DNA of 64,000 bases from a bacterium (lineage in GTDB: Bacteria > Actinomycetota > Acidimicrobiia > Spongiisociales > Spongiisociaceae): the NCBI GenBank assembly GCA_028820935.1, contig JAPPHZ010000009.1, positions 124,001 to 188,000 on the forward strand. The letters run 5' to 3'. The notes under the pieces were generated by a model that had not been told where the DNA came from, ran no database searches, and saw nothing but the letters and a program-made list of their open reading frames with translations. The number at the start of each line of letters is the position of its first letter. Positions within the stretch are counted from its first letter, which is position 1. Below are positions 1 through 64,000 of the stretch, piece after piece. The translations under genes were made by a program, and so were the position numbers.

Positions 1-8
1 GGGTCGCG

Positions 9-896
9 ATGAGAGTCGGGTTTGTAGGTACAGGGATCATGGGTCGGCCGATGGCCGGCCGTCTCCAGGAGGCCGGCCATCCGTTGTTCATCGTCCGGCA
101 CCGGTCCGAGCCACCAAGGGAACTCCTTGATGCCGAGGCCCTACTCGTGGAGTCGGCCATGGCGGTCGCCGAGGCGTCCGACGTGATCTTCACGATGGTT
201 CCCGACACAGCCGCTGTGGAAGACGCTCTCTTCCGGGACCGCGGCGTAGCGACAGGGTTGAGCCCGGGGAAGGTCGTGGTCGATATGAGCTCGATCTCCC
301 CGTCCGCCACGCAGGTGTTCGCGGAACGTGTCCGAGAGCTGGGCTGCGAGTACCTCGACGCGCCGGTGTCGGGGGGTGACGTGGGCGCCAGGGACGGCAC
401 CCTGTCCATCATGGTGGGCGGGCCTCAAGAGGCTTTCGAGAGGGTCAGACCCCTCTTCGACGTGATGGGCCGGACGGTCACGCTGGTGGGTGGATCCGGC
501 GCGGGCCAGCTGTGCAAGGTCGCCAACCAGATGATCGTGGGCATCAACATCGCCGCGGTGAGCGAGGCGCTGGTGATGGCGTCCAAAGCGGGCCTGGATC
601 CGGTACCGGTCAGGGAGGCACTGTTGGGCGGCTTCGCATCCTCCCGAATCCTGGAGGTGCACGGTCAACGCATGATCGACCGTGCTTTCGAGCCCGGGGG
701 CCGGATCGAGCTTCACCAGAAGGATCTGGGCTTGGCCCTCGCTGAGGCAGAGCAGTTGGGGGTTGCAACACCGATGACTTCGGTATGCCGGGATCTGATG
801 GATGCCTGTGCATCTCAGGGCGGGGCCGGATGGGATCACTCCGCGCTGATCCGCGCCTACGAGCTGCTGGCCGATCACGAATTGGGCACCCTCTAG
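9..896 (+). CDS. beta-hydroxyacid dehydrogenase (GarR/HIBADH-like)
   Basis: NAD(P)-dependent reduction or oxidation of a short beta-hydroxyacid, for example tartronate semialdehyde or 3-hydroxyisobutyrate. The 295 aa length is normal. The N-terminal Rossmann motif GFVGTGIMGRPM is at residues 4-15, the substrate-loop DAPVSGG is near residue 119 and the catalytic Lys lies in GQLCKVANQM near residue 170. The helical C-terminal domain is complete. It starts at the window edge, so upstream partners are unseen. Two hairpins follow it. The exact substrate cannot be read from the sequence. A second member of the family is at 37989-38864. Confidence 0.9.
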   Translation: MRVGFVGTGIMGRPMAGRLQEAGHPLFIVRHRSEPPRELLDAEALLVESAMAVAEASDVIFTMVPDTAAVEDALFRDRGVATGLSPGKVVVDMSSISPSATQVFAERVRELGCEYLDAPVSGGDVGARDGTLSIMVGGPQEAFERVRPLFDVMGRTVTLVGGSGAGQLCKVANQMIVGINIAAVSEALVMASKAGLDPVPVREALLGGFASSRILEVHGQRMIDRAFEPGGRIELHQKDLGLALAEAEQLGVATPMTSVCRDLMDACASQGGAGWDHSALIRAYELLADHELGTL

Positions 897-922
897 CTCC
901 TTGTGCGCCCACTCGGGCGCCA

Positions 923-988
923 TCCCGGTCAAAGAGAGACCGGGAAATGGGTGTGGATATAACCGAAGTTCGGGGAGGGAAACTTCGG
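923..988. terminator. tandem hairpins after the dehydrogenase gene
   Basis: Two perfect inverted repeats occur back to back. TCCCGGTC at 923-930 pairs with GACCGGGA at 938-945. CCGAAGTT at 963-970 pairs with AACTTCGG at 981-988. They lie between a stop at 896 and the next start at 1153, so a transcription end is plausible. There is no T-tract, so termination is inferred from position and stem strength only. Confidence 0.4.
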
Positions 989-1152
989 GGAAAGCCGCTC
1001 GGGAACGACCGTGTGGATCGGCGTCTAAGTAGGCGCCACAAACCGGACCTGCGGCAGGATCTCCGGCAACCGGCCCGAGAAGCGCCGAAGGCCCCGCACC
1101 AGTGGCTCCTGACGCTGAGCCGACAACGAGCGCTTAGTGCTCCGTTGACCTG

Positions 1153-1878
1153 ATGAGTAACGTGGGATCCACCATGCGTTTTGCTGAAAGGCAGCTCGGC
1201 GGCTGGTCACTCTTGCTCGGGACCGCGGCAGTGGCGATGGGTTATGCGCTCTCGCCTGGCCGCGGCGCGGTGGACACCGTGCCCAGCACCAGCCTCACAG
1301 ACCTCACGCTGGCGATGGCGCGCAACCAGGAGCTTTCCTACACCGTCCCTCTTGTGATCCTCTTTGGCGGCCTGCTCATGTTTCATGGCCTCCTGACCCT
1401 GCGACGGCATGCCGACCCCCTGGCACAGCTCGGCCTTCTGGGGATGGTCTTCGGCCTGGTGCTGCAGATGGTGATGCGAGGCCTCGACTACATGATCACC
1501 GGTTTGGGAGTGGCGGCGCTGGATACCAGCGGGGAGCGGGCGCAGGAGTGGCTCCAATCGGCCCACGAGATGCAGCGGCTGGTGTTCGGGCTGCAATTCA
1601 CCTCGATAGTTGTGGGCTTTACAGGAGCGGCGATCATGGCGCTGGGACTGGCCCTCAGGCCGGAGCCCTTACGCATTCCCCCCGTGCTGAACATGATCGT
1701 CGCGGTGCTGGCCGTGGCGGCGCTGGGGCTCTTCATCGCCGCGTGGCATTCGAACGCGCTGGAGTTGGCGCTGGCGCCCGCCTTCGCAGGAATGTCGCTG
1801 GGCGGGATCGTCTACATGAGTTTCTTGGGGTGGAGGTTGATCAGGGCAGACCCGAACCGGGAGCGAGGCAACCAGTAG
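1153..1878 (+). CDS. hypothetical multispanning membrane protein
   Basis: This is a 241 aa integral membrane protein with about six hydrophobic segments, at roughly residues 15-32, 62-82, 92-112, 140-168, 172-195 and 202-225. It has no motif I recognise. It ends three bases before the next gene (1882), so it is probably co-transcribed with the large E1-type enzyme and could be a transport or sensing accessory. The start could also be the ATG nine codons in (MRFAERQ). Function unknown. Confidence 0.7.
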   Translation: MSNVGSTMRFAERQLGGWSLLLGTAAVAMGYALSPGRGAVDTVPSTSLTDLTLAMARNQELSYTVPLVILFGGLLMFHGLLTLRRHADPLAQLGLLGMVFGLVLQMVMRGLDYMITGLGVAALDTSGERAQEWLQSAHEMQRLVFGLQFTSIVVGFTGAAIMALGLALRPEPLRIPPVLNMIVAVLAVAALGLFIAAWHSNALELALAPAFAGMSLGGIVYMSFLGWRLIRADPNRERGNQ

Positions 1879-1881
1879 CCC

Positions 1882-4224
1882 ATGGTTGGCGAGGGGACTC
1901 TAAAACAGATCGAGCAGCGGGTACTGTGGCTGGCCGTGCGGATGGTCGACTACGTCAACCGGGACCGCAGCACCGAGATCAAGGTGGGGGGCCACCAGGC
2001 ATCGTCCGCCTCGCTCGTTTCGGTCATGACCGCCCTGTGGTTCAACCACATCGGTGGCGACGACAAGGTGGCGGTCAAACCCCACGCGTCGCCCGTGTAC
2101 CACGCTATCAAGTACCTGACCGGCGAGTTGGACCGCTCCTACCTCACCCGGCTGCGCCGGCTGGGCGGCCTGCAGGCCTACCCGTCCCGCACCAAGGACC
2201 CCGACGTGGCCGACTTCTCGACCGGTTCGGTCGGCTTGGGGGCGGTGGCGCCGCTGTTCTCGGCGGCCGCCCGGCGATACCTGGACACCAAGTTCGGCCC
2301 GCGGGACCCGGCCCGTTTCATAGCGCTGGTGGGCGACGCCGAACTCGACGAGGGCAACGTGTGGGAGGCGATAGCGGAGCCTGCCCTGGCCGGCCTGGGC
2401 AACGTCATGCTGGTGGTGGACGCCAACCGCCAGAGCCTCGACCGGGTGGTGCCGGACATTGCGGTGGGGCGGATGGCCAATGCCTTCGCCGCGGCCGGAT
2501 GGCACGTCACCCAGGCCAAATACGGGAGGCGCCTCCAGCAGATTTTCGACTTGCCCGGCGGCGTGGCATTGCGCCGGCACATAGACGGGATGTCCAACGA
2601 GCATTACCAGAGCCTGTTCCGGTTGCGCGGCTCCGACCTCCGCGAGCAGTTCCTCGAGGGCGCCGCCCGAGGCGTAGCAGAGTCGATCGCCGGGGTCAGC
2701 GACGAGAACCTTCCCTCGGTCGTGCACGATCTCGGTGGCCATGACCTCGTGGAACTGGTCAGGTGCTTCCGGGAGTGTGACTCGGAGCGGGGCCGGCCGA
2801 GCATCGTATTCGCCTACACGGTCAAGGGCTATGACCTCCCGTTCGCCGGCGACCCGCTCAATCATGCGGCCCTACTCAGCCCGTCCCAGATCGACGATCT
2901 ACGGTCCAGGGTGGGGTTGACCCCCGAGACCGAGTGGAACCGGTTCGATATGGCCAGTCCCGCCGGCAGGGTGTGCGCGGGAGTGGGCGGGGAGATCAAC
3001 AACCTGCCTACGCCACCCCGCCCCGTCCTGCCCCTCCCGGCCGGCATCGGGACGTTCGCCCGTACGGCCGCGACGGCCCGGCCCGTCTCCACCCAGGATG
3101 CCTTCGGCAGGGTGCTGGCGAGGCTTGCCGATGTCGAAGGGGTAGCCGAACGACTGGTGACCACGTCGCCGGACGTGGCGATTTCTACGAACCTCGGAGG
3201 GTGGATCAACAAGGCCGGGGTCTTCTCCCCCGAGCACCGGCCCGACTACTCGGCGACCGAGACACTGTTGCGCTGGAAGCCGGGTCCGGATGGGCACCAC
3301 ATCGAGTTGGGGATCTCCGAGATGAACCTGTTCATGCTGTTGGGCCAGTTGGGGCTCTCCCACGATCACCACGGCGAGATGCTGCTGCCCATAGGCACCG
3401 TGTACGACCCGTTCGTCCTCCGGGGTCTCGATGCCTTCATTTACGGCACCTACAGCGGCAGCCGGTTCGTGGTGGTGGGCACTCCATCCGGGATCAGCCT
3501 CGCCCCCGAGGGCGGCGCCCACCAGTCGACCATCACACCGTCCGTGGGGATAGAGCTGCCGGGCGTCGACTTCGTGGAACCCGCCTACGCCCAGAGCCTG
3601 GAATGGCTGCTGATCGATGCCCTACATCGGCTGTCGGATCCCGACGGCGCCATCTCGTACCTCCGCCTTAGCACCCGGCCCATCGACCAGAACCCCTTCC
3701 GGAAGGTACTGGATTCGATGGGAGAGGACCGCGTCCGCGCCGACGTGGTGGCGGGCGGTTACCTGCTACGGGGCCCATCGGACACTTCCCTCGTCCCGGT
3801 GGTTCTGGCCGGGAGCGGCTCGGTGATGCCGGAACTCGTGGCGGCGGCCGAGGAACTGGAGGAAGAGGGAGTCGGCGCCTCTGTGCTCTCGATCACGAGC
3901 CCGGACCGCCTCTACGCCGGCTGGATCCGCACGCTGCGTCGATCACAGTCCCGCTTCACCCGGCCGGCGGACGACCATCACCTCGCCACCCTCATCCCGC
4001 CTCGGCTCCGGCGCGCGCCGATCGTCACCGTACACGACGCAGCCTCACACACCATGGCCTGGCTGGGCTCCGTGTACGGGCAACTCGTGGTCCCTGTGGG
4101 GGTCGACGACTTCGGCGAGTCGGGGACGATCCCGGAGTTGTACGAGCGCTTCGGCCTGCGGGCGGAGCAGGTGGTCAACAGCGCACTGGTCGCCCTGGCC
4201 GCAAACGGGGACCTCGATCGGTAG
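1882..4224 (+). CDS. homodimeric-type pyruvate dehydrogenase E1 / transketolase-like enzyme
   Basis: A thiamine-diphosphate enzyme related to AceE, acting on pyruvate or another 2-oxoacid in the cytosol. The 780 aa contain an N-terminal TPP domain with the KVGGHQASSAS segment (about 36-46), KPHASPVYHAI and the pyrophosphate motif GDAELDEGNVWEA near 152. The pyrimidine and C-terminal transketolase domains follow (STNLGGWINKAG, GISEMNLFMLLGQLG). It is shorter than E. coli AceE (about 890 aa) and matches the actinobacterial shorter AceE-like group. There is no E2 or E3 gene next to it. Its in vivo acyl acceptor and true substrate are uncertain. Confidence 0.85.
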   Translation: MVGEGTLKQIEQRVLWLAVRMVDYVNRDRSTEIKVGGHQASSASLVSVMTALWFNHIGGDDKVAVKPHASPVYHAIKYLTGELDRSYLTRLRRLGGLQAYPSRTKDPDVADFSTGSVGLGAVAPLFSAAARRYLDTKFGPRDPARFIALVGDAELDEGNVWEAIAEPALAGLGNVMLVVDANRQSLDRVVPDIAVGRMANAFAAAGWHVTQAKYGRRLQQIFDLPGGVALRRHIDGMSNEHYQSLFRLRGSDLREQFLEGAARGVAESIAGVSDENLPSVVHDLGGHDLVELVRCFRECDSERGRPSIVFAYTVKGYDLPFAGDPLNHAALLSPSQIDDLRSRVGLTPETEWNRFDMASPAGRVCAGVGGEINNLPTPPRPVLPLPAGIGTFARTAATARPVSTQDAFGRVLARLADVEGVAERLVTTSPDVAISTNLGGWINKAGVFSPEHRPDYSATETLLRWKPGPDGHHIELGISEMNLFMLLGQLGLSHDHHGEMLLPIGTVYDPFVLRGLDAFIYGTYSGSRFVVVGTPSGISLAPEGGAHQSTITPSVGIELPGVDFVEPAYAQSLEWLLIDALHRLSDPDGAISYLRLSTRPIDQNPFRKVLDSMGEDRVRADVVAGGYLLRGPSDTSLVPVVLAGSGSVMPELVAAAEELEEEGVGASVLSITSPDRLYAGWIRTLRRSQSRFTRPADDHHLATLIPPRLRRAPIVTVHDAASHTMAWLGSVYGQLVVPVGVDDFGESGTIPELYERFGLRAEQVVNSALVALAANGDLDR

Positions 4225-4351
4225 TCCGTAGTCGATCCAGGACCACAGCGGAGGCACTCGCGGCGCCGCCCAGGGTGGGGCGGGGTGGGACCAGTCCGAG
4301 TTGGTCCAGGCTACGCACTCGTGGCCAACCACGAGTCGGGGACCGAGTAGG

Positions 4352-4828
4352 TCAGGGCAAGCGGGTTTCGGTTAGCCCGTCCTCCGGCGTCCAGGCACTC
4401 ACAACCAAGGAGCGATCCTCCACTCGAGCCAGGACCACGCGGCTGATGTCGGCTGTGAACAACGCCATGGTCGAGGGATCATCGATGGAAAAGCGATGGC
4501 CTTCGATGAAGAGGGCCATGTCCTCGTCCGAAGCCGCCAGCGCCTGTCCTTCGACCCTGGCATCTCCCGACAACAGTTCTTCGCCGTCGAGCGCACTGTG
4601 TATCGAGAACCGCGGGTCTCGTCGGAGATCGGACGTTTTGCGCGAGATGGCATCCATGGCCAGCCACAGGTGTCCATCCCGGATGGGGGTCTCCATACCC
4701 GAGAGCCGTGGCGCGCCGTCGCTCCTCAGGGTGGCCATCACCGCATGACGGTGGCTCTCGAATCGCTCCTGGACAGAGCCCGCCAGACCCGGCTCGGCGT
4801 GCCGAAAGTCCGCCCATGTCACCGCCAT
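4352..4828 (-). CDS. pyridoxamine 5'-phosphate oxidase-fold protein
   Basis: A 158 aa split-barrel flavin/F420-binding family protein. It shows the opening helix and strand of the family (SHRHAVMATLRSDGAPRLSG), the second strand DGHLWLAMDA with KTSDLRRDPRFSIHS, and a conserved C-terminal strand. The start MAVTWADF (4828) was preferred over an ATG eight codons upstream because the family begins there. Such proteins are F420- or FMN-dependent reductases or heme-binding homologues, and the ligand is not determinable here. It stands alone, convergent with the E1 gene. Confidence 0.75.
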   Translation of the reverse strand: MAVTWADFRHAEPGLAGSVQERFESHRHAVMATLRSDGAPRLSGMETPIRDGHLWLAMDAISRKTSDLRRDPRFSIHSALDGEELLSGDARVEGQALAASDEDMALFIEGHRFSIDDPSTMALFTADISRVVLARVEDRSLVVSAWTPEDGLTETRLP

Positions 4829-4916
4829 CTTGGTGTCACCCCTACACCGCATGCCCGGAGTGGAGTCGTCTGGTTGATCCCTGGTGACAACACCCGGGCA
4901 GACCGCGTTGAGCCGG

Positions 4917-6275
4917 TTAGAACAGCGTCAGGTACTGGTCCACCTCAGATCGGGTCACCTTATGGTGGTGGGCGAGGAACTCCTGCCGCTTGACCGCTGC
5001 GAAGTAGTCGCTGTAGGGCCCGTCGGCTGTCATACCCAGGCCGGCGCGCAGCACGTCACTGCCCGTCAGGTTGTCGGCCGCGTGCAACAGCGTCGGCGGT
5101 AGCGTCTTGATGCCCCGGGCCGCTACCTCCTCGCTCGAGAGGGTGAAGAGGTTGTCGGTATTCGGGTCCCCCGGGTCCATCCCGTTGTCAATGCCATCCA
5201 GACCGCAGGCCAGGATGGCGGCGAACAGCAGGTAGGGGTTGGCGGCGCCGTCGGGAAGCCGGATCTCGATCCGGTCCGGCTCCGGGACACGGATCATGTG
5301 GGTGCGATTGTTGCCGCCGTAGGCGGCGTAGGCCGGCGCCCAGGTCGCTCCGGAGGTGGGCGCGCCCACGCCCATCCGCTTGTACGAGTTGACGATCGGG
5401 CACGCCACCGCCACCAGCGACTCGGCATTCGCCAGTAGACCGGCAGTGAACTGGTAGGCCAACTCGCTGAGACCCAGGCCCTTGCTGTCCGTATCACCGG
5501 CGGGGAAGAGAGGCTCGTCCGTGTCCCCGGTCCACAGGCTCATGTGGGCATGGAGTCCGTTCCCGGTCCGGTCGGCGAACGGCTTGGGCATGAACGTGGC
5601 GAAGCGCCCGTCCCGCTGGGCCAGCGTATGGATCATGAACCGGAACAGGATGAGCCGGTCGGCGGTGGTGAGGGCATCCGAGTACTTCCAGTTCTGCTCG
5701 AACTGGCCGTTGGCGTCCTCGTGGTCGTTGGCGTAGTTCTCCCAACCCATGGCGTTCATGTGCTTCGACACCTCGGTCAGGTGGGGCAACATCCGGGTGA
5801 GCAGGCGAGCGTCATAACAGGGTCGCGGATCGGTGTCGAGCGGGTCGGCAACCCGAATCGTCCCGTCATCGCCACGAGCCACCATGGAGTACTCCGCTTC
5901 GAAACCGGCTTTGAGGACCAGGTTGCGTTCCGCCAGCGAGTCCAGGGCATTGCGCAGGATGACCCGGGGCGCGTAGGGCCACAACTCGCCCTCCACGGTG
6001 GGATCGCACTGCATTACGGCGACGTTCGGTTGCCAGGGCAGTTGGGTGTAGGAGGCCGGGTCCGGTATCGCCAGGATGTCCGGGGCGGAAGGGTCCTGGC
6101 CCATGGGACCGGCCGCGAATCCTGCGAACCCGGCGCCGTCGGCCATCAGACCGTCGAGGGCTTCGACGGGCACCAGCTTGGCGCACGGCTTGCCGTGCAT
6201 CTCCACGAACATGGCGTAGATGAACTCCACGCCATCCGCTTCGATCCTCGACCGGATGTCCTCCACTGAGCCCAC
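4917..6275 (-). CDS. glnT: GlnT/GMAS-type glutamine synthetase family ligase
   Basis: ATP-dependent ligation of ammonia or an amine such as methylamine to glutamate gamma-carboxylate. The 452 aa have the short N-terminal beta-grasp and the catalytic barrel, with GFEAEYSMV (metal Glu), NDHEDANGQFEQNW near residue 180, FMPKPFADRTGNGLHAHMSLW near 235 and the C-terminal PEPDRIEIRLPDG. The sequence NDHEDANGQFE is typical of GlnT and gamma-glutamylmethylamide synthetase rather than GlnA. The GTG start at 6275 follows a GAGGAGG ribosome site. It is divergent from glxBCD, the usual partner set of gmaS in the N-methylglutamate pathway, so methylamine is a plausible substrate. Confidence 0.88.
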   Translation of the reverse strand: MGSVEDIRSRIEADGVEFIYAMFVEMHGKPCAKLVPVEALDGLMADGAGFAGFAAGPMGQDPSAPDILAIPDPASYTQLPWQPNVAVMQCDPTVEGELWPYAPRVILRNALDSLAERNLVLKAGFEAEYSMVARGDDGTIRVADPLDTDPRPCYDARLLTRMLPHLTEVSKHMNAMGWENYANDHEDANGQFEQNWKYSDALTTADRLILFRFMIHTLAQRDGRFATFMPKPFADRTGNGLHAHMSLWTGDTDEPLFPAGDTDSKGLGLSELAYQFTAGLLANAESLVAVACPIVNSYKRMGVGAPTSGATWAPAYAAYGGNNRTHMIRVPEPDRIEIRLPDGAANPYLLFAAILACGLDGIDNGMDPGDPNTDNLFTLSSEEVAARGIKTLPPTLLHAADNLTGSDVLRAGLGMTADGPYSDYFAAVKRQEFLAHHHKVTRSEVDQYLTLF

Positions 6276-6414
6276 GTCAACCTCCTCAGACAGCTTCCCG
6301 GCAATCGAGACGGCGCCGGTTCCCCGGCGTCGGCTGCTGGGAAGGGGACCTCTCTAGTAGTGTGCGAGGCTACATTAGCCCCGCCGTGCTGGGGCGATCT
6401 GATCGGAGGGCACC
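6276..6414. promoter_or_regulatory. divergent promoter region between glnT-like gene and glxB
   Basis: A 139-bp spacer separates the GTG start of the synthetase (minus strand) from the ATG of glxB (plus strand). GGAGGG lies five bases before glxB and GAGGAGG before the synthetase. It must hold both promoters. I see no strong operator palindrome and no recognisable riboswitch. Confidence 0.5.
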
Positions 6415-7314
6415 ATGTGCGGCATCGTCGGCCTCTTCCTGAAGACCGACCGCTTCCAGCCAAGGCTGGGGGAGCTCACTGCCAGCATGTTGCACGAGAT
6501 GCGCGACCGCGGTCCGGACAGCGCCGGGTTTGCCATCTACGACCAGGGCCGAGCCGGGACAACCCGCATAACTGTGCTGGCGGAAGGGCAGAGGCCCGAC
6601 TGGAGCAGGACCGCCGCCGACCTGGAAGGCGCTCTGGGCGCCGGCGTGTCGGTCCGGCCGATCCGGGATCACGCCGTTCTCGAGACCGCGGGCGACGGCG
6701 GCCGGGCCCGCCAGTGGTTGATCGACAACTTCCCCGACCTCGATGTCCTCAGCTACGGATCCCAGATCGAGATATACAAGGCGGTCGGCGATCCCGATCT
6801 GGTGGCTATCAACTACGACCTCCGCTCCCGGACCGGAACCCACGCCCTCGCCCACACGCGGATGGCGACCGAGTCGGCGGTCACGACCAACGGATCCCAC
6901 CCCTTCGCCACGGGCGCCGACACCTGCCTCGTCCACAATGGATCCCTGTCGAACTACAACTGGCTCCGGACCCGGCTCGAGCGGCAGGGCGAGATCTTCC
7001 AGACCGAGAACGACTCCGAGGTGGCGGCCGGTTACCTGGCGTGGCGGCTCCGGGAGGGCGACAGCCTCAAGAAGGCTCTCGAGCGCGCCCTGGTGGCGCT
7101 CGACGGGTTCTTCACGTTCGCAATCGGCATCGAGGACGGCTTCGCCATCTTGCGTGACCCCATCGCCTGCAAGCCCGCGATCGTCGCCGAGACCGACGAC
7201 TGGGTGGCCATGTCCTCGGAGTACCGGGCCATCACCCACCTTCCGGATTCCGACCACGCCACCCTATGGGAGCCGGCGCCGGGCGTCATCTACACGTGGA
7301 CGCGGGCCGCGTGA
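6415..7314 (+). CDS. glxB: class II glutamine amidotransferase subunit, GlxB/MgsA-like
   Basis: Glutaminase-type N-terminal nucleophile domain that releases ammonia from glutamine, or handles gamma-glutamylmethylamide in N-methylglutamate synthase. After removal of Met, Cys2 in MCGIVGLFLK is the nucleophile. HTRMATES and SHPFATGADTCLVHNGSLSNYN are the substrate-site signatures (about 143-180), and TENDSEVAAGYLAW follows. The 299 aa form a stand-alone amidotransferase corresponding to the N-terminal domain of glutamate synthase. It is translationally coupled to glxC by a GTGA overlap. Homologues in rhizobia are called glxB and in methylotrophs mgsA. Confidence 0.9.
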   Translation: MCGIVGLFLKTDRFQPRLGELTASMLHEMRDRGPDSAGFAIYDQGRAGTTRITVLAEGQRPDWSRTAADLEGALGAGVSVRPIRDHAVLETAGDGGRARQWLIDNFPDLDVLSYGSQIEIYKAVGDPDLVAINYDLRSRTGTHALAHTRMATESAVTTNGSHPFATGADTCLVHNGSLSNYNWLRTRLERQGEIFQTENDSEVAAGYLAWRLREGDSLKKALERALVALDGFFTFAIGIEDGFAILRDPIACKPAIVAETDDWVAMSSEYRAITHLPDSDHATLWEPAPGVIYTWTRAA

Positions 7315-8018
7315 GCCCACCGCATCCGGTCACCACCATCGACCTGGCAGAGACATCACTGCGCGAACTCAACCAGACACTCCACCGTGCCGGGCAGGGC
7401 TCGTTCCGGGTGCTTAACCCGCGCGGCACCCACGCGGTGGCGTGCGGCATCGACGCCGACATCCGGGTGGAGATCGATGGTTCGGTCGGCTACTACTGCG
7501 CCGGCATGCACCAGGAAGGGTCGGTGCACGTTGACGGGAACGCCAGTACCGGGCTGGCCGAGAACATCATGTCGGGAACCGTACGCATCACCGGCAGCGC
7601 CACCATGTCGGCCGGCGCCAGCGGCGGCGGAGGGCTGGTGGTGATCGAGGGAAACGCCGGCGCCCGGTGCGGCATCTCGATGAAGGGAGTCGATATCGTC
7701 GTGGGGGGCAACGTCGGCCACATGAGCGCGTTCATGGCCCAGGCCGGGAACCTGGTGGTGATGGGCGACGCGGGCGCCTATCTCGGAGACTCCCTCTACG
7801 AGGCCGACATCTACGTGCGCGGCGCCGTAGAGAGTCTCGGCGCGGATGCGGTCCGCAAGGAGATGCGGCCCGAACACGTCCGGATCCTGTCCGACCTGCT
7901 GGCGAAGGCCGGCATGGAGGCCGATCCCGCCGACTTCCAGCGCTACGGATCGGCCCGCAACCTGTACAACTTCCACATCGACGACGTGGACGCCGAGCTG
8001 GCGGGAACGGCCTCGTGA
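7311..8018 (+). CDS. glxC: GltB C-terminal-like beta-helix subunit, GlxC/MgsB-like
   Basis: Structural subunit equivalent to the C-terminal right-handed beta-helix of glutamate synthase. The protein is rich in Gly repeats (GTVRITGSATMSAGASGGGGLVVIEG, GGNVGHMSAFMAQAG) as in the GXGXG domain family, and ends in a short helical tail. The start is the GTG at 7311, which overlaps the glxB stop as GTGA and gives 235 aa. An upstream ATG in frame lies inside glxB and is less likely. It is coupled downstream to glxD by another GTGA overlap, so the three subunits are probably made in equal amounts. Confidence 0.9.
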   Translation: MSPPHPVTTIDLAETSLRELNQTLHRAGQGSFRVLNPRGTHAVACGIDADIRVEIDGSVGYYCAGMHQEGSVHVDGNASTGLAENIMSGTVRITGSATMSAGASGGGGLVVIEGNAGARCGISMKGVDIVVGGNVGHMSAFMAQAGNLVVMGDAGAYLGDSLYEADIYVRGAVESLGADAVRKEMRPEHVRILSDLLAKAGMEADPADFQRYGSARNLYNFHIDDVDAELAGTAS

Positions 8019-9349
8019 ACCGCCCTCCCAACGACTGGCGCCTGCGGGAGTCGTACACGTTCGACCGCAACGTCATCGCCGAGATCCACCGGGCGGCCAA
8101 CACCGGTGTCTACCGGATCCGGGGATGGGGCGCCAAGCGGAGGATGCCCACGCTCGACGACCTGGTGTTCCTGGGGGCCTCGATGTCCCGCTACCCCCTG
8201 GAGGGTTACCGGGAGTCGTGCGGTACCGATCTGGTGATCGGGGAGGAGCGGGCGGCCCGACCGCTGAAGATCGACATACCCGTGACCATCGCCGGCATGA
8301 GCTTCGGCTCGTTGTCCGCCGAGGCGAAGGAGGCACTAGGCCGGGGCGCCAGCATCATGGGAACCTCGACCACCAGCGGGGACGGCGGGATGCTCCCCGA
8401 GGAGCGGGCGCATTCCACGAAGCTGGTCTACCAGGTCCTCCCGTCGCGCTACGGCCAGAATCCCGACGATCTCCGTTCGGGTGACGCCATCGAGGTGGTG
8501 GTCGGCCAGGGGGCCAAGCCCGGCGGGGGCGGGATGCTCCTCGGGCAGAAGGTCAGCGAGCGGGTGGCGGGAATGCGAGCCCTCCCCGCCGGCATCGACC
8601 AGCGGTCGGCCTGCCGCCATCCCGACTGGACCGGTCCCGACGATCTCCAGATCAAGATCCTCGAACTCCGCGAGATCGTCGACTGGCAGGTTCCGATCTA
8701 CGTGAAGGTCGGGGCGGCCCGACCCTTCTACGACACGGCCCTGGCCGTCAAGGCCGGCGCCGATGCGGTGGTGGTCGACGGGATGCAGGGAGGAACCGCC
8801 GCCACCCAGGACGTGTTCATCGAGCACGCCGGGATTCCCACCATCGCCGCCATCCCGGAGGCCGTCCGGGCCCTCCAGGATCTCGATGTGCACCGTAAGT
8901 CGGTCAAGCTCTTCGCTTCGGGCGGGATCCGGTCCGGCGCCGATGTGGCCAAGGCCCTGGCGCTGGGGGCTGACGCCGTTTCCATCGGCACCGCCGCCCT
9001 GATCGCCATCGGGGACAACCATCCCGACTACGACGAGGAGTACCGGGAGCTGGGCTCGGCGGCCGGCTTCTGGGAGGACCTCCAGGACGGGACGGACCCG
9101 GCCGGTATCAGCACCCAGGATCCCCGGCTGAGAGCGCGCCTCGATCCGGTGATCGCCGGGCGCCGCCTGGCCAACTACCTCCAGGTGCTCACGCTGGAGA
9201 CCCAGACCCTTGCCCGGGCCTGCGGGAAGTCGCACATCACCAACCTCGAACCCGAGGACCTGGCCGCCCTCACGGTGGAAGCAGCCGCCATGGCACAGGT
9301 ACCGGTGGCCGGCACCGACTGGATCCCCGGCGCGAGGCGGAAGCGGTAG
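8015..9349 (+). CDS. glxD: FMN-binding glutamate synthase-like subunit, GlxD/MgsC-like
   Basis: Catalytic FMN barrel of a glutamate-synthase-like enzyme, or of N-methylglutamate synthase. The 444 aa include MSFGSLSAEAKEALGRGA, the GEGG-like loop TTSGDGGMLPEER, QGAKPGGGGMLLGQKV, DGMQGGTAATQDVF and the phosphate site ASGGIRSGADVAKALALGADAVSIGTAAL. Cysteines for a 3Fe-4S cluster of the GltB type are not obvious, as in other GlxD/MgsC proteins. The GTG start at 8015 overlaps the glxC stop. The set glxB-C-D with the divergent synthetase mirrors mgsABC-gmaS of the N-methylglutamate pathway. Confidence 0.9.
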   Translation: MNRPPNDWRLRESYTFDRNVIAEIHRAANTGVYRIRGWGAKRRMPTLDDLVFLGASMSRYPLEGYRESCGTDLVIGEERAARPLKIDIPVTIAGMSFGSLSAEAKEALGRGASIMGTSTTSGDGGMLPEERAHSTKLVYQVLPSRYGQNPDDLRSGDAIEVVVGQGAKPGGGGMLLGQKVSERVAGMRALPAGIDQRSACRHPDWTGPDDLQIKILELREIVDWQVPIYVKVGAARPFYDTALAVKAGADAVVVDGMQGGTAATQDVFIEHAGIPTIAAIPEAVRALQDLDVHRKSVKLFASGGIRSGADVAKALALGADAVSIGTAALIAIGDNHPDYDEEYRELGSAAGFWEDLQDGTDPAGISTQDPRLRARLDPVIAGRRLANYLQVLTLETQTLARACGKSHITNLEPEDLAALTVEAAAMAQVPVAGTDWIPGARRKR

Positions 9350-9527
9350 CTTCCACCCACTCTGATCTGGCGAGCGGCCGCCGCCACCATCCAACCATGA
9401 GATGCAACCGGCTAGCTTCGTTCGGTGTTTCCATGACGCAAACCGACCGAGAGTATCGCCCTCTCCGAAGATTCCTACCTTCGTTAGGCTGCCACGCGGG
9501 GCCTCGCCTTATGGTCCAAGAGGAAGA

Positions 9528-10322
9528 TCAGTCCGCTGGGTTGCAGTTGGTTTCTGTTGCAGTCCAACCCAATGACCTAACGTTGTCACATGTAGTTCTT
9601 AGTGGGATTGGATCTTCTGATCTCCAGACCTCCGGCGGGAAATAGTCGAACACGAGCGGGAAACAGGAACCAGACATAAAGTCCTTTTTGTCCCTATACC
9701 CCCTAGGACCGTGCTCCCATCCTAGGCTATGGCCTATTTCATGAATAACGGTGCACACTGCAGAACTAAAGACCTGATCAGATTGTATTGTAATATGCCC
9801 GGTGTCATAGAAGTATCCCATGCTACCATCAATAACAATAAGGTCTCTCCATCTGTTCTCCTGTTCGCAAGTTCCTCCGATGATGAACCCAGGAACATAC
9901 TTGCCCCCACTAAGCCACGAGTAGTATTTGGTAACCTGTTGAAAAACTTCGTCCGTTGTTCCTTGATAATCCCTTCCAGGATGGAGGAATTCATCACAGA
10001 TGTAGACATTCCATACCTCGCTATAGTCTATTGATTCCAGCTCCTCAAAACCCACTCTAAGGATTGTCGCCATGTCTGCTCTGGAGACACCATCTGGGAA
10101 GGCTCGATTAAAAACTGTCAGGGCCTGTTTAGGCGTAATCTCTTGGTCAGGTCTAAAGGTCCCATCTCCATAACCAACAAACCATCCTCTGTCTACAGCA
10201 AACCGTATATCATCATACTGGAAGTGATTCTCATCTATATCCACAAAGTTCATTTGGGCATAGACTATGCCCGCCCCAACTAGAACCATGACTGTTGCCA
10301 GCACAAAGGCTTTTGATCTCAC
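9528..10322 (-). CDS. secreted S-layer-homology metzincin-like metalloprotease
   Basis: Probably an exported zinc protease held at the cell envelope. The 264 aa begin with a signal peptide (KAFVLATVMVLVGAGIVYA). One S-layer-homology unit follows (FVDIDENHFQYDDIRFAVDR then GYGDGTFRPDQEITPKQA), with part of a second. The metzincin zinc motif HEIGHSLGWEH is near residues 194-204, with a Met-turn DFMSGS at about 216. The GTG start at 10322 was chosen for its AGAGGAG ribosome site. An ATG 16 codons upstream has none. Base composition is clearly more AT-rich than all neighbours, suggesting transfer. It separates the two halves of the C1-amine cluster. Confidence 0.75.
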   Translation of the reverse strand: MRSKAFVLATVMVLVGAGIVYAQMNFVDIDENHFQYDDIRFAVDRGWFVGYGDGTFRPDQEITPKQALTVFNRAFPDGVSRADMATILRVGFEELESIDYSEVWNVYICDEFLHPGRDYQGTTDEVFQQVTKYYSWLSGGKYVPGFIIGGTCEQENRWRDLIVIDGSMGYFYDTGHITIQSDQVFSSAVCTVIHEIGHSLGWEHGPRGYRDKKDFMSGSCFPLVFDYFPPEVWRSEDPIPLRTTCDNVRSLGWTATETNCNPAD

Positions 10323-10486
10323 TCCTTCTCCTCTGTAACAACGATCCGGCTCGCCATGAAAGAGTACCAAAAGGGGTATAGGGGCCTGCCCCGCCCGGGT
10401 GGCTCACCGAGTACGTGGCACAGCATAGTGCAGTGTTCTTCACATTGAGTGACGCACCGCAGCCACAGGTCTACAATCCTGAACAC

Positions 10487-10699
10487 ATGGACCAGTACGG
10501 CAACTGCACAGACCGGCACACCGGTAGGTCAAACCGAGCGAATCGGGAACCGCTGGAGTACGTGATGAGAGAGTTACCGCGCGCGCAAACCGGGGCGGGA
10601 AAGCATAGGTGTCCTTACTGTGCGTACGAGAGGGGCCGGGCCGACGCTCTCGTGCAGGTAAGGGACTACCTTGACGGTCTAACGAAAACACATGGGTAA
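10487..10699 (+). CDS. small CPYCAY zinc-ribbon-like protein
   Basis: A predicted 70 aa protein with the segment AQTGAGKHRCPYCAYERGRADAL, a Cys-x-x-Cys motif of a small conserved family that I know only as an orphan. Its function is unknown to me. A shorter start (MRELPRA, 10565) would keep the motif and an in-frame ATG at 10571 region is not needed. Its stop overlaps the start of the next small ORF (ATGGGTAA), which argues for translation. It belongs to the AT-richer insert with the metzincin gene. Confidence 0.45.
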   Translation: MDQYGNCTDRHTGRSNRANREPLEYVMRELPRAQTGAGKHRCPYCAYERGRADALVQVRDYLDGLTKTHG

Positions 10700-10877
10700 A
10701 CGTCGGCGTGCTCGGAAAGCAGCCCGCAAGAGGCGGAAGGCCGCGAAGCGGGCGGCGGGTGCGCAGGCTCTCAGTGAAATGGCTCACGTGTCCCGTAGGC
10801 TCGGTCGGGGATGCGGGTGTGCGTTGCCGGTTCTGCTGATAGTCGTATTGGGTGTTGCCGGGTCCTGTGTGGGCTAG
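10692..10877 (+). CDS. small basic single-span membrane protein
   Basis: A 61 aa predicted product. The first 22 residues are almost all Arg, Lys and Ala (MGKRRRARKAARKRRKAAKR), followed by a Gly/Cys turn and a hydrophobic C-terminal segment ALPVLLIVVLGVAGSCVG. The start overlaps the stop of the upstream small ORF by eight bases, consistent with coupled translation. The low-complexity N-terminus could also come from chance coding, so this is tentative. Confidence 0.3.
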   Translation: MGKRRRARKAARKRRKAAKRAAGAQALSEMAHVSRRLGRGCGCALPVLLIVVLGVAGSCVG

Positions 10878-10952
10878 GTCCGGATCGACGTCTCATCGAA
10901 AGCAACAGACAACACGCCTAGCTCGGCCACTCCGACGCATAGCGATTCGTAA

Positions 10953-11552
10953 TCAAACGACAGCACCCAACAGCGGGCCGATGCCGAATTCGTGGCGGGC
11001 GTCGAGTATGGCGTCGAACAGGTACTGGCCGTACGACCGGTCGCAGGAGATCAGGTAGGAGCGGGTGCCGTCGACATCGTTGCGGACGATGTCGCAGGTC
11101 ACCTTCGCCACCGAGGCCGAGACGGCGGCGCCGTCGGGCGTCATGTGGTCGTTCCAGTCGAGGCTGCACAGCTTCTCCAGCACCGAAGCCGCCTCGGGTC
11201 CGGTCAGCCGGAACAGGGCCCGGCTGTGGGTGTGATCGATCACGCTGACATGGCCGGAACGGTCAAGCCTGTCGACCAAGGTTCGGCTCGCAGCGGCCGA
11301 ACCCAGGATGATCCACTCGTCCGGGCGCTGGCCGATGACGAGCACGCCCTCCTCGGTCCGGCTGGTGCCGAAGGAGGCGTCCAACTGGTGGCAGGCAACC
11401 GTTCCGGGTCCGGCTCTCACGATGATCTTGGTGGTAGCGGAGACATCATGGAGGGTCAGGGCCGCACCGGACCAGCGGGGCTCCGTCGATGCGCCCTCAT
11501 GGGACACGAAGCTCCTGCTGACAGGACTCTCGAAGGCAGGGAGTTCAGCCAC
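10953..11552 (-). CDS. soxG: sarcosine oxidase / N-methylglutamate dehydrogenase gamma subunit
   Basis: Small subunit of the heterotetrameric sarcosine-oxidase family. The 199 aa resemble the N-terminal part of the GcvT/YgfZ fold (DEWIILG, VSVIDHTHSRALFRLTGPEAASVLEKLCSLDW, SYLISCDRSYGQYLFDAILDA near the end). The start is taken at GTG 11552 (VAELPAFESPVSRSF), overlapping the soxA stop by eight bases. An ATG at 11585 would overlap by 41 bases. It is last in the order soxB-soxD-soxA-soxG, the standard order of both sarcosine oxidase and MgdABCD. Confidence 0.87.
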   Translation of the reverse strand: MAELPAFESPVSRSFVSHEGASTEPRWSGAALTLHDVSATTKIIVRAGPGTVACHQLDASFGTSRTEEGVLVIGQRPDEWIILGSAAASRTLVDRLDRSGHVSVIDHTHSRALFRLTGPEAASVLEKLCSLDWNDHMTPDGAAVSASVAKVTCDIVRNDVDGTRSYLISCDRSYGQYLFDAILDARHEFGIGPLLGAVV

Positions 11553-14391
11553 GGACCCGCATCCCATCCGGGTCGAAGTGAGCATGGTGTTCCATCACGC
11601 GAGCGGTGATGCGACGGCCGTCGAGCATGACCACAGTGAGTTCCGTACCGGGGTCCGAGACCTCGGGCAGCACCTGGCCCAGGCAGACCGCGCGGTGCAA
11701 GGACGGGGACATGCGCGAGGAGGTGATCCGACCGATGATCTCGTCGGTGCCCGGCCGCACGATCTGGGCAGCCTCGTCAGGCACGACCCGGCCGTGGCGG
11801 GTGGGCTGGATGGCCACCAGCACCGGCGCCGATGGGTCCTCCAGGGCCCAGGCCAGCTCGGGCTTGCCGGCGAAGTCGTGCTTGTCAAGCTTGATGAGGT
11901 GCCGTAGCCCCACGGCCGGCGCCTTGGTGAGCCCGTCCGTGTCCTGGCCCACGATGAAGTGGCCCTTCTCCAGCCGCATGATGCGTTGGGCCTCCACGCC
12001 GAACGGCCTGATACCGAGATCCTCGCCGGCTTCCAATAAAGCCTCCCACACGGCCAGGCCGTAGCCGGCGGGAACGTGGAGTTCGAAGGAAAGCTCCCCG
12101 GTGAAGCCGATGCGCCACATGAAGCAGTCCGGGATGCCGGCCACCGTCGCGGTGCGCACCTGCATGTACCTGAAGGCCTCTGGATCGAGGTCGACATCCT
12201 CCGCCAGGCGCCGCACGAGCGTCCGCGACCGGGGACCGGCCACGTTGATACTGGTGTACCCGGACGTGACCGGGGTGACGTGTACCTGCCACTCGGGATG
12301 CTCGGTCTGGAGCCAGTTCTCGGCCCACTCCCACACCGTCCCGGCGCCGGAGCTGGTGGTGGTCATCATGTAGTGCTGATCGCCGAGCCGTCCGGTGATC
12401 CCGTCGTCGAGGACTACGCCGTCCTCGGCGCACATGATCCCGTAACGCACCGAACCGACCGCCAGTTTCATCCACTTGTTGGTGTACAGATGGCTCAGCA
12501 GCTTCGGAACGTCGGGCCCGCGGAGGTCGAGCTTTCCGAGCGGGGTGACGTCCATGATGCCGACGCTCTGCCGCGTGTTGCGCACCTCGCCGGCCGGGTC
12601 TCCGTAGTGATCCGGACGGATCCATTGGCCGGCCAGCATGAACGTGGCGCCGTTGGCCTCATGCCAGGGATGGACCGACGACACCCGAACCGGCTCGAAC
12701 AAGCGCCCGCCCAAGGCCCCCATGGTGACCGGCGCGTACGGTGGCCGCCACACGGTGGTCCCGACCTCGGCGATCGTCTGTCCCCTGGCCTCGGCCAGCA
12801 CCGCCACCGTGTTGACGGTCTCCAGCTTGCCCTGGCTCGGACCCATCGTGGCGGTCGTGTAGCGCTTGAGCAGTTCGACGGAGTCGTATCCCTCGGCCGC
12901 GGCTCCCATCATGTCCTTGGAACTCACGTCCTCGGAGAAGTCGACCACACCGTGCGTGGACGACCGGAAGAGGGCCGGATGAGAGTCCCGGGGCAGGGCC
13001 GGGCGAATGTCCGGCGGCCACTCGGGTTCTTCACCACTTGCCGGCCGGGCGCGGGCCGTAGCGGCCTGCAGCCGATGGCTCACCGCCCTCGCCCTGGCGG
13101 CCGCCAGCCGGCCGGTGGCCCTGGCGTGCGCGATGAGTTCATCCGGGCTGCCGTCGCCCGCCAGACCGCCGGTGGCCAGGACGTTGTCTAACGGGACCGA
13201 CGGGAAGAAGCGGGCCGCTGCGTCGTCGTAGACCGGCCGGTCCCCGGACATGTTCAGTAGGGACGTGGGAGCGGTCCAGCCGGCAGCAGTGACCAGCAGA
13301 TCGCAGTCCAGGGTCCTGCCATCGGCCAGTTGCACACCTCTGACGCTCTTCGACCCCCCTAGGGCTCGCAGGATGTCTTCGCCCCGGCGTGCGTCGACCA
13401 CCGTCACCTCCGCACCTGCTCGCTCCAGGTCGATGGCGGCGGCATCCCCGTCAGGGTTGGCCGTGAACACCACGGCAGTGCTGCCGGGTCTCACCGCGTA
13501 CATGTTCACGAACCGTCGGACCGCGCCCGACAGCATGACGCCGGGCTTGTCGTTGCCGTCGAACACGTAGGGACGCTCGATCAGACCGGGCGCGACGATC
13601 AGGGCCTTGGCCCGGGCCTTTACCAAGCGCTCGACCGCGACGGGGTGGTTGCGCTGGACGATGGCGGTCCAATTGTCCTCATAGCGGCCCGTGACGGTCG
13701 AGTCGGCCAAGACCTCGACCCCGGCTGCTTCGACCGCGGCGACGAGTTCCGCGGCCAGAGCCCGGTCCTGGTCATCTCCCCAGAGGAGGTGGCCGCCCAA
13801 GCGGTGGCCATCCTCCACCAGGAGTACCCTCGCTCCGGCCTCGGCCGCCGCGAGGGCAGCAGCCATCCCGGCCGGGCCTCCCCCGGCCACAACCACGTCG
13901 GGGTGGGTGTAGCGCTTGTCGTGGTACCGGTGCGGGGTGTCGAGGTCAATCCTCCCTCCGGGGGAGAAGGTGGCCAGCACCTTCTCGTAGGTCGGCCAGA
14001 GCCACATGGGCCGCATGAAGGTCTTGTAGTAGAAGCCGGCGGTCAGGAACCGCGAGGCCAGCCCGGTGATCGCTCTCAGGTCGCGTTCGAGCGACGGCCA
14101 CACGTTCTGGGCCTCCACCGCCATGCCCGGCTCGATGAGGCGGTGGGCCGAGCGGACGTTCGGATCGTCACCTGCCTGCACCAGCCCGTTGGGATCCCAG
14201 TAGTCGTTGCTCATGTAACCCCGCGGTCGCCGGTACTTCATCGACCGTGACACGACCCGGACGCCTCCTGCGGTGAGCGCCGAGGCGATGGTGTCGCCCG
14301 CGAAGCCCGACATCGCCCGCCCGTTCCAGGTGAAGTCGACGGTACGGGACCGGTCGATCACCTCGCCGGGCTGGGGAGGGAGGCGCGTCAT
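11545..14391 (-). CDS. soxA: sarcosine oxidase / N-methylglutamate dehydrogenase alpha subunit
   Basis: Large subunit binding NAD and FAD and passing the methyl-derived one-carbon unit to tetrahydrofolate. The 948 aa have a 2Fe-2S-like fold at the N-terminus lacking cluster cysteines (DFTWNGRAMSGFAGDTIASAL), a Rossmann domain (VVVAGGGPAGMAAALAAAEAG, near residue 165), and a C-terminal GcvT aminomethyltransferase-like domain (VGIMDVTPLGKLDLRGPD, SYT/INVAGP, FMWRIGFTGELSFELHVP). The start at 14391 overlaps the soxD stop as ATGA. The substrate could be sarcosine or N-methylglutamate. The adjoining mgs-like genes favour the latter. Confidence 0.92.
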   Translation of the reverse strand: MTRLPPQPGEVIDRSRTVDFTWNGRAMSGFAGDTIASALTAGGVRVVSRSMKYRRPRGYMSNDYWDPNGLVQAGDDPNVRSAHRLIEPGMAVEAQNVWPSLERDLRAITGLASRFLTAGFYYKTFMRPMWLWPTYEKVLATFSPGGRIDLDTPHRYHDKRYTHPDVVVAGGGPAGMAAALAAAEAGARVLLVEDGHRLGGHLLWGDDQDRALAAELVAAVEAAGVEVLADSTVTGRYEDNWTAIVQRNHPVAVERLVKARAKALIVAPGLIERPYVFDGNDKPGVMLSGAVRRFVNMYAVRPGSTAVVFTANPDGDAAAIDLERAGAEVTVVDARRGEDILRALGGSKSVRGVQLADGRTLDCDLLVTAAGWTAPTSLLNMSGDRPVYDDAAARFFPSVPLDNVLATGGLAGDGSPDELIAHARATGRLAAARARAVSHRLQAATARARPASGEEPEWPPDIRPALPRDSHPALFRSSTHGVVDFSEDVSSKDMMGAAAEGYDSVELLKRYTTATMGPSQGKLETVNTVAVLAEARGQTIAEVGTTVWRPPYAPVTMGALGGRLFEPVRVSSVHPWHEANGATFMLAGQWIRPDHYGDPAGEVRNTRQSVGIMDVTPLGKLDLRGPDVPKLLSHLYTNKWMKLAVGSVRYGIMCAEDGVVLDDGITGRLGDQHYMMTTTSSGAGTVWEWAENWLQTEHPEWQVHVTPVTSGYTSINVAGPRSRTLVRRLAEDVDLDPEAFRYMQVRTATVAGIPDCFMWRIGFTGELSFELHVPAGYGLAVWEALLEAGEDLGIRPFGVEAQRIMRLEKGHFIVGQDTDGLTKAPAVGLRHLIKLDKHDFAGKPELAWALEDPSAPVLVAIQPTRHGRVVPDEAAQIVRPGTDEIIGRITSSRMSPSLHRAVCLGQVLPEVSDPGTELTVVMLDGRRITARVMEHHAHFDPDGMRVRG

Positions 14392-14660
14392 GGCCTCTTC
14401 CCGAGCTTGGCCACGGGTGTCGGCGGGTTGGTGAACTCGTTGCTGACGGTGTCCCGTTCGAGTGTGAAGTACCGGCGGCAGCCGGAGCGGCAGTACCACG
14501 TCTCGCGCAACAATCCGGCCGGGTTCGCCCTCTCGTACAGGTAGGCGCGCCACTCCTTGGCCGAGGCCGAGTTGGGATCGGGTCTGGGCCGGGACTCGCC
14601 CACGTACCGCAAGTCGGCCGCGTTCCGCGGACCGCAGTTGGGGCACGGGACGATCAGCAT
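14388..14660 (-). CDS. soxD: sarcosine oxidase / N-methylglutamate dehydrogenase delta subunit
   Basis: Zinc-containing small subunit of the heterotetramer, 90 aa. Cys6 and Cys9 (CPNCG) form one half of the zinc site and Cys57 and Cys61 (WYCRSGCRRYF) the other. In characterised sarcosine oxidases the third ligand is a His in a WYHxxGC motif, so this protein has a four-Cys variant. The start ATG at 14660 follows closely on soxB and the stop overlaps soxA (ATGA). Confidence 0.9.
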   Translation of the reverse strand: MLIVPCPNCGPRNAADLRYVGESRPRPDPNSASAKEWRAYLYERANPAGLLRETWYCRSGCRRYFTLERDTVSNEFTNPPTPVAKLGKRP

Positions 14661-14677
14661 GACTCTCCGTCCACCAA

Positions 14678-15967
14678 CTAGTGGCCTACCGCCGCGGCAC
14701 CCTTCTCGCCGACGAGGGCGTCTCTCTCGAAACGAGAGAGCGCGAAGGGTGCGATCAGATCGGGGGTCTTCTGCGTGGCGATCGCCTCGGCTATCTGTTC
14801 GCCGGACACGGGTCCGGCCTTGAAGCCGTAGGTGCCCCATCCGACATCGCACAGGAAGCCTTCCACGGGGGTGAAGCCCATCACCGGCGAGTAGTCGGGG
14901 GTCATGTCGCACAGACCGGCCCACTGCCGCAGCAGGCGCATGCGGGAGATACCGGGCATGAGCTCGAGCAGGTGACCCGCCGTCCCCTCGGCGAAGTCGA
15001 GGGAGCCCCGGATGTCGTAGGTGTTGTAGGGATCGACCGAGGCGCCGAACACCAGCTCTCCCCTGGCGGTCTGGCTGACGTAGACATGCAGGGTCCCGGA
15101 TACCACCACCACGGGCAGGAACACCTTGACCGGCTCGGTGACCGCGGCCTGCAGGGGGCGCGTGCTGATGGGAAGCCCGACGCCGGCCATATCTGAGATC
15201 AGGGTGGCCCATCCCGCCGTACAGTTCACGACCACCGGGGCCGAGATGTCGCCGTGGTTGGTGCGGACGCCGGTGACCCGGCCGCCGGAACCCTTGCCAC
15301 CGGGGCCTTCGCCGCCGGTGACCATGATGTCCACGACCTCCGTCTTCTGGTGCATCTCCACACCCAGAGCGTCGGCCCCCCGCGCGTAGCCCCACACCAC
15401 GGCGTCATGGCGGATGATGCCGCCGGGCGGGTGGTAGAGGGCGCCCAGGATCGGGTAGCGGGGGTGGCTCGACGTGTCGAGCGCCGGTGCCAGCTTCTTG
15501 ATCTCGGCCGGCCCGATGACGCTCGAGTCGACCCCCTGGAGCTTGTTGACCTCGGCCCTCCAGTGCATCGTCCGGAGCGAGGCGTCGCTGTGCGCCAGCG
15601 TTATGTGACCGCGCCTGGAGAACATCACGTTGATGTTCAGGTCGATGGCCATGGTCCTGTACAGCTGAAGCGAGCGGTCGTAGAAGACGACTCCCTCCGG
15701 CGTGAGGTAGTTGGACCGCAGGATGGCCGTGTTGCGCCCGGAGCCCCCGCTTCCCAGATACGACTTCTCGAGCACGGCCACATTGGTTATGCCGTGGTTG
15801 GCGGCCAGGTAGTAGGCCGTGGCCAACCCGTGAACGCCTCCGCCGATGACGACCACGTCGTAGCTATCCCGCAGCGGTACCTCCCGCCACACCCGCGGCC
15901 ATGCCCTCTTGCGGGCGCCCCGGCTGATGAGCCGGACCGCGGAGTATCGAGGGGGGCGTCGTCTCAT
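14678..15967 (-). CDS. soxB: sarcosine oxidase / N-methylglutamate dehydrogenase beta subunit
   Basis: FAD/FMN-binding oxidase subunit carrying out N-methyl amine oxidation. The 429 aa contain the DxG-type motif YDVVVIGGGVHGLATAYYL (about 36-54), the flavin loop GSGGSGRNTAILRSNYL, and IIRHDAVVWGYARGA around residue 187, where the conserved His is the expected covalent FMN attachment site. The C-terminal FAD contact is WGTYGFKAGPVSG. The start MRRRPPRYSA was preferred because the family begins with a similar YSA segment. An in-frame GTG/ATG at 16000 is possible. First gene of soxBDAG. Confidence 0.92.
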   Translation of the reverse strand: MRRRPPRYSAVRLISRGARKRAWPRVWREVPLRDSYDVVVIGGGVHGLATAYYLAANHGITNVAVLEKSYLGSGGSGRNTAILRSNYLTPEGVVFYDRSLQLYRTMAIDLNINVMFSRRGHITLAHSDASLRTMHWRAEVNKLQGVDSSVIGPAEIKKLAPALDTSSHPRYPILGALYHPPGGIIRHDAVVWGYARGADALGVEMHQKTEVVDIMVTGGEGPGGKGSGGRVTGVRTNHGDISAPVVVNCTAGWATLISDMAGVGLPISTRPLQAAVTEPVKVFLPVVVVSGTLHVYVSQTARGELVFGASVDPYNTYDIRGSLDFAEGTAGHLLELMPGISRMRLLRQWAGLCDMTPDYSPVMGFTPVEGFLCDVGWGTYGFKAGPVSGEQIAEAIATQKTPDLIAPFALSRFERDALVGEKGAAAVGH

Positions 15968-16049
15968 CGGTCGCGCATGGTAACGGTGTTCCCGCACCAT
16001 CTGGGGTAGCTGCCACGGCGTGAAACGGTCGGCCCGCCACGGCCTCGGG

Positions 16050-16406
16050 TCAGGCTTGGAGGATCCGGCTGAGGGTTGCCAACCGCTGCGCCACTGTCCG
16101 GTAATAGACCCAGCGACCGCGCTTCTCGGACTCCACCAGGCCGGCCCGACGTAGGACCTTCAGGTGATGGCTGACCGTGGGCTGGGATACGCCGAGCGGC
16201 TCGACCATCTCGCACGCTGCGCAAGCCTCTCCCTTGGCCCCTATGAGGCTGAGCAGCCGGAGCCTGGTGGGATCCGACAGCACTCCGAACCACCCGGCCA
16301 GTCGTTCGGCCCGCTCCACCGTCAGGGGTTCGTCGACAATCGGGGCGCAGCAGACGGCAGGGGATCCATCTCCGGCCGGAGTACAACAATCGGTCACGGT
16401 ATCCAT
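16050..16406 (-). CDS. ArsR-family metalloid-responsive repressor
   Basis: A 118 aa winged-helix regulator. The helix-turn-helix VSQPTVSHHLKVLRRAGLV is at about 74-92 and the family core FGVLSDPTRLRLLSLI at 40-55. It has six cysteines: Cys7-Cys8 and Cys19-Cys20 in an N-terminal tail and Cys62/Cys65 in ACAACE, a likely arsenite or antimonite site. A strong AAGGAGG ribosome site precedes the ATG. It follows the permease gene by 19 bases on the same strand and presumably represses the promoter at 17400-17460. Confidence 0.88.
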   Translation of the reverse strand: MDTVTDCCTPAGDGSPAVCCAPIVDEPLTVERAERLAGWFGVLSDPTRLRLLSLIGAKGEACAACEMVEPLGVSQPTVSHHLKVLRRAGLVESEKRGRWVYYRTVAQRLATLSRILQA

Positions 16407-16425
16407 CTTCCATTACCTCCTTTTC

Positions 16426-17379
16426 TCATAGGATCATCTCGCCGGCCCAGCCCAGCAGCATCCCCCCTACCAGGAGGATGCCCACGACCAGACCTACGAC
16501 TCGCCGCCGGGCGATGACCAGCAGACCGGCCACCGACCCGACGCTGGCCCCGGCGCCGGTCACCACGAACGACAGCGCGGCACCGGTGCCCATCCCGCCA
16601 TCCACCAGCGCGGCGACCAGCGGTAGCGATGCCTCCGTGTTCACGTAGGCCGGGACGCCCACCAGGGCGGCCAGCGGGATCGCTCCCGTCGCACCCCCTC
16701 CGAGGAGGCCGGTGACCCAGCCGGTGGGGATGGCCCTGATCACCATGTACCCGACCGTGGTGAACACCAGGAAGAATGCCAGGAGCCGGCGCCCGGTCAA
16801 CAGAAGCTCGCGGCCGAAATCCCTCAGCCTGGCGCTCCTGCTCGGTAACTCGTGCACCGAGGCGGTGCCCGGCCCGGTGGCCACTCGGGTTGTGCACGCG
16901 TCCTCGCATCGGGAGTCGGATGCACGCACGCGGGCTTGCCCGCGGAGCCAGCCGGTCCGCTCGATGGTTGCGGCCAGGCCTCCGGCCGCCAGGCCGATGA
17001 TGATCGTTCCGATGAAGAAGGTGAGGGCGAAGGGCCATCCCATCAGTCCGGCCGACAGCAGCAGTTCCGCCGGACTGGTCAGGGGCGAGGACACCATGAA
17101 CGCCACCAGGGGCGCCCACGGAGTCGAGGACGCCATCCCGGCGATGAGCACCGCGGTGGTCCCGCACGAGCAGAAGGGTGTCAGGGCGGCCAGGGCCACT
17201 GCGCCGACGATCCCCACCCATATGCGCCGGCGCAACCATCCCTCCAAACGGTCCGTGCCGAGGTAGGTGGTGAGGGCGGCCGCAGCCACGATGGAGATGA
17301 TCAGGAAGGGCCATGTCAACCGGAGAGTGGCTAAGACGTCGGTGCTCACCTGAACCAGCAATCCTGCGAGCCAACTCAT
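16426..17379 (-). CDS. YraQ/ArsP-type permease
   Basis: A 317 aa membrane permease with eight or more spans, related to the DUF318/YraQ family that includes ArsP, an exporter of trivalent organoarsenicals. The motif TPFCSCGTTAVLIAGM (Cys70, Cys72) and the second-half repeat VGVPAYVNTEASLPLVAAL are diagnostic. A central loop has a Cys pair (SRCEDAC), a possible metalloid site. It is co-directional with the ArsR gene just downstream, so it is most likely an ArsR-controlled efflux permease. The exact substrate is not shown. Confidence 0.82.
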   Translation of the reverse strand: MSWLAGLLVQVSTDVLATLRLTWPFLIISIVAAAALTTYLGTDRLEGWLRRRIWVGIVGAVALAALTPFCSCGTTAVLIAGMASSTPWAPLVAFMVSSPLTSPAELLLSAGLMGWPFALTFFIGTIIIGLAAGGLAATIERTGWLRGQARVRASDSRCEDACTTRVATGPGTASVHELPSRSARLRDFGRELLLTGRRLLAFFLVFTTVGYMVIRAIPTGWVTGLLGGGATGAIPLAALVGVPAYVNTEASLPLVAALVDGGMGTGAALSFVVTGAGASVGSVAGLLVIARRRVVGLVVGILLVGGMLLGWAGEMIL

Positions 17380-17426
17380 GAGGTCGCCCGTCCAGATAGC
17401 CCGAGGATGGTTCGAAGCGGCATAAT

Positions 17427-17460
17427 ATATAGACTACAGCCTATATAGATTTTTGTCTAT
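17427..17460. promoter_or_regulatory. AT-rich palindrome, likely ArsR operator and promoter
   Basis: ATATAG at 17427-17432 and CTATAT at 17441-17446 form an inverted repeat with an 8-bp spacer. GTCTAT at 17455-17460 repeats the half-site. This short AT island in GC-rich DNA lies directly upstream of the permease-arsR operon, the standard place for an ArsR box. Binding is inferred. Confidence 0.55.
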
Positions 17461-17620
17461 TTATTGGCCGCCGGTTTCGAGAGCGGTGGTTCCACGTCGG
17501 TCAGCAAGCAGGCCCGGGAGTTAGAGTCGGTCGCCGGAGGCGAGCCGGCAGCACGATCTTCCGAGCACGGGCACCGGTCGCTTCGGCGAGAACCTATGGA
17601 CACGACAGGGAGAGGTTGTC

Positions 17621-18013
17621 ATGCCCACCGCCCGCGGACCCATGGACGTGAACATGGAGGCCGAGCCCCCGTTCCTGGAGCAGGACGGGATGAAGCTGAA
17701 CCGGAACGTGGTGCACAAGGTGTTTTCCGGCGACATGGTCGGCGCTTCGGAAGCGCAGATGATCGCAGCCTTCACCGCTACTCCCGGTTCGGCCGGCTAC
17801 GTGGCCATCGAGCACTTCACGGGTTCGGTGGGCGGGAGGTCGGGTTCGTTCGTACTCCAGCACAGCGGGGTGATGAACAGGGGCGACGCCCGGCTCGAGG
17901 TGACGATCGTGCCCGACTCGGGCACCGGTGAACTGGCCGGGATCTCGGGAACGCTCGAGATCCACAACGACGAGGGACAGCACTCCTACGTCCTCGACTA
18001 CAGGATCGCCTGA
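17621..18013 (+). CDS. DUF3224 domain protein
   Basis: A 130 aa single-domain protein of the allene-oxide-cyclase-like DUF3224 family. It has the typical core YVAIEHFTGSVGGRSGSFVLQHSGVMNRG and the ending VPDSGTGELAGISGTLEIHNDEGQHSYVLDYRI. Enzymatic activity is not established for the family. A GGGAGAGG ribosome site precedes the ATG. It is divergent from the arsenic-type operon, sharing its upstream region, but no functional link is evident. Confidence 0.8.
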   Translation: MPTARGPMDVNMEAEPPFLEQDGMKLNRNVVHKVFSGDMVGASEAQMIAAFTATPGSAGYVAIEHFTGSVGGRSGSFVLQHSGVMNRGDARLEVTIVPDSGTGELAGISGTLEIHNDEGQHSYVLDYRIA

Positions 18014-18224
18014 CGGTCCGTTACCTGGCGACGCCCCGCGGCACCAGTGGCGAGACACGTGAGCTAATGATACTCCTCATCGGTTACAAAATACAGGCCA
18101 ATGATCTATTGTGAGAAAAATGCGCTGGACCGTGACCTATCCGGCTCGGTCAGCGGCATCGTTCGCGTCGGCGCCGTTGGCCGGCCTAGGCTCGCCGGCC
18201 ATCCAAGCGCTACTCTCTCCTGAC

Positions 18225-19100
18225 ATGGAACAGCCGACCCCGGCTTTCGTGGACACCCACCACCATCTGTGGGACTTGGACTCGCTTCCCTACGCCTGGC
18301 TGACCGGAGACGGTACCCCCGGGGAGACGGACTACCTGGGTGATTACTCGGCCATCCGCGAGAACTACCTGATCGAGAACCTGTTGGCCGACTACGCACC
18401 CCAGAACGTCGTCAAGTCCGTGCATGTACAGGCCGACTTCAGCGGACCGGACCCGACGGTCGAGACCCGATGGCTCCAGGGGATCGCCGATGTCCATGGC
18501 TTCCCGCACGGGATCGTGGCCCACACGGACTTCCGGAGTCCCGATGCGGGTAGGGAACTCGACCGTCACTGCGAGAGCCCGAACATGCGGGGGGTCAGGA
18601 TGATGGGCCACGATGAGATGCTCGACGAGCCGGACTTCCGGCGTGGGGTGGCGGAGCTGGCCAAGCGTGGGCTCTCGTTCGATCTCACCGGCGAGTGGGA
18701 GAGGGCCGAAGCCGGGGTGCGGTTGGCCCGATCGTTTCCGGATATCTGGATAGTCGTCACCCACACCGGCCTGCCCTACGATCGCACCGTCGAGTGCTTC
18801 CGGCACTGGCGGTCCGGTATGAAGACGTTCGCCCTGGCGCCCAACATGGTCGTGAAGATCTCGGGTCTCGGGATGCGGGACCGGAACTGGACGGTCGACA
18901 GCATCCGTCCGTGGATCCTTGAAACTATCGAGATCTTCGGGGTGGGGCGGTGCATGTTCGGCACCAACTGGCCGGTGGACCGGCTGTACAGCGACTTCGA
19001 CACCCTGCTGGCCGCCTACCGCCGGATCGTCGCCGACTTCTCATACGATGAGCAAGAGCAGCTCTTCTCCAGGAATGCGGAGCGTTACTACCGCATTTGA
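18225..19100 (+). CDS. amidohydrolase-fold sugar lactonase (fuconolactonase-like)
   Basis: A TIM-barrel hydrolase of the amidohydrolase_2 family that opens sugar-acid lactones, 291 aa. It has the metal HxH in VDTHHHLWD (His12, His14), VKSVHVQADF, a later strand VVTHTGLPYD and the terminal FGTNWPVDRLYSDF, where Asp is the expected catalytic residue. The start at 18225 (MEQPTPA) matches the family's usual N-terminus. An upstream in-frame ATG at 18120 would add a non-homologous leader. It faces a dehydratase and two SDRs, giving a lactonase-dehydratase-dehydrogenase set. The paralogue is at 44634-45518. Confidence 0.83.
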   Translation: MEQPTPAFVDTHHHLWDLDSLPYAWLTGDGTPGETDYLGDYSAIRENYLIENLLADYAPQNVVKSVHVQADFSGPDPTVETRWLQGIADVHGFPHGIVAHTDFRSPDAGRELDRHCESPNMRGVRMMGHDEMLDEPDFRRGVAELAKRGLSFDLTGEWERAEAGVRLARSFPDIWIVVTHTGLPYDRTVECFRHWRSGMKTFALAPNMVVKISGLGMRDRNWTVDSIRPWILETIEIFGVGRCMFGTNWPVDRLYSDFDTLLAAYRRIVADFSYDEQEQLFSRNAERYYRI

Positions 19101-19134
19101 CGGTTCGCAACGCAATCCTGATCCCGGATGTTGG

Positions 19135-20274
19135 TTACTTGCGGAACACCGACCCGTCGTTGCGCATGCGGACATCCTCCGGATACTTCCATCGCGCATA
19201 CGGCAGTTCTGTGATCGCCGGGTCCAGGTCGACCCCCAACCCGGGACCTTCCGGCACCACCATGTAGCCGCCCTCACGCGTCAGGGGTGTCTTGAGCATC
19301 CCCGTACGCGGCGGCTCTTCTTCCCACGGAAGGAGTTCCAAGGTTCCGCAGTTCGGAATGGAGGCGTACAGCTGCAGAGTGGCTGCGGTGAGAAGGGGAG
19401 AGAAGGCGTTGTGGGCGATGACCTCGGCGTGGTAAGACTCGGCCAGCGCGGCGATCTTGCGGCAGTGCGTCAGGCCACCGGCCAGCCCGATGTCGGGCCG
19501 GACGACCTGTACCCCGCGGGTCAACAGTTCCCGGAACTCCCAGATCGTGTTCGAGCGCTCACCGGCGCCGATCGGGACCGTCATCTTGTTGATGACATCA
19601 CCATGCGAGTCGACGCTGTGGGGTGGGATCGGATCCTCAATGTAGTAGAGGCGGAAGGGCTCGAGTTCCCTGGTCAGCGCTACTACTTCTCCGGGGTTCA
19701 GGTCCCGGTGTATCTCAAGAATCAGGTCGCGATCCCACCCGATGGCCTCCCGGACAGCAGCCACTCGATCCACCACCACTTGGAGCATCCCACTGTACGT
19801 CTCCTGTTTCTCGACCACGTCATCAGGAAGGGCATCGATCTTTACCGCCGTGTAGCCCTGCGCGATGGCATCGCTAGCCACCTCTACGAGCTCGTCTACC
19901 GTCGAGTTGGGACCGTCGAACAGCAGCAGGTGCAGCCGTGCCCTGTCACGCTGTTTGCCGCCCATCAACTGGTAGGCGGGTACGCCGAAGTGGCGGCCCG
20001 CTATGTCCCAGAGCGCGATGTCGACCGCCGCGATCGCCGCGGTGAGCACACCGTCACGGAAGGGCTTCCAGTGGAAGTGCCTGTCCCAATGCTGCTCGAT
20101 CCGCAGCGGATCGCTCCCGACCAGCTTGTCCCGAAAGGAGTTGACGATCCGCTCCACGGATTCCGGGAAGCCCCAATGGGCCGCAGGCCCGTAGCCGACG
20201 ATTCCGCTGTCGGTCTCGATACGGACCACCAACCATTGGTAGAACAGGAGCGGCTCTACGGACTCGATTCTCAC
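19135..20274 (-). CDS. enolase-superfamily acid-sugar dehydratase
   Basis: Mandelate racemase/muconate lactonizing enzyme family, 379 aa, probably dehydrating a sugar acid to a 2-keto-3-deoxy acid. It has the N-terminal capping domain, the barrel motif AVKIDAL (Lys), metal ligands in ILEIHRDL, IEDP and GAGERSN, and a catalytic His candidate in VIAHNAFSPLL. The C-terminal capping segment with PLTREGGYMVVPEGPGLGVDLD is complete. It precedes a short inverted-repeat element and two SDR genes on the same strand. The pairing with a lactonase suggests L-fuconate or a related substrate, by context only. Confidence 0.85.
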   Translation of the reverse strand: MRIESVEPLLFYQWLVVRIETDSGIVGYGPAAHWGFPESVERIVNSFRDKLVGSDPLRIEQHWDRHFHWKPFRDGVLTAAIAAVDIALWDIAGRHFGVPAYQLMGGKQRDRARLHLLLFDGPNSTVDELVEVASDAIAQGYTAVKIDALPDDVVEKQETYSGMLQVVVDRVAAVREAIGWDRDLILEIHRDLNPGEVVALTRELEPFRLYYIEDPIPPHSVDSHGDVINKMTVPIGAGERSNTIWEFRELLTRGVQVVRPDIGLAGGLTHCRKIAALAESYHAEVIAHNAFSPLLTAATLQLYASIPNCGTLELLPWEEEPPRTGMLKTPLTREGGYMVVPEGPGLGVDLDPAITELPYARWKYPEDVRMRNDGSVFRK

Positions 20275-20292
20275 GGCTTGTTCCCTATCTCC

Positions 20293-20391
20293 CTAGTGGT
20301 CTATCTGTGAAACAGCGGCGTGATATGCGCCGGCAGCGAAGGGGCGTCGGCGGCAAGCAGGGCACGCCGAGTTGTCGCAGGCAGACCACCA
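20293..20391. mobile_element. family A inverted-repeat element, short copy
   Basis: The left end CTAGTGGTCTATCTGTG (20293-20309) pairs with the right end CGCAGGCAGACCAC (about 20376-20389), which resemble the perfect termini of the 31344-31510 element. The 99-bp copy lacks much of the interior. It lies between the dehydratase start and the SDR stop. No coding capacity, so a MITE-like derivative. Confidence 0.6.
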
Positions 20392-20393
20392 CA

Positions 20394-21215
20394 TCACCAC
20401 TCCAGATGCGCTTCCGACCAGAGGACACGGCCGTTGGTCAACATCCCCGGGGTTGCGACCGCGTAGAGGACCATCCGCGCCAGGTCATCGGGATCCTGGA
20501 AGCTACCGGTGGGAGTCTCCGCAAGGTCCCGCCGGACGACCTCGTCGAGGTCATACCCCCACAACTGGCTTCGCCGCCTGTTCACCCATTTCCACATACC
20601 GTCGTAGACCATACCGGGATAGACGATCGTGGTGGCGATGGAGCGCCGCTCCAGGGCAGTTGCCAGTGTTCTCGAGAGATAGTTGAGCGCCACCTTGCTG
20701 ACCCCGTATGCAGTGGAGGTCGGGATCGGCAACTCGGCGCCCTGGGAGCTGATGTTGACGATGATTCCCCTCCTCTGCGTATCAGGATCGACATCCTGCG
20801 CAGACATGAGCCGGGCCGCCTGCTGGGCGGCGACCAGTGGACCCTCTAGGTTGACCGCCATAACGTGGCGCCATGTATCCAGTGAGATCTCCAAGATGTC
20901 ATCCACGTGGGTGATCCCGGCGACGTTGACCAACGCGTCCAGCCGGCCGTAAACCTCCGGCGCCATCCCCACCAACCTGCGCACATCGTCCGGCCGGCTC
21001 ACGTCGGCGGGGCAGGCAACGGCAACGGAACGACCGCCGAGTTCGACCGCCAACCGATCCAAGTCCGCAACCCTCACATCCCCCAGCACCACCCGGATAC
21101 CTGCGTCCACGAACGCGCGGGCGATTGCCGCGCCGATCACTCCGGCTGCGCCCGTGATGGCCGCGACCTGGCCTGCCACCGGCGAACCCGCGCCGGGCGA
21201 GACCACTCCCACCAC
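20394..21215 (-). CDS. short-chain dehydrogenase/reductase
   Basis: NAD(P)-dependent oxidoreductase of 273 aa. It has the nucleotide motif AITGAAGVIGAAIARAF near residue 20, VNVAGIT, the catalytic Ser in VNISSQGAELP and YGVSK, and an extended C-terminal region WKWVNRRRSQLWGYDLDEV that is unusual for a classical SDR. Its start abuts the stop of the upstream SDR (21216), so the two are co-translated. Likely a sugar or keto-deoxy-sugar-acid dehydrogenase of the cluster. Confidence 0.82.
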   Translation of the reverse strand: MVGVVSPGAGSPVAGQVAAITGAAGVIGAAIARAFVDAGIRVVLGDVRVADLDRLAVELGGRSVAVACPADVSRPDDVRRLVGMAPEVYGRLDALVNVAGITHVDDILEISLDTWRHVMAVNLEGPLVAAQQAARLMSAQDVDPDTQRRGIIVNISSQGAELPIPTSTAYGVSKVALNYLSRTLATALERRSIATTIVYPGMVYDGMWKWVNRRRSQLWGYDLDEVVRRDLAETPTGSFQDPDDLARMVLYAVATPGMLTNGRVLWSEAHLEW

Positions 21216-22013
21216 CTAGCGCTCGGGTAGGAGCGCGGTAAGACCTCCGTCGACCACGAAGCTGGAGCCGGTGATGTTCGCCGCCCGTGACGAGGACAGG
21301 AACAGGACCAGACCGGCTACCTCCTTCGGATACGAGAAGCGACCAGTGGGGTACTGCTCCTCCCAATCGGCCCGCGTCTCGGCAGGCGTACGTCCCGTGT
21401 CCGTCGCGGTCAGCACGACCGCCAAGTCGACCAGCGGGGTGTACACCGAGCCGGGACATACCGCGTTCGCCCTGATGTTGTGCCTGGCTAGATCGATTGC
21501 CTCGCTCTTCGTGAGAGAGACCATGCCCGCCTTTGACACCGAGTAGGCCATTGCGCCGAGTTGGTTGCCGAAGGCCGACACCGAGGCGATGTTGACTATC
21601 GACCCGCCACCGGCGGAGATCATATGGGGTACGGCGTGCTTCGCCATGATGAACGCGGAGGTGAGGTTCGTCGCCAGGCACTTGTTCCACGACTCGAGCG
21701 ACAGCTGGACCACATCGCCTACATGGTCGACAACGCCGACGGTGTTGACCAGATGATCGATCGAACCCAGCTCACCCGCAACCGCCGAGCAGAACCTCTC
21801 GGCTTCGTCGCTGTCCGTGACGTCCAGTACCCGGCTCTTTACGACCGTGCCGCCACTTCGCAACTGCTCGGTTAGCTCATTGAGCTCGGCTCCCCGCGTG
21901 TCGCACAACGCGACGCTCGCTCCGGCAGAGGCAAACGACCTGACGATCGCTTCACCTATCCCGCCACACGCCCCGGTGATGATCACGACCTGCCCTGAAA
22001 AGTCCTCTCTCAT
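21216..22013 (-). CDS. short-chain dehydrogenase/reductase
   Basis: A classical 265 aa SDR. VIITGACGGIGEAIVRSF is at about 10-27, the cofactor-specificity Asp is in LCDTRG (NAD preference), VNTVGVVDH is the NNAG equivalent, and the catalytic tetrad includes NIASVSAFG and YSVSK. The C-terminus FVVDGGLTALLPER is normal. It heads the SDR-SDR-dehydratase run. With the lactonase it could supply the first step (aldose 1-dehydrogenase) or the last step (keto-deoxy acid dehydrogenase) of a non-phosphorylated sugar route. Confidence 0.85.
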   Translation of the reverse strand: MREDFSGQVVIITGACGGIGEAIVRSFASAGASVALCDTRGAELNELTEQLRSGGTVVKSRVLDVTDSDEAERFCSAVAGELGSIDHLVNTVGVVDHVGDVVQLSLESWNKCLATNLTSAFIMAKHAVPHMISAGGGSIVNIASVSAFGNQLGAMAYSVSKAGMVSLTKSEAIDLARHNIRANAVCPGSVYTPLVDLAVVLTATDTGRTPAETRADWEEQYPTGRFSYPKEVAGLVLFLSSSRAANITGSSFVVDGGLTALLPER

Positions 22014-22311
22014 CTCAACCCTCTCCCCGTAACGTCACCGGTCTCCAACCGGGAGTAATCGGTATCGCTCCCCGAAGGCTGGACTCGGAGCCTAGTGGCC
22101 GCCTCCAAGAGCAACTTGCCGTGCCGCTATCCATCACCGCAGAGACCCACACATCCCCACCCATGTCCCGGAGTTCGAAGCGTTCACCCATACCGGTTGA
22201 CCCGTAGCCTGTTAACGTCGCCGCCAGACGACGATCCATGCGATCGCCACCAAGCTCAGGGATATCCTTGCAATCGCATAGACGGGCGGGATGTCTCGGT
22301 AGGCGAGGAAC
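22014..22311. other. divergent intergenic region, SDR operon versus ABC operon
   Basis: About 300 bp contain no credible gene. They must carry the promoters for both operons. I find no transcription-factor gene nearby, no clear LacI or GntR palindrome and no riboswitch. AGGCGAGGAA at 22301-22310 serves as a ribosome site for the TTG start at 22312. Confidence 0.4.
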
Positions 22312-23274
22312 TTGGCCTCTTCACCAACGCGCCTCTCAGCGACCCGTAGCCCGGTGTCAAATACCGGACAGCGGAACGCCGGGCGGTCTGGCAAACGGAG
22401 CCTGCGTGACTTCACCATCCGCGACCTGGTGGTACTTGTCGGTCCGGCGTCCCTGCTGGTCGTAGGCCTCTATCTCCTGCCCTTCTTCATCAACGCTGTC
22501 CTGTCTCTCTTCTCCTGGACGGCGTTCAGGTCGGACCTTGAGTGGATCGGGCTGGAGAACTACCGGCGACTCGACCAGAACGGCCTCCTCTGGCCGACTA
22601 TCTTCCGCACCTTGCAGTTCACCGTCATCTGCGCGGGGGCAATGGTCGTGGGCTCACTCCTCCTTGCCCTGGGTCTCGAGCGCAACACCAGGAGCAACCG
22701 GATCCTACGCACGGTATTCCTGGTACCGCTGGTGCTGTCCCCCCTGGCCGCCGGATTCGTGTTCCGCGCCCTGCTCGGGCTCAAGGGAACGGTGAACACC
22801 GTCCTTTCGGCAATGACCGGGAGCGACATACAGATTGCGTGGCTCGGCAGCGGAACCCTCACCCTCGCCGTAGTCGGACTCGCCACGGCATGGCGCTGGT
22901 TCCCGATGATCCTGATCGTGTTCCTGGCGGGACTCATCTCGATTCCGGCGGATGCGATCGACGCGGCGAGGATCGACGGCGCCGGGCCCATAGCCCTGGT
23001 CCGGTACGTCAAGTTGCCGCTTCTGGCGCCGGCCATGACCTTCGCGGTCGTCGTGTCTCTGATCGTCTCCCTGAACGTCTTCGAGACCATCGTCGTACTG
23101 ACCGACGGCGGGCCCGGACGGACCACCGAGGTGCTCAACTTCCTCATCATCCAGGAGTTCGGGGAGGGTCGGTTCGCATCCGCCGCGGCACTCAGCACCG
23201 TCCTGTACGGCGCGATCTTCCTCATGATCATCGGCGTCGTGGCCCGGCTCCGGCGGAGCGAGGTGACTCTATGA
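22312..23274 (+). CDS. carbohydrate ABC transporter permease (MalF/UgpA type)
   Basis: First inner-membrane subunit of a CUT1-type sugar importer. The 320 aa have six spans and the EAA-loop DAARIDGAGPIALVRYVKLPLLAP near residue 215, which contacts the ATPase. The TTG start at 22312 has the ribosome site. The hydrophobic part begins near residue 40. The stop overlaps the next permease (ATGA). No ATPase gene is present in this operon, so a shared MsiK-like ATPase encoded elsewhere is expected. Confidence 0.88.
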   Translation: MASSPTRLSATRSPVSNTGQRNAGRSGKRSLRDFTIRDLVVLVGPASLLVVGLYLLPFFINAVLSLFSWTAFRSDLEWIGLENYRRLDQNGLLWPTIFRTLQFTVICAGAMVVGSLLLALGLERNTRSNRILRTVFLVPLVLSPLAAGFVFRALLGLKGTVNTVLSAMTGSDIQIAWLGSGTLTLAVVGLATAWRWFPMILIVFLAGLISIPADAIDAARIDGAGPIALVRYVKLPLLAPAMTFAVVVSLIVSLNVFETIVVLTDGGPGRTTEVLNFLIIQEFGEGRFASAAALSTVLYGAIFLMIIGVVARLRRSEVTL

Positions 23275-24119
23275 CCGCCGCCGGGATCCCGCTGCGCCGG
23301 CTTGCGGGTGGCACGAGGGTAGGAGTGCTCACCCTGGTGGCGCTGGTGGTCGTCGGTGCGCCGATCTGGGTCGTGATCGTCAACTCGCTCAAGCCGTACC
23401 GGGAGACCGTGTCACCCAGCCTCCGCTTCCCCGAGACCTGGATGGCCGTGGAGAACTACGGCGTGGTCTTCGCGGAGGGAGAACTGGTACGCGGTTTTCT
23501 GAACAACGCGATCGTCCTGGCGATCGCACTTCCGCTGATCCTCGTGCTGTCGGCTGCCGCGTCGTGGGCGATGGTGCGGAGTTCGTCCCGCCTGCTCACG
23601 CCGCTGCGGTACGCGATGCTGGTCGGCCTCGTCGTCCCGCCGGCGATAGTCGCCACGATCTTCACGCTCAAGCGCCTAGGAATCTACGGAGGACTTCTCG
23701 GGCTGGCGCTCTTCTATTCGGCCCTGTTCATCCCGCTCGGCGTCTTCCTGATGATCGGGTTCATCCGCACCATCCCGCGCCACCTGGAGGAGGCGGCACG
23801 GATCGACGGAGCCTCCAACCTCGACATTCTCGTCCGCATCATCATCCCGCTACTGCGGCCCGCGCTGATAACCACCACCGTGATCGTGATGGTGGCGGTG
23901 TGGAACGACTTCCTGAACCCCTTCATGCTGCTGAACGATCCGGACAACAACACCCTCATCCTGTCACTGTTCAGGTTCGCCACCGGATCGACCGCCGCCG
24001 CCTCGTACAAATGGAATCTCGTCTTCGCGGACGTTGTGGTGACGAGCGTGCCGATGATCGCCATCTTCTACTTCGTCCAGAAGTACATGGTCCACGGACT
24101 CAGCGGCACCGAACGATGA
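23271..24119 (+). CDS. carbohydrate ABC transporter permease (MalG type)
   Basis: Second permease subunit, 282 aa, with six spans. The EAA motif EEAARIDGASNLDILVRIIIPLLRP is near residue 180, and the typical C-terminal IFYFVQKYMVHGLSGT is present. The ATG overlaps the upstream stop. An in-frame extension reaches back into the previous gene but is not homologous. It pairs with the MalF-type subunit and the lipoprotein encoded after it. Confidence 0.9.
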   Translation: MTAAGIPLRRLAGGTRVGVLTLVALVVVGAPIWVVIVNSLKPYRETVSPSLRFPETWMAVENYGVVFAEGELVRGFLNNAIVLAIALPLILVLSAAASWAMVRSSSRLLTPLRYAMLVGLVVPPAIVATIFTLKRLGIYGGLLGLALFYSALFIPLGVFLMIGFIRTIPRHLEEAARIDGASNLDILVRIIIPLLRPALITTTVIVMVAVWNDFLNPFMLLNDPDNNTLILSLFRFATGSTAAASYKWNLVFADVVVTSVPMIAIFYFVQKYMVHGLSGTER

Positions 24120-24204
24120 GGGAGATCCTGACACCGCTCACAACAGATCCATGCATCACTGGTATGCCTACAGACCACATACCCACTAGTCGAGAGGAGG
24201 AACA

Positions 24205-25620
24205 GTGGGACAGAAACCAACTACACGCCTGATCATCCTGGGAGTAGCGCTGGCCCTGGTAGGGCTCGCGTGCGGCGAAGAGGCGGCCGAGGAAGCCACG
24301 ACGCAAGCCACAGTCGCCGCCACCGAAGCAACCGTGGCCGCCACGGAGGCAACGGACGCACCGACCACGACCGCGGCCCCGGAGACCACGGCTATGGCCG
24401 AATCCGAGCCGGCCCTGCCGTTCGAGGGTGTGGAGCTCCAACTCTGGCGTCCCAACTGGGACCAGGCAGGCATCGACGCCATAACCGAGGGATTCCAGGA
24501 GCTGACAGGCGCCGTGATCGAGGTCACGATGATCCCGCCGACCGCGTCGGACAACGTCCTGCCGCGATGGGCGGCTGGTGAGCGGCCGGACATTCTCTAC
24601 CTCGAGGGGTTCTCGAGCGTGATAGCCACGCTCAATCCGGCCGAGAACCTGTTATCGCTGGACGGTATGGACTTCACGGCCAATATCACACCCGCTCTCT
24701 CCCCGTTCGGCGTGATCGATGGTGTCCGCTACTGGGCGCCGCTGACCGCACCGACGGTGAACGGGTTGCTGTACAACAAGAAGGTGGTTGCTGACCTGGG
24801 GCTCGAGCTTCCGGGCACCCTGGACGAGATGCTCTCCTTCTGCGCGACGGCCCGCGACGCCGGCACCACACCCGTGATCATCGGCGAGGCCTCCACCTTC
24901 ATGGGATGGGTCGTCCAGCAGGCGATGATCGCCGACTACCTGGTGGCCAATCCCGACCTAGTCGAGCGGCTCCAGAGCGGCCAGGCGAGCTTCACGGATC
25001 CCGAGTTCGTAAAGCGACTGCAGGCGCTCCGGGACATGAAGGACGCCGACTGCTTCCAGGAGAACGCGGAGGCGGTCGACTTCTCGACGTCGATGACCAG
25101 CTTTATGGAGGACGAAGGCGCCATCTGGGCCTGCGCATCCTTCTGCATCCCGGACCTGCTGGGGGCCTTCGGCCCCGAGGCGGTGGAGGAGAAGGTCGGA
25201 TTCCTGCCGATCTCCTACGCCGAGACGGCCGTCTGGCTGTACGGAGCGGACCATTGGGGAGTGCTCCTGGCCAAGACCGGTGATGCGGAACGTGAAGCCG
25301 CGGCACGTGCATACGTGGACTACATCACGGGCGAGGGCTATCCGCTGTACCTCGAGAAGGCTCGCGAGCCGTCCCGGTACCCCAACCACCCGGTACCGGA
25401 TCCCGACGCGTTACCGACGCCCGTGAAAACGGGCCAGGCAGCCGCCAGCGAGTATCCCGCAGCAGCAGCGCTCGACCCGAGGCTGCTCTGCTCGTTCGGT
25501 GACCTGTTTACCTTCCTGTCGGAACTGTTCGTGGGCCAGAAGACAGCGATAGAAATCGCCGAGGCCATGGACAGCGCCTTCGCCCAGTCCTGTGCCGATC
25601 TCGGAGTGCCGGGCTTCTAG
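24205..25620 (+). CDS. sugar ABC transporter substrate-binding lipoprotein
   Basis: Family-1 extracellular solute-binding protein, 471 aa. It has a signal peptide with lipobox LVGLAC (Cys23), then a Thr/Ala/Glu linker to about residue 70, then a two-lobed binding domain (VELQLWRPNWDQAGIDAITEGFQELTG, GVRYWAPLTAPTVNGLLYNKKV). The GTG start at 24205 follows GAGAGGAGG. It imports an oligosaccharide or sugar acid for the adjacent catabolic genes. A perfect GC hairpin follows the stop. Confidence 0.9.
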   Translation: MGQKPTTRLIILGVALALVGLACGEEAAEEATTQATVAATEATVAATEATDAPTTTAAPETTAMAESEPALPFEGVELQLWRPNWDQAGIDAITEGFQELTGAVIEVTMIPPTASDNVLPRWAAGERPDILYLEGFSSVIATLNPAENLLSLDGMDFTANITPALSPFGVIDGVRYWAPLTAPTVNGLLYNKKVVADLGLELPGTLDEMLSFCATARDAGTTPVIIGEASTFMGWVVQQAMIADYLVANPDLVERLQSGQASFTDPEFVKRLQALRDMKDADCFQENAEAVDFSTSMTSFMEDEGAIWACASFCIPDLLGAFGPEAVEEKVGFLPISYAETAVWLYGADHWGVLLAKTGDAEREAAARAYVDYITGEGYPLYLEKAREPSRYPNHPVPDPDALPTPVKTGQAAASEYPAAAALDPRLLCSFGDLFTFLSELFVGQKTAIEIAEAMDSAFAQSCADLGVPGF

Positions 25621-25667
25621 CCGGCATCGGATGTGACAGCCATTTAGCAGACAACCCGACGAACTAT

Positions 25668-25700
25668 CCGGCCCCCGCGTTCCGACGGCGCGGGGGCCGG
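25668..25700. terminator. perfect 12-bp hairpin after the binding-protein gene
   Basis: CCGGCCCCCGCG at 25668-25679 pairs perfectly with CGCGGGGGCCGG at 25689-25700 across a 9-base loop, 48 bases after the stop. There is no T-run, as is common in GC-rich actinobacteria. It is the likely end of the ABC operon or a 3' stabiliser. Confidence 0.7.
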
Positions 25701-25741
25701 CACGCCCGAGTCGCCAATGCATCCAGCCGGAACATCCCCCT

Positions 25742-26044
25742 GTCAAAAGAGGGCGAACTATCGTCGCCCCACCAGCTTCGACCGTGGTTCTCACCGGCAT
25801 CGGTCTGGAGGCTCGACTGGCCGCCAACACCATCGACGTGGTGGTTCGCGAGCTGACCATCAGGGGTGCTGCCGCATCTCGCGGGCAGTTCGGAAGATCC
25901 CTGGAGTTGATCGCGAGCGGCCAGGCATCCGTCAGCCCGCTGGTAACGCACCGATTGCCCTGGACGCACGCAAACTCCGCCATGCGGACCGTTCAGAGCG
26001 ACCGAACCATCGGGAAGGGTCTCCTCGACCATACGAATGAGTGA
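25742..26044 (+). pseudogene. C-terminal fragment of a zinc-type alcohol dehydrogenase
   Basis: The frame reads VKRGRTIV then TIDVVVRELTIRGAAASRGQFGRSLELIASG and VSPLVTHRLPW. This is the C-terminal part of a medium-chain threonine or sorbitol dehydrogenase-like protein, from the end of the NAD domain onward. Zinc ligands, the Rossmann glycine motif and the whole N-terminal half are missing, and no start with a ribosome site is present. It appears to be the relic of a deletion next to the ABC operon. Confidence 0.65.
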
Positions 26045-26116
26045 GCGCCCGTTGACACACTCGCTGGTCCGGTTGACGAGGTCCCTCACCCACGTAAGTA
26101 TGCAAGGACTGCGCGG

Positions 26117-26279
26117 TCAGGGTGGGCCTATGACCTCGAACTCGGTATGGCGATGACCGAGACGGATCCGATAGAAGGAGAAGTCGTTACGGTCCATTGT
26201 GAAGATTCTTCGGAGATCTAGTTTTTCGGCAATCGCGACGAGGGAGGCATCGGCCAGATCTTGTAGTCCTGTGCCCCCC
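26117..26279 (-). pseudogene. C-terminal remnant of a PIN-domain toxin
   Basis: Translation on the minus strand gives GLQDLADASLVAIAEKLDLRR then IFTMDRNDFSFYRIRLG, ending at the stop at 26117. This is the last third of a VapC-like PIN nuclease, with the conserved Asp of LADAS and of TMDRNDF. The N-terminal two thirds, including the first catalytic Asp, are absent. The fragment is cut off just after the adjacent SDR gene's stop, so a rearrangement joined the two. Confidence 0.6.
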
Positions 26280-26285
26280 GGCCGA

Positions 26286-27053
26286 TCAGTACATCAGGAA
26301 GCCGCCGCTCACGTTTAGGGTTGCGCCGCTCACGTAGGAGGCGTGATCGCTGGCCAGGAACACCACCACACCCCCGAGTTCCGATGGATCGGCGACCCGC
26401 TTCAGCGGGGTCGCTTCCTTGAGAGCTTCGAACACCTCGGGCGCCAGGTCGTCCATGAGCATGGGGGTATCGACCAGGCCGGGGGCGATGGCGTTGACCC
26501 GGATCTGGTGGGGACCGTAGGTACGCGCCAGGCCTCTGGTCATCGAGACGATCCCTCCCTTGGATGCGCAGTAGACGACCGAACCGCCGAAGCCGCCGGT
26601 CCACCACCCTTGGGACGAGAACAGGGTGATGCTCCCGCCCTCGCCTGCTTCGATCATCGCGTCTGCGGCGGCCCGGCAGAGGAAGAAGCTGGCCTTGAGG
26701 TTGGTGTCCAACTGGAAGTCCCAGTCGGCTTCGGTCACGTCGTCAACAGAGTCCTGGCGGGCCAGGACCGCCGCCAGGTGGGCCAGCGCCTTGAGGCCGC
26801 CCAACTCGTCGTAGGCCCGGGCGATCAAGGCGCGGTGGGCATCGAGGTCCCTCAGGTCCTGGCCCACCGCGATGTGCCCATCGCCTTGCATCCCCGCCAC
26901 CACCTCGTCAGCGGCCGCCTGGTGGAGGTCGACCGCCATCACACGCGCCCCGGCGGTAGCGAAGGCCTCGGCCGTGGCCCGACCGATCCCTCCGGCGGCT
27001 CCGGTGACTATCACCCCTTGCCCTTCGAGTCCGGAAGCCACGCTCCAAGCCAT
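26286..27053 (-). CDS. short-chain dehydrogenase/reductase
   Basis: Classical SDR, 255 aa. It has VIVTGAAGGIGRATAEAFATAG near residue 14, Asp in MAVDLHQ suggesting NAD, HLAAVLA in place of NNAG, SSQGWWTGG and YCASK. The C-terminus VSGATLNVSGGFLMY is complete. The start at 27053 was chosen for the GGAGGAGAG ribosome site seven bases upstream. The ATG at 27116 lies in the neighbouring gene. It follows the enolase-superfamily gene on the same strand, overlapping none of it, and probably oxidises a sugar or sugar acid. Confidence 0.85.
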   Translation of the reverse strand: MAWSVASGLEGQGVIVTGAAGGIGRATAEAFATAGARVMAVDLHQAAADEVVAGMQGDGHIAVGQDLRDLDAHRALIARAYDELGGLKALAHLAAVLARQDSVDDVTEADWDFQLDTNLKASFFLCRAAADAMIEAGEGGSITLFSSQGWWTGGFGGSVVYCASKGGIVSMTRGLARTYGPHQIRVNAIAPGLVDTPMLMDDLAPEVFEALKEATPLKRVADPSELGGVVVFLASDHASYVSGATLNVSGGFLMY

Positions 27054-27069
27054 GCTCTCTCCTCCGTAC

Positions 27070-28206
27070 TCAGCCCAGCACCCGTTCGGTGCGGTAGCGA
27101 TCCACGACCCTCTCATCGACTGCGATGCCGAGCCCCGGGCCCGACGGCGGGTATACCCATCCGTTCTCGTGGTCGAACGGCTCGGCCACCAGATCGTGCT
27201 GCATCGGGTTCTCGAGCGGTTTGAACTCGAACAGCTTGCAGGCGCTGCTGCTGAAGCTCACCGCCAGGCTGGCGGCGGTGACGATGGACGACGACCAGGC
27301 ATGGGCGTTGGCTTGCCGCCGGTGTTGTTCGACCCGGTCGGCCATCTTCTTGAACCCGGTTATGCCTTCCGCCCGGCCCGGATCGCACCCGACCACGTCA
27401 ACCGTCCCGGTTGCCAGCACCCGCTCGAAGCCCCGTAGCGTCCACTCCTTCTCGCCGTAGGCGATCAGGGTCTTGGTCTTGGAACGGAGGTTGGCATAGC
27501 CCTCGGGGTCCCAGTCACCCAGGGGTTCCTCGATCCAGTCGATGTCGTACTCGTCGAAGGCCTGGGTCCGCTTGATGGCGGTCATCACGTCCCATTTGAT
27601 GACCCATCCCAGGTCGATCATGAGGCTCCTGTCCGGCCCGATGGCCTCTCTCATCTGGCGCACGTACTCGACGTCCCGGTCATGCTCAAATCCCAGATGG
27701 GCGTTGCCCCGCTTGCCGAAGCCCACCTTCACCCCCTGCAGACCGGTGGACAGCCACTCGACAGCCTCCTCGGCCATCTCGGGGATCGACTCGTAGTGGG
27801 CGTGGGACGACGCGATGCCGGGCAATCGTTCGTGGACGGGGCCGCCGAGCAGGTCGAGAACGCTCGCCCCGAGGGCCTTGCCCTTCAGGTCCCAGAGGGC
27901 GATGTCGAGCGCCGCGATCGCGAAGCTGGCAATACCCCCCTCGTAGCCGTACCACCAGGCCCGGTCCTTCAGGGAGCGGAAGATCACGTCGTTGTGAACC
28001 GGGTTCTTGCCGATCACCAGGTCCGCCATGCCGTCGATGATCGACGCCGTGGCGAAGCTCGACTCGGGCCACATGGTGACCGACTCGCCCCATCCCACCG
28101 TCCCGTCGTCGGTGGTCAGTTTCACCAGGCAGAGATGGCGGATGGCGTTGAAGTCGTTCGGTTCGGGGTAGCTGACCGGGATGGCTTCGACTCTTGCAAC
28201 CTTCAT
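27070..28206 (-). CDS. enolase-superfamily dehydratase/racemase
   Basis: MR/MLE family, 378 aa. Capping domain residues 1-120 include WGESVTMWPE. The barrel has VKVGFGKRG with the first Lys, metal ligands in LMIDLGW, WIEEPLGDWDPEG and AYGEKEW, and a His candidate in NAHAWSSSIV. It probably abstracts the alpha proton of a carboxylate substrate, leading to dehydration or epimerisation. It differs clearly from the enzyme at 19135 in ligand motifs. Co-directional with the SDR (26286) and the VOC and SDR genes upstream. Confidence 0.83.
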   Translation of the reverse strand: MKVARVEAIPVSYPEPNDFNAIRHLCLVKLTTDDGTVGWGESVTMWPESSFATASIIDGMADLVIGKNPVHNDVIFRSLKDRAWWYGYEGGIASFAIAALDIALWDLKGKALGASVLDLLGGPVHERLPGIASSHAHYESIPEMAEEAVEWLSTGLQGVKVGFGKRGNAHLGFEHDRDVEYVRQMREAIGPDRSLMIDLGWVIKWDVMTAIKRTQAFDEYDIDWIEEPLGDWDPEGYANLRSKTKTLIAYGEKEWTLRGFERVLATGTVDVVGCDPGRAEGITGFKKMADRVEQHRRQANAHAWSSSIVTAASLAVSFSSSACKLFEFKPLENPMQHDLVAEPFDHENGWVYPPSGPGLGIAVDERVVDRYRTERVLG

Positions 28207-28245
28207 GGGTCTCCTGCGGATTCGCCTGCTCGTAGTCGTGCGATG

Positions 28246-28710
28246 CTACCGGCCGGCCCCCACCGGCTTGAGCAGCTCCAGCGTGATGCCGTCAGGATCC
28301 CGCAGGTAGCAGGCCTTCACCCCGGTGTTGGGACCGGCGGTCACCTCCACCGGGCCCGGGCTGATCGGGGTGGCGCCGCTCCGGATGGCCCGATCCCACA
28401 TCTCCTCGATGTCGTCCACCTCGATGCATATGTGGACGTTGCCGGGATTGGCGGTCTCCGGAGGGTTGGGGTTCTTGCCATCGACCTGGTAGTCGAGGAT
28501 CTCGAGCACGGCGCCGCCGGGGAGGTCGATGATGGCGATGTCGATACTGACACCGGGATAGCCGGTCACCCGGCCGAGGTAGGGGGCGCCGAGGACTTGG
28601 CGCCAACGCTCCTCGATGCCCAGGAAGGAGCGCCAGAACTCCACTGACCGGCCCACGTCTTGAACGGTTATGCCGATGTGGTGTATCCGCCGCAGGTTCT
28701 CGATCACCAT
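28246..28710 (-). CDS. VOC (glyoxalase/dioxygenase fold) protein
   Basis: A 154 aa vicinal-oxygen-chelate protein with two beta-alpha-beta-beta-beta modules. Metal-ligand candidates are His in IHHIGITVQDVGRSVEFWRSFLG, Glu in GGAVLEILDYQ, His in GNVHICIEVDD and Glu in DPDGITLELLKPV. It resembles methylmalonyl-CoA epimerase and lactoylglutathione lyase. The specific reaction cannot be assigned. The ATG at 28710 overlaps the upstream SDR stop by seven bases, so it is translationally coupled. Confidence 0.85.
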   Translation of the reverse strand: MVIENLRRIHHIGITVQDVGRSVEFWRSFLGIEERWRQVLGAPYLGRVTGYPGVSIDIAIIDLPGGAVLEILDYQVDGKNPNPPETANPGNVHICIEVDDIEEMWDRAIRSGATPISPGPVEVTAGPNTGVKACYLRDPDGITLELLKPVGAGR

Positions 28711-29444
28711 GTGACGTAGCCTCCTCCGTAGTTCACCGACTGGCCGGTCATGTATCCGGGTTTCTCGCCGAGCAGGAACCATATCAGCCCGGCAAGTTCC
28801 TCCGGCGAGGCCGTTCTTCCCAGCGGCACGGAGGCGTTGCGGGCAACGGTCAGCTCCTCGACGGTCATGCCCCGGAGAGGCGCCACCTGCTCGAGAACCC
28901 TGTCCTGCATCGGGGTGTCGATGATGGCGGGGCACACCGCGTTGACCCGGACCGGGATCTTGGCGAGCCCGTAGGCGAAGGAGCGGGTGATCGACAGGAT
29001 GGTGGTCTTCGAGGCCGCGTAGATGGCGGCTTCGACCGTGTTGGACAGCTTGGCGGAGCTCGAGGACAGGTTGACTATGGCGCTCCCCGGGGGCATGGTC
29101 GGTCCGATTCCCTGGCACAGGAAGAAGATGGCCTCGGCGTTGATGGTGAAGATGTCGCGCCAGTCGTCGATCGTGAACTCGGACAGGGCCTTGAGGCGGA
29201 TGATCCCCGCCGCGTTGACCAAGTAGTCGATACCTTGGCCCGCGGCGATGACTCTCGCCCGATCCTCGAGGTCGGCTAGGTCGGCTACCATCGGCTCGGC
29301 GCCGGCGGCATTGATCTGCTCGAGGCCCGACTCGTTGATGTCTACGGCGATGACCGAGCACCCTTCGTCAAGTAGGCGCCGGGCGACGGCCTCCCCGATC
29401 CCGCTGGCCGCACCGGTGACCATCGCCCTCGGTCGTGACACCAT
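28704..29444 (-). CDS. short-chain dehydrogenase/reductase
   Basis: A 246 aa SDR similar to 2-keto-3-deoxy-L-fuconate or 3-hydroxybutyrate dehydrogenases. It has AMVTGAASGIGEAVARRLLDEG, NAD-type Asp in IAVDINES, VNAAGIIR, NLSSSSAKL and YAASK. The sequence PVRVNAVCPAIIDTPMQDRV with a short insertion is followed by the C-terminal YMTGQSVNYGGGYVTW. It is first of the operon SDR-VOC-enolase-SDR on the minus strand and is divergent from the creatininase-family gene. Confidence 0.85.
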   Translation of the reverse strand: MVSRPRAMVTGAASGIGEAVARRLLDEGCSVIAVDINESGLEQINAAGAEPMVADLADLEDRARVIAAGQGIDYLVNAAGIIRLKALSEFTIDDWRDIFTINAEAIFFLCQGIGPTMPPGSAIVNLSSSSAKLSNTVEAAIYAASKTTILSITRSFAYGLAKIPVRVNAVCPAIIDTPMQDRVLEQVAPLRGMTVEELTVARNASVPLGRTASPEELAGLIWFLLGEKPGYMTGQSVNYGGGYVTW

Positions 29445-29522
29445 TCTTCCTTCCTCCTGTTGCTGTTACATGCGCGGTGGGAGACAGCAGCCGACCCGCC
29501 GAGCCGCTTCTAGGATACGCCC

Positions 29523-30617
29523 GTGGCCGATCCGTCTCGCGACCCCACCGCCTACGAGTTCGTGCGCCCTGCCCGGATGCGGCAGGTGCTGGAGGAGACC
29601 CCCATCGCCTTCCTCCCGATCGGGTGCGTCGAGTATCACGGACCGCACCTCCCGCTGGGCGTGGACATGCTGACCGCCGACAACATCTGCCACAGGGCGG
29701 CCGCTGTCACCGGCGGCGTGGTCCTCCCTCCCCTCTGGCTGGCGGCGGGCGTCCTGCCCCTGCCGCACGGAATAGTGGTCGATGTCGACGTGCTCCGGTC
29801 GGTGGTCCGGCCCATCCTGCGCCAGTTGGCCCATGGCGGCTTCAAGGTGATCGTGGTCTTCTCGGGGCACGGGGCCCTCGACCATCTCCACGTGCTCCGG
29901 GAGGAGACCGACCGGCTGATGGACGAGTTCCCGGACGTGAACGCCCTCACCACGGTGTGGAACGAGCTCAACGCCGGCATGGAGGGCGATATCCACGACC
30001 ACGGCGCCAAGGTGGAGACCTCGTACCTGATGGAATTCCATCCCCACACCGTCGACCTTGCCACCCTCGAGGACGATCCGGAGGCCGAACATGTCGGTGT
30101 CTACGCCGCCAACCCCCGCTTCACCGCCAGCCGGGAGTGGGGCAGGATCATGGCGGACCACGCGGTCGGGCGTCTTGCCCGGATCATCGAGGGGTTCTCG
30201 GCGGGCGAGCGAGCCGACAGCTGGATAATGCTACGGCAACTCGTGGAGCGGCTGCAGGCGGGTGATCTGGTGGTCGTGGAGGACTCGGGCCGGGTCCGTA
30301 ACGGATCGGTCAGCTTCGAGCTGCGCAACCCGAACCCGCAGTCCAAGTACATCACGGCGATCGACTCGCTGACGATCGACGGACAGCGGGTCGATCTGAC
30401 CGGCGCGACCCTGGCCAATCCATCGATCGGCGAGGGCCACACCAATACCCATGTCGACCGGCTCGGTCCGCTCACCGGCTTCTACATACGCCGGGACCAG
30501 AGGATGGTCATCACCCTCCCGCATGCCCGCGCCGGATCAGGGGACCACGAGGTGGAGGCCCGTTTCGTTCTCGCCGACGTCCTGAAGATCGGCGCTCGAG
30601 GCTCCCTCAGAGCGTGA
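29523..30617 (+). CDS. creatininase-family amidohydrolase with C-terminal beta domain
   Basis: The N-terminal 240 residues match the creatininase/MftE family: metal ligands in GCVEYHGPHLPLGVD (Glu, His, Asp), GILPLPHG equivalent, FSGHGALDH and AKVETSYLMEFHPH. The family hydrolyses cyclic amides or trims peptides (creatinine, FAPy, mycofactocin). A C-terminal region of about 110 residues (VVVEDSGRVRNGSVSFELRN to the end) is additional and beta-rich. It recalls a DUF6379-type domain, but I am not certain. The GTG start is at 29523. It is followed after one base by a phosphopantetheinyl transferase gene. Confidence 0.75.
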   Translation: MADPSRDPTAYEFVRPARMRQVLEETPIAFLPIGCVEYHGPHLPLGVDMLTADNICHRAAAVTGGVVLPPLWLAAGVLPLPHGIVVDVDVLRSVVRPILRQLAHGGFKVIVVFSGHGALDHLHVLREETDRLMDEFPDVNALTTVWNELNAGMEGDIHDHGAKVETSYLMEFHPHTVDLATLEDDPEAEHVGVYAANPRFTASREWGRIMADHAVGRLARIIEGFSAGERADSWIMLRQLVERLQAGDLVVVEDSGRVRNGSVSFELRNPNPQSKYITAIDSLTIDGQRVDLTGATLANPSIGEGHTNTHVDRLGPLTGFYIRRDQRMVITLPHARAGSGDHEVEARFVLADVLKIGARGSLRA

Positions 30618-30618
30618 T

Positions 30619-31347
30619 GTGACCCATTCCGGGACCGGATCCTGGTGGCGGCCCTACAGAAGGCTCGGCGACGCCACCGTCTTCCATGTCGACCTGAGGC
30701 CCCATGCCGATCACGAGGCGGAAGCGCTCGCCTGGCTGGACGAGGCGGAGCGGATCAGGCTGCAGCAGTTCCGGATCCCCGGCCCCGCGCGGAGGTTTGC
30801 CCTGTGCCGGGCGGCACTGCGAGAAGTGCTGGCGAACCGGCTGGCGTGCCGTAGCGAACGGATAACGTTCGGCGCCGGCGATCACAGGAAGCCCTTCGCC
30901 GTGGTCGATGACGTCCCGGCTGCGATCAGCTTCAATATCAGCCACAGCGGTGATCACGGGTTGATAGCGGTCAGACCCCGGGGACGTCTAGGGGTAGACG
31001 TCGAGCAGCGCCAACCCCGGCGGCACATGGACCTGCTGATCGAGACGGTCTTCACCGAGACGGAACAGGAGGCCTTCACGACTGCGGAGGGTCGAGATCG
31101 AACGAATCTGTTCCTCGACTTCTGGACCATGAAGGAGGCGCTCATCAAGGCTCTCGGCACCGGTCTGTACACCGACCCCGCCACGTTCGAGATTCCACCG
31201 GCGATGCAACGCGGGATGAAGCGAGGCACCTTCCGGTTTCCAGACCTCCCGACGGTGACCTGGCAACTGGACAACATCGGGAACGAGACGTACGCGGCTG
31301 CTGTTGCTCGCGAAGAGACACCGGAGCCTGCGCCGACCAGCGGCTAG
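30619..31347 (+). CDS. Sfp-type 4'-phosphopantetheinyl transferase
   Basis: Transfers phosphopantetheine from CoA to a carrier-protein serine. The 242 aa contain FNISHSGDHGLIAV (about 108-121), the magnesium motif GVDVEQRQP near residue 129 and FWTMKEALIKALGTGL near residue 173, all diagnostic of the Sfp subgroup. The GTG start is one base after the creatininase-family stop. No NRPS, PKS or carrier-protein gene is visible in the window, so it probably serves a carrier elsewhere. Its TAG stop lies in the CTAG at the edge of the inverted-repeat element. Confidence 0.9.
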   Translation: MTHSGTGSWWRPYRRLGDATVFHVDLRPHADHEAEALAWLDEAERIRLQQFRIPGPARRFALCRAALREVLANRLACRSERITFGAGDHRKPFAVVDDVPAAISFNISHSGDHGLIAVRPRGRLGVDVEQRQPRRHMDLLIETVFTETEQEAFTTAEGRDRTNLFLDFWTMKEALIKALGTGLYTDPATFEIPPAMQRGMKRGTFRFPDLPTVTWQLDNIGNETYAAAVAREETPEPAPTSG

Positions 31348-31510
31348 TGGTCTGTCTGTGTAATGGCGGTGTGGTATGGCGAGGCAGCGGTGTTCCTCGC
31401 AAGGCCCGCTGACGAAGGCGTACCCGCAGGGTACGTTGAGGAAGCGGAACGCAGCGACGGGACGCCGATGGCCGCCAGAGCACCCGGTTGTTTCGCAGAC
31501 AGACCACTAG
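31344..31510. mobile_element. family A inverted-repeat element, intact 167-bp copy
   Basis: CTAGTGGTCTGTCTG (31344-31358) and CAGACAGACCACTAG (31496-31510) are perfect 15-bp inverted termini. Inside are nested palindromes, e.g. CGTACCC/GGGTACG around 31430-31446 and TTCCTC/GAGGAA. No protein is encoded. CTAG at both ends fits IS630-type insertion into CTAG with TA duplication. The TAG stops of the two convergent flanking genes lie in these CTAGs. Confidence 0.8.
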
Positions 31511-33250
31511 GGCTCGACTCGGACAGTGACGATCTCCGCGCCGTAGTACTTCCGGTGACGTATGGAGGAGGCGTAGTGCCGTAGCAGGCGGAATGAAACC
31601 TCCCGCTCATCCGGGAGATCGCTCCGTTCGTCGAGATAGGAGAGCCGGTCCTCCAGGTTGTCCTCCACATATACCGTGATGTAGTCCAACTCGACAGCCC
31701 CGCGATCGGGAACGCGCCACTATGACCAGGCGGGGTGGAGCATCATCGGCCGGTTGCGGGTCCACGGGTTGTAACAGGCTCGACAGCGTCTCCTCGCCGG
31801 CAGCCCGCAGCAGATCGGTCGACGCCGCGTTCCACCCCATCCCGGTGGCCAATTCGGTGAGGTAGTCATCTATCTCGGGCAGGGCGGACATGTCCATCCG
31901 GACCTCGAGCCGAGCCCGGCGGCGACCGGTGGCTTCGATGAACAGGGTGAGAATGAGGGCGATCAGCGCTCCCAACATCATCCCGGAGTCCAGCGAGGCG
32001 CCCCAAGTCCCACCCAGCAGGTCACTGAACACACCCCGACCGTCCATGCCGACTCCGATCGAGAACGCCAGCGCTACCACGAGGGCTTTCCGGTGATCGA
32101 GACCGTCGCGGAGCACCGTCCTCATGCCCTCCACGAACAGCATTCCCATCAAGACGAGCAGGTAGGCCCCCATGACGGGTCTGGGAATGGTCAGCAGGAA
32201 GGCCACCAGCTTGGGCAGGAACGCCAGTGCCACCAGGAATGCCCCCATCAGATACCCGACCCGGCGGGAGGCCACTCCGGTGAAACCGGCAAGGGCCGCG
32301 CTCATTGACGAGACTCCGGTCATAGGGGGGATACCGGCGGCCGCTGACAGCAACGAGCCCGCCCCGTTGGCGTTCATCAGTCCCTGGACCATCCGGAAGT
32401 CACTGGTCCCGGGTTGCCGTCGCGACACCTGCTGGATGACCAAGCCGTCACCGATGTTCTTGATACCGACCATCAGGCTGATGATCACGAAGACCGGTAC
32501 GAGCGCCCAGAACTCCTCACCGGGTGTCAGATCGAGTCCGGGCAGATGGATCCGGGGGATACCCAGCCAGGGCGCGTCGAGAACGGGCCCGATGTCGTAG
32601 CTCCCCATCAGCGCCCCCGCCACGCAACCGACCACTATCCCGATGAGCGAGGTCCAGAGCCGCCAGATACCCACACCGCGCAGGACCAGCCCGGCGGTCA
32701 CCGCCAGCGTCACGGCGGCGATAACCACCCCGGCCCCGGCCGGCGCGCCGGGCGGGACTTCATCCATCCTGTCGAACGCGACCGGAAGGACGGTGGCCGC
32801 GATCAGCATCAGCACCGTACCGGTTACCACCGGCGTGATCAGGACCCGCAGCAAGGAGAGCCATCTTGCCAGCGCGAACTGGATCAAGGCTGATATGACG
32901 AACAGGCCGGCCAGCAATTCCGGACCGCCGCTGGACAGCGCCAGGAGGGAGACCGCTATGTAGCTCGGTGAGACGACCGCTATGACGAGATGTCCGGCGC
33001 CCAACCGTCCTATCCGGCCCGCCTGGAGAGCCGTAGTCATACCGCCCACCACCAAGGCCGCGAACACCGCCCATTCCACGTAGCTTCCGGGCTGGCCGGA
33101 TGCCTGGGCGATGACCGCCACGATGACCACCGTCGTGGGCAGGATGAGCATGACACCCTGGATCGCAACACCGGCCGTTAACGGAAGCGGGCTCCAGTCA
33201 TCGGGCTCGTACCGGATGTTCTCGTTGACTCGCACCCTTCCGTACCCCAT
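31507..33250 (-). CDS. NCS2 nucleobase permease with ATPase-like C-terminal domain, frameshifted
   Basis: Xanthine/uracil-type proton symporter. Residues about 20-450 form the 14-span core, with GIKNIGDGLVIQQVSRRQPGTSDFRMVQG and MTGVSSMSAALAGFTGVASRRVG. A cytosolic domain follows (DYLTELATGMGWNAASTDLLRAAGEETLSSLL...LVIVAR), resembling a GHKL/RsbW ATPase. The frame then breaks at CCCC 31698-31701. One base shifted, it continues as LDYITVYVEDNLEDRLSYLDE to EIVTVRVEP and stops at 31507. Removal of one C would restore an approximately 580 aa fusion of known architecture. The uninterrupted frame ends at 31607. Confidence 0.78.
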
Positions 33251-33607
33251 CCGCCATGTCGCCGCCGCGGACCACCGCTCGGGATCGTACGCGGACGACG
33301 TTAGCCCCCTCGCCCTTAATGCCGGATAGCCGGTGGACCGATTCCAGCCTCAAGGTCCGATCCGGTGCCTTGACCAGCGATGGTCCACCGGTTATCGGGA
33401 AGGGGTACCTTGCCCGTCCGTCCGCCGGCGAGCGCAACAGCGGTATCCGTATCCGCAGCCGGGCATGTTCGTCGTTGGCGAGAGACGGTCGTGTCGATAC
33501 CAAGGACAGGTTGTGGAATCGGCGACACCTTCCATCCGTCGGTAGAAGAGCGCCTTCATCCAGGCGTCTACTCTCCGCCTGGTGAACTCATCCACTTGGC
33601 CGGGTTG
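33251..33607. other. 357-bp intergenic region between divergent transporters
   Basis: I see no gene here. It contains the 33325-33396 inverted repeat and otherwise unremarkable GC-rich sequence, and must hold the promoters of the NCS2 (minus) and MFS (plus) genes. Confidence 0.4.
33325..33396. repeat. 72-bp inverted-repeat structure
   Basis: GATAGCCGGTGGACC at 33325-33339 and GGTCCACCGGTTATC at 33382-33396 are inverted copies matching at 14 of 15 positions, with 42 bp between them. It could be a pair of operator half-sites, a small inverted-repeat element or a strong RNA hairpin in a leader. No second copy was noticed in the window. Confidence 0.6.
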
Positions 33608-34831
33608 ATGGTCGGTCCTGATCCGAACACGGAGCACCGTCAAACGGTTCGTGCGTTCCCCGGACGGTGGATGATTCCGGGGCTAGTGGTCGGGCACTCG
33701 GTCTTCCACTGGATCACGCAAAGCTTCGTGGTGGTGCTTCCCGAGATCCAGCAGGCCTTCAGCCTCAGCAGCCTCGCCGTGGGCGGCGTCCTTTCCGCTC
33801 GGGAACTGGCCAGCGGCCTGGTGAAGATACCGGCAGGGGTGGCGTCCGATGCCCTGGCAAGATACTGGCGCTGGCTACTCGTCGCATGCCTGGTAGCGGG
33901 CGGGTCGGGAGCTCTCGTCATCGGAGTCTCGACCAGCTACGCCCTGGTCGTGGCCGGAATGATCACCGTGACCGTGGCCCACTCCGTATGGCACCTGCCC
34001 GCGTCCGCATCGTTGTCGCACCACTTCCGGCTCCGGCGGGGGATGGCGTTGTCATTCCACGGCATCGGGGGCGGTGTGGGGGACGCCCTTGGTCCTATCG
34101 CCACCGGAGCCCTCCTGCTCATTATGACCTGGCGGGAGTTGCTGACCACCTACTCCTTGGCGGCCTTCGCTCTGGGGGCGATCGCCATCTGGGCCTTGAG
34201 CCACATCGGGCGCGCACCCACCGCGCCCGGGCCGGCGGTCGGGCAGCGGATGGAACTCACCAGCCGGTTGGTGAAAAACCCCGTCCTCTGGCGGCTGGCC
34301 CTCGTCTACGGCCTGCGGGCCATGGCGGTGGTCGCCCTCGTCACCATCCTGCCTCTCTATCTCGACAACGAACTGGCGCTGAGCCCGGCGTCCCGGGGGT
34401 TCCACATCGGACTGCTCATCGTCATAGGGCTCTTGACCAAACCGGTGGCCGGTTTCCTGTCTGACCGGTTGGGACGCAAGCAGGTGATGGTTCCGGGACT
34501 GGTCTGGTCCGCCGCGATGGCACTCTCCCTGACCGTATTCGACACAGGAGTACCCTTCACCGCCGCTGTCGCCCTGCTTGGACTGTTCCTATATCCCGAC
34601 CAGCCTGTGCTGACCGCTTCGGTCTTCGATCTCGTGGGACCGGGCGTGGGTAGCACCGCCCTGGGCCTTGTCTCCTTCTCGGGTGGTCTGATGGCTGCGG
34701 TCTCCCCGCTCATCGCCGGCGCGCTCTACCAGGCACGGGGATTCGGCACGGTAGCCACCTACGTCGCAATCCTCTTCGCGGCATCGGCGCTCGCGTTTGG
34801 GACGATCCCGGTCGCCGAACCCACCGGTTGA
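33608..34831 (+). CDS. MFS transporter
   Basis: A 407 aa major facilitator with 12 predicted spans. The loop 2-3 motif is modified (PAGVASDALARYWRW), and the second-half equivalent KPVAGFLSDRLGRKQVM is canonical. The first span begins at GRWMIPGLVVGHSVFHW. The start was placed at ATG 33608. The open frame extends to 33380 but that part is not membrane-like. The substrate is unknown. It resembles the nitrate/oxalate or NarK-like and cyanate-type small-solute carriers only in general architecture. It is convergent with the downstream SDR. Confidence 0.8.
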   Translation: MVGPDPNTEHRQTVRAFPGRWMIPGLVVGHSVFHWITQSFVVVLPEIQQAFSLSSLAVGGVLSARELASGLVKIPAGVASDALARYWRWLLVACLVAGGSGALVIGVSTSYALVVAGMITVTVAHSVWHLPASASLSHHFRLRRGMALSFHGIGGGVGDALGPIATGALLLIMTWRELLTTYSLAAFALGAIAIWALSHIGRAPTAPGPAVGQRMELTSRLVKNPVLWRLALVYGLRAMAVVALVTILPLYLDNELALSPASRGFHIGLLIVIGLLTKPVAGFLSDRLGRKQVMVPGLVWSAAMALSLTVFDTGVPFTAAVALLGLFLYPDQPVLTASVFDLVGPGVGSTALGLVSFSGGLMAAVSPLIAGALYQARGFGTVATYVAILFAASALAFGTIPVAEPTG

Positions 34832-34927
34832 ACTGTTTCGCTGCGCACCACCAAAGCCCGACACTGCGACAGCGCGCCAGCCTGCGCCTATCGACTCCCG
34901 CTTCCTCCAGATCGGGTCAAGAACTGA

Positions 34928-34947
34928 TCTCGGCCCCCGAGCCGAGA
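34928..34947. terminator. bidirectional hairpin between convergent genes
   Basis: TCTCGG at 34928-34933 pairs with CCGAGA at 34942-34947, with a loop rich in C. It sits between the MFS gene (plus) and the SDR gene (minus), so it could end both transcripts. The stem is short and there is no long T-run. Confidence 0.35.
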
Positions 34948-34998
34948 CTTACAAAGACCGATTCGCAGCGCACAACGCCGAGGCAAGGCTAGAAAGTA

Positions 34999-35706
34999 TC
35001 AGGTCATGACCCAGCCGCCGTTGACGTCGATGGTGGCGCCGTTGACGTAGGCGGCTTGGTCCGAGGCTAGGAAGGCCACCACCGTGGCCACCTCGGCAGG
35101 CCGGGCGAACCGGCGCAGTGGGATGTCGGCGGTGATCCTGGCTTCGATGGAAGGGTCACGCTCGAAGATGCCGGCTGCCATCGGGGTGAGGATCGCCCCC
35201 GGCGTGATGGCGTTGGCCGTGACACCCCTGGGTCCGAGGTTACGAGCGAAGTTCTTCGTGAAGGCAACGAGGCCGGCCTTGGCAGCCGAGTAGACCGCCG
35301 AGTCCGCCAGACCGCCCGTGCGGGCGCCGATGCTCGAGATGTTGACGATCCGGCCCCATCCCCGGGCCGCCATCAGCGGGCCCAGTTCGCGACCCAGCAG
35401 GAACGGCGCTCGCAGGTTCACGGCCATCACGTGCTCGTAATCGCCCATGTCGAACGTCTCCAGCGGTTCCTGGACGAGGACCGCCGCGTTGTTGACCAGG
35501 ACATCGACCTCGCCGGCCTCGGAGACCACCCGCAGGCACTCGTCGATGCGGCTCAGGTCAGCCACGATCACGTCGGTGGGTGCGGCATCCGAGTGAGGAT
35601 TGATGTCGACCCCCACCACCCGGAGGCCGGAGGCGGCCAGCTCCCCGGCGATGGCCCGCCCGATCCCCTGGGCGGTTCCGGTGACCAGCGCCGTGCGGGA
35701 CGTCAC
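34999..35706 (-). CDS. short-chain dehydrogenase/reductase
   Basis: Classical SDR, 235 aa. ALVTGTAQGIGRAIAGELAASG is at the N-terminus, NAD-type Asp in VGVDINPHSD, VNNAAVLV, NISSIGARTGG and YSAAK. It ends NGATIDVNGGWVMT. The GTG start overlaps the upstream Gfo/Idh stop as GTGA. It is closely similar to the SDR at 45663-46358, including SSxGARTGG and the terminal NGGWVMT, so the two are paralogues of the same subfamily. Confidence 0.88.
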   Translation of the reverse strand: MTSRTALVTGTAQGIGRAIAGELAASGLRVVGVDINPHSDAAPTDVIVADLSRIDECLRVVSEAGEVDVLVNNAAVLVQEPLETFDMGDYEHVMAVNLRAPFLLGRELGPLMAARGWGRIVNISSIGARTGGLADSAVYSAAKAGLVAFTKNFARNLGPRGVTANAITPGAILTPMAAGIFERDPSIEARITADIPLRRFARPAEVATVVAFLASDQAAYVNGATIDVNGGWVMT

Positions 35707-36773
35707 CGGCCGGCCACCCGGGCCACCTCGCCGGTCCGGGCGCTGCGGTAGGCCGCCTCGGTGACCTCGACAGCCCGCGCTCCCACATGGCCCGGCGAGC
35801 AGTTCGGCACATCCCTGCCGAGGGCCAGGTCGATCAGCGTGTGCACGGGCCCGTCGCAGTCATAGGCCCCGGCCTGGTCATCCAGATCGAGCCGGACCGC
35901 CTCACCGCTACCCCGGTACCAGTACACCAGCTCGCGGCCCACGTCCACTGACAGCATCGCCTCCGACCCGATGATCCGGACCGACAGTACGTGCTTGTTG
36001 CCGCCGTAGCCCAGGTGGCAGGAGCTTCCCGAGACGGTGGCGAGCCCCCCGTTCAAGAAACGGACGCTGATGGCGTCGTGCAGTTCCACCGGCGCCTGGA
36101 GGGGCGCCGACATGAAGGCGAACGCTTCGGAGGCGCGCACGTCCTCAGCCAGCCAGAACGCCAGCCCGAGAGCGTGCGAGAGCTGGGCCTGCGCGTAGCC
36201 GCCGCCCGACACGGCGGGGTCCATGTAGGTCTCCGGCCGGGCGGTCGCCACCGACGACCCGGCCTCGTACGGTGCGCCGACGGCCAGCAGATCCCGGGCC
36301 GCCGAGGACATATCGATCATGATGTGCTCCACGTCGCCGAAGCCGTCCCCATCCTCGACCAGTTCCTTCGCCCGGCGGACCATAGGCCGGTAGTTCCAGC
36401 CCAGGGCCAGCAGCAGATGCCTGTCCAGACGTTCGGCCGTCTCCACCAGATCCCACGCCTCCACCGGGTCGAGCGTGAACGGCTTCTCGACCAGGACGTG
36501 GGCGCCGGCGAGCATAGCCGCCATGGCGTGCTCGTAGTGGAACCGGTTGGGGCTTGAGACGATGCAGATGTCGAGTTGCTGATCGAGCAACTCGCGGTAG
36601 TCGGTGGCGGCCACCCGAAATCCGAACTCGCTCGCCACCCAGTCGAGCAACTCGCGGTCGGGACGGGCCACCCCTACGAGTTCGACCTCATCCGATCGTT
36701 GCGCGAGGTTGGGGATGTGCGAGGCGACAGCCCAGGAGCCCGCCCCGATCACACCCGCCCTGAGCTTCGCCAT
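35703..36773 (-). CDS. Gfo/Idh/MocA-family oxidoreductase
   Basis: NAD(P)-dependent sugar or inositol dehydrogenase family, 356 aa. The Rossmann motif RAGVIGAGSWAVASHIPNLAQ is at the start, VSSPNRFHYEHAMAAMLAGAHVLVEKPFTLD around residues 72-102 carries the conserved Glu-Lys-Pro, and the C-terminal beta-sheet domain includes SGGGYAQAQLSHALGLAFWL with the His candidate. It is coupled to the SDR by GTGA. A clear paralogue, cut by the window edge, is at 63186-64000. Confidence 0.88.
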   Translation of the reverse strand: MAKLRAGVIGAGSWAVASHIPNLAQRSDEVELVGVARPDRELLDWVASEFGFRVAATDYRELLDQQLDICIVSSPNRFHYEHAMAAMLAGAHVLVEKPFTLDPVEAWDLVETAERLDRHLLLALGWNYRPMVRRAKELVEDGDGFGDVEHIMIDMSSAARDLLAVGAPYEAGSSVATARPETYMDPAVSGGGYAQAQLSHALGLAFWLAEDVRASEAFAFMSAPLQAPVELHDAISVRFLNGGLATVSGSSCHLGYGGNKHVLSVRIIGSEAMLSVDVGRELVYWYRGSGEAVRLDLDDQAGAYDCDGPVHTLIDLALGRDVPNCSPGHVGARAVEVTEAAYRSARTGEVARVAGR

Positions 36774-36781
36774 GTCCCGCG

Positions 36782-37864
36782 TCAGTCGCCGTTCATGGGG
36801 AACACCCGCCGGGGGTTCTCCACCAAGAGCGTCTGCAGGACCTCCTCGCCGGTGCCCCGCCGCCTCATCCAAGGGACGATGTTCTCGAGGATGTGGTCGT
36901 AGCCATGCCCGCCGTAGCGATGGAGCCGGTGCTTGGTGCATATGTCCATGGAGATCAGGAGCCTCTCCGCGTATCCGTGCCCGACCAGCAGGTCCAGCCG
37001 GTCGAGCCGCTGGGCGTCGCTGATGAAGGAAAGTCCGGCTGGCCGGCTGGGAACGAGACCGGCCGGCGTCCTCTCCGCCACGGTGGGGTACATGGAGGTC
37101 TCCACGCCGAACAGGTCGTACTCCAGGTAGCAGCCGCTCTCCGCGAACCGGAGCACCGCGTCGGCCTCCAGGATGGTGCGGTCCATGTGGGCCATGATGA
37201 TCTTGTCCGTCGCCATCCCGACCTCGGTGAGGACGGACACGACCTCGGCAGGGGCGTCGGGATGGCGGCCCGGATGGACCATCACGGCCGCCCCGGTCTC
37301 GATGGAGGCCAGCGCGGCGCCACGGAGGACCTTCCGCTCGTCGTCGCGCAGCGGCCAGAAGCAACCGATCTCGCCGATGAAACCGGCCCGCACCCCGGTG
37401 TAATCGATACCCTCCGTGAGTTCCCCGATCATCTCGGCCGCCAGGTCCTCCGCCGAGCGGTTACCCATGTCCGGGGGATGGGTCTCGGCGACGTAGAAGC
37501 CGGTGCCGGCCACGATCCGCACCCCGCTCCCCCGCGAGATCCGCACCAGGGCGCGCGGGTCGCGGGCGATGTAGCGGGTGGTGGGATCGATCAGCGTGTC
37601 ACCCCCGGCCCGGTAGTACCAGGCGGCCTCCTCCCGGGCGGTTTCCTCGTCGTAGAGCTCCAGGTTGTCCACGCTGGAAGTCCAGTACTGGCGCACCCAC
37701 TCGATGTTCCGTTCCGACACCGGCTCGCGGGCCCGATGGCGCTCCGAAGCCTCCAACGGTTCCACGAAGGAGGGATTGAGCAGCAACAGGTGCTCGTGCG
37801 GCATCGTCACCCCGAGCTCTTCCGGAGCGATGGGCCCGGTGACGGTCTGGACAATGGCGGTCAC
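36782..37864 (-). CDS. phosphotriesterase-family amidohydrolase
   Basis: TIM-barrel metal hydrolase of the PTE/lactonase family, 360 aa. The first metal pair is in GVTMPHEHLLLLNPSF (His-x-His near 20). The bridging residue is a Glu in GFIGEIGCFWPL rather than the carboxylated Lys of PTE. Further ligands are in VMVHPGRHPD, IIMAHMDRT and the Asp of LLISMDICTKHRL. The GTG start at 37864 follows GGAGGTCTCCGA. Enzymes with Glu here are usually sugar-lactone or phospho-lactone hydrolases. It sits just upstream of the Gfo/Idh and SDR genes, fitting a sugar oxidation pathway. Confidence 0.83.
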   Translation of the reverse strand: MTAIVQTVTGPIAPEELGVTMPHEHLLLLNPSFVEPLEASERHRAREPVSERNIEWVRQYWTSSVDNLELYDEETAREEAAWYYRAGGDTLIDPTTRYIARDPRALVRISRGSGVRIVAGTGFYVAETHPPDMGNRSAEDLAAEMIGELTEGIDYTGVRAGFIGEIGCFWPLRDDERKVLRGAALASIETGAAVMVHPGRHPDAPAEVVSVLTEVGMATDKIIMAHMDRTILEADAVLRFAESGCYLEYDLFGVETSMYPTVAERTPAGLVPSRPAGLSFISDAQRLDRLDLLVGHGYAERLLISMDICTKHRLHRYGGHGYDHILENIVPWMRRRGTGEEVLQTLLVENPRRVFPMNGD

Positions 37865-37988
37865 TCGGAGACCTCCATGCGGTTCTTGATTGCGGCTTGA
37901 TGCCGATGGCCGCCTGATCGTAACGAATGGCTCCGTAGGGACCGTGCCGCCACTCGACCCATGCGGCTTGCCGGACGTGGAAGGCCGA

Positions 37989-38864
37989 TCACCTTTCCAG
38001 ACCGGCCTCGGTTTCGAGATAGCGGCAGAGGACGGCGGCGTCGAAGTCCCCCAGGCCGGCCGCGCTGGTCCGGCGGTAGACCTCAAGCGCGGTGTCGAGC
38101 AGCGGCGTGGGGGCACCTGCCCTTCTCGCGAAGTCCTTGATGATCTCGGCGTCCTTGACGAGGAGGTCGAGGCGACCCGCCGCCGGGTAGTCATCGGTCA
38201 CCATCATCGGACCCCTGATCTCGAACATCTTCGAGGAGCCGGTACTGTCCTCGGCCAGCCGTTGCACGGTCGCCGGGTCCATGCCGGCTGCCATGCCCAG
38301 GACATGCGCCTCCGCCGCAACGAGGGTATGCACCGCCACCAGCAGGTTGGAGATGTACTTCATCCTCGACCCGTTCCCGAACTCCCCCAGGTAGTGGCTC
38401 GACTGGCCGATGGCCCGCAACACCGCGCCGGCCCGATCGAAGCCCTCGCGACTCCCGGATGCGAACACCACGAGGGCGCCATCGGTCGCCTGGAGCCCGG
38501 TTCCCGAGACCGGGGCATCCATCAACTCGACCCCGGATGCTGCCAGGACATCCCTGGCCGCCGTCTTGGCTGCGAGGGGGAACGTCCCGGTCTCCAGGCA
38601 GAGCAGTCCCTCCCGGGCTTGGGCTGCCACCTGGACGGCAACGTCGGCAAGCGCCGACGGGGTGGGCAACGAGAAGATCACGATCTCGGAGATGGCCCCC
38701 ACGGCTCCCGCCGAGTCCTCGATCCGGACTCCCGCCTCGGCCGCGGAGGATCGTCGCCGGGGGTCGATGTCGAAACCTGCGACCGTGTGACCGGCGGCAA
38801 CCAGGTTGGCCGCCATGCCTGAGCCCATGGCCCCGAGCCCGATCACTCCGACCACCCCGGTCAT
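37989..38864 (-). CDS. beta-hydroxyacid dehydrogenase (HIBADH family)
   Basis: NAD(P)-dependent 3-hydroxyacid dehydrogenase, 291 aa. It has VGVIGLGAMGSGMAANLVAAGH at residues 4-25, DAPVSGTGLQA, and the catalytic Lys in GSRMKYISNLLVAVHTL near residue 170. It belongs to the same family as the gene at 9-896 but is clearly divergent. First gene of a minus-strand run hydroxyacid dehydrogenase, phosphotriesterase-family, Gfo/Idh, SDR, with gaps of 124 bp or less. Confidence 0.88.
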   Translation of the reverse strand: MTGVVGVIGLGAMGSGMAANLVAAGHTVAGFDIDPRRRSSAAEAGVRIEDSAGAVGAISEIVIFSLPTPSALADVAVQVAAQAREGLLCLETGTFPLAAKTAARDVLAASGVELMDAPVSGTGLQATDGALVVFASGSREGFDRAGAVLRAIGQSSHYLGEFGNGSRMKYISNLLVAVHTLVAAEAHVLGMAAGMDPATVQRLAEDSTGSSKMFEIRGPMMVTDDYPAAGRLDLLVKDAEIIKDFARRAGAPTPLLDTALEVYRRTSAAGLGDFDAAVLCRYLETEAGLER

Positions 38865-38910
38865 CTGTTGCTCCTTCGAGTGGAAGGGCCGCCCGGTCTG
38901 CTAGCGCGGG

Positions 38911-39396
38911 TCAAGGAAGATCATCCCACTGCTCCCGGGTGTACTCCCGGCCCGGATAGGCCACCCGGTCGAACGGCCACTCGTCATCAACCCAACAACG
39001 AACCGTCTCGTAGAGTTCCGCATCGAGTCCGGTGTCCGCCTCGCTCGCTCTAACCCACATCGACACCTCCGCGTCAATCCCCTCTTTGGATGGTGGGTCG
39101 ATGTAGAGACAACCGAGTTGCACGCTCTCGTCGAGGCTCATTACCGCAAAGGCGAAGGATCTACGGAGTTGGCCCTCCTTCTGGTGCCAGGCCAGATCGA
39201 TCATGTCCTGGATCAGCGTCAGGTCATGGCTCGGCCAACCGGGAGAGCTGAATAGGCAACCCCTGAGGTAATCGACGCTGGTCATCACCGCGTCATAGTC
39301 CTTGAAGGTGTCATGGATCGTTATCGGCCGGATCCTGAAGCTCTCGGTCTCGACTCCGTATGGGACCTCCATGTCACGCGGGATGAGCCTCGCCAC
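38911..39396 (-). CDS. GNAT-like acetyltransferase, probable
   Basis: A 161 aa protein. RIRPITIHDTFKDYDAVMTSVDYLRG matches the N-terminal strand-helix of GNAT proteins, and FAFAVMSLDESVQLGCLYIDPPSKEGIDAEVSMWVRAS resembles the central strands. The acetyl-CoA loop (Q/RxxGxG/A) is not obvious, so the fold assignment is tentative and activity is uncertain. It stands between the hydroxyacid dehydrogenase and the ABC importer, in no obvious operon. Confidence 0.5.
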   Translation of the reverse strand: MARLIPRDMEVPYGVETESFRIRPITIHDTFKDYDAVMTSVDYLRGCLFSSPGWPSHDLTLIQDMIDLAWHQKEGQLRRSFAFAVMSLDESVQLGCLYIDPPSKEGIDAEVSMWVRASEADTGLDAELYETVRCWVDDEWPFDRVAYPGREYTREQWDDLP

Positions 39397-39545
39397 GTCA
39401 CCTCCCGAGAGCGGTTTCCATTGCCGCGGGGCACGACCCCGAGAACGGGCCCTTCACAGGCTGGTCACTCCTGTAGCGAGGATAGTGTCGGCTCGGACCC
39501 CTCGTCTTCGAGTTGCCGATGAACCACCGCAGCGAGCGGCACCGA

Positions 39546-41096
39546 TTATCCGGCGGCCGCAGCCTCTACGGTGTCCTCGGCGGCCTGGCGGATGAGTTGG
39601 GCCCGATCCACCTCGCTCGCCCGGTGGCGGGCAACGACGCGGCCCCGTGACATGACCACGATGGTGTCGGAGATGCGGATGACCTCCTCGATGTCCGACG
39701 TGACGATGAGCACCGCGATGCCCTCGTCAGCGAACCTCCGCAGCACGTGATATATCTGCGCTCGGGCGCCCACGTCCACCCCGCGCGTCGGCTCGGCCAG
39801 CACCAGCAATCTCGACTCGCGCTCCAGCCAGCGCCCCAGGACCACCTTCTGCTGGTTTCCCCCAGACAGGGTGTCGACGATCTGGGTGGCGCCTCCCTTG
39901 CCTCGGATGTCCAGGGTCTCGTACCACCTCTCGAACACCTTGGCGGTGGCCATCGGGGGCAGCAGACCGGCCTTCGTCATCCACGGCCAGGACGCCACGC
40001 TCAGGTTCTCGGCGACGTTCAGGACGGTGAGCAACCCGTCGGTCTTGCGGTCGATCGGGACGAACCCGATCCCGAAGCGGGCGATGGCATCCTTGGGCGA
40101 CCTGGGCTGCCCGCTCTCCTCGCCCACGCGCATGGACCCGGCAACCATCTCCCGGAGGCCGAAGACGGCCTCGGCCAGCTCCAACGCTCCGCAGCCGATC
40201 CTCCCGAAGAGGGAGAGGATCTCACCCTCCCGTACCTCCAGGTCAACGTCCTTGAAGACCCCTTCCGACGAGGCCCCTTCGATGGTCAGGACAGGTTCAC
40301 CGATCTCGTGGCCCTCCCCGCGCAGGGAGGCGACCTCCTCCTCGAGTTCGTGCCCGACCATGGCCTCGACCATCTCCTTGCGACCGAACTCGCTGACCGG
40401 TCCCTCTGCAACCGCGTCTCCGTCCCGGAAGACCAGGACGTTGTCGGCGATCCGCTCCACCTCGTCGAGCCGGTGTGTTATGTAGATGATGGCCACGCCT
40501 CGGGCCTTCAGACGTTCGATGAAGGCGAAGAGGGCGTCCGTCTCCTCGAGGGTCAGCGCCGAGGTCGGCTCGTCCAGGATCAGGAGGCGGGCGCTTCCAG
40601 CCAGGGCGCGGGCGATCTCCAGCACCTGGCGCTCGGCCACGCCGAGGTTGCCCACCAGGGCCCGGATGGGTAGCTCGATGCCGAGCTTGTCGAGGATCTC
40701 CCTCGCGTCACGACGTACCCGGGACCAGTCGACCAGGCCGAAACGGTTGCGCGGCAGCCGTCCCAGGGACAGGTTCTCGGCCACCGTGAGATCGGGCGCA
40801 TCCGAGAACTCCTGGTAGATGACCCGGAGCCCGTAGGCGCCGGCGTCGCGCGGGCTGCGGATGTCCGCCTCCTCGCCGTCGATGACTATCACGCCGGCAT
40901 CCCGCTTGTAGTCGCCGGCCAGGATCTTGATGGCGGTCGACTTACCGGCACCGTTCTCCCCCAGGAGAGCGAGAACCTCGCCGCCCTCCACAGTGATGTC
41001 CACGCCGTGGAGAACCTCGACCCCGCCGAAGCTCTTGCGGAGTCCGGTGGCCCGGAGTTCGAGCCTCTGGTTCAGCGCTCCGTTCTCGGTCGTCAT
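39546..41096 (-). CDS. ribose-type ABC transporter ATPase, duplicated domain
   Basis: ATP-binding subunit of a CUT2 (RbsA-like) sugar importer, 516 aa with two nucleotide-binding domains. Domain 1 has Walker A GENGAGKSTAIKIL, signature NLGVAERQVLEIARAL and Walker B LLILDEPTSAL. Domain 2 has a degenerate Walker A (GRIGCGALELAEAVFG), signature LSGGNQQKVVLGRWL and LLVLAEPTRGVD, in which the expected Walker B Asp is Ala. It overlaps the upstream permease gene by four bases. Domain 1 is expected to hydrolyse ATP. Confidence 0.9.
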   Translation of the reverse strand: MTTENGALNQRLELRATGLRKSFGGVEVLHGVDITVEGGEVLALLGENGAGKSTAIKILAGDYKRDAGVIVIDGEEADIRSPRDAGAYGLRVIYQEFSDAPDLTVAENLSLGRLPRNRFGLVDWSRVRRDAREILDKLGIELPIRALVGNLGVAERQVLEIARALAGSARLLILDEPTSALTLEETDALFAFIERLKARGVAIIYITHRLDEVERIADNVLVFRDGDAVAEGPVSEFGRKEMVEAMVGHELEEEVASLRGEGHEIGEPVLTIEGASSEGVFKDVDLEVREGEILSLFGRIGCGALELAEAVFGLREMVAGSMRVGEESGQPRSPKDAIARFGIGFVPIDRKTDGLLTVLNVAENLSVASWPWMTKAGLLPPMATAKVFERWYETLDIRGKGGATQIVDTLSGGNQQKVVLGRWLERESRLLVLAEPTRGVDVGARAQIYHVLRRFADEGIAVLIVTSDIEEVIRISDTIVVMSRGRVVARHRASEVDRAQLIRQAAEDTVEAAAAG

Positions 41097-42109
41097 GATC
41101 CGCTCAGCCGCAACCTCACCTGGTCGAGCCCGACGGCCGCCACCAGAACGACACCGGTCGCAACGTCCTGCCAGAACGACGAGATGCTCAGCAGGGTGAG
41201 TCCGTTCTGCATGATGCCCAGGATGAAGACACCGAGGACCGTGCCCGGTATGGTGCCCCGCCCGCCGGAGAGGCTGGCGCCGCCCAGGATGATGGCGGCC
41301 ACCACTTCGAGCTCCACACCCGTGGCCGCGTTCCCTGAAGCGGCGTCCAGCTGTGACGCCAGGATCAGCCCGGCCAGGCCGGCCAGGAGACCGCTGACGA
41401 TGAACATGACGAAGATGGTCGGCTTCTGGCGGATTCCGGACAGCCGGGCCGCCGTCGGGTTGCTACCGATCGCGTACACGGATCGGCCGAAGCGCGTGTA
41501 GCGGACCACGAACCACGCCAGCACGGTGATCAGGACGAACATGACGATCTGGGCCGGTACGCCGAGGATGTCGTTGGTGATGAAATCGACCTTGCCGTTC
41601 ATCCTGATCGTCTGGCCGTTGGAGAAAAGGCGCGCCAGTCCCCTGTATCCCAGCCAGGTACCAAGGGTGACGACGATCGAAGCGATACCCGCGTAGGCGG
41701 AGAGCACTCCGTTGAATATCCCGGCCAGAAGACCCACGGCGAGGGCGGCCAGGATGGCCGCCGCGGCGCTGTTCTCCTCGGCCACGACGCCTGCAATGCA
41801 GCCGCACAGCGCGGCCCCTGACGCCACCGACAGGTCGAAGTTGCCCGATATGAGAAGCAGCGTGCCCGGTGCGGCGAGGATGCCCAGGACGGAGACCGAG
41901 AGCAGCACGTTGCGCATGTTGCGAGTGGTGAGGAAGAACTCGCTGCCCTGCCAGAAGATGAACCCGAGGATCACCAGGACCACGATGAGAACGACTTCGG
42001 GTGGCATCGCCACGAATATGCGAGCGATTCGGGCCCGCCCGCTGATGCCTGCTACTGGCGCGGCATCCGGCGAGCCGGCCCCACCATCTTCGACCGGAGT
42101 TTCGTCCAT
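41093..42109 (-). CDS. ribose-type ABC transporter permease
   Basis: RbsC-like inner-membrane subunit, 338 aa with about ten spans. It has LLISGNFDLSVASGAALCGCIAGV (the family's GGIDLSVG segment, here GNFDLS), LGTWLGYRGLARLFSNGQTI, FGRSVYAIGSNPTAARLSGI and GGRGTIPGTVLGVFILGIMQNGLTLL. The stop overlaps the ATPase start. A GC hairpin lies between this gene and the binding-protein gene upstream. Confidence 0.9.
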   Translation of the reverse strand: MDETPVEDGGAGSPDAAPVAGISGRARIARIFVAMPPEVVLIVVLVILGFIFWQGSEFFLTTRNMRNVLLSVSVLGILAAPGTLLLISGNFDLSVASGAALCGCIAGVVAEENSAAAAILAALAVGLLAGIFNGVLSAYAGIASIVVTLGTWLGYRGLARLFSNGQTIRMNGKVDFITNDILGVPAQIVMFVLITVLAWFVVRYTRFGRSVYAIGSNPTAARLSGIRQKPTIFVMFIVSGLLAGLAGLILASQLDAASGNAATGVELEVVAAIILGGASLSGGRGTIPGTVLGVFILGIMQNGLTLLSISSFWQDVATGVVLVAAVGLDQVRLRLSGS

Positions 42110-42136
42110 AGCTTGCTCTCGCTCCTAACGGAAAGC

Positions 42137-42170
42137 GGGGGCGGCGACAAGACTTGCTTGCGCCGCCCCC
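42137..42170. terminator. GC hairpin between binding-protein and permease genes
   Basis: GGGGGCGGCG at 42137-42146 pairs with CGCCGCCCCC at 42161-42170 across a 14-base loop. It lies in the 80-bp gap of the ribose-type operon and on the minus strand comes right after the binding-protein stop. It probably attenuates or stabilises, raising binding-protein output over permease. Confidence 0.6.
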
Positions 42171-42189
42171 CGTTTGCCTACTGTCGACC

Positions 42190-44274
42190 TCAGCCCGGGT
42201 AGAACTGGTCGATGTTGTCCGCGCTCACAAAGATGTGGTTCACGAACAGCGGATCCGGTACCGGGTCACCGGCGATCATGGCCAGGATGGCCGGGATCAC
42301 ATAGTTCCCGTAAGTCTCGGGGAAGTAACCCGTCGACCCGATGTACTGCGGGTTGGACCTGATCTCCTGATGGATCGTCGCGTCAGCACCCTGGCTGGCG
42401 TACACGACCATGTCCTCGATACCCAACTCACGGGCCGCCGCCAGAGCCGCCAAACCCATGTCGTCGTTCAAGGACACCACCGCGATCCGCTTACCCGGAT
42501 TAGCCGTGAACGTGTCCAACACCTTCGGGAACGCACCATCGGTGGTACCACCACCATCAATACGGGTAACGATCCCCGTCGCGTCCGGCGACCAGTTCTC
42601 GAAGTCGCCGTAGTCAAGACCCGTACACACCTGGGAGATACCCCGGACCATGCCGTTGGCCCGATCGATGTTCACCTGGCCGACAACGAAGGTCTCCATC
42701 GTCACGACCAAATCGATCCCGCAGCCCCAGTTCTCCTGGGCCCACTGACCCAGCGCCTGGCCGGCCAACTCACCCGCGTAACCGTTATCCGCCCCGAAGA
42801 ACAGAGCACAAGACGGATGGGCGATATCGATAGCGATCACCGGGAGATTCGGGTCGTTCGCCCGCAACTCGTCACAGAGCGCACCCTCGATCGACGCATC
42901 GATCTGGAACTGGATCACACCATCCACCTCAGCCAACGTGAACGTCCGAGCGTTCTCGAGAGCCGTCTCACCGTCCAGGTTGTTATCCGCGTACAACACC
43001 TCGACATTGCACGCCTCAGCAACCTCCATCAGATTGTCCAACACCTGAGTCACGAACGGGATACCAGCAGTCAGATCCCCATAACCGATCGTCATACCCG
43101 TACCGTCATAACCCTGACACACAGCAGGCATATCAGCCATAGCCGTCGGAGCAGCCATCCCGTCCGCCGGGTAGAACTGGTCGATGTTGTCCGCGCTCAC
43201 AAAGATGTGGTTCACGAACAGCGGATCCGGTACCGGGTCACCGGCGATCATGGCCAGGATGGCCGGGATCACATAGTTCCCGTAAGTCTCGGGGAAGTAA
43301 CCCGTCGACCCGATGTACTGCGGGTTGGACCTGATCTCCTGATGGATCGTCGCGTCAGCACCCTGGCTGGCGTACACGACCATGTCCTCGATACCCAACT
43401 CACGGGCCGCCGCCAGAGCCGCCAAACCCATGTCGTCGTTCAAGGACACCACCGCGATCCGCTTACCCGGATTAGCCGTGAACGTGTCCAACACCTTCGG
43501 GAACGCACCATCGGTGGTACCACCACCATCAATACGGGTAACGATCCCCGTCGCGTCCGGCGACCAGTTCTCGAAGTCGCCGTAGTCAAGACCCGTACAC
43601 ACCTGGGAGATACCCCGGACCATGCCGTTGGCCCGATCGATGTTCACCTGGCCGACAACGAAGGTCTCCATCGTCACGACCAAATCGATCCCGCAGCCCC
43701 AGTTCTCCTGGGCCCACTGACCCAGCGCCTGGCCGGCCAACTCACCCGCGTAACCGTTATCCGCCCCGAAGAACAGAGCACAAGACGGATGGGCGATATC
43801 GATAGCGATCACCGGGAGATTCGGGTCGTTCGCCCGCAACTCGTCACAGAGCGCACCCTCGATCGACGCATCGATCTGGAACTGGATCACACCATCCACC
43901 TCAGCCAACGTGAACGTCCGAGCGTTCTCGAGAGCCGTCTCACCGTCCAGGTTGTTATCCGCGTACAACACCTCGACATTGCACGCCTCAGCAACCTCCA
44001 TCAGATTGTCCAACACCTGAGTCACGAACGGGATACCAGCAGTCAGATCCCCATAACCGATCGTCATACCCGTACCGTCATAACCCTGACACACAGCAGG
44101 CATATCAGCCATAGCCGTCGGAGCAGCCGCGGTGGTAGCCGGAGCAGCAGCCGTGGTGGCCTCGGTAGCGGCAGGGGCGGCAGTGGTCTCCGCCGGTTCG
44201 TCATCATCACCCCCGCACGCGGCGGCTACCAGCGATAGGGCCACTACAACCGCCAACAACTTGAGTTTTCTCAT
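42190..44274 (-). CDS. sugar ABC substrate-binding lipoprotein with internally duplicated domain
   Basis: Family-4 (RbsB-like) periplasmic-type binding lipoprotein. The signal peptide and lipobox LVAAAC (Cys20) and a Thr/Ala linker are followed by two complete, apparently identical binding domains of about 320 residues each, MPAVCQGYDGTGMTIGYGDL to ADNIDQFYP, joined by a very short linker. A normal RbsB-like protein has one domain, so the 694 aa product is about twice the expected length. The start at 44274 was chosen for GAGGGAGG. The duplication is 962 bp at DNA level and keeps the reading frame. Confidence 0.85.
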   Translation of the reverse strand: MRKLKLLAVVVALSLVAAACGGDDDEPAETTAAPAATEATTAAAPATTAAAPTAMADMPAVCQGYDGTGMTIGYGDLTAGIPFVTQVLDNLMEVAEACNVEVLYADNNLDGETALENARTFTLAEVDGVIQFQIDASIEGALCDELRANDPNLPVIAIDIAHPSCALFFGADNGYAGELAGQALGQWAQENWGCGIDLVVTMETFVVGQVNIDRANGMVRGISQVCTGLDYGDFENWSPDATGIVTRIDGGGTTDGAFPKVLDTFTANPGKRIAVVSLNDDMGLAALAAARELGIEDMVVYASQGADATIHQEIRSNPQYIGSTGYFPETYGNYVIPAILAMIAGDPVPDPLFVNHIFVSADNIDQFYPADGMAAPTAMADMPAVCQGYDGTGMTIGYGDLTAGIPFVTQVLDNLMEVAEACNVEVLYADNNLDGETALENARTFTLAEVDGVIQFQIDASIEGALCDELRANDPNLPVIAIDIAHPSCALFFGADNGYAGELAGQALGQWAQENWGCGIDLVVTMETFVVGQVNIDRANGMVRGISQVCTGLDYGDFENWSPDATGIVTRIDGGGTTDGAFPKVLDTFTANPGKRIAVVSLNDDMGLAALAAARELGIEDMVVYASQGADATIHQEIRSNPQYIGSTGYFPETYGNYVIPAILAMIAGDPVPDPLFVNHIFVSADNIDQFYPG
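42195..43156. repeat. 962-bp direct repeat, copy 1
   Basis: Bases 42195-43156 recur at 43167-44128 with an exact offset of 972 bp. I saw no mismatch between the copies on reading. The 10-bp spacer at 43157-43166 joins them, and the total of 972 is divisible by three. It covers the binding domain of the lipoprotein. Confidence 0.9.
43167..44128. repeat. 962-bp direct repeat, copy 2
   Basis: Partner of 42195-43156. This copy is followed by the linker and signal-peptide coding part, so it is the copy nearer to the protein's N-terminus. Confidence 0.9.
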
Positions 44275-44381
44275 CAATCCTCCCTCTGATCGCTGAAAAG
44301 CTCCCCGTCTTCGCCGGGGAACCAGCAAGCACGACCGGCATCGCCCCGGACATGAGTACCCGCAGGTTAATCGAAAGAAAT

Positions 44382-44549
44382 CAGTGGTCTGTCAGCGGAA
44401 TGGCGGTGTGGTGTGGCGTCGGCAGCGGTGTTCCTCGCAAGGCCCGCTGACGAAGGCGTACCCGCAGCGGTACGTTGAGGAAGCGGAACGCAGCGAGGGG
44501 CGCCGATGACAGCCAGAACACACCAGGCCGTTTCGCAGGCAAACCACAG
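44382..44549. mobile_element. family A inverted-repeat element, diverged 168-bp copy
   Basis: CAGTGGTCTGTCAGC at the left and GCAGGCAAACCACAG at the right are imperfect inverted ends. The interior aligns over its full length with 31344-31510 (shared CTCGCAAGGCCCGCTGACG and GAGGAAGCGGAACGCAGCG). It lies upstream of the ABC operon and the amidohydrolase gene, in the 360-bp gap between their divergent starts, and may have displaced promoters. Confidence 0.75.
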
Positions 44550-44633
44550 CAATCCAGAGCGTCGCGGGTCCCGATTCCGGGTGCCTTGCACGGGCTATTC
44601 TTCCGACCCAGACCACTACCTGGGAGGCCCAAG

Positions 44634-45518
44634 ATGAGTGATGTCAGCTTCGTGGACACGCACGTGCACTTCTGGGAGCGTCCCCATCCCACTCTGACCT
44701 GGGTCTGGCTGGAAGACGACTTCATCCATCCCCAGTTGGGCGACACGCTTCTCCTCAAGTCGATGAAGAAGTATGCGATCGACGAATTCGCCGCCGAGGT
44801 CGAGGGGTCGGGCGTCTCCAAGGCGGTTCACGTGCAGGCGGCCATCGGCAGCGAGGACCCGGTGGAGGAGACCAAGTGGCTCCAGGGGATGATCGACCGC
44901 AGCGGCTACCCGCTGGCCATCGTGGGGGACGCCCGCATGCAGAGCCCCGACGTCGAAGGGACCATCGAGCGTCATGTCGAGTACGCCAACTTCCGCGGGC
45001 TCCGCGACTTCGCGCAGGGCGACTACCTGGTCGACCCCGACTTCCACCGGGGATACGCCCTGCTGGAGAAGTACAACCTCGTCTACGACCTGGACGTCTT
45101 CTGGGAGAGCATGCACAAGGCAGCGGCCATGGCCGCCAAGTTCCCCAACATCATCCTGGTGGTCGACCACGCCGGTTTCCCGCAGGAGCGGACCGCGGAG
45201 TACTTCTACAACTGGCAGAAGGGCATCGCCGAGTTCAGGGGCATGGACAACGTCTACATGAAGATCTCCGGCCTGGGCATGGGCGATCACATGGCCGGGC
45301 GGAAGTGGACGCTCGAGACCATCAAGCCATGGGTGGAGTGCTGCCTGGAGGTGTTCGGGGTGGAGCAGAGCTTCTTCGGCACCAACTGGCCGGTCGACAA
45401 GGATTACTCGACCTACCCCGTGCTGATCGACGCCTACCGCGAGCTGATCTCCGGTTACAGCGAGTCCGAGCAGACGGCGCTCTTCTCCGGCAACGCCGAG
45501 AAGGTCTACCGGATCTAG
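44634..45518 (+). CDS. amidohydrolase-fold sugar lactonase-like protein
   Basis: Amidohydrolase_2 family TIM barrel, 294 aa, paralogous to 18225-19100. It has the metal His-x-His in VDTHVHFWER, SKAVHVQAAIGSEDPVEETKWLQG, VVDHAGFPQER and the C-terminal SFFGTNWPVDKDYSTY with the catalytic Asp. The start at ATG 44634 follows GGGAGG. The open frame extends upstream through the repeat element and is not coding there. The TAG stop lies in the CTAG at the edge of a family B element. Divergent from the ribose-type ABC genes. Confidence 0.85.
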   Translation: MSDVSFVDTHVHFWERPHPTLTWVWLEDDFIHPQLGDTLLLKSMKKYAIDEFAAEVEGSGVSKAVHVQAAIGSEDPVEETKWLQGMIDRSGYPLAIVGDARMQSPDVEGTIERHVEYANFRGLRDFAQGDYLVDPDFHRGYALLEKYNLVYDLDVFWESMHKAAAMAAKFPNIILVVDHAGFPQERTAEYFYNWQKGIAEFRGMDNVYMKISGLGMGDHMAGRKWTLETIKPWVECCLEVFGVEQSFFGTNWPVDKDYSTYPVLIDAYRELISGYSESEQTALFSGNAEKVYRI

Positions 45519-45621
45519 GAGGGTACTGAAAAATGTCCCGTTGGTCCGATAGTCGGCAATGGAACCCCAGGTCAAGACGTCGCGGGCCAACCGATCCCCG
45601 TCTTTTTCAGCACCCTCCTAG
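45515..45621. mobile_element. family B inverted-repeat element, 107 bp
   Basis: CTAGGAGGGTACTGAAAAA (45515-45533) and TTTTTCAGCACCCTCCTAG (45603-45621) are inverted copies with one mismatch in 19. CTAG at both ends again fits IS630-type TA duplication. No coding capacity. It lies between the lactonase stop and the SDR start. A diverged copy is at 48802-48905. Confidence 0.78.
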
Positions 45622-45662
45622 GCTGGTGGTCGGTAGAGCAACCGCAACAATGTGAAGGCGCC

Positions 45663-46358
45663 ATGAGGAGAACGGCCCTGGTCACCGGCTCGGCGCGCGG
45701 GATGGGCGCGGCGATATGCCGAGTCCTCCGCCAGGACGGCCTGCGCGTGATCGGCGCCGACATCATCGAGCACGAACACGATGACTCGGACCGCTACATC
45801 GAGATCGACCTTTCCGATCCCGCCCAATGCGAACGCCTCGTCACCGAGGCCGGCGAGGTCGACGTGCTGGTCAACAACGCCGCCATCTTCTTCCACAAGC
45901 CGATACCCGAGTTCACCGTAGACGACTTCGACTACACCATCGCGGTGAACCTGCGCGCCAACTTCCTCATCTGCCGGGGCCTGGTGGAGGGCATGAAGGA
46001 GCGCGGCTGGGGCCGGATCATCAACATCTCCAGCGTGGGCGCCCGCACGGGCGGCGTATCGGATTCGGCGGTGTACAGCGCCACCAAGGCGGCCATGATC
46101 TCGCTGACCAAGAGCTTCGCCCGCAACTACGGCCCGTACGGCGTCACCTCCAACGCGGTGGCGCCCGGATTCGTGGAGGGTTTCATGACCAGCCACGTCA
46201 CCGATGCCGACCGCGCCCTGTACCTGAGCCAGATACCCGTGGGTCGATCCTGCCAGCCCGAGGAGATCGCCGATCTGGTCTCGTTCCTGGCCGGGGACGG
46301 CGCCGCATTCGTCACCGGCGCCACCATCGACATCAACGGCGGCTGGGTGATGACCTAG
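45663..46358 (+). CDS. short-chain dehydrogenase/reductase
   Basis: Classical SDR, 231 aa. It has ALVTGSARGMGAAICRVLRQDG, an Asp in IGADIIEHEH suggesting NAD, VNNAAIFF, NISSVGARTGG, YSATK, and the terminal TGATIDINGGWVMT. It is a close paralogue of 34999-35706. With the lactonase before it, it could form a small sugar-oxidation operon interrupted by the family B element. Confidence 0.87.
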   Translation: MRRTALVTGSARGMGAAICRVLRQDGLRVIGADIIEHEHDDSDRYIEIDLSDPAQCERLVTEAGEVDVLVNNAAIFFHKPIPEFTVDDFDYTIAVNLRANFLICRGLVEGMKERGWGRIINISSVGARTGGVSDSAVYSATKAAMISLTKSFARNYGPYGVTSNAVAPGFVEGFMTSHVTDADRALYLSQIPVGRSCQPEEIADLVSFLAGDGAAFVTGATIDINGGWVMT

Positions 46359-46360
46359 GA

Positions 46361-46386
46361 GTCAAGACTCGAGGTCAAGACTCGAG
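46361..46386. repeat. 13-bp tandem duplication
   Basis: GTCAAGACTCGAG occurs twice in direct succession (46361-46373 and 46374-46386), immediately after the SDR stop, between two convergent genes. A small slippage or spacer repeat. Confidence 0.7.
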
Positions 46387-46441
46387 TAGGAGGGCTCAAC
46401 GTGTGGTCGGCCCCGGGGATCGACGGCCGGCGACCACCGGC

Positions 46442-46666
46442 TCAGGTCTCGATGGTGCAGACGGGGGTACCGACGGTCACCTCGTCGTCGATCTCGACCA
46501 GCAACTCCACGATCGTCCCGGATACCGGGGATGGAAGCTCGGCCTCCACCTTGTCGGTCTCGACCGTCATAAGGGTGTCGCCCTGGGACACGACGTCCCC
46601 CACCGCCACCGTCCATTCGAGAACCAGCACCTCGTCGACGGTCTCGCCGAGTTTCGGCATCTTCAC
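46442..46666 (-). CDS. free-standing lipoyl/biotinyl domain protein
   Basis: A 74 aa protein that is one lipoyl domain. It has MKMPKLGETVDEVLVLEW, then the modified-Lys hairpin TVETDKVEAELPSPVSG, then VGTPVCTIET. The Lys of TDKVE is the expected lipoylation site. An E2 catalytic core is absent. It follows the E1-alpha and E1-beta genes by 105 bp on the same strand, so it probably carries the acyl or aldehyde group made by that E1. The GTG start is at 46666. Confidence 0.88.
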   Translation of the reverse strand: MKMPKLGETVDEVLVLEWTVAVGDVVSQGDTLMTVETDKVEAELPSPVSGTIVELLVEIDDEVTVGTPVCTIET

Positions 46667-46771
46667 GTTGCTACGGATATCGATCCCCTTGTACAGGTAC
46701 CGGACAATCTACCAGTGGCCGGCTCGACCGATTCGGCGCGCCGGATCCAGACGTCCACACCTCGGTTTCCG

Positions 46772-47764
46772 TCACGGAGCGTAGATGTGGCGGAACATGT
46801 CGTCCACCGTCGCCGGGTCGCCGGCCGCGGCGGTGGCCTCGGCGTCCACCACGCGTTGGGCGGCTCGAGCCTGGATCTCCTCGGCTTCCTCGGCCGTGAT
46901 TACCCCTTCTCCTACGAGGCGGCTGCGATAGGTGTTGATCGGATCGCGCTCGTACCAACGGTCGAGCTCACCCTCCGGCCGGTAGGGCGCGGTGTCGGCC
47001 CTCGAGTGGCCCGAGTAGCGGTAGGTCTTCATCTCGAGCAGGGTCGGCCCGTGGCCCGCCCTCGCCCTAGCCAGGGCCTCCCCCACGGCCGAGGCCACCA
47101 CGTCCACATCCTGGCCGTCGACCACGTGGCCCGGGATACCGTAGGAGACCGCCCGGTCGGCGATGTTCTCGATCGGGGTCGTCAGGTGGATGGCGGTGTA
47201 CTCCCCGTACTGGTTGTTCTCGCACACGAACACCGCCGGCAGCTTCCAGATGGCGGCCAGGTTCAGGCCCTCGTGGAAGGCGCCGATGTTGGCGGCCCCA
47301 TCCCCGAAGATCGCGATCGCCGCGTCGTCCGTGCCCTTCACCTGAGCCGTCAGGGCGGCGCCGGCCGCCACCGGGATTCCGGCGCCGACGATGGCGAACG
47401 TCGGGAGCAGCCCGATCGACGTATCGCACAGATGCATGGATCCACCTACGCCCCCGACCGAGCCGGCTCTCCGTCCCATGATCTCCCCCAACACCGTGAC
47501 CGGGGGCATGCCCAACGCCAGGGCGTGACCGTGGCCGCGGTAGGTACACGTCACCGTGTCGGTGGGCCGGGCGGCTGCCGCGATCCCCACGGCTACCGCC
47601 TCCTGACCCTGGCAGGTATGGGTGGTGCCGTGGACGGCGCCCTCGAAGAACATGGCCTTGACCCGATCCTCGAAGGCCCGTATCTCGCACATGGCCTCGT
47701 AGCGTCCGGCCCGGCCCGATTGGAGCCGGAGCCGCCGATCCAGTGATACGCCGGCGCCGCTCAT
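46772..47764 (-). CDS. 2-oxoacid/acetoin dehydrogenase E1 alpha subunit
   Basis: TPP-dependent decarboxylase alpha subunit, 330 aa. It has RGHGHALALGMP, the TPP motif GDGAANIGAFHEGLNLAAIWKLPAVFVCENN near residue 160 and the phosphorylation-loop equivalent YRYSGHSRADTAPYR. The start at 47764 overlaps the stop of the beta subunit as ATGA. Length and motifs match acetoin dehydrogenase AcoA and pyruvate dehydrogenase PdhA. No E2 core or E3 is next to it. Confidence 0.9.
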   Translation of the reverse strand: MSGAGVSLDRRLRLQSGRAGRYEAMCEIRAFEDRVKAMFFEGAVHGTTHTCQGQEAVAVGIAAAARPTDTVTCTYRGHGHALALGMPPVTVLGEIMGRRAGSVGGVGGSMHLCDTSIGLLPTFAIVGAGIPVAAGAALTAQVKGTDDAAIAIFGDGAANIGAFHEGLNLAAIWKLPAVFVCENNQYGEYTAIHLTTPIENIADRAVSYGIPGHVVDGQDVDVVASAVGEALARARAGHGPTLLEMKTYRYSGHSRADTAPYRPEGELDRWYERDPINTYRSRLVGEGVITAEEAEEIQARAAQRVVDAEATAAAGDPATVDDMFRHIYAP

Positions 47765-48777
47765 GCCACCACCTCCCGGTTCTCCCACCAGTGGGCGGGG
47801 CGGGCTCCTGTTTCGAGAAGGGCACCGACCTGCCGGGCTATGTAGTCGGGACCGGGAACGTAGCGCTGCTCCAGTTCCTTCCCAAACGGTACGTGGATAT
47901 CCGGGCATGTGATGCGGACGGGCGGCGCCTGGAGATCCCCGAACAGTTCGCTCGTGACGAAGGCGGTTATCTCGCCTCCCCACCCGCCGGTAAGCGGGTT
48001 CTCCTCCACCGTCACCAGGCGCCCGGTCTTGGAGACCGACCGAGCCAGTGCCTCCTTGTCGTAGGGGACCAGGGTCTGAAGGTCGATCACCTCCGCCGAC
48101 CATGGTGCTCCTTCGGCGGCCTGCAGAGCGGCGGGGACCATAGCTCCGAGAGCCACCAGGGTGACATCGGACCCTTCCCTGGCGGTGGCCGCCCGACCGA
48201 GCGGGATGATGCCATCCTCGCCGGTCTGTACCGGCTCCCGTTTGGCGTACAGAACCCGGGGCTCCAGGAAGACGACCGGGTTGTCGTCACGGATGGCCGC
48301 CCGGAGAAGCCCGTAAGCGTTGTGGGCGCCCGAGGCAACTGCCAGCTTGAGCCCCGGCGTGCCGTACATCCACGATTCCAGCGTCTGGGAATGCTGGCAC
48401 CCGAAACCGAGCCCCGCCCCGATCGAACCCCGCACGGTGAGCGGCACCGAGACCGTCCCGCGTGACAGGTAGTGGAACTTGGCCGCCTCGGTGACCAGTT
48501 GGTCGAGCGCCACTCCGATGAACTCGATGAACATGATCTCCGCCACCGGACGGAGCCCGGTCGAAGCGGCGCCCACGGCGGCGCCCATAAAGCCCATCTC
48601 CGAGATCGGCGTGTCCCGCACCCGCGAGGGCCCGAACTCGTTGAGAAGGCCCGCCGACGTCTTGAAGGGCCCTTCGGCCACCGCGACGTCCTCGCCAAAC
48701 ACCACCACATCGGGGTTGATGCGCATCTCGTCGGCCAGCGCCGTGGCGATCGCTTGGTTCATCCGCATCCTGCGCAT
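47761..48777 (-). CDS. 2-oxoacid/acetoin dehydrogenase E1 beta subunit
   Basis: Transketolase pyrimidine and C-terminal domains, 338 aa. FGEDVAVAEGPFKTSAGLLNEFGPSRVRDTPISEMGFMG and QLVTEAAKFHYLSRGTVSVPLTVRG are the beta-subunit signatures. PVVFLEPRVLYAKRE is a typical cofactor-binding strand. It is placed upstream of alpha, the reverse of the usual pdhA-pdhB order. A family B element lies just before its start, so its promoter would be in or upstream of that element. Confidence 0.9.
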   Translation of the reverse strand: MRRMRMNQAIATALADEMRINPDVVVFGEDVAVAEGPFKTSAGLLNEFGPSRVRDTPISEMGFMGAAVGAASTGLRPVAEIMFIEFIGVALDQLVTEAAKFHYLSRGTVSVPLTVRGSIGAGLGFGCQHSQTLESWMYGTPGLKLAVASGAHNAYGLLRAAIRDDNPVVFLEPRVLYAKREPVQTGEDGIIPLGRAATAREGSDVTLVALGAMVPAALQAAEGAPWSAEVIDLQTLVPYDKEALARSVSKTGRLVTVEENPLTGGWGGEITAFVTSELFGDLQAPPVRITCPDIHVPFGKELEQRYVPGPDYIARQVGALLETGARPAHWWENREVVA

Positions 48778-48801
48778 ACCGCTCCCTCCGACGTGTTACG
48801 A

Positions 48802-48905
48802 CCAGCAGGGTACTCAAAATGTCCAGTTGGCCCGACAGCCGGCATTGATACGCCGAGTCGAGGTGGTGGGCCAACCCATCGCCGTCCTTTCAAGAACCCT
48901 CCTGT
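48802..48905. mobile_element. family B inverted-repeat element, diverged copy
   Basis: The left end AGGGTACTCAAAATGTCC and the right end CTTTCAAGAACCCTCCTG match the element at 45515-45621. GTTGGCCCGACAGCCGGCA corresponds to the GTTGGTCCGATAGTCGGCA interior. The CTAG ends are lost. It lies 25 bp upstream of the E1-beta start. Confidence 0.7.
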
Positions 48906-48959
48906 ACAGTGACCCGCCGCGCCCTCCGACACCGATGGATTTCTGGCGAAGGGGACCGG

Positions 48960-49382
48960 TCAGACCGAGGTGGCCCGCCACAGCCGGTGGGCCTCGACTG
49001 CGAACATGACGGGGAGGACGGTGTCGATCACGTGCCACACGATGGGCTTCGAATTCCAACCCCATGCGTACTCGAACCAGTTGGGGACGAAGGCCAGCGC
49101 GACCAGGACCGTTCCGTAGAACATCGCGTTGGATCGGAGCCACGGGCGAAGGTCCCCCGAACTGTCGCCTTCGTACCTGCGCTTCTCCCGCCAGGTGGTC
49201 ACCATCATCAGTACCAGACCGGCGGCCATGAACACGTCGAGCACGTGCCACACGTTGAGCGCGGAGCCGATGGTCTCCCCATCGGAGTCGTAGGCGTACA
49301 GCGGGAACACCATGAAGTGCACCGCCACCGCGATGGCAACGATGAGTAGGTACGCGCTCATCAATCTGTGTAGAGCCATCAT
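48960..49382 (-). CDS. four-span membrane protein
   Basis: A 140 aa integral membrane protein with hydrophobic segments at about residues 8-28, 42-62, 84-103 and 112-130, rich in Trp and His near the membrane ends (WHVLDVF, WHVIDTVLP). No catalytic motif is recognised. It stands alone between the E1 operon and the toxin-antitoxin pair. Hypothetical. Confidence 0.65.
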   Translation of the reverse strand: MMALHRLMSAYLLIVAIAVAVHFMVFPLYAYDSDGETIGSALNVWHVLDVFMAAGLVLMMVTTWREKRRYEGDSSGDLRPWLRSNAMFYGTVLVALAFVPNWFEYAWGWNSKPIVWHVIDTVLPVMFAVEAHRLWRATSV

Positions 49383-49559
49383 TAACTCCGCATCATCCGT
49401 CGGTTACTGCTTCGGTGCGGGTGATTCCTCAGTGATCGTGCGCCTCTCGGTCACCCATGACGCTTCCGGTGCTCTCTTCTTAGCCCGTAGGTTGAGAAAG
49501 CCCGAGCCACCTCGGTCATTCTGAATGGTCTTGTGTGTTGCTGCAACTACCACCACACT

Positions 49560-49579
49560 CTTAGTCTGGTCTGGCTAAG
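49560..49579. promoter_or_regulatory. small palindrome before the antitoxin gene
   Basis: CTTAG at 49560-49564 and CTAAG at 49575-49579 flank TCTGGTCTGG directly before the antitoxin ATG. Autoregulation of toxin-antitoxin operons at such sites is common. The arms are only five bases, so this is a weak call. Confidence 0.3.
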
Positions 49580-49581
49580 CT

Positions 49582-49845
49582 ATGTCCATGGCTACCACGA
49601 TAGTGAACACTCATGAAGCCAAGTCGCGACTTTCGGAGTTGATCCGCAGAGTCCAGGAAGGCGGCGAGGTCGTCGTCGCCCGGAATGGACAACCTGTCGC
49701 CAAGATCATCGCGTGGCCACCGCCACGCCCCGAACGCCGCCCGGGCACGTGGGCAGGCAGGGTGAAGTACCACGGCGACATCGTCGGACCCGATGAGGAT
49801 GTCATTGCGATGTTCTCCGAATCGGCCGAAAGCGGAAAGGCTTGA
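49582..49845 (+). CDS. Phd/YefM-family antitoxin
   Basis: An 87 aa antitoxin. The N-terminal DNA-binding domain TTIVNTHEAKSRLSELIRRVQEGGEVVVARNGQPVAKII is complete and typical, and the C-terminal tail (GTWAGRVKYHGDIVGPDEDVIAMF) is the toxin-neutralising part, of the VapB type paired with PIN toxins. Its stop overlaps the toxin start as TTGA, so the pair is co-translated. Confidence 0.9.
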   Translation: MSMATTIVNTHEAKSRLSELIRRVQEGGEVVVARNGQPVAKIIAWPPPRPERRPGTWAGRVKYHGDIVGPDEDVIAMFSESAESGKA

Positions 49846-50222
49846 GACTGCTGGTCGACAGTCACGTAGCGCTCTGGTGGCTGGAAGGGAGCCCATCGTT
49901 GGGACCGGCGTGCCGGAACTCCATCGAGCGCGCCGATCAGGTGTTCTTCTCAGCCGTTACCCCGTGGGAACTCGGGATCAAGAAGGCTCTCGGCAAGGTC
50001 TCCTTCCCGGACGGATTGACGGACAGGCTCGAGGCCGAGGGGTTCGAAGCTCTTTCGATTTCACCGCGGCATGCCGAACAGGCGGCCGCCCTTCCGCCGC
50101 ACCACCGTGACCCCTTCGACCGGATGCTGGTTGCCCAGGCACAACTCGAAGCCCTGGCGCTGGTGACCGCCGACCGCGTCCTCCATCCCTATGACGTGTC
50201 GATGATCGAAGCCTTGGAGTGA
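49842..50222 (+). CDS. PIN-domain toxin (VapC-like)
   Basis: A 126 aa site-specific ribonuclease of the PIN family. Asp6 in LLVDSHVALWWLEG, Glu in FSAVTPWELGIKKALGK, Asp in HHRDPFDRMLVAQA and Asp in ALVTADRVLHPYD give the four acidic residues expected for the Mg site. The TTG start overlaps the antitoxin stop. This intact pair contrasts with the broken PIN remnant at 26117-26279. Confidence 0.92.
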   Translation: MRLLVDSHVALWWLEGSPSLGPACRNSIERADQVFFSAVTPWELGIKKALGKVSFPDGLTDRLEAEGFEALSISPRHAEQAAALPPHHRDPFDRMLVAQAQLEALALVTADRVLHPYDVSMIEALE

Positions 50223-50341
50223 TCGCGCGCCGCCACCTCTCCACCGCGGCGAGAGTCCGAATTCATGACTCCATTACACCGATATCCTCCTGACGCCATG
50301 GGAGGGCGATCGGGAGCAACTCGGGTTCGTATGCCGGGCAG

Positions 50342-51301
50342 GTGTTGAATCCCTCGGCTGCGATAGGGCGGCTGCGCGCGCTGGGATCGCGCCGGCCCCT
50401 GCTCCTGCTCAGCGTTTCGGCGGTGGCCTTCAGCACCGCACCTATTTTCGTCCAGGCCTCATCGACCAGCGGCCCGGTGTTCGCGTTCTGGCGGTCATGG
50501 ATCGGGATCGTGGCGATCTTCGCCTCGGTCACGCTGGCCGGCCGCATCCGCATAGCCTTCCCGCGGGGCCGCGATTGGAGGATTCCCTTCTGGGCCGGCT
50601 TCTTCAACGCCGTCTCGATGGTCTGTTTCATGACCGCTGTCAAGTTCACCTCGGTGGTGGACATCTCGTTGCTGACGATGCTCAACCCGGTCCTGATCGC
50701 GTTGTGGGCGATCCCGATGTTCGGGGAACGTCCCGGGCTGCGCTTCCGCCTCTGGACGTTCGTGGCGATCCTCGGGTCCGGGGTGGTCATCCTCGGAGGA
50801 TCGACGGGTCCGGACGGCGACCCGCTGGGAATCGCCCTGGGCATCATGTCGGTCCTGTGCTGGTCTTTCCAGTTCGTGAGCATGAAGCGGGCCCGCGCAA
50901 CCATGGACACCATCCCCTTGATGGTGGGCATGCTGGTGGTCAGCACGCTGTTCGTGTCGTTGTTCTGCTTCGCCACCCGCGCCGCCGTCTGGAACCTGTC
51001 CGGCGCGGACATGCTCAACGTGGTGGGAGTGGTGGTCGTGCCCGGAGGGATGGGCGCCATGCTGCTCTCGTGGAGCCTGCGTTGGGTACCGGCGAACGTC
51101 CCCCCGCTCATGTACCTGCCGGCGCCTTTCCTGGCAGGCGCCATGGCCTGGTTCTTCCTCGGGGAAGGCGTGACCCTGGTCCATGTGGGGGGCGGGGCGA
51201 TGACGCTGGCGGGGGTGGCGGCCGCTCTGGTCAGCCGTTCGGGCAAGGCGCTGCTGGCGACCGCCTACACCCGCCCCACGGCCTCCCCGCCCCCGGTCTG
51301 A
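50342..51301 (+). CDS. EamA-family metabolite exporter
   Basis: Ten-span drug/metabolite transporter, 319 aa, made of two EamA repeats. Repeat 1 begins LLLLSVSAVAFSTAPIFVQAS and ends in MLNPVLIALWAIPMFGERPG. Repeat 2 begins PLGIALGIMSVLCWSFQFVSMKRA and ends in YLPAPFLAGAMAWFFLGEGVTLVH. The substrate is unknown (amino acids and nucleosides are typical). It is convergent with shikimate kinase. Confidence 0.87.
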   Translation: MLNPSAAIGRLRALGSRRPLLLLSVSAVAFSTAPIFVQASSTSGPVFAFWRSWIGIVAIFASVTLAGRIRIAFPRGRDWRIPFWAGFFNAVSMVCFMTAVKFTSVVDISLLTMLNPVLIALWAIPMFGERPGLRFRLWTFVAILGSGVVILGGSTGPDGDPLGIALGIMSVLCWSFQFVSMKRARATMDTIPLMVGMLVVSTLFVSLFCFATRAAVWNLSGADMLNVVGVVVVPGGMGAMLLSWSLRWVPANVPPLMYLPAPFLAGAMAWFFLGEGVTLVHVGGGAMTLAGVAAALVSRSGKALLATAYTRPTASPPPV

Positions 51302-51310
51302 AGGCGACCA

Positions 51311-51826
51311 TCAGCGTGCTTGCCAGAGTCTCCAGACCTGCTTGGCGGCCTCTTTGCGGGTCTTCCCGTCCATGGAGATGCTGATGTGGGCGGCCTCCTC
51401 GTACAAGTGCTTGCGGGCCTCCCAGATCTCGGTGTAGCGCGCGGCCAGGTCGTCATGGCCCAGCAGCAGGGGGCGGTTCTTGGTCTTGCCCTTGGCGATC
51501 AGGGAGGCGATCGAGGGTTTGAGCCACACCACCAGTCCGGTATCCCGCATCAGGGAGCGGTTCGCCTCGTCGAGGATGGCGCCGCCGCCGGTGGCCACCA
51601 CCAGCCGCTCCGAACGCCCGGCGATCCACGCCACCTCCTCGCACTCCATCGTCCGGAAGGCGGGCTCGCCGTGTGTGGCGAAGATCTCGGGGATGGTCAT
51701 CCCGGCCCGCTCCTTGATCCGATCGTCAGTATCCACCAGGGGAAACCCGCTACGTGCGGAGAGCCGCCGGCCCACCTTGGTCTTCCCGGAACTCATCATC
51801 CCGATCAGCCACAGCTTGGAAGTCAT
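51311..51826 (-). CDS. aroK: shikimate kinase
   Basis: ATP-dependent phosphorylation of shikimate, step five of the aromatic amino acid pathway, 171 aa. It has the P-loop GMMSSGKT (9-16), the Mg/substrate motif DTDDRI (32-37), the substrate Arg in FRTMECEEV and the glycine triplet ATGGGAIL (near 80), followed by the lid KTKNRPLL. It is not near other aro genes. The fold also suits gluconate and other small-molecule kinases, but the DTDD and GGG motifs favour AroK. Confidence 0.85.
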   Translation of the reverse strand: MTSKLWLIGMMSSGKTKVGRRLSARSGFPLVDTDDRIKERAGMTIPEIFATHGEPAFRTMECEEVAWIAGRSERLVVATGGGAILDEANRSLMRDTGLVVWLKPSIASLIAKGKTKNRPLLLGHDDLAARYTEIWEARKHLYEEAAHISISMDGKTRKEAAKQVWRLWQAR

Positions 51827-51944
51827 GCCTCCACCCTATCCGAACCGGGCAGCGCCACGCTTCCCGACTACCGGCCGCGCTCACAACCTCTCGGCGCCAC
51901 CGGAGCCTGTCGGTTGCGACCCGGGCGACCCGCAAACGGGAAGC

Positions 51945-54242
51945 TCAACCGGGTTCGCCGACCCGGTATCCCGGGGGCGGCTTCTCTCCCAGCAGGTGCT
52001 CCACCAAGTAGTCCCAGCGCCGGCGGGTGAAGTACGGATCCTCGTTCCAGGTGCCCCATGTGGCGGCGTAGTCATGGTTCCGGTTGGGAAGCACCAGCAG
52101 GTCGAAATCCCGGTTCGCTTCGATCAGGGCATCGACCAGCTGCAAGGTTGACGCAGGGTTGACGTTGTCGTCCAGGTCCCCTGTGACCAGGAGGAGCTTG
52201 CCTCGAAGGTTCTCCGCCAGCGTCCGGTTGGCCTGTGCGTCCCAGCCTGGTCCCGGAGTCGGCCCGACCCAGCGTTCGCCCCATGTGACGTTGGTGAGCG
52301 CCTGGTCGTGGTTGCCGGACGACGCCACCCCCACCCGGTACAGGTCGGGGAACTCCAGCATCGCCCGGACCGCGGCATACCCGCCCGCCGAGTGGCCGTA
52401 GATTCCGACCCGGCCGAGATCGAGATACGGTCTGGTCTCGGCCAGCTGCGCCAGGACTGCGGCGTGATCGGCCAGGCCTCCCGCCTCTCCCTGCCCACCG
52501 TACGGCGCGTCGAGGAAGGCCCTGGACCTACCCGGTGTCCCCGACCCGTCGACGGTGAACACCACGAATCCGAGATCGGCCAGGCACCGGGTGCTCTCGC
52601 CCACCAGGTCGGTGAAACCGCGGGGAGTTCGCGTGGCCTGCGGGCCGGGATAGATGCTCTCGATGACCGGATATTTCGCAGCCGGGTCGAAGTCGTGGGG
52701 CAGGACGATCATCCCGTAGAGGTCGGTCTCGCCGTCGCTCGCCTTGGCGGAGAACCGTTCGGGGTACCGCCACCCCGATGCCAGGAGGGCCGAGACGTCG
52801 GCTTCGACTATCCGCGCCACCAGCTCGCCCGAGGACTTCCTCAGGACCGTCCTGGGCGGTTGGTCGATCCGCGAGAAACGGTCCACGAAGTAGCGTCCAT
52901 CCGGTGAGAAGTCCACCCACGGGGGCCACTCCCCGTGGGTGGCGTCCTCCGGCGTCAGCAGGCGCGGCGCCCCACCGTCAAGGCTCACCGCATAGAGGTG
53001 GTGGTAGTAGGGATCCCTGGAGGCTTCCCGCCCCGTAGCCATGAAGTAGGCGGTCCGCGTCTCCTCGTCGACCCTCAACAGGTCGGTGACCAGCCATTCG
53101 CCGCTCGTCAGCTGCCTGACGGGATGACCGCCACCGTCGAGCAGGTACAGGTGGCCCCAGCCGCTCCTGGCCGAGTACCAGATGATCTCCTGGCGATCCC
53201 CGCTGACCCAGACATTGGGACGGCCGTAGTAGAGGGCGTTGAGGTCGATCGGAGTCTCGCTCTCCTCCTCCACGAGTACCGAACATCCCCCGGTCGCCGG
53301 ATCGCCCGAGACCAGCCGGACCGAGCGCCGGTCGCGATCCCAATGCACGAAGTACACCGCGTCGCCTTCGGCGGACCACCAGGCGTGACCCAGCTCGATG
53401 GGGGTCAGGAACGGCGACTCCAGCGGGACCCACGACAGGTCGGCGCGCCGACCGGTCCCAGTCTCGAACACGACCAGATGTGCGAGCGGCAACTCGGGAT
53501 CGCCCGGAAGGGCCTGGCGGTAGGAGTGGATGCGGGGTCGCAGCGACCCGCCCGGCGGGGCCGGCTGCCACAGGTGCATCGTCCCGACCCGCCGCTCGTC
53601 GAGTCTATGAGTCAAGATGTAGCGCTCGTCAGGAGACCACATGACCCTCGGGGTGACGGTCCGGTGCCTGAGACGGTCGGTGACCGCCGAGTTGCGACCC
53701 TCCGGAGAGGACCCGTAGCCGAAGGCGGCCTCCGCATCATCGGTGAGAGTTGCCGACCCACCTTCGACGTGATCGACCAGCACCAGGTCTCCCCCGGTCA
53801 CCGTCACCTCGTGTCTCCCGGAGGGCGACACGTTCCCCCGCCGGGTCCCTCCCGGGACGGACCGTTCCCGCAACGAGGAGCCATCCAGCCGGCATTCCCA
53901 CCGGCCGTCGTCGACGGTGAAACCTATCCGGGAGCCACCGGCCACGTACTCGAATGCCTCGAACGGGAGCCGCCGGGGCTCGACCTCCCTCCCGAGGGCC
54001 GCCGAGAGAGCACGGGCAACCCGCCGGTGGTCGAACGCTTCTCGCTGGTGGCCGTTCTCGACGTCAACCAGCATGAAGCGGTGACCCGAGGCCGATTCGG
54101 AGCGGTACCAGAAAGCGGTGGAATCCGGTAGCCATCGCACCTCTGTCTCGAGGTTGAACACCAGGGACTTGACATTCCGATAGAGCATCGCTTCCGCGCG
54201 CCGGTACCGCTCCCACATGGCCGGTTGCTGCTCAGAGCTCAT
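51945..54242 (-). CDS. S9-family serine peptidase (dipeptidyl peptidase IV-like)
   Basis: Cytosolic or secreted oligopeptidase, 765 aa. A beta-propeller occupies about residues 20-500 and the alpha/beta hydrolase the rest. The catalytic triad is Ser618 in GIYGHSAGGYAA, Asp691 in VTGDLDDNVNP and His723 in LPNRNHDYAA. Inside the propeller, WSPDERYILTHRLDERRVGTMHLWQP is characteristic of DPP4 homologues. No signal peptide is seen. It is the last gene of the minus-strand run from the metal ABC importer, 109 bp downstream of the formamidase-family gene. Confidence 0.88.
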   Translation of the reverse strand: MSSEQQPAMWERYRRAEAMLYRNVKSLVFNLETEVRWLPDSTAFWYRSESASGHRFMLVDVENGHQREAFDHRRVARALSAALGREVEPRRLPFEAFEYVAGGSRIGFTVDDGRWECRLDGSSLRERSVPGGTRRGNVSPSGRHEVTVTGGDLVLVDHVEGGSATLTDDAEAAFGYGSSPEGRNSAVTDRLRHRTVTPRVMWSPDERYILTHRLDERRVGTMHLWQPAPPGGSLRPRIHSYRQALPGDPELPLAHLVVFETGTGRRADLSWVPLESPFLTPIELGHAWWSAEGDAVYFVHWDRDRRSVRLVSGDPATGGCSVLVEEESETPIDLNALYYGRPNVWVSGDRQEIIWYSARSGWGHLYLLDGGGHPVRQLTSGEWLVTDLLRVDEETRTAYFMATGREASRDPYYHHLYAVSLDGGAPRLLTPEDATHGEWPPWVDFSPDGRYFVDRFSRIDQPPRTVLRKSSGELVARIVEADVSALLASGWRYPERFSAKASDGETDLYGMIVLPHDFDPAAKYPVIESIYPGPQATRTPRGFTDLVGESTRCLADLGFVVFTVDGSGTPGRSRAFLDAPYGGQGEAGGLADHAAVLAQLAETRPYLDLGRVGIYGHSAGGYAAVRAMLEFPDLYRVGVASSGNHDQALTNVTWGERWVGPTPGPGWDAQANRTLAENLRGKLLLVTGDLDDNVNPASTLQLVDALIEANRDFDLLVLPNRNHDYAATWGTWNEDPYFTRRRWDYLVEHLLGEKPPPGYRVGEPG

Positions 54243-54351
54243 CCGGCTCGATCCTGCGACCGGCCTGGATGGTCACGCCTCGCATGCCGAACCCGGTCCG
54301 GCGCCGCACCAACTACGGCTAGCCCGTCGAACGAGGGGACCCTTCCGCGGA

Positions 54352-55278
54352 TCAAACGAGTCCCCGGAGGAGTTCCTGTCTGACACCTGCGACGTAGGTG
54401 ACCGTCGGGTTCACCACCTGGGTGGCGCGCGCCTCGAGGACCTGGCTCAGTAGCAGGACGGCTTCTCGGGGTCCGAGCCCGTAGTCGGCATGGAGCCAGC
54501 GGATCAGCTCGGTCACCGCCACCCGGAGGGCGCTCTCCGCAGGCCGGTCGGCTGCGACCGTGAAGATACGGTCGGAGGTGACGATCCGGGGCCAGGTCAT
54601 CTCGGCCGGACGTTGCATGAGTTGGACCCTCAGCCGCAGGAGAGCACTCGTCTCGATACCGGTACCCGAGACCTCGCCGTCGCCCTGCACGGCGTGAACA
54701 TCGCCGATATGCAGCAGGGCCCCGGGGACATTGACCACCAGACGCACCCTGGCGCCCGGCCCGACCTCCTGCACGTCCATGTTCCCGCCCCAGTTGCCGA
54801 CCCGCACCGTCGACTGCGCTTCGTGGGCGGGGGCAACGGCCACCATCCCCACCATCGGTCGGGTGGGGATGGCCAACCCTCGACTCCAGATCACGTGGTC
54901 GCCACGAATCCGGACGACACGCGCCGCGGCGAGGTCTCCGACCGGAACGGGTGATCTCGGAAAGAGCCGGTTGCTCCCCGCGAACGTGGTGTACCCGACC
55001 GGCGCCAGCTTCATGTCCTCGATCACGACCTCGACCGCCATTCCCGGCTCGGCTCCGTCCACCCAGATTGCGCCCGAGGACGGGTTGGCGCCCTCAACCT
55101 CGTAGGAGTGGTGTTCCGACCACTCCTCCCGAAGGTCGTCAGGCACGGCGGAGATGTCAGGACCCCGGTTCATCTGGGTGACCACCTCGAACACCTCGCC
55201 CGGCTCAACCCGAAGGGTGGGAGGGTTGTTCGGGCTCGCTTCGTAGTAGAGGGGAGAAGGCCCCTGGCGCCGGATCAC
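54352..55278 (-). CDS. acetamidase/formamidase-family protein
   Basis: FmdA/AmdA family, 308 aa, hydrolysing a short amide to ammonia and a carboxylate. It has VEPGEVFEVVTQMNRGPDIS, NPSSGAIWVDGAEPGMAVEVVIEDMKL, WGGNMDVQEVGPGARVRLVVNVPGALLHIGDVHAVQGDGE and ETSALLRLRVQL. Zinc-ligand residues (Asp, His) are in the GDVHAVQGDGE segment. The start is GTG 55278, seven bases after the SelA-like stop. The open frame extends further but overlaps the neighbour. Confidence 0.85.
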   Translation of the reverse strand: MIRRQGPSPLYYEASPNNPPTLRVEPGEVFEVVTQMNRGPDISAVPDDLREEWSEHHSYEVEGANPSSGAIWVDGAEPGMAVEVVIEDMKLAPVGYTTFAGSNRLFPRSPVPVGDLAAARVVRIRGDHVIWSRGLAIPTRPMVGMVAVAPAHEAQSTVRVGNWGGNMDVQEVGPGARVRLVVNVPGALLHIGDVHAVQGDGEVSGTGIETSALLRLRVQLMQRPAEMTWPRIVTSDRIFTVAADRPAESALRVAVTELIRWLHADYGLGPREAVLLLSQVLEARATQVVNPTVTYVAGVRQELLRGLV

Positions 55279-55285
55279 CTGCCGA

Positions 55286-56452
55286 TCATCCTCCCAGGAT
55301 CTCCGCCAACCTGTCGGCGATGACCTTCTCCTGGCCGGCCTGCAAGGTGGAGACGCGAACGTCGAGATAGTCCCGCTCCGGGTCAACCCACTGGTAGTGA
55401 GGGCGAAGGATGATGCACGGCTCCCCGTCGTATAGCTCCCTGACCACGTCCGCCAGGGTCCTGGGTGAGCGGGAGCGGTCGAACGTGACCCGCAGGGAGT
55501 CCGGCGGTTTCGGATCGGCGGTAACGGAGCCGTCCTCGTAGGAGAAGCTCAGGAACGGGAACGCCTGGAGGCGAGACCGCATGTTCTCCATAAGCCGCCG
55601 GTAGTGCCGGAAGCGCCGGCCGTGGTCCATCTCCGTCCAGTTCTTGAGAGCTGCGTAGGCCGCCATTATCTCGGCGCGACCGACCTTCATGTGCCTTCCG
55701 AATGCCTGCGCGTCAGGCCCCTCGAAGGCCAGGTAGCTGTTCCTGCGAGCAGCCGCGATGCCGGCGGCTGATCCGGTGAGAATGCCCGCCATCGAACCGG
55801 CGCCGAAGAACTTCCCGCTGTAGGTGGCGAAGTCGGCGCCGGCGCGAACGTACTTGCTGAAGTTCTCGAGTGGGTAGACCTGCTCGGCCGCGTCGACTAT
55901 CACCGCCAGGCGATGGCGCCCGGCTATCTCGAGAACCCGGTCGAACGGAACCACGTTGGGCGCGCCGGGAGCGTAGAAGAAGATCCCGGCCGTCCGCTCG
56001 CCGATGACCTTCTCGATGTCTTCCTCCGTGGTGGAACGCTCGTCGCCGGCCGGCACGATCCTGCCGCCGGCGCCCTCGAGACACCGATCGTAGAAAGTGC
56101 GCCTTCCGGCCTGGACCACGAACTCGTTGCGGAGCCCGGTTGTATCGGGGATCCGCGCCACCAGGTCCTTCCTTCCGTCGGTCATGCAGGCCGCCGTGGC
56201 CAGGACTGCCGCGGCCGCGGCTCCAGGGGTCACCATTGCTGCCTCGATCCCGAGCATCCCGGCGATCGCCTCGCCGGCCGCGTCGGAGAGGCTTTCCACT
56301 TCCAGGAAGGACTCGTTGGCGACCGACACGGCTTCAAGCACCGGTCCCCGGGGGAGGCTGCCGCCCAGCCCCGTCAGGTCGTTGTGCGCGTTGATAACAG
56401 GGCGAACACGCAACTCAGAAAGAAGCCTGTGCCCGGTCCACCCACCACTCAT
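55286..56452 (-). CDS. SelA-like PLP-dependent enzyme
   Basis: Fold-type I PLP protein related to SelA and D-glucosaminate-6-phosphate ammonia-lyase/DgaE, 388 aa. It has VINAHNDLTGLGGSLPRGPVLEAV in the N-terminal arm, NAD-independent PLP-binding VIVDAAEQVYPLENF, and the Schiff-base Lys in FATYSGKFFGAGSMAGILTG near residue 215. No selenocysteine machinery is nearby, so it is unlikely to be selenium transferase. It probably performs an elimination or side-chain cleavage on an amino acid or amino sugar acid. Confidence 0.83.
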   Translation of the reverse strand: MSGGWTGHRLLSELRVRPVINAHNDLTGLGGSLPRGPVLEAVSVANESFLEVESLSDAAGEAIAGMLGIEAAMVTPGAAAAAVLATAACMTDGRKDLVARIPDTTGLRNEFVVQAGRRTFYDRCLEGAGGRIVPAGDERSTTEEDIEKVIGERTAGIFFYAPGAPNVVPFDRVLEIAGRHRLAVIVDAAEQVYPLENFSKYVRAGADFATYSGKFFGAGSMAGILTGSAAGIAAARRNSYLAFEGPDAQAFGRHMKVGRAEIMAAYAALKNWTEMDHGRRFRHYRRLMENMRSRLQAFPFLSFSYEDGSVTADPKPPDSLRVTFDRSRSPRTLADVVRELYDGEPCIILRPHYQWVDPERDYLDVRVSTLQAGQEKVIADRLAEILGG

Positions 56453-56494
56453 AGGGCGGACTTACCCCCGATCATCGACACGATCCGGCACCGA

Positions 56495-57484
56495 TCATCC
56501 CTCGGCCGGGGTCGTGAGTATCTCCGCCAGGCGGTCGGCGCCGATGCTCCCGCCGCTCACGATGCAGGCGACGGGGCCATCCCTCAGCTCGCCGAGCGCG
56601 GCGGCCAGGGACATGGCGCCGGAACCCTCCGCCACCAGCTTGTTCCCCAACGCCAGGCGAGCGATGGCGGTACGAACGTCGTCCTCCGAGACCACGACCA
56701 CCCTGTCCACCACCGAACTCACCAGCGGGTACATCTCGTCTACCACCACCGGCACGCTCGTGCCGTCGCAGATGGTCTCCCCTGCCTGAACCCATGTGGG
56801 CCTGCCGGCCTCCAGGGCCGCTCCCAGCGAGGGACAGGCCGAGCTCTGCACCCCCACCACCTCCACGGCCGGCCGGAGTTCCTTGATCACGCTGCCAATC
56901 GCCGCCACCAGACCGCCGCCACCGACAGGTATGTAGACGGCCGCCAGTTCGGGCAGCTCGTCGAGTATCTCCATTCCGATCGTTCCCGAACCCGCCAGCA
57001 TCGAGGGGTCACCCCACGGGTTGAGGTAGCTGTACGGTTCCCGCTCCCACCCCCGGTCGAAGACGTAGTCCATCAGTGCCGAGAACGGCACCGGCACCGG
57101 CGTGACACCGTAGGAGCGGACACCGTCGACCTTCACTCTTGGGGCACTGTCCGGCAGGAGGCTCCTGGCCGGGACCCCTAGAAGGCGGGCCACGTATCCG
57201 AGGGCCTGGGCGGTATTGCCGGCGCTCTGAGTGCTCAGCCCCCTCTCCCGTTCGGCACCGGACAGCGATCGGGCCCAGTTCAGCACGCCCCGGAGCTTGA
57301 ACGATCCGGCCGGCTGGAGGCACTCCGCCTTGAGCCAGACCGGTTCGCCGTCCTCCATGGTCTTGTACCGCAACAGCGGTGTCCGCAACGCAACTCCCTC
57401 GATGCGCTGAGCCGCCTCCTCCACGTCACCGATTGATGGCGGGGGAATCGGAGGGCCGCCCGATCCGGTTCTCATCTGGCTCAT
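56495..57484 (-). CDS. threonine/serine dehydratase-family PLP enzyme
   Basis: Fold-type II PLP enzyme (IlvA/Sda-like), 329 aa. It has PLP-Lys in LQPAGSFKLRGVLNWA, substrate loop STQSAGNTAQAL, phosphate site PVGGGGLVAAIGSVIKEL and the terminal VACIVSGGSIGAD. There is no regulatory ACT domain, suggesting a catabolic role. The start at ATG 57484 has GGGAG upstream and sits four bases after the ATPase stop. Likely substrates are Thr, Ser, diaminopropionate or a 3-hydroxyaspartate type, which cannot be separated here. Confidence 0.85.
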   Translation of the reverse strand: MSQMRTGSGGPPIPPPSIGDVEEAAQRIEGVALRTPLLRYKTMEDGEPVWLKAECLQPAGSFKLRGVLNWARSLSGAERERGLSTQSAGNTAQALGYVARLLGVPARSLLPDSAPRVKVDGVRSYGVTPVPVPFSALMDYVFDRGWEREPYSYLNPWGDPSMLAGSGTIGMEILDELPELAAVYIPVGGGGLVAAIGSVIKELRPAVEVVGVQSSACPSLGAALEAGRPTWVQAGETICDGTSVPVVVDEMYPLVSSVVDRVVVVSEDDVRTAIARLALGNKLVAEGSGAMSLAAALGELRDGPVACIVSGGSIGADRLAEILTTPAEG

Positions 57485-57488
57485 TCGT

Positions 57489-58322
57489 TCAACTCCCGTC
57501 ATCGCTGCCGGCATGGACCGGAGCGTAGGGTATGCACATCGGAGACCCGGTCCTCGGGTCGGTAACCACGGCGGCCTCGACCCCGAAGCAATCCCGTAGC
57601 AGTCCCGGCGTCAGCACCTCGTCGGGAGCCCCGTCCGCGACCACTTCACCGCGGGACATGGCGATCATTCGATCTGAGAACCTGGCCGCATGGTTGAGGT
57701 CGTGGAGCACCATGACGACGGTCACCCCGCGGTCTCGATTCAGGCTTGACACCAGCTCCAGCAGATCCAGTTGATGACCGACATCCAGGAAGGTGGTGGG
57801 CTCGTCCAGGAGGAGGATCTCGGTCTGCTGGGCGAGGGCGAGCGCCATCCAGGCCCTCTGGCGCTCGCCCCCGGACAGCGTGTCGATGGGACGGTGGACG
57901 AAATCCTCGAGGCGGGTCAGCCGGAGGGCTTCTTCGATGGCATCATCGTCCTGGCGGCGCAGCATCCCGAGCGCTCCGACATGGGGGAACCGGCCTTGCT
58001 CGACCAACTCCAGCACGGTGAGTTCGGCCGGGACCTCGTGCACCTGCGGGAGGATCGCCATCTGGCGAGCCACATGCCGGGTCGGCAGGCCGTTTATGTC
58101 CTGGCCGTTGAGGTGCACGGCGCCCGCCAGCGGAGCGAGCAGGCGCGCCAGAGTCTTGAGGGTGGTGCTCTTCCCCGATCCGTTCGGACCCACCAGCGAC
58201 GTCCGGCTCCCCCTCTCCACGCTAAGGCTGAGGCGCTGTGATACCACGAGCCTTCCGTATCCGGTGGAGATCCCCTCGGTCAGGATGGCGGGGCCTCTGA
58301 TCATCGACTCCTTCCCGGTCAT
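57489..58322 (-). CDS. metal/siderophore ABC transporter ATPase (FecE-like)
   Basis: ATPase of a FecCDE-type importer, 277 aa. Walker A GPNGSGKST (about 45-53), Q-loop LPQVHEV, signature LSGGERQRAWMALAL and Walker B ILLLDEPTTFLD with the switch His in VLHDLNHAARF. Its ATG overlaps the upstream permease stop as ATGA. It is followed after four bases by the dehydratase-like gene, making metal uptake and the PLP enzymes one transcription unit. Confidence 0.92.
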   Translation of the reverse strand: MTGKESMIRGPAILTEGISTGYGRLVVSQRLSLSVERGSRTSLVGPNGSGKSTTLKTLARLLAPLAGAVHLNGQDINGLPTRHVARQMAILPQVHEVPAELTVLELVEQGRFPHVGALGMLRRQDDDAIEEALRLTRLEDFVHRPIDTLSGGERQRAWMALALAQQTEILLLDEPTTFLDVGHQLDLLELVSSLNRDRGVTVVMVLHDLNHAARFSDRMIAMSRGEVVADGAPDEVLTPGLLRDCFGVEAAVVTDPRTGSPMCIPYAPVHAGSDDGS

Positions 58323-59407
58323 CGCGTGCGTTCCCGCATGAGGTAGAGGAAGAACGGTGCTCCCACCAGGGCGGTGAAGGCGCCAACCGGGACACGGCTA
58401 CCGCTTTCGGTGCGGATGTCGACGAACGGAATCCAGTCGAGCGAGAAGACGCGAGCGAGAAGGTCGGCGGCCACGAGAATGACGGCGCCCACCAGCGCGG
58501 AGCAGGCCAGCAGCCTCCGCAGGTCCGAGCCCACCAGGGTGCGAGCCAGGTGAGGACCTATGAGGCCCAGGAACGCGATCCCGCCGACCACGGAGACCGA
58601 TCCGGCCGCCAGCACGACCGCGGTCATGAGGATGAACGCACGGGCCAACTCGGAACGCAGTCCGAGGCTCACCGACGTGCTGTCTCCCAGTTGGAGCGCA
58701 TTGGCCAGTGGTATGACCAGCACCACCAGAGGAGTGGCCAGTGCCGCAACGGGCACCAGGAAGACCAAGTGGTCCCACGTCCGCGTGCTGAGCGATCCCA
58801 CCAGCCACCTGACGATCGAGTCGATGTGGCTACCCGAGATCAGGACCATGAACGACGTGACCGACGAGAGCGCGGCGGCAACGACCACCCCGGTGAGGAT
58901 GAGCCGGATGGGATCGGTGCCGGCGCGGCGGTAGCTGAGCACGTAGACGATGGCTCCTGCTGCCAGACCACCCGCGATCGCCGCCAGGGGCACCAGGGCG
59001 TTCAAATCGTTCAGCGCCCCCTCCGACCCGAAGGTGATCACTAGGGCCAAGACCGCACCCAGGACGGCGCCCTGCGTCACCCCGACGGTCGCGGGAGCGG
59101 CCAGGGGATTCCGGAGAACCGATTGGAGCAGCGCCCCGGACGAGGACAGCATGGCCCCGGCCAGCGCGGCGATCAGGACACGGGGGACCCGCACTTCCCA
59201 CACCGAGATACGGTGGTGAAGCTCCTCCGCTTGATCGATCAGGGCTTTGAGGACGAGATCGGGACCGAAGATGACCGGGCCCAGCATCACGTAGGCGAAC
59301 ATCACGGCCAGCAGCAATGCGCTGAGCGCCACTAGTACCTGCCGGGACCGGACCTCCGGAGTGACGCCGGTTTTCCGGCGCCGGTCGACGGTGGCGGTGA
59401 CGGTCAA
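58319..59407 (-). CDS. FecCD-family metal/siderophore permease
   Basis: Ten-span permease, 362 aa. It has VRVPRVLIAALAGAMLSSSGALLQSVLRNPLAAPATVGVTQGA, the family signature, and GGIAFLGLIGPHLARTLVGSDLRRLLACS for ATPase contact. The start is taken as TTG 59407, which overlaps the upstream stop as TTGA. A longer frame begins inside the neighbouring gene. It pairs with the permease at 59404-60459 as a heterodimer. Confidence 0.9.
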   Translation of the reverse strand: MTVTATVDRRRKTGVTPEVRSRQVLVALSALLLAVMFAYVMLGPVIFGPDLVLKALIDQAEELHHRISVWEVRVPRVLIAALAGAMLSSSGALLQSVLRNPLAAPATVGVTQGAVLGAVLALVITFGSEGALNDLNALVPLAAIAGGLAAGAIVYVLSYRRAGTDPIRLILTGVVVAAALSSVTSFMVLISGSHIDSIVRWLVGSLSTRTWDHLVFLVPVAALATPLVVLVIPLANALQLGDSTSVSLGLRSELARAFILMTAVVLAAGSVSVVGGIAFLGLIGPHLARTLVGSDLRRLLACSALVGAVILVAADLLARVFSLDWIPFVDIRTESGSRVPVGAFTALVGAPFFLYLMRERTR

Positions 59408-60459
59408 GGAATGGCCCTTCGCCGCACCAGCCCTCTTTGCATGAGCACCAGTAATGCTGGGGCGCCGAACACGACCGTCCACAGACCGACCGCGATCTCG
59501 TGCGGATGGAGGGCGAGCCGGGCAGCCATGTCGGCACTGACAACGAGGATCGCCCCCACTGCGGCGGAAACGGGGAGGACGATCCGGGCGTCCGAAGTCC
59601 GCAGCAACCTGCGGACGACGTGGGGCGAGACGAGCGCCACGAATCCGATCGGGCCCGCAATGGCGATCACCGGCGCCACCAGCAGGACCGCCGCGGCGAA
59701 GAGGAGCGCCCTGGTACGCCGGACGCCGACACCGAGGCCTTCGGCCATCTGGTCACCCAAGGCCAGGATGTTCAAGGGCCTTCCGGCGAGGAGGAAGACA
59801 ACCGGGAGAGCAATGGTCCAGGGGGCCACCAAGCGCACCTCCTCCCATTGAACGTCGGAGAGGCTCCCGACCAGGAAACGGTAGATGATCGAGACACCTC
59901 CGAAGTTGGGAGCAAGCGTTATAACCGCTATCAGCAGCGCGTTCAGCAGGGCCGTGAACGCTGCTCCGACCAGCAGCATGCGCATGGGGTTGCTCTTGAG
60001 GCTCACCAACGACAGGATCAACGTGCCCGTCGCCAGCCCGGCCGCGAGAGCGGCCAGCGGCAGGGCGATACCCGGAAACGGGAGCCGGAAGGCGACGATG
60101 GTGGCGACTGCCAGCGAGGCTCCTGCGGACACGCCGATCAGCTCAGGACCGGCGAGGGGGTTCCGGAGCGTGTCCTGCATCACCGCGCCCGAAACGCCGA
60201 GCATCCCACCGGCCACCAGTCCGCCGATCACTCTCGGAAGCCGGAGGTTCTGGACGATGAACCGCTGGTTTCCCTCGGACGTGCCCGATCCGGACAGTGC
60301 GTTCAGTACCTGCCCGACCGACAGATCGGGGGTTCCCTGCATGAGTGACACCACGGCCACCGCTGTGCACAGGCAGGCGATGAGGAGCACCACGATGGCA
60401 GCCCGGGCCGACCTGCCGCGGAACAGGGAACGCCTCCTCAGTAAGCCCCGATCATTCAT
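59404..60459 (-). CDS. FecCD-family metal/siderophore permease
   Basis: Ten-span permease, 351 aa. It has LRLPRVIGGLVAGGMLGVSGAVMQDTLRNPLAGPELIGVSAGA and GPIGFVALVSPHVVRRLLRTSD with the ATPase-contact helix. It is separated from the binding-protein gene by 253 bp, which contain a 14-bp perfect hairpin. Its stop overlaps the next permease start. Confidence 0.92.
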   Translation of the reverse strand: MNDRGLLRRRSLFRGRSARAAIVVLLIACLCTAVAVVSLMQGTPDLSVGQVLNALSGSGTSEGNQRFIVQNLRLPRVIGGLVAGGMLGVSGAVMQDTLRNPLAGPELIGVSAGASLAVATIVAFRLPFPGIALPLAALAAGLATGTLILSLVSLKSNPMRMLLVGAAFTALLNALLIAVITLAPNFGGVSIIYRFLVGSLSDVQWEEVRLVAPWTIALPVVFLLAGRPLNILALGDQMAEGLGVGVRRTRALLFAAAVLLVAPVIAIAGPIGFVALVSPHVVRRLLRTSDARIVLPVSAAVGAILVVSADMAARLALHPHEIAVGLWTVVFGAPALLVLMQRGLVRRRAIP

Positions 60460-60649
60460 GGATGGGGGTTTGTGGGGGTGACGGGAATAGGTGCTCCTCG
60501 CTCCTGACCTGGGGTTATAGGCATTTTGGCAGCCCTATCTCCCGGCCGGTGTGAAGTCAGCCGCAGGGTGAGGGGTGGCTAATTCGCAGATTATGTGCTC
60601 GACGTGGCCTGATCCGCGTCGGTGTGCTGGGAACAGGAATGATCGGGGC

Positions 60650-60685
60650 TAGGGGAGGGTCGTGAGACCGGACGACCCTCCCCTA
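60650..60685. terminator. 14-bp perfect hairpin between binding-protein and permease genes
   Basis: TAGGGGAGGGTCGT at 60650-60663 pairs perfectly with ACGACCCTCCCCTA at 60672-60685 across an 8-base loop. It follows the binding-protein stop (60713) on the minus strand. There is no T-tract. It is a likely attenuator or RNA-stabilising stem. Confidence 0.7.
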
Positions 60686-60712
60686 ACAGGCTTACCCCCG
60701 CGGTGATCCCAC

Positions 60713-61990
60713 CTAGGCAGCAGGCAACCACACCGATAGGTCTCCCGGATGGTCGTAGATGGCGGGCCAGCCGGCATTCAGGTAGCACTGGTAAGCCCAC
60801 TGGAGCATCAGCAGCCCGTGACCGAAGGAGCCCGCCGAGTCCTCTTCGCACACCCTGCCCTCTCGGTGGGCGGTGGTGTTGAGCCACACTTCCTGGGTGA
60901 CGGTGTCGTAGCGGGCGCTTCCCGGCCAGGTGATCATGACCCAAACCTCGGGATCCGTCTCCACGATGAACTCCCAGGAGAACTCGCTGTCCGGGGATCC
61001 GTACTCGGATTCGCCCTGGTCCGGGAAGGCGCAGGTCCCGGCCCCCTCGGAACGGAGGAACTTGCAGAAGGAGGAGGAGTCCCAGATCATCCAATTGGTA
61101 TCCCCGAATCCGACGGCCACCCTGGTGTCCACGGCGCCAGCGGGAAGATCTGCCGCAAGAGATGCCACATTGGATTCGAACCTGGCGATGGCCGCGGCCG
61201 CCTCTTCTTCCCTGCCCGTCAGGATGCCCACACCGATCCATCCCTCCTTGAGAGTCTCGACGCCGCCGATATCGACCAGATACACCGGGGCGACGACTTC
61301 GAGCGCATCCCGGACCTCTTCCTCACCGACCCGTCCGATGATCAGGTCGGGTTCGAACTGGGCGACTTCCTCCACGGACATACGATCACCGAGCACCGGA
61401 ATGTCAGCAGCTCCGTCGCCGTAGTAGGCGGCGGCACTACCCCAACCATCGCCTCGATGCTGGGCGACAGGCACGATCCCCAGGTCGGAGGTCAGGTCGG
61501 TGCAGTTGTCCTGCACGCACAGGACCCGCTCGGCAGGACTGTCGAGTGTGATCTCGCGCCCGCTCCCGTCCGTGACTGTCAGGGTCATGGGCTCGTCTTC
61601 GTGCTCGTGGTCGTCGTCGTGTTCGTCCTCGTGGTCGTCGTGGTCCTCTTCGTGGTCGTCTTCGTGCTCGTCGTGCTCGTGGTCGTGGTCGTCGTGGTCC
61701 TCTTCGTCGTCCTCTTCGTGCTCGTGCTCGTCGTGCTCGTCGTGGACCTCTTCGTCGTCCTCTTCGTGCTCGTGGTCGTCGTGCTCGTGGTCGTCAGTTG
61801 CAGGGGGCGCGGAGGTGGTGGTTGTGGCCGAGGTGGTGGTTGTGGTCTCGGCCATCACCGTGGTGGCCGGCGTGGTGTCGCTCGCGTCCTCGCCACCGCA
61901 TGCGGTCGCTACCAGAAACAATGCGGCAACCACGACGCAGACCCGGATGCTCCGTGGGGACAGGGACTCGAAGACTCTCAGATTGACCAT
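60713..61990 (-). CDS. metal-binding ABC substrate-binding lipoprotein with His/Asp/Glu-rich insert
   Basis: Periplasmic-type (BtuF/FhuD fold) binding lipoprotein, 425 aa. Lipobox LVATAC (Cys31), then a Thr linker, then residues 66-133, made almost solely of His, Asp and Glu (about 19 His in 68 residues). The fold follows: GREITLDSPAERVLCVQDNCTDLTSDLGIVPVAQHRG, LIIGRVGEEEVRDALEVVAPVYLVDIGG, VWVMITWPGSARYD. The insert should bind many divalent metal ions and capture or buffer zinc, iron or nickel for the importer. A Fur/Zur-like box is upstream. Confidence 0.9.
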   Translation of the reverse strand: MVNLRVFESLSPRSIRVCVVVAALFLVATACGGEDASDTTPATTVMAETTTTTSATTTTSAPPATDDHEHDDHEHEEDDEEVHDEHDEHEHEEDDEEDHDDHDHEHDEHEDDHEEDHDDHEDEHDDDHEHEDEPMTLTVTDGSGREITLDSPAERVLCVQDNCTDLTSDLGIVPVAQHRGDGWGSAAAYYGDGAADIPVLGDRMSVEEVAQFEPDLIIGRVGEEEVRDALEVVAPVYLVDIGGVETLKEGWIGVGILTGREEEAAAAIARFESNVASLAADLPAGAVDTRVAVGFGDTNWMIWDSSSFCKFLRSEGAGTCAFPDQGESEYGSPDSEFSWEFIVETDPEVWVMITWPGSARYDTVTQEVWLNTTAHREGRVCEEDSAGSFGHGLLMLQWAYQCYLNAGWPAIYDHPGDLSVWLPAA

Positions 61991-62306
61991 GGTGAAGTTG
62001 TTCCCTTTCAGAAGTCAGGATGTAATGATAATGATTCTCATTCTCATGTCAATGGCAGGTGGCCCCCTTCGGACCCGCGCACGCGTGAACTCGCCGGAGC
62101 GATCGGATGGGCATACTGAGACCCCCGGTGACATCGACAGGTATGGGGCGGACCATGACGCACCTCGGAGATCCTGCTCTCGAAGCCCAAGGCCGCTATC
62201 GCAATGCCAAACCCGGCAACACCGGGGAGCCTGCGGCGGGAGGCTGCAGGCCGGGTTGTGGCCCGCTACGTCGATCCTGCAGACGGCTCGACTATCCGAG
62301 TTGCCG
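61991..62306. other. upstream region of the metal importer, about 316 bp
   Basis: No gene is supported. It holds the metal-box palindrome at 62026-62044 and further GC-rich sequence with one modest stem (GCCTGC...GCAGGC, about 62230-62252). I could not match a cobalamin riboswitch or any other known element to it on either strand. Confidence 0.4.
62026..62044. promoter_or_regulatory. Fur/Zur-like metal box
   Basis: TGATAATGATTCTCA at 62026-62040 is a 7-1-7 palindrome close to the Fur consensus TGATAATNATTATCA, and also similar in shape to actinobacterial Zur boxes. It lies 36 bp upstream of the binding-protein start in a short AT-rich stretch. Metal starvation should de-repress the operon. 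Which metal is not decided. Confidence 0.7.
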
Positions 62307-63164
62307 CTATCGGCTGGGCCGGATGGCCTCGCGTAGCCAGGCGATGCTCTCGGTGACCATGCGGTCCTCGTCGCTTCCGGGCGGAAGCGTGGCCAGTTCG
62401 ACACACATCAGGCCGTCGAACTGCACCGACCGGAGTTCGGCCAGCACGCCTTGAAGGTCTAGATCGCCCGCCCCGAGCGACGTGCACGGCCACCATCCTC
62501 CCGGGTCGCCGAACCCGGCCTCAGAGAGATCCAGGTCCTTCATATGAACCATGTCGGTCAGGGGCGCCAGCAAGCGGGTGGCCTCCAGCAGATCGCTGCC
62601 TACCCGGACCACGTTGGCCGTGTCGAGCACCACGCCGAGGTTGGGGGCTTCGACCCGGCACACGAGATCGGACAGGGCATCGACCGGAAGGGCGGTGTGG
62701 GTCTCGATCGACAACCGGACTCCGACCTCTGCGGCGTGCCGACACGCTGCCTGCACCCTGGGTACGAGTCTTTCGACCGAGACATGGGGTGGCTCTCTTC
62801 CCCAGTGGGTGAAGGTACCGACCACCAGCCGCACCAGGGTCACCCCCATGGCAGCCGCGTGGTCGATGACCTGGATAAGGTCGTCAAGCCTCTTGGCGGA
62901 CATTCCCATCTCCAAGCCTCCGGGATGTCCCCAGGCCAGGACGGCTTCGAGACCGGCCTCGTGGAGGGTCAGTGCCAGACGATCCCGGAAGGCCGGATCG
63001 TCGAGGTCCAGGAAACAGGTCTCCAGGCTTACCCCGTCGACCCCGAGTTCGACCGCGCGGTCAAGGAAGTCCCAGGTCGTCCAGCGGGTTCCCGGGTCCT
63101 CCTCACCTTCCCTTATCTCGCCGAAGAAGCGATGGTACGAGTAGGTGTCGATCCCGACCCTCAT
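62307..63164 (-). CDS. xylose-isomerase-like TIM-barrel protein (sugar phosphate isomerase/epimerase)
   Basis: AP-endonuclease-2 family barrel, 285 aa. MRVGIDTYSYHRFFGEI opens it. Metal-ligand candidates are Glu in GVSLETCFLDLDD, Glu in RLSIETHTALP, Asp and His in VVLDTANVVR and MVHMKDLDLS, and Glu in DGLMCVELATLPP. It probably isomerises or epimerises a keto sugar or sugar acid. It is next to a Gfo/Idh dehydrogenase on the same strand, a pairing typical of inositol and rare-sugar pathways. Confidence 0.83.
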   Translation of the reverse strand: MRVGIDTYSYHRFFGEIREGEEDPGTRWTTWDFLDRAVELGVDGVSLETCFLDLDDPAFRDRLALTLHEAGLEAVLAWGHPGGLEMGMSAKRLDDLIQVIDHAAAMGVTLVRLVVGTFTHWGREPPHVSVERLVPRVQAACRHAAEVGVRLSIETHTALPVDALSDLVCRVEAPNLGVVLDTANVVRVGSDLLEATRLLAPLTDMVHMKDLDLSEAGFGDPGGWWPCTSLGAGDLDLQGVLAELRSVQFDGLMCVELATLPPGSDEDRMVTESIAWLREAIRPSR

Positions 63165-63185
63165 GGCAGGGTCTGTGGAAGACCG

Positions 63186-64000
63186 CTACTCGACGCCGGA
63201 GACCCTGGCCAGTCCTCCCGTGCGGATGCTGTCGTAGGCTGCCGCCACCACCTCGACGGACCTGGCGCCGACCTCTCCCGGGGACCGGTTGGGCACGTCC
63301 TTACCCTGGGTGAGGTCGATCAGCGTGTTAGGCGGGCCGTCGCACTGGTACAGCCCGGCGTGGGGCGGTAGGTCGGGCTTGTTGTCCACCCCGTCCTCGC
63401 GGAAGTGCCAGAGGAAGTCCCGCTCCAGATCCACGATCAGCTGGCCTTCGGAACCGTAGTAGCGGACCTGGAGTTGGTGACGCGGCCAGGGCTCGTCGGG
63501 TATGTCGCCGATACCTGCCTGGCTGGGACAGCTCGCACCGCTCAGGACCCCGGTGGCGCCGGACTGGTAGCGGATGCTGATGGCGTCGTGCAGGTCGACC
63601 CTGGCGCCCACGTTGTTCATCAGGGCGAACACATCCTTAGCCCTCTCGCCGCTCAGCCAGAGGGCCAGGCCCATGGCGTGGCTCAGCTGGGCGGGGCCGT
63701 AGCCGCCCCCGGACATAGCGGGGTCGGTCCACGTGTCCCAGTCGGGCATGAAGTCGGAGGCCGAACCCTCGTAGGCGCCGGTGGCCTGCAGCAGCTCCCT
63801 GGTGCCGGAGGCCATCGCCACGAGGATATGCTCGATCTCCCCTACCCCGCCGTCCTCGGTCATGATCCGCTTGGCCTCGATGACGGTGGGCCGGTAGTGC
63901 CAGCCGAAGGAGATGACCAGATGCCGGCCCAGCGCCTTGGCCGTGGCGTCGAGATCCCAGGCTTCGGCGGGATCGATGGTGACCGGCTTCTCGCACAGGA
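63186..64000 (-). CDS. Gfo/Idh/MocA-family oxidoreductase, cut by the window edge
   Basis: The frame runs off the end of the window. Visible residues begin LCEKPVTIDPAEAWDLDATAKALG, the EKP motif that follows the Rossmann domain, and continue through the C-terminal domain (SGGGYGPAQLSHAMGLALWLSG, HDAISIRYQSGATGVLSGASC, GPPNTLIDLTQGKDVPNRSPGEVGARSVEV). The N-terminal nucleotide-binding part lies outside the window. It is a paralogue of 35703-36773, sharing GGGYxxAQLSHAxGLAxWL and the PNxSPGxVGARxVEV tail. Confidence 0.88.
   Translation of the reverse strand, partial: LCEKPVTIDPAEAWDLDATAKALGRHLVISFGWHYRPTVIEAKRIMTEDGGVGEIEHILVAMASGTRELLQATGAYEGSASDFMPDWDTWTDPAMSGGGYGPAQLSHAMGLALWLSGERAKDVFALMNNVGARVDLHDAISIRYQSGATGVLSGASCPSQAGIGDIPDEPWPRHQLQVRYYGSEGQLIVDLERDFLWHFREDGVDNKPDLPPHAGLYQCDGPPNTLIDLTQGKDVPNRSPGEVGARSVEVVAAAYDSIRTGGLARVSGVE

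Follow-up and report, generated by a model that had tools for sequence, protein, structure and literature searches.

Gene A encodes a substrate-binding lipoprotein of which nearly the whole mature part is a pair of identical domains. Comparison among related genomes shows that the copies are alike within each species and different between species, a pattern of concerted evolution. The account that we favor, and consider very probable, is that the domain was duplicated in frame before speciation, that recombination has since homogenized the two copies, and that selection has retained the two-copy form, likely as a bivalent receptor. The paired domains have been kept identical while species and genera diverged, and this holds for at least three receptor families within a single bacterial group.

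Architecture of gene A and its importer

Gene A is an open reading frame on the minus strand (42190..44274, with the ATG at 44274) that encodes a two-domain protein of 694 aa, and a GGAGG sits closely 5' of the start codon. Direct reading of the sequence places a signal peptide up to the lipobox cysteine at 44215..44274 (minus strand; MRKLKLLAVVVALSLVAAAC); the lipobox is VAAAC, with the cysteine at residue 20. In the translation, a low-complexity spacer of Ala, Thr, Pro, and Glu follows (44129..44214, minus strand). Self-comparison and Pfam delimit repeat copy 1, the N-terminal Peripla_BP_4 domain (43167..44128, minus strand, 962 nt), and repeat copy 2, the C-terminal Peripla_BP_4 domain (42195..43156, minus strand, 962 nt), and self-comparison leaves between them an unshared linker of 10 nt that forms part of the ADGM codons (43157..43166, minus strand). 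The order in the protein is lipobox signal peptide, spacer, domain, a junction of about 12 residues, the identical domain, and the stop. When the two copies were recomputed, 0 mismatches were found over 962 nt, and because the offset of 972 nt equals 3x324, the reading frame is kept across the repeat within a single ORF. A sequence-only reading of this DNA had described the same exact, frame-preserving repeat, to which we add that the gene lies on the minus strand. Its proposal of a lipoprotein with two sugar-binding domains also agrees with our predictions from sequence and structural models, as detailed below.

The whole protein matches Peripla_BP_4 in Pfam at 118.3 bits (gathering score 35.1) in two stretches, and a single repeat copy scores 65.1 bits. 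One unit was modeled at a pLDDT of 92.7; the best Foldseek matches of the model are RbsB 7e7m (E 5e-18) and also 2ioy, and the sequence profile of the unit matches 2gx6 (E 1e-28). The unit is thus predicted by modeling to have a ribose-binding-protein-like fold, and gene A is supported as a putative sugar-type binding lipoprotein. NCBIfam gave no match for the binding protein, and an AlphaFold model of the whole double protein (676 aa) was of low confidence (pLDDT 55). Profile matches identify the genes that come next as a permease (BPD_transp_2, CUT2 type, AraH/RbsC-like; 41093..42109, minus strand) and a double-ABC ATPase (AraG/RbsA-like; 39546..41096, minus strand). This is the neighborhood of a CUT2 system, and the lipoprotein is part of a CUT2-type ABC importer with the adjoining permease and ATPase.

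Related double genes and the identity of their copies

The source genome (G000) carries a paralogue, B, about 30 kb from gene A (C9:197093-199081; L011:9093-11081). The B protein is 33-38% identical to A and has two domains in one frame; its repeat in G000 is exact over 903 nt with an offset of 924, and the gene is adjoined by its own permease and a single-ABC ATPase. Relatives in the genus and family also carry A and B. The homologues come from Acidimicrobiia MAGs according to record titles, and the isolate names suggest that most of these derive from sponge metagenomes. A further family, C, is 60% identical to B; L068 and L069 carry it in double form, and L070 in single form. A and B share one contig in the source genome, and also in G008 and G010, which suggests a shared catabolic island. 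Upstream of gene A, a 168-nt near-exact direct repeat is present in G004 and G006 (L045:5407-5673 and L046:1288-1591) and was not reported in G000. The MAG contigs L046, L054, L055, L056, L057, and L058 stop inside gene A, at a distance of one k-mer, or close to it, from the edge of the repeat.

Most species of the genus keep two copies in frame. Single-copy forms occur for A in G002 and for B in G002 and G005, which makes the double form dispensable. About 50 other related substrate-binding proteins (SBPs) from Actinobacteria and Chloroflexi are all single-domain, and a class-wide search of 296 genomes with the C-family unit found no further double genes. The SBP protein tree needs at least three changes between the single and double states, and thus the duplications in A, B, and C were probably separate events.

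Ten double genes are complete (A in G000, G004, and G008; B in G000, G003, G006, G008, and G011; C in L068 and L069). Over 8,979 compared sites, their copies differ at 8, all of them within the unit's final 15 nt, at the boundary of exact identity. Copy divergence has a 95% upper bound of 0.033%, about 70x below the smallest divergence between species; orthologues differ by 2.4-5.5% between species and by 14% between genera. Expressed per unit, species differ at 22-29 of 936 nt in A (comparing those with two copies), at 26-39 of 885 nt within the genus and, between genera, at about 125 in B, and at 48 of 873 nt in C. At all 237 of the 237 sites that vary between species, both copies agree in every species. 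Grouping of the N-terminal copies as one clade is rejected for B (p-AU 1.1e-5) and for C (p-AU 2e-91), the two families that entered this test, the copies of gene A being fully identical. The divergence of the flanking permease and ATPase is comparable to or above that of the unit (identity between G000 and G008 of 94.2% for the A permease, 90.9% for the A ATPase, and 97.0% for the A unit). Copies within a species are therefore closer to each other than orthologues are between species, as in concertedly evolving paralogues. Among the explanations offered by the sequence-only reading, active gene conversion fits best with the within-species identity, the agreement at variable sites, and the rejected N-terminal clade.

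The linkers bear on the age of the duplication. The A linker (GCGGACGG...) is common to four A genes, that of the source genome being homologous to those of G004, G006, and G008; the B linker (ATGGC[C/T]GA...) is common to B genes of two genera, and LEGAEP forms the linker in both double C genes. Since linkers are common to several species, the duplication is older than the species split and its copies have been homogenized since; that is, the sequences indicate that the duplication is old and the sameness of the copies is new. The simple form of a very recent event, as first proposed, does not accommodate a linker that is common to species while the copies of each species match. The B N-terminal flank in the single-copy genes of G002 and G005 (MADDSAMTTDEPI) corresponds to the linker found in G008 and G003 (MADEMAMTTDEPI), whereas the end of the B linker in G000 and G006 resembles the N-flank of each species itself (MADEPI). 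Because the linker ends differ between species, the homogenized B tracts appear to end at different edges in each species, as would be expected if conversion had occurred separately.

The gene A repeat is far beyond chance. No second exact tandem repeat of about 962 nt was found in the window, the whole 64-kb stretch of DNA that was analyzed, and across 1.28 Mb of G000 and G011, exact tandem repeats of at least 900 nt occur only in SBP genes. Such repeats are thus not widespread in the genome, as judged from the 1.28 Mb sampled. The next-longest exact match is a direct match of 783 nt between spots 3.3 kb apart on G000 C29 (197919 and 201216; L187:17919-18701 and L188:1216-1998), the first copy of which falls within an amidohydrolase-like gene. 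In addition, a 577-aa protein with several Cache-type domains is encoded near the double B gene of G011 (L060:7501-9234, minus strand); its repeat has an offset of 804 and includes a 142-nt exact tract, which looks like partial homogenization.

Homogenization, proposed selection, and competing explanations

We propose that an in-frame duplication took in the whole binding domain, joining the end of the coding sequence, minus its stop, to the N-terminal spacer, and that in gene A this would have preceded the split of several species in the genus. The copies of about 960 nt have since been homogenized, probably by homologous recombination between the direct repeats, either through gene conversion or through unequal sister exchange. 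Direct repeats of such length recombine readily via RecA, and an ordinary recombination enzyme of the RecA type is presumably responsible here. If copy divergence approximates the ratio of mutation rate to conversion rate, we estimate that conversion need be only some 3,000-fold above mutation per site, for which ordinary recombination suffices. The same recombination would also delete one copy; in E. coli, tandem arrays have been shown to lose copies and to be affected by recA (PMC11111574). As recombination collapses copies, yet most species keep two, selection appears to hold the two-domain form. By analogy with OpuA and GlnPQ, the favored function may be that of a bivalent lipid-anchored receptor for one CUT2 importer, in which two identical binding sites on one lipid anchor near one permease dimer would raise the effective receptor concentration and allow fast re-docking. 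Of the two benefits suggested by the sequence-only reading, higher capture efficiency may apply, whereas contact with two transporters found no support in this analysis. Two further SBP families, B in the source genome and C in more distant MAGs, appear to have followed the same course.

A stronger version of this proposal is conceivable, although we give it clearly less than even weight: several distinct nutrient receptors of sponge-associated Acidimicrobiia would have turned repeatedly into "identical twin" proteins, and sameness itself would be under selection, for example because a homodimeric permease favors symmetric docking, while recombination maintains the identity. With regard to function alone, it is also possible, if rather unlikely, that copy number varies within populations (1, 2, 3, and so on), giving a phase-variable or dosage-tunable receptor of which the double gene is the commonest state. 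This reading is compatible with homogenization, and it could draw on the occurrence of both single and double forms across species, on the ready recombination of direct repeats of this size, and on the recA-affected tandem copies in E. coli (PMC11111574). However, no three-copy gene was found in any assembly examined, and the in-frame two-copy state is common to most species of the genus.

A different history, in which each species independently and very recently re-duplicated the domain from a single-copy ancestor without conversion, seems improbable. Single-copy orthologues do exist in the genus, and fresh re-duplication would likewise yield identical copies in each species, but identical breakpoints and an identical linker would be needed many times, given the linkers common to four A genes and to B genes of two genera. 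Furthermore, every double gene is exact, and none looks to be of intermediate age. Conversion is therefore more likely than renewed duplication at the same breakpoints each time.

The sequence-only reading had also raised an assembly artefact, in which one copy is written twice or diverged copies are flattened to one consensus, and this we regard as very unlikely. Many of the assemblies are of short-read style (NODE and k141 names), the repeat exceeds such read lengths, and minor differences between copies can be lost in short-read assembly; the copy number of two is that of the assemblies. On the other hand, the junctions are present and are homologous yet non-identical between species, and the same architecture recurs in two genes of one genome, in three SBP families, and in ten complete genes from several assemblies. 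The strongest individual evidence against an artefact comes from the B gene of G011. This gene is intact, with an exact repeat of 910 nt, and lies on a 3.0-Mb contig of the chromosome-labeled record OY282370.1; contig size and record style indicate that this assembly is probably long-read. The broken assemblies point the same way. In G005, whose deposited contig names begin with k141, the sequence on either flank breaks off exactly 141 nt into the unit, and the contig remnant inside the repeat is 55 nt in G001, G003, and G010 and close to this in G007 and G006. Breaks one k-mer inside a repeat are the behavior of a true exact repeat in a de Bruijn assembler, although they show identity of the repeat ends only and not of the interior. 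Such genes are missed in gene catalogues and under-counted, as short-read MAGs break or lose them at the repeat edge.

Comparison with known systems

Tandem binding domains of importers are known mainly as differing pairs fused to the permease, and most known cases of concerted evolution involve separate genes. Both phenomena are thus familiar; their combination, an SBP with identical domains in tandem, was not found described in the limited collection of literature that we searched. The genes therefore offer a natural system for asking what an ABC importer gains from a second identical site and how selection holds a recombination-prone duplication.

CUT2 importers of the RbsBCA, AraFGH, and FrcBCA type share with gene A the permease and ATPase families, the neighborhood, and the Peripla_BP_4 fold, although their binding proteins have one domain rather than two. 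In GlnPQ of Lactococcus lactis, the tandem SBD1 and SBD2 compete for docking and put four sites by the pore (PMC8025302). As in gene A, one chain holds two SBDs for one ABC importer, and the linkers are of similar length (14 aa in GlnPQ and about 12 aa in gene A). In GlnP, however, the domains are fused to the permease, which belongs to an amino-acid importer, and each has its own specificity and affinity (PMC8025302), whereas the gene A domains are identical in DNA and belong to a separate lipoprotein, the permease being a separate ORF. OpuA likewise has two binding domains near one permease, and these are reported to cooperate in delivery (PMC11065425), but its two SBDs come from two subunits of one complex rather than from a duplicated domain matched by recombination. 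Finally, concerted evolution by gene conversion has been described for prokaryotic paralogues such as tufA/tufB and amo, in which copies within a species are closer than orthologues between species, as they are here (PMC6053082). The tufA/tufB and amo copies are separate genes, whereas those of gene A are domains of one polypeptide.
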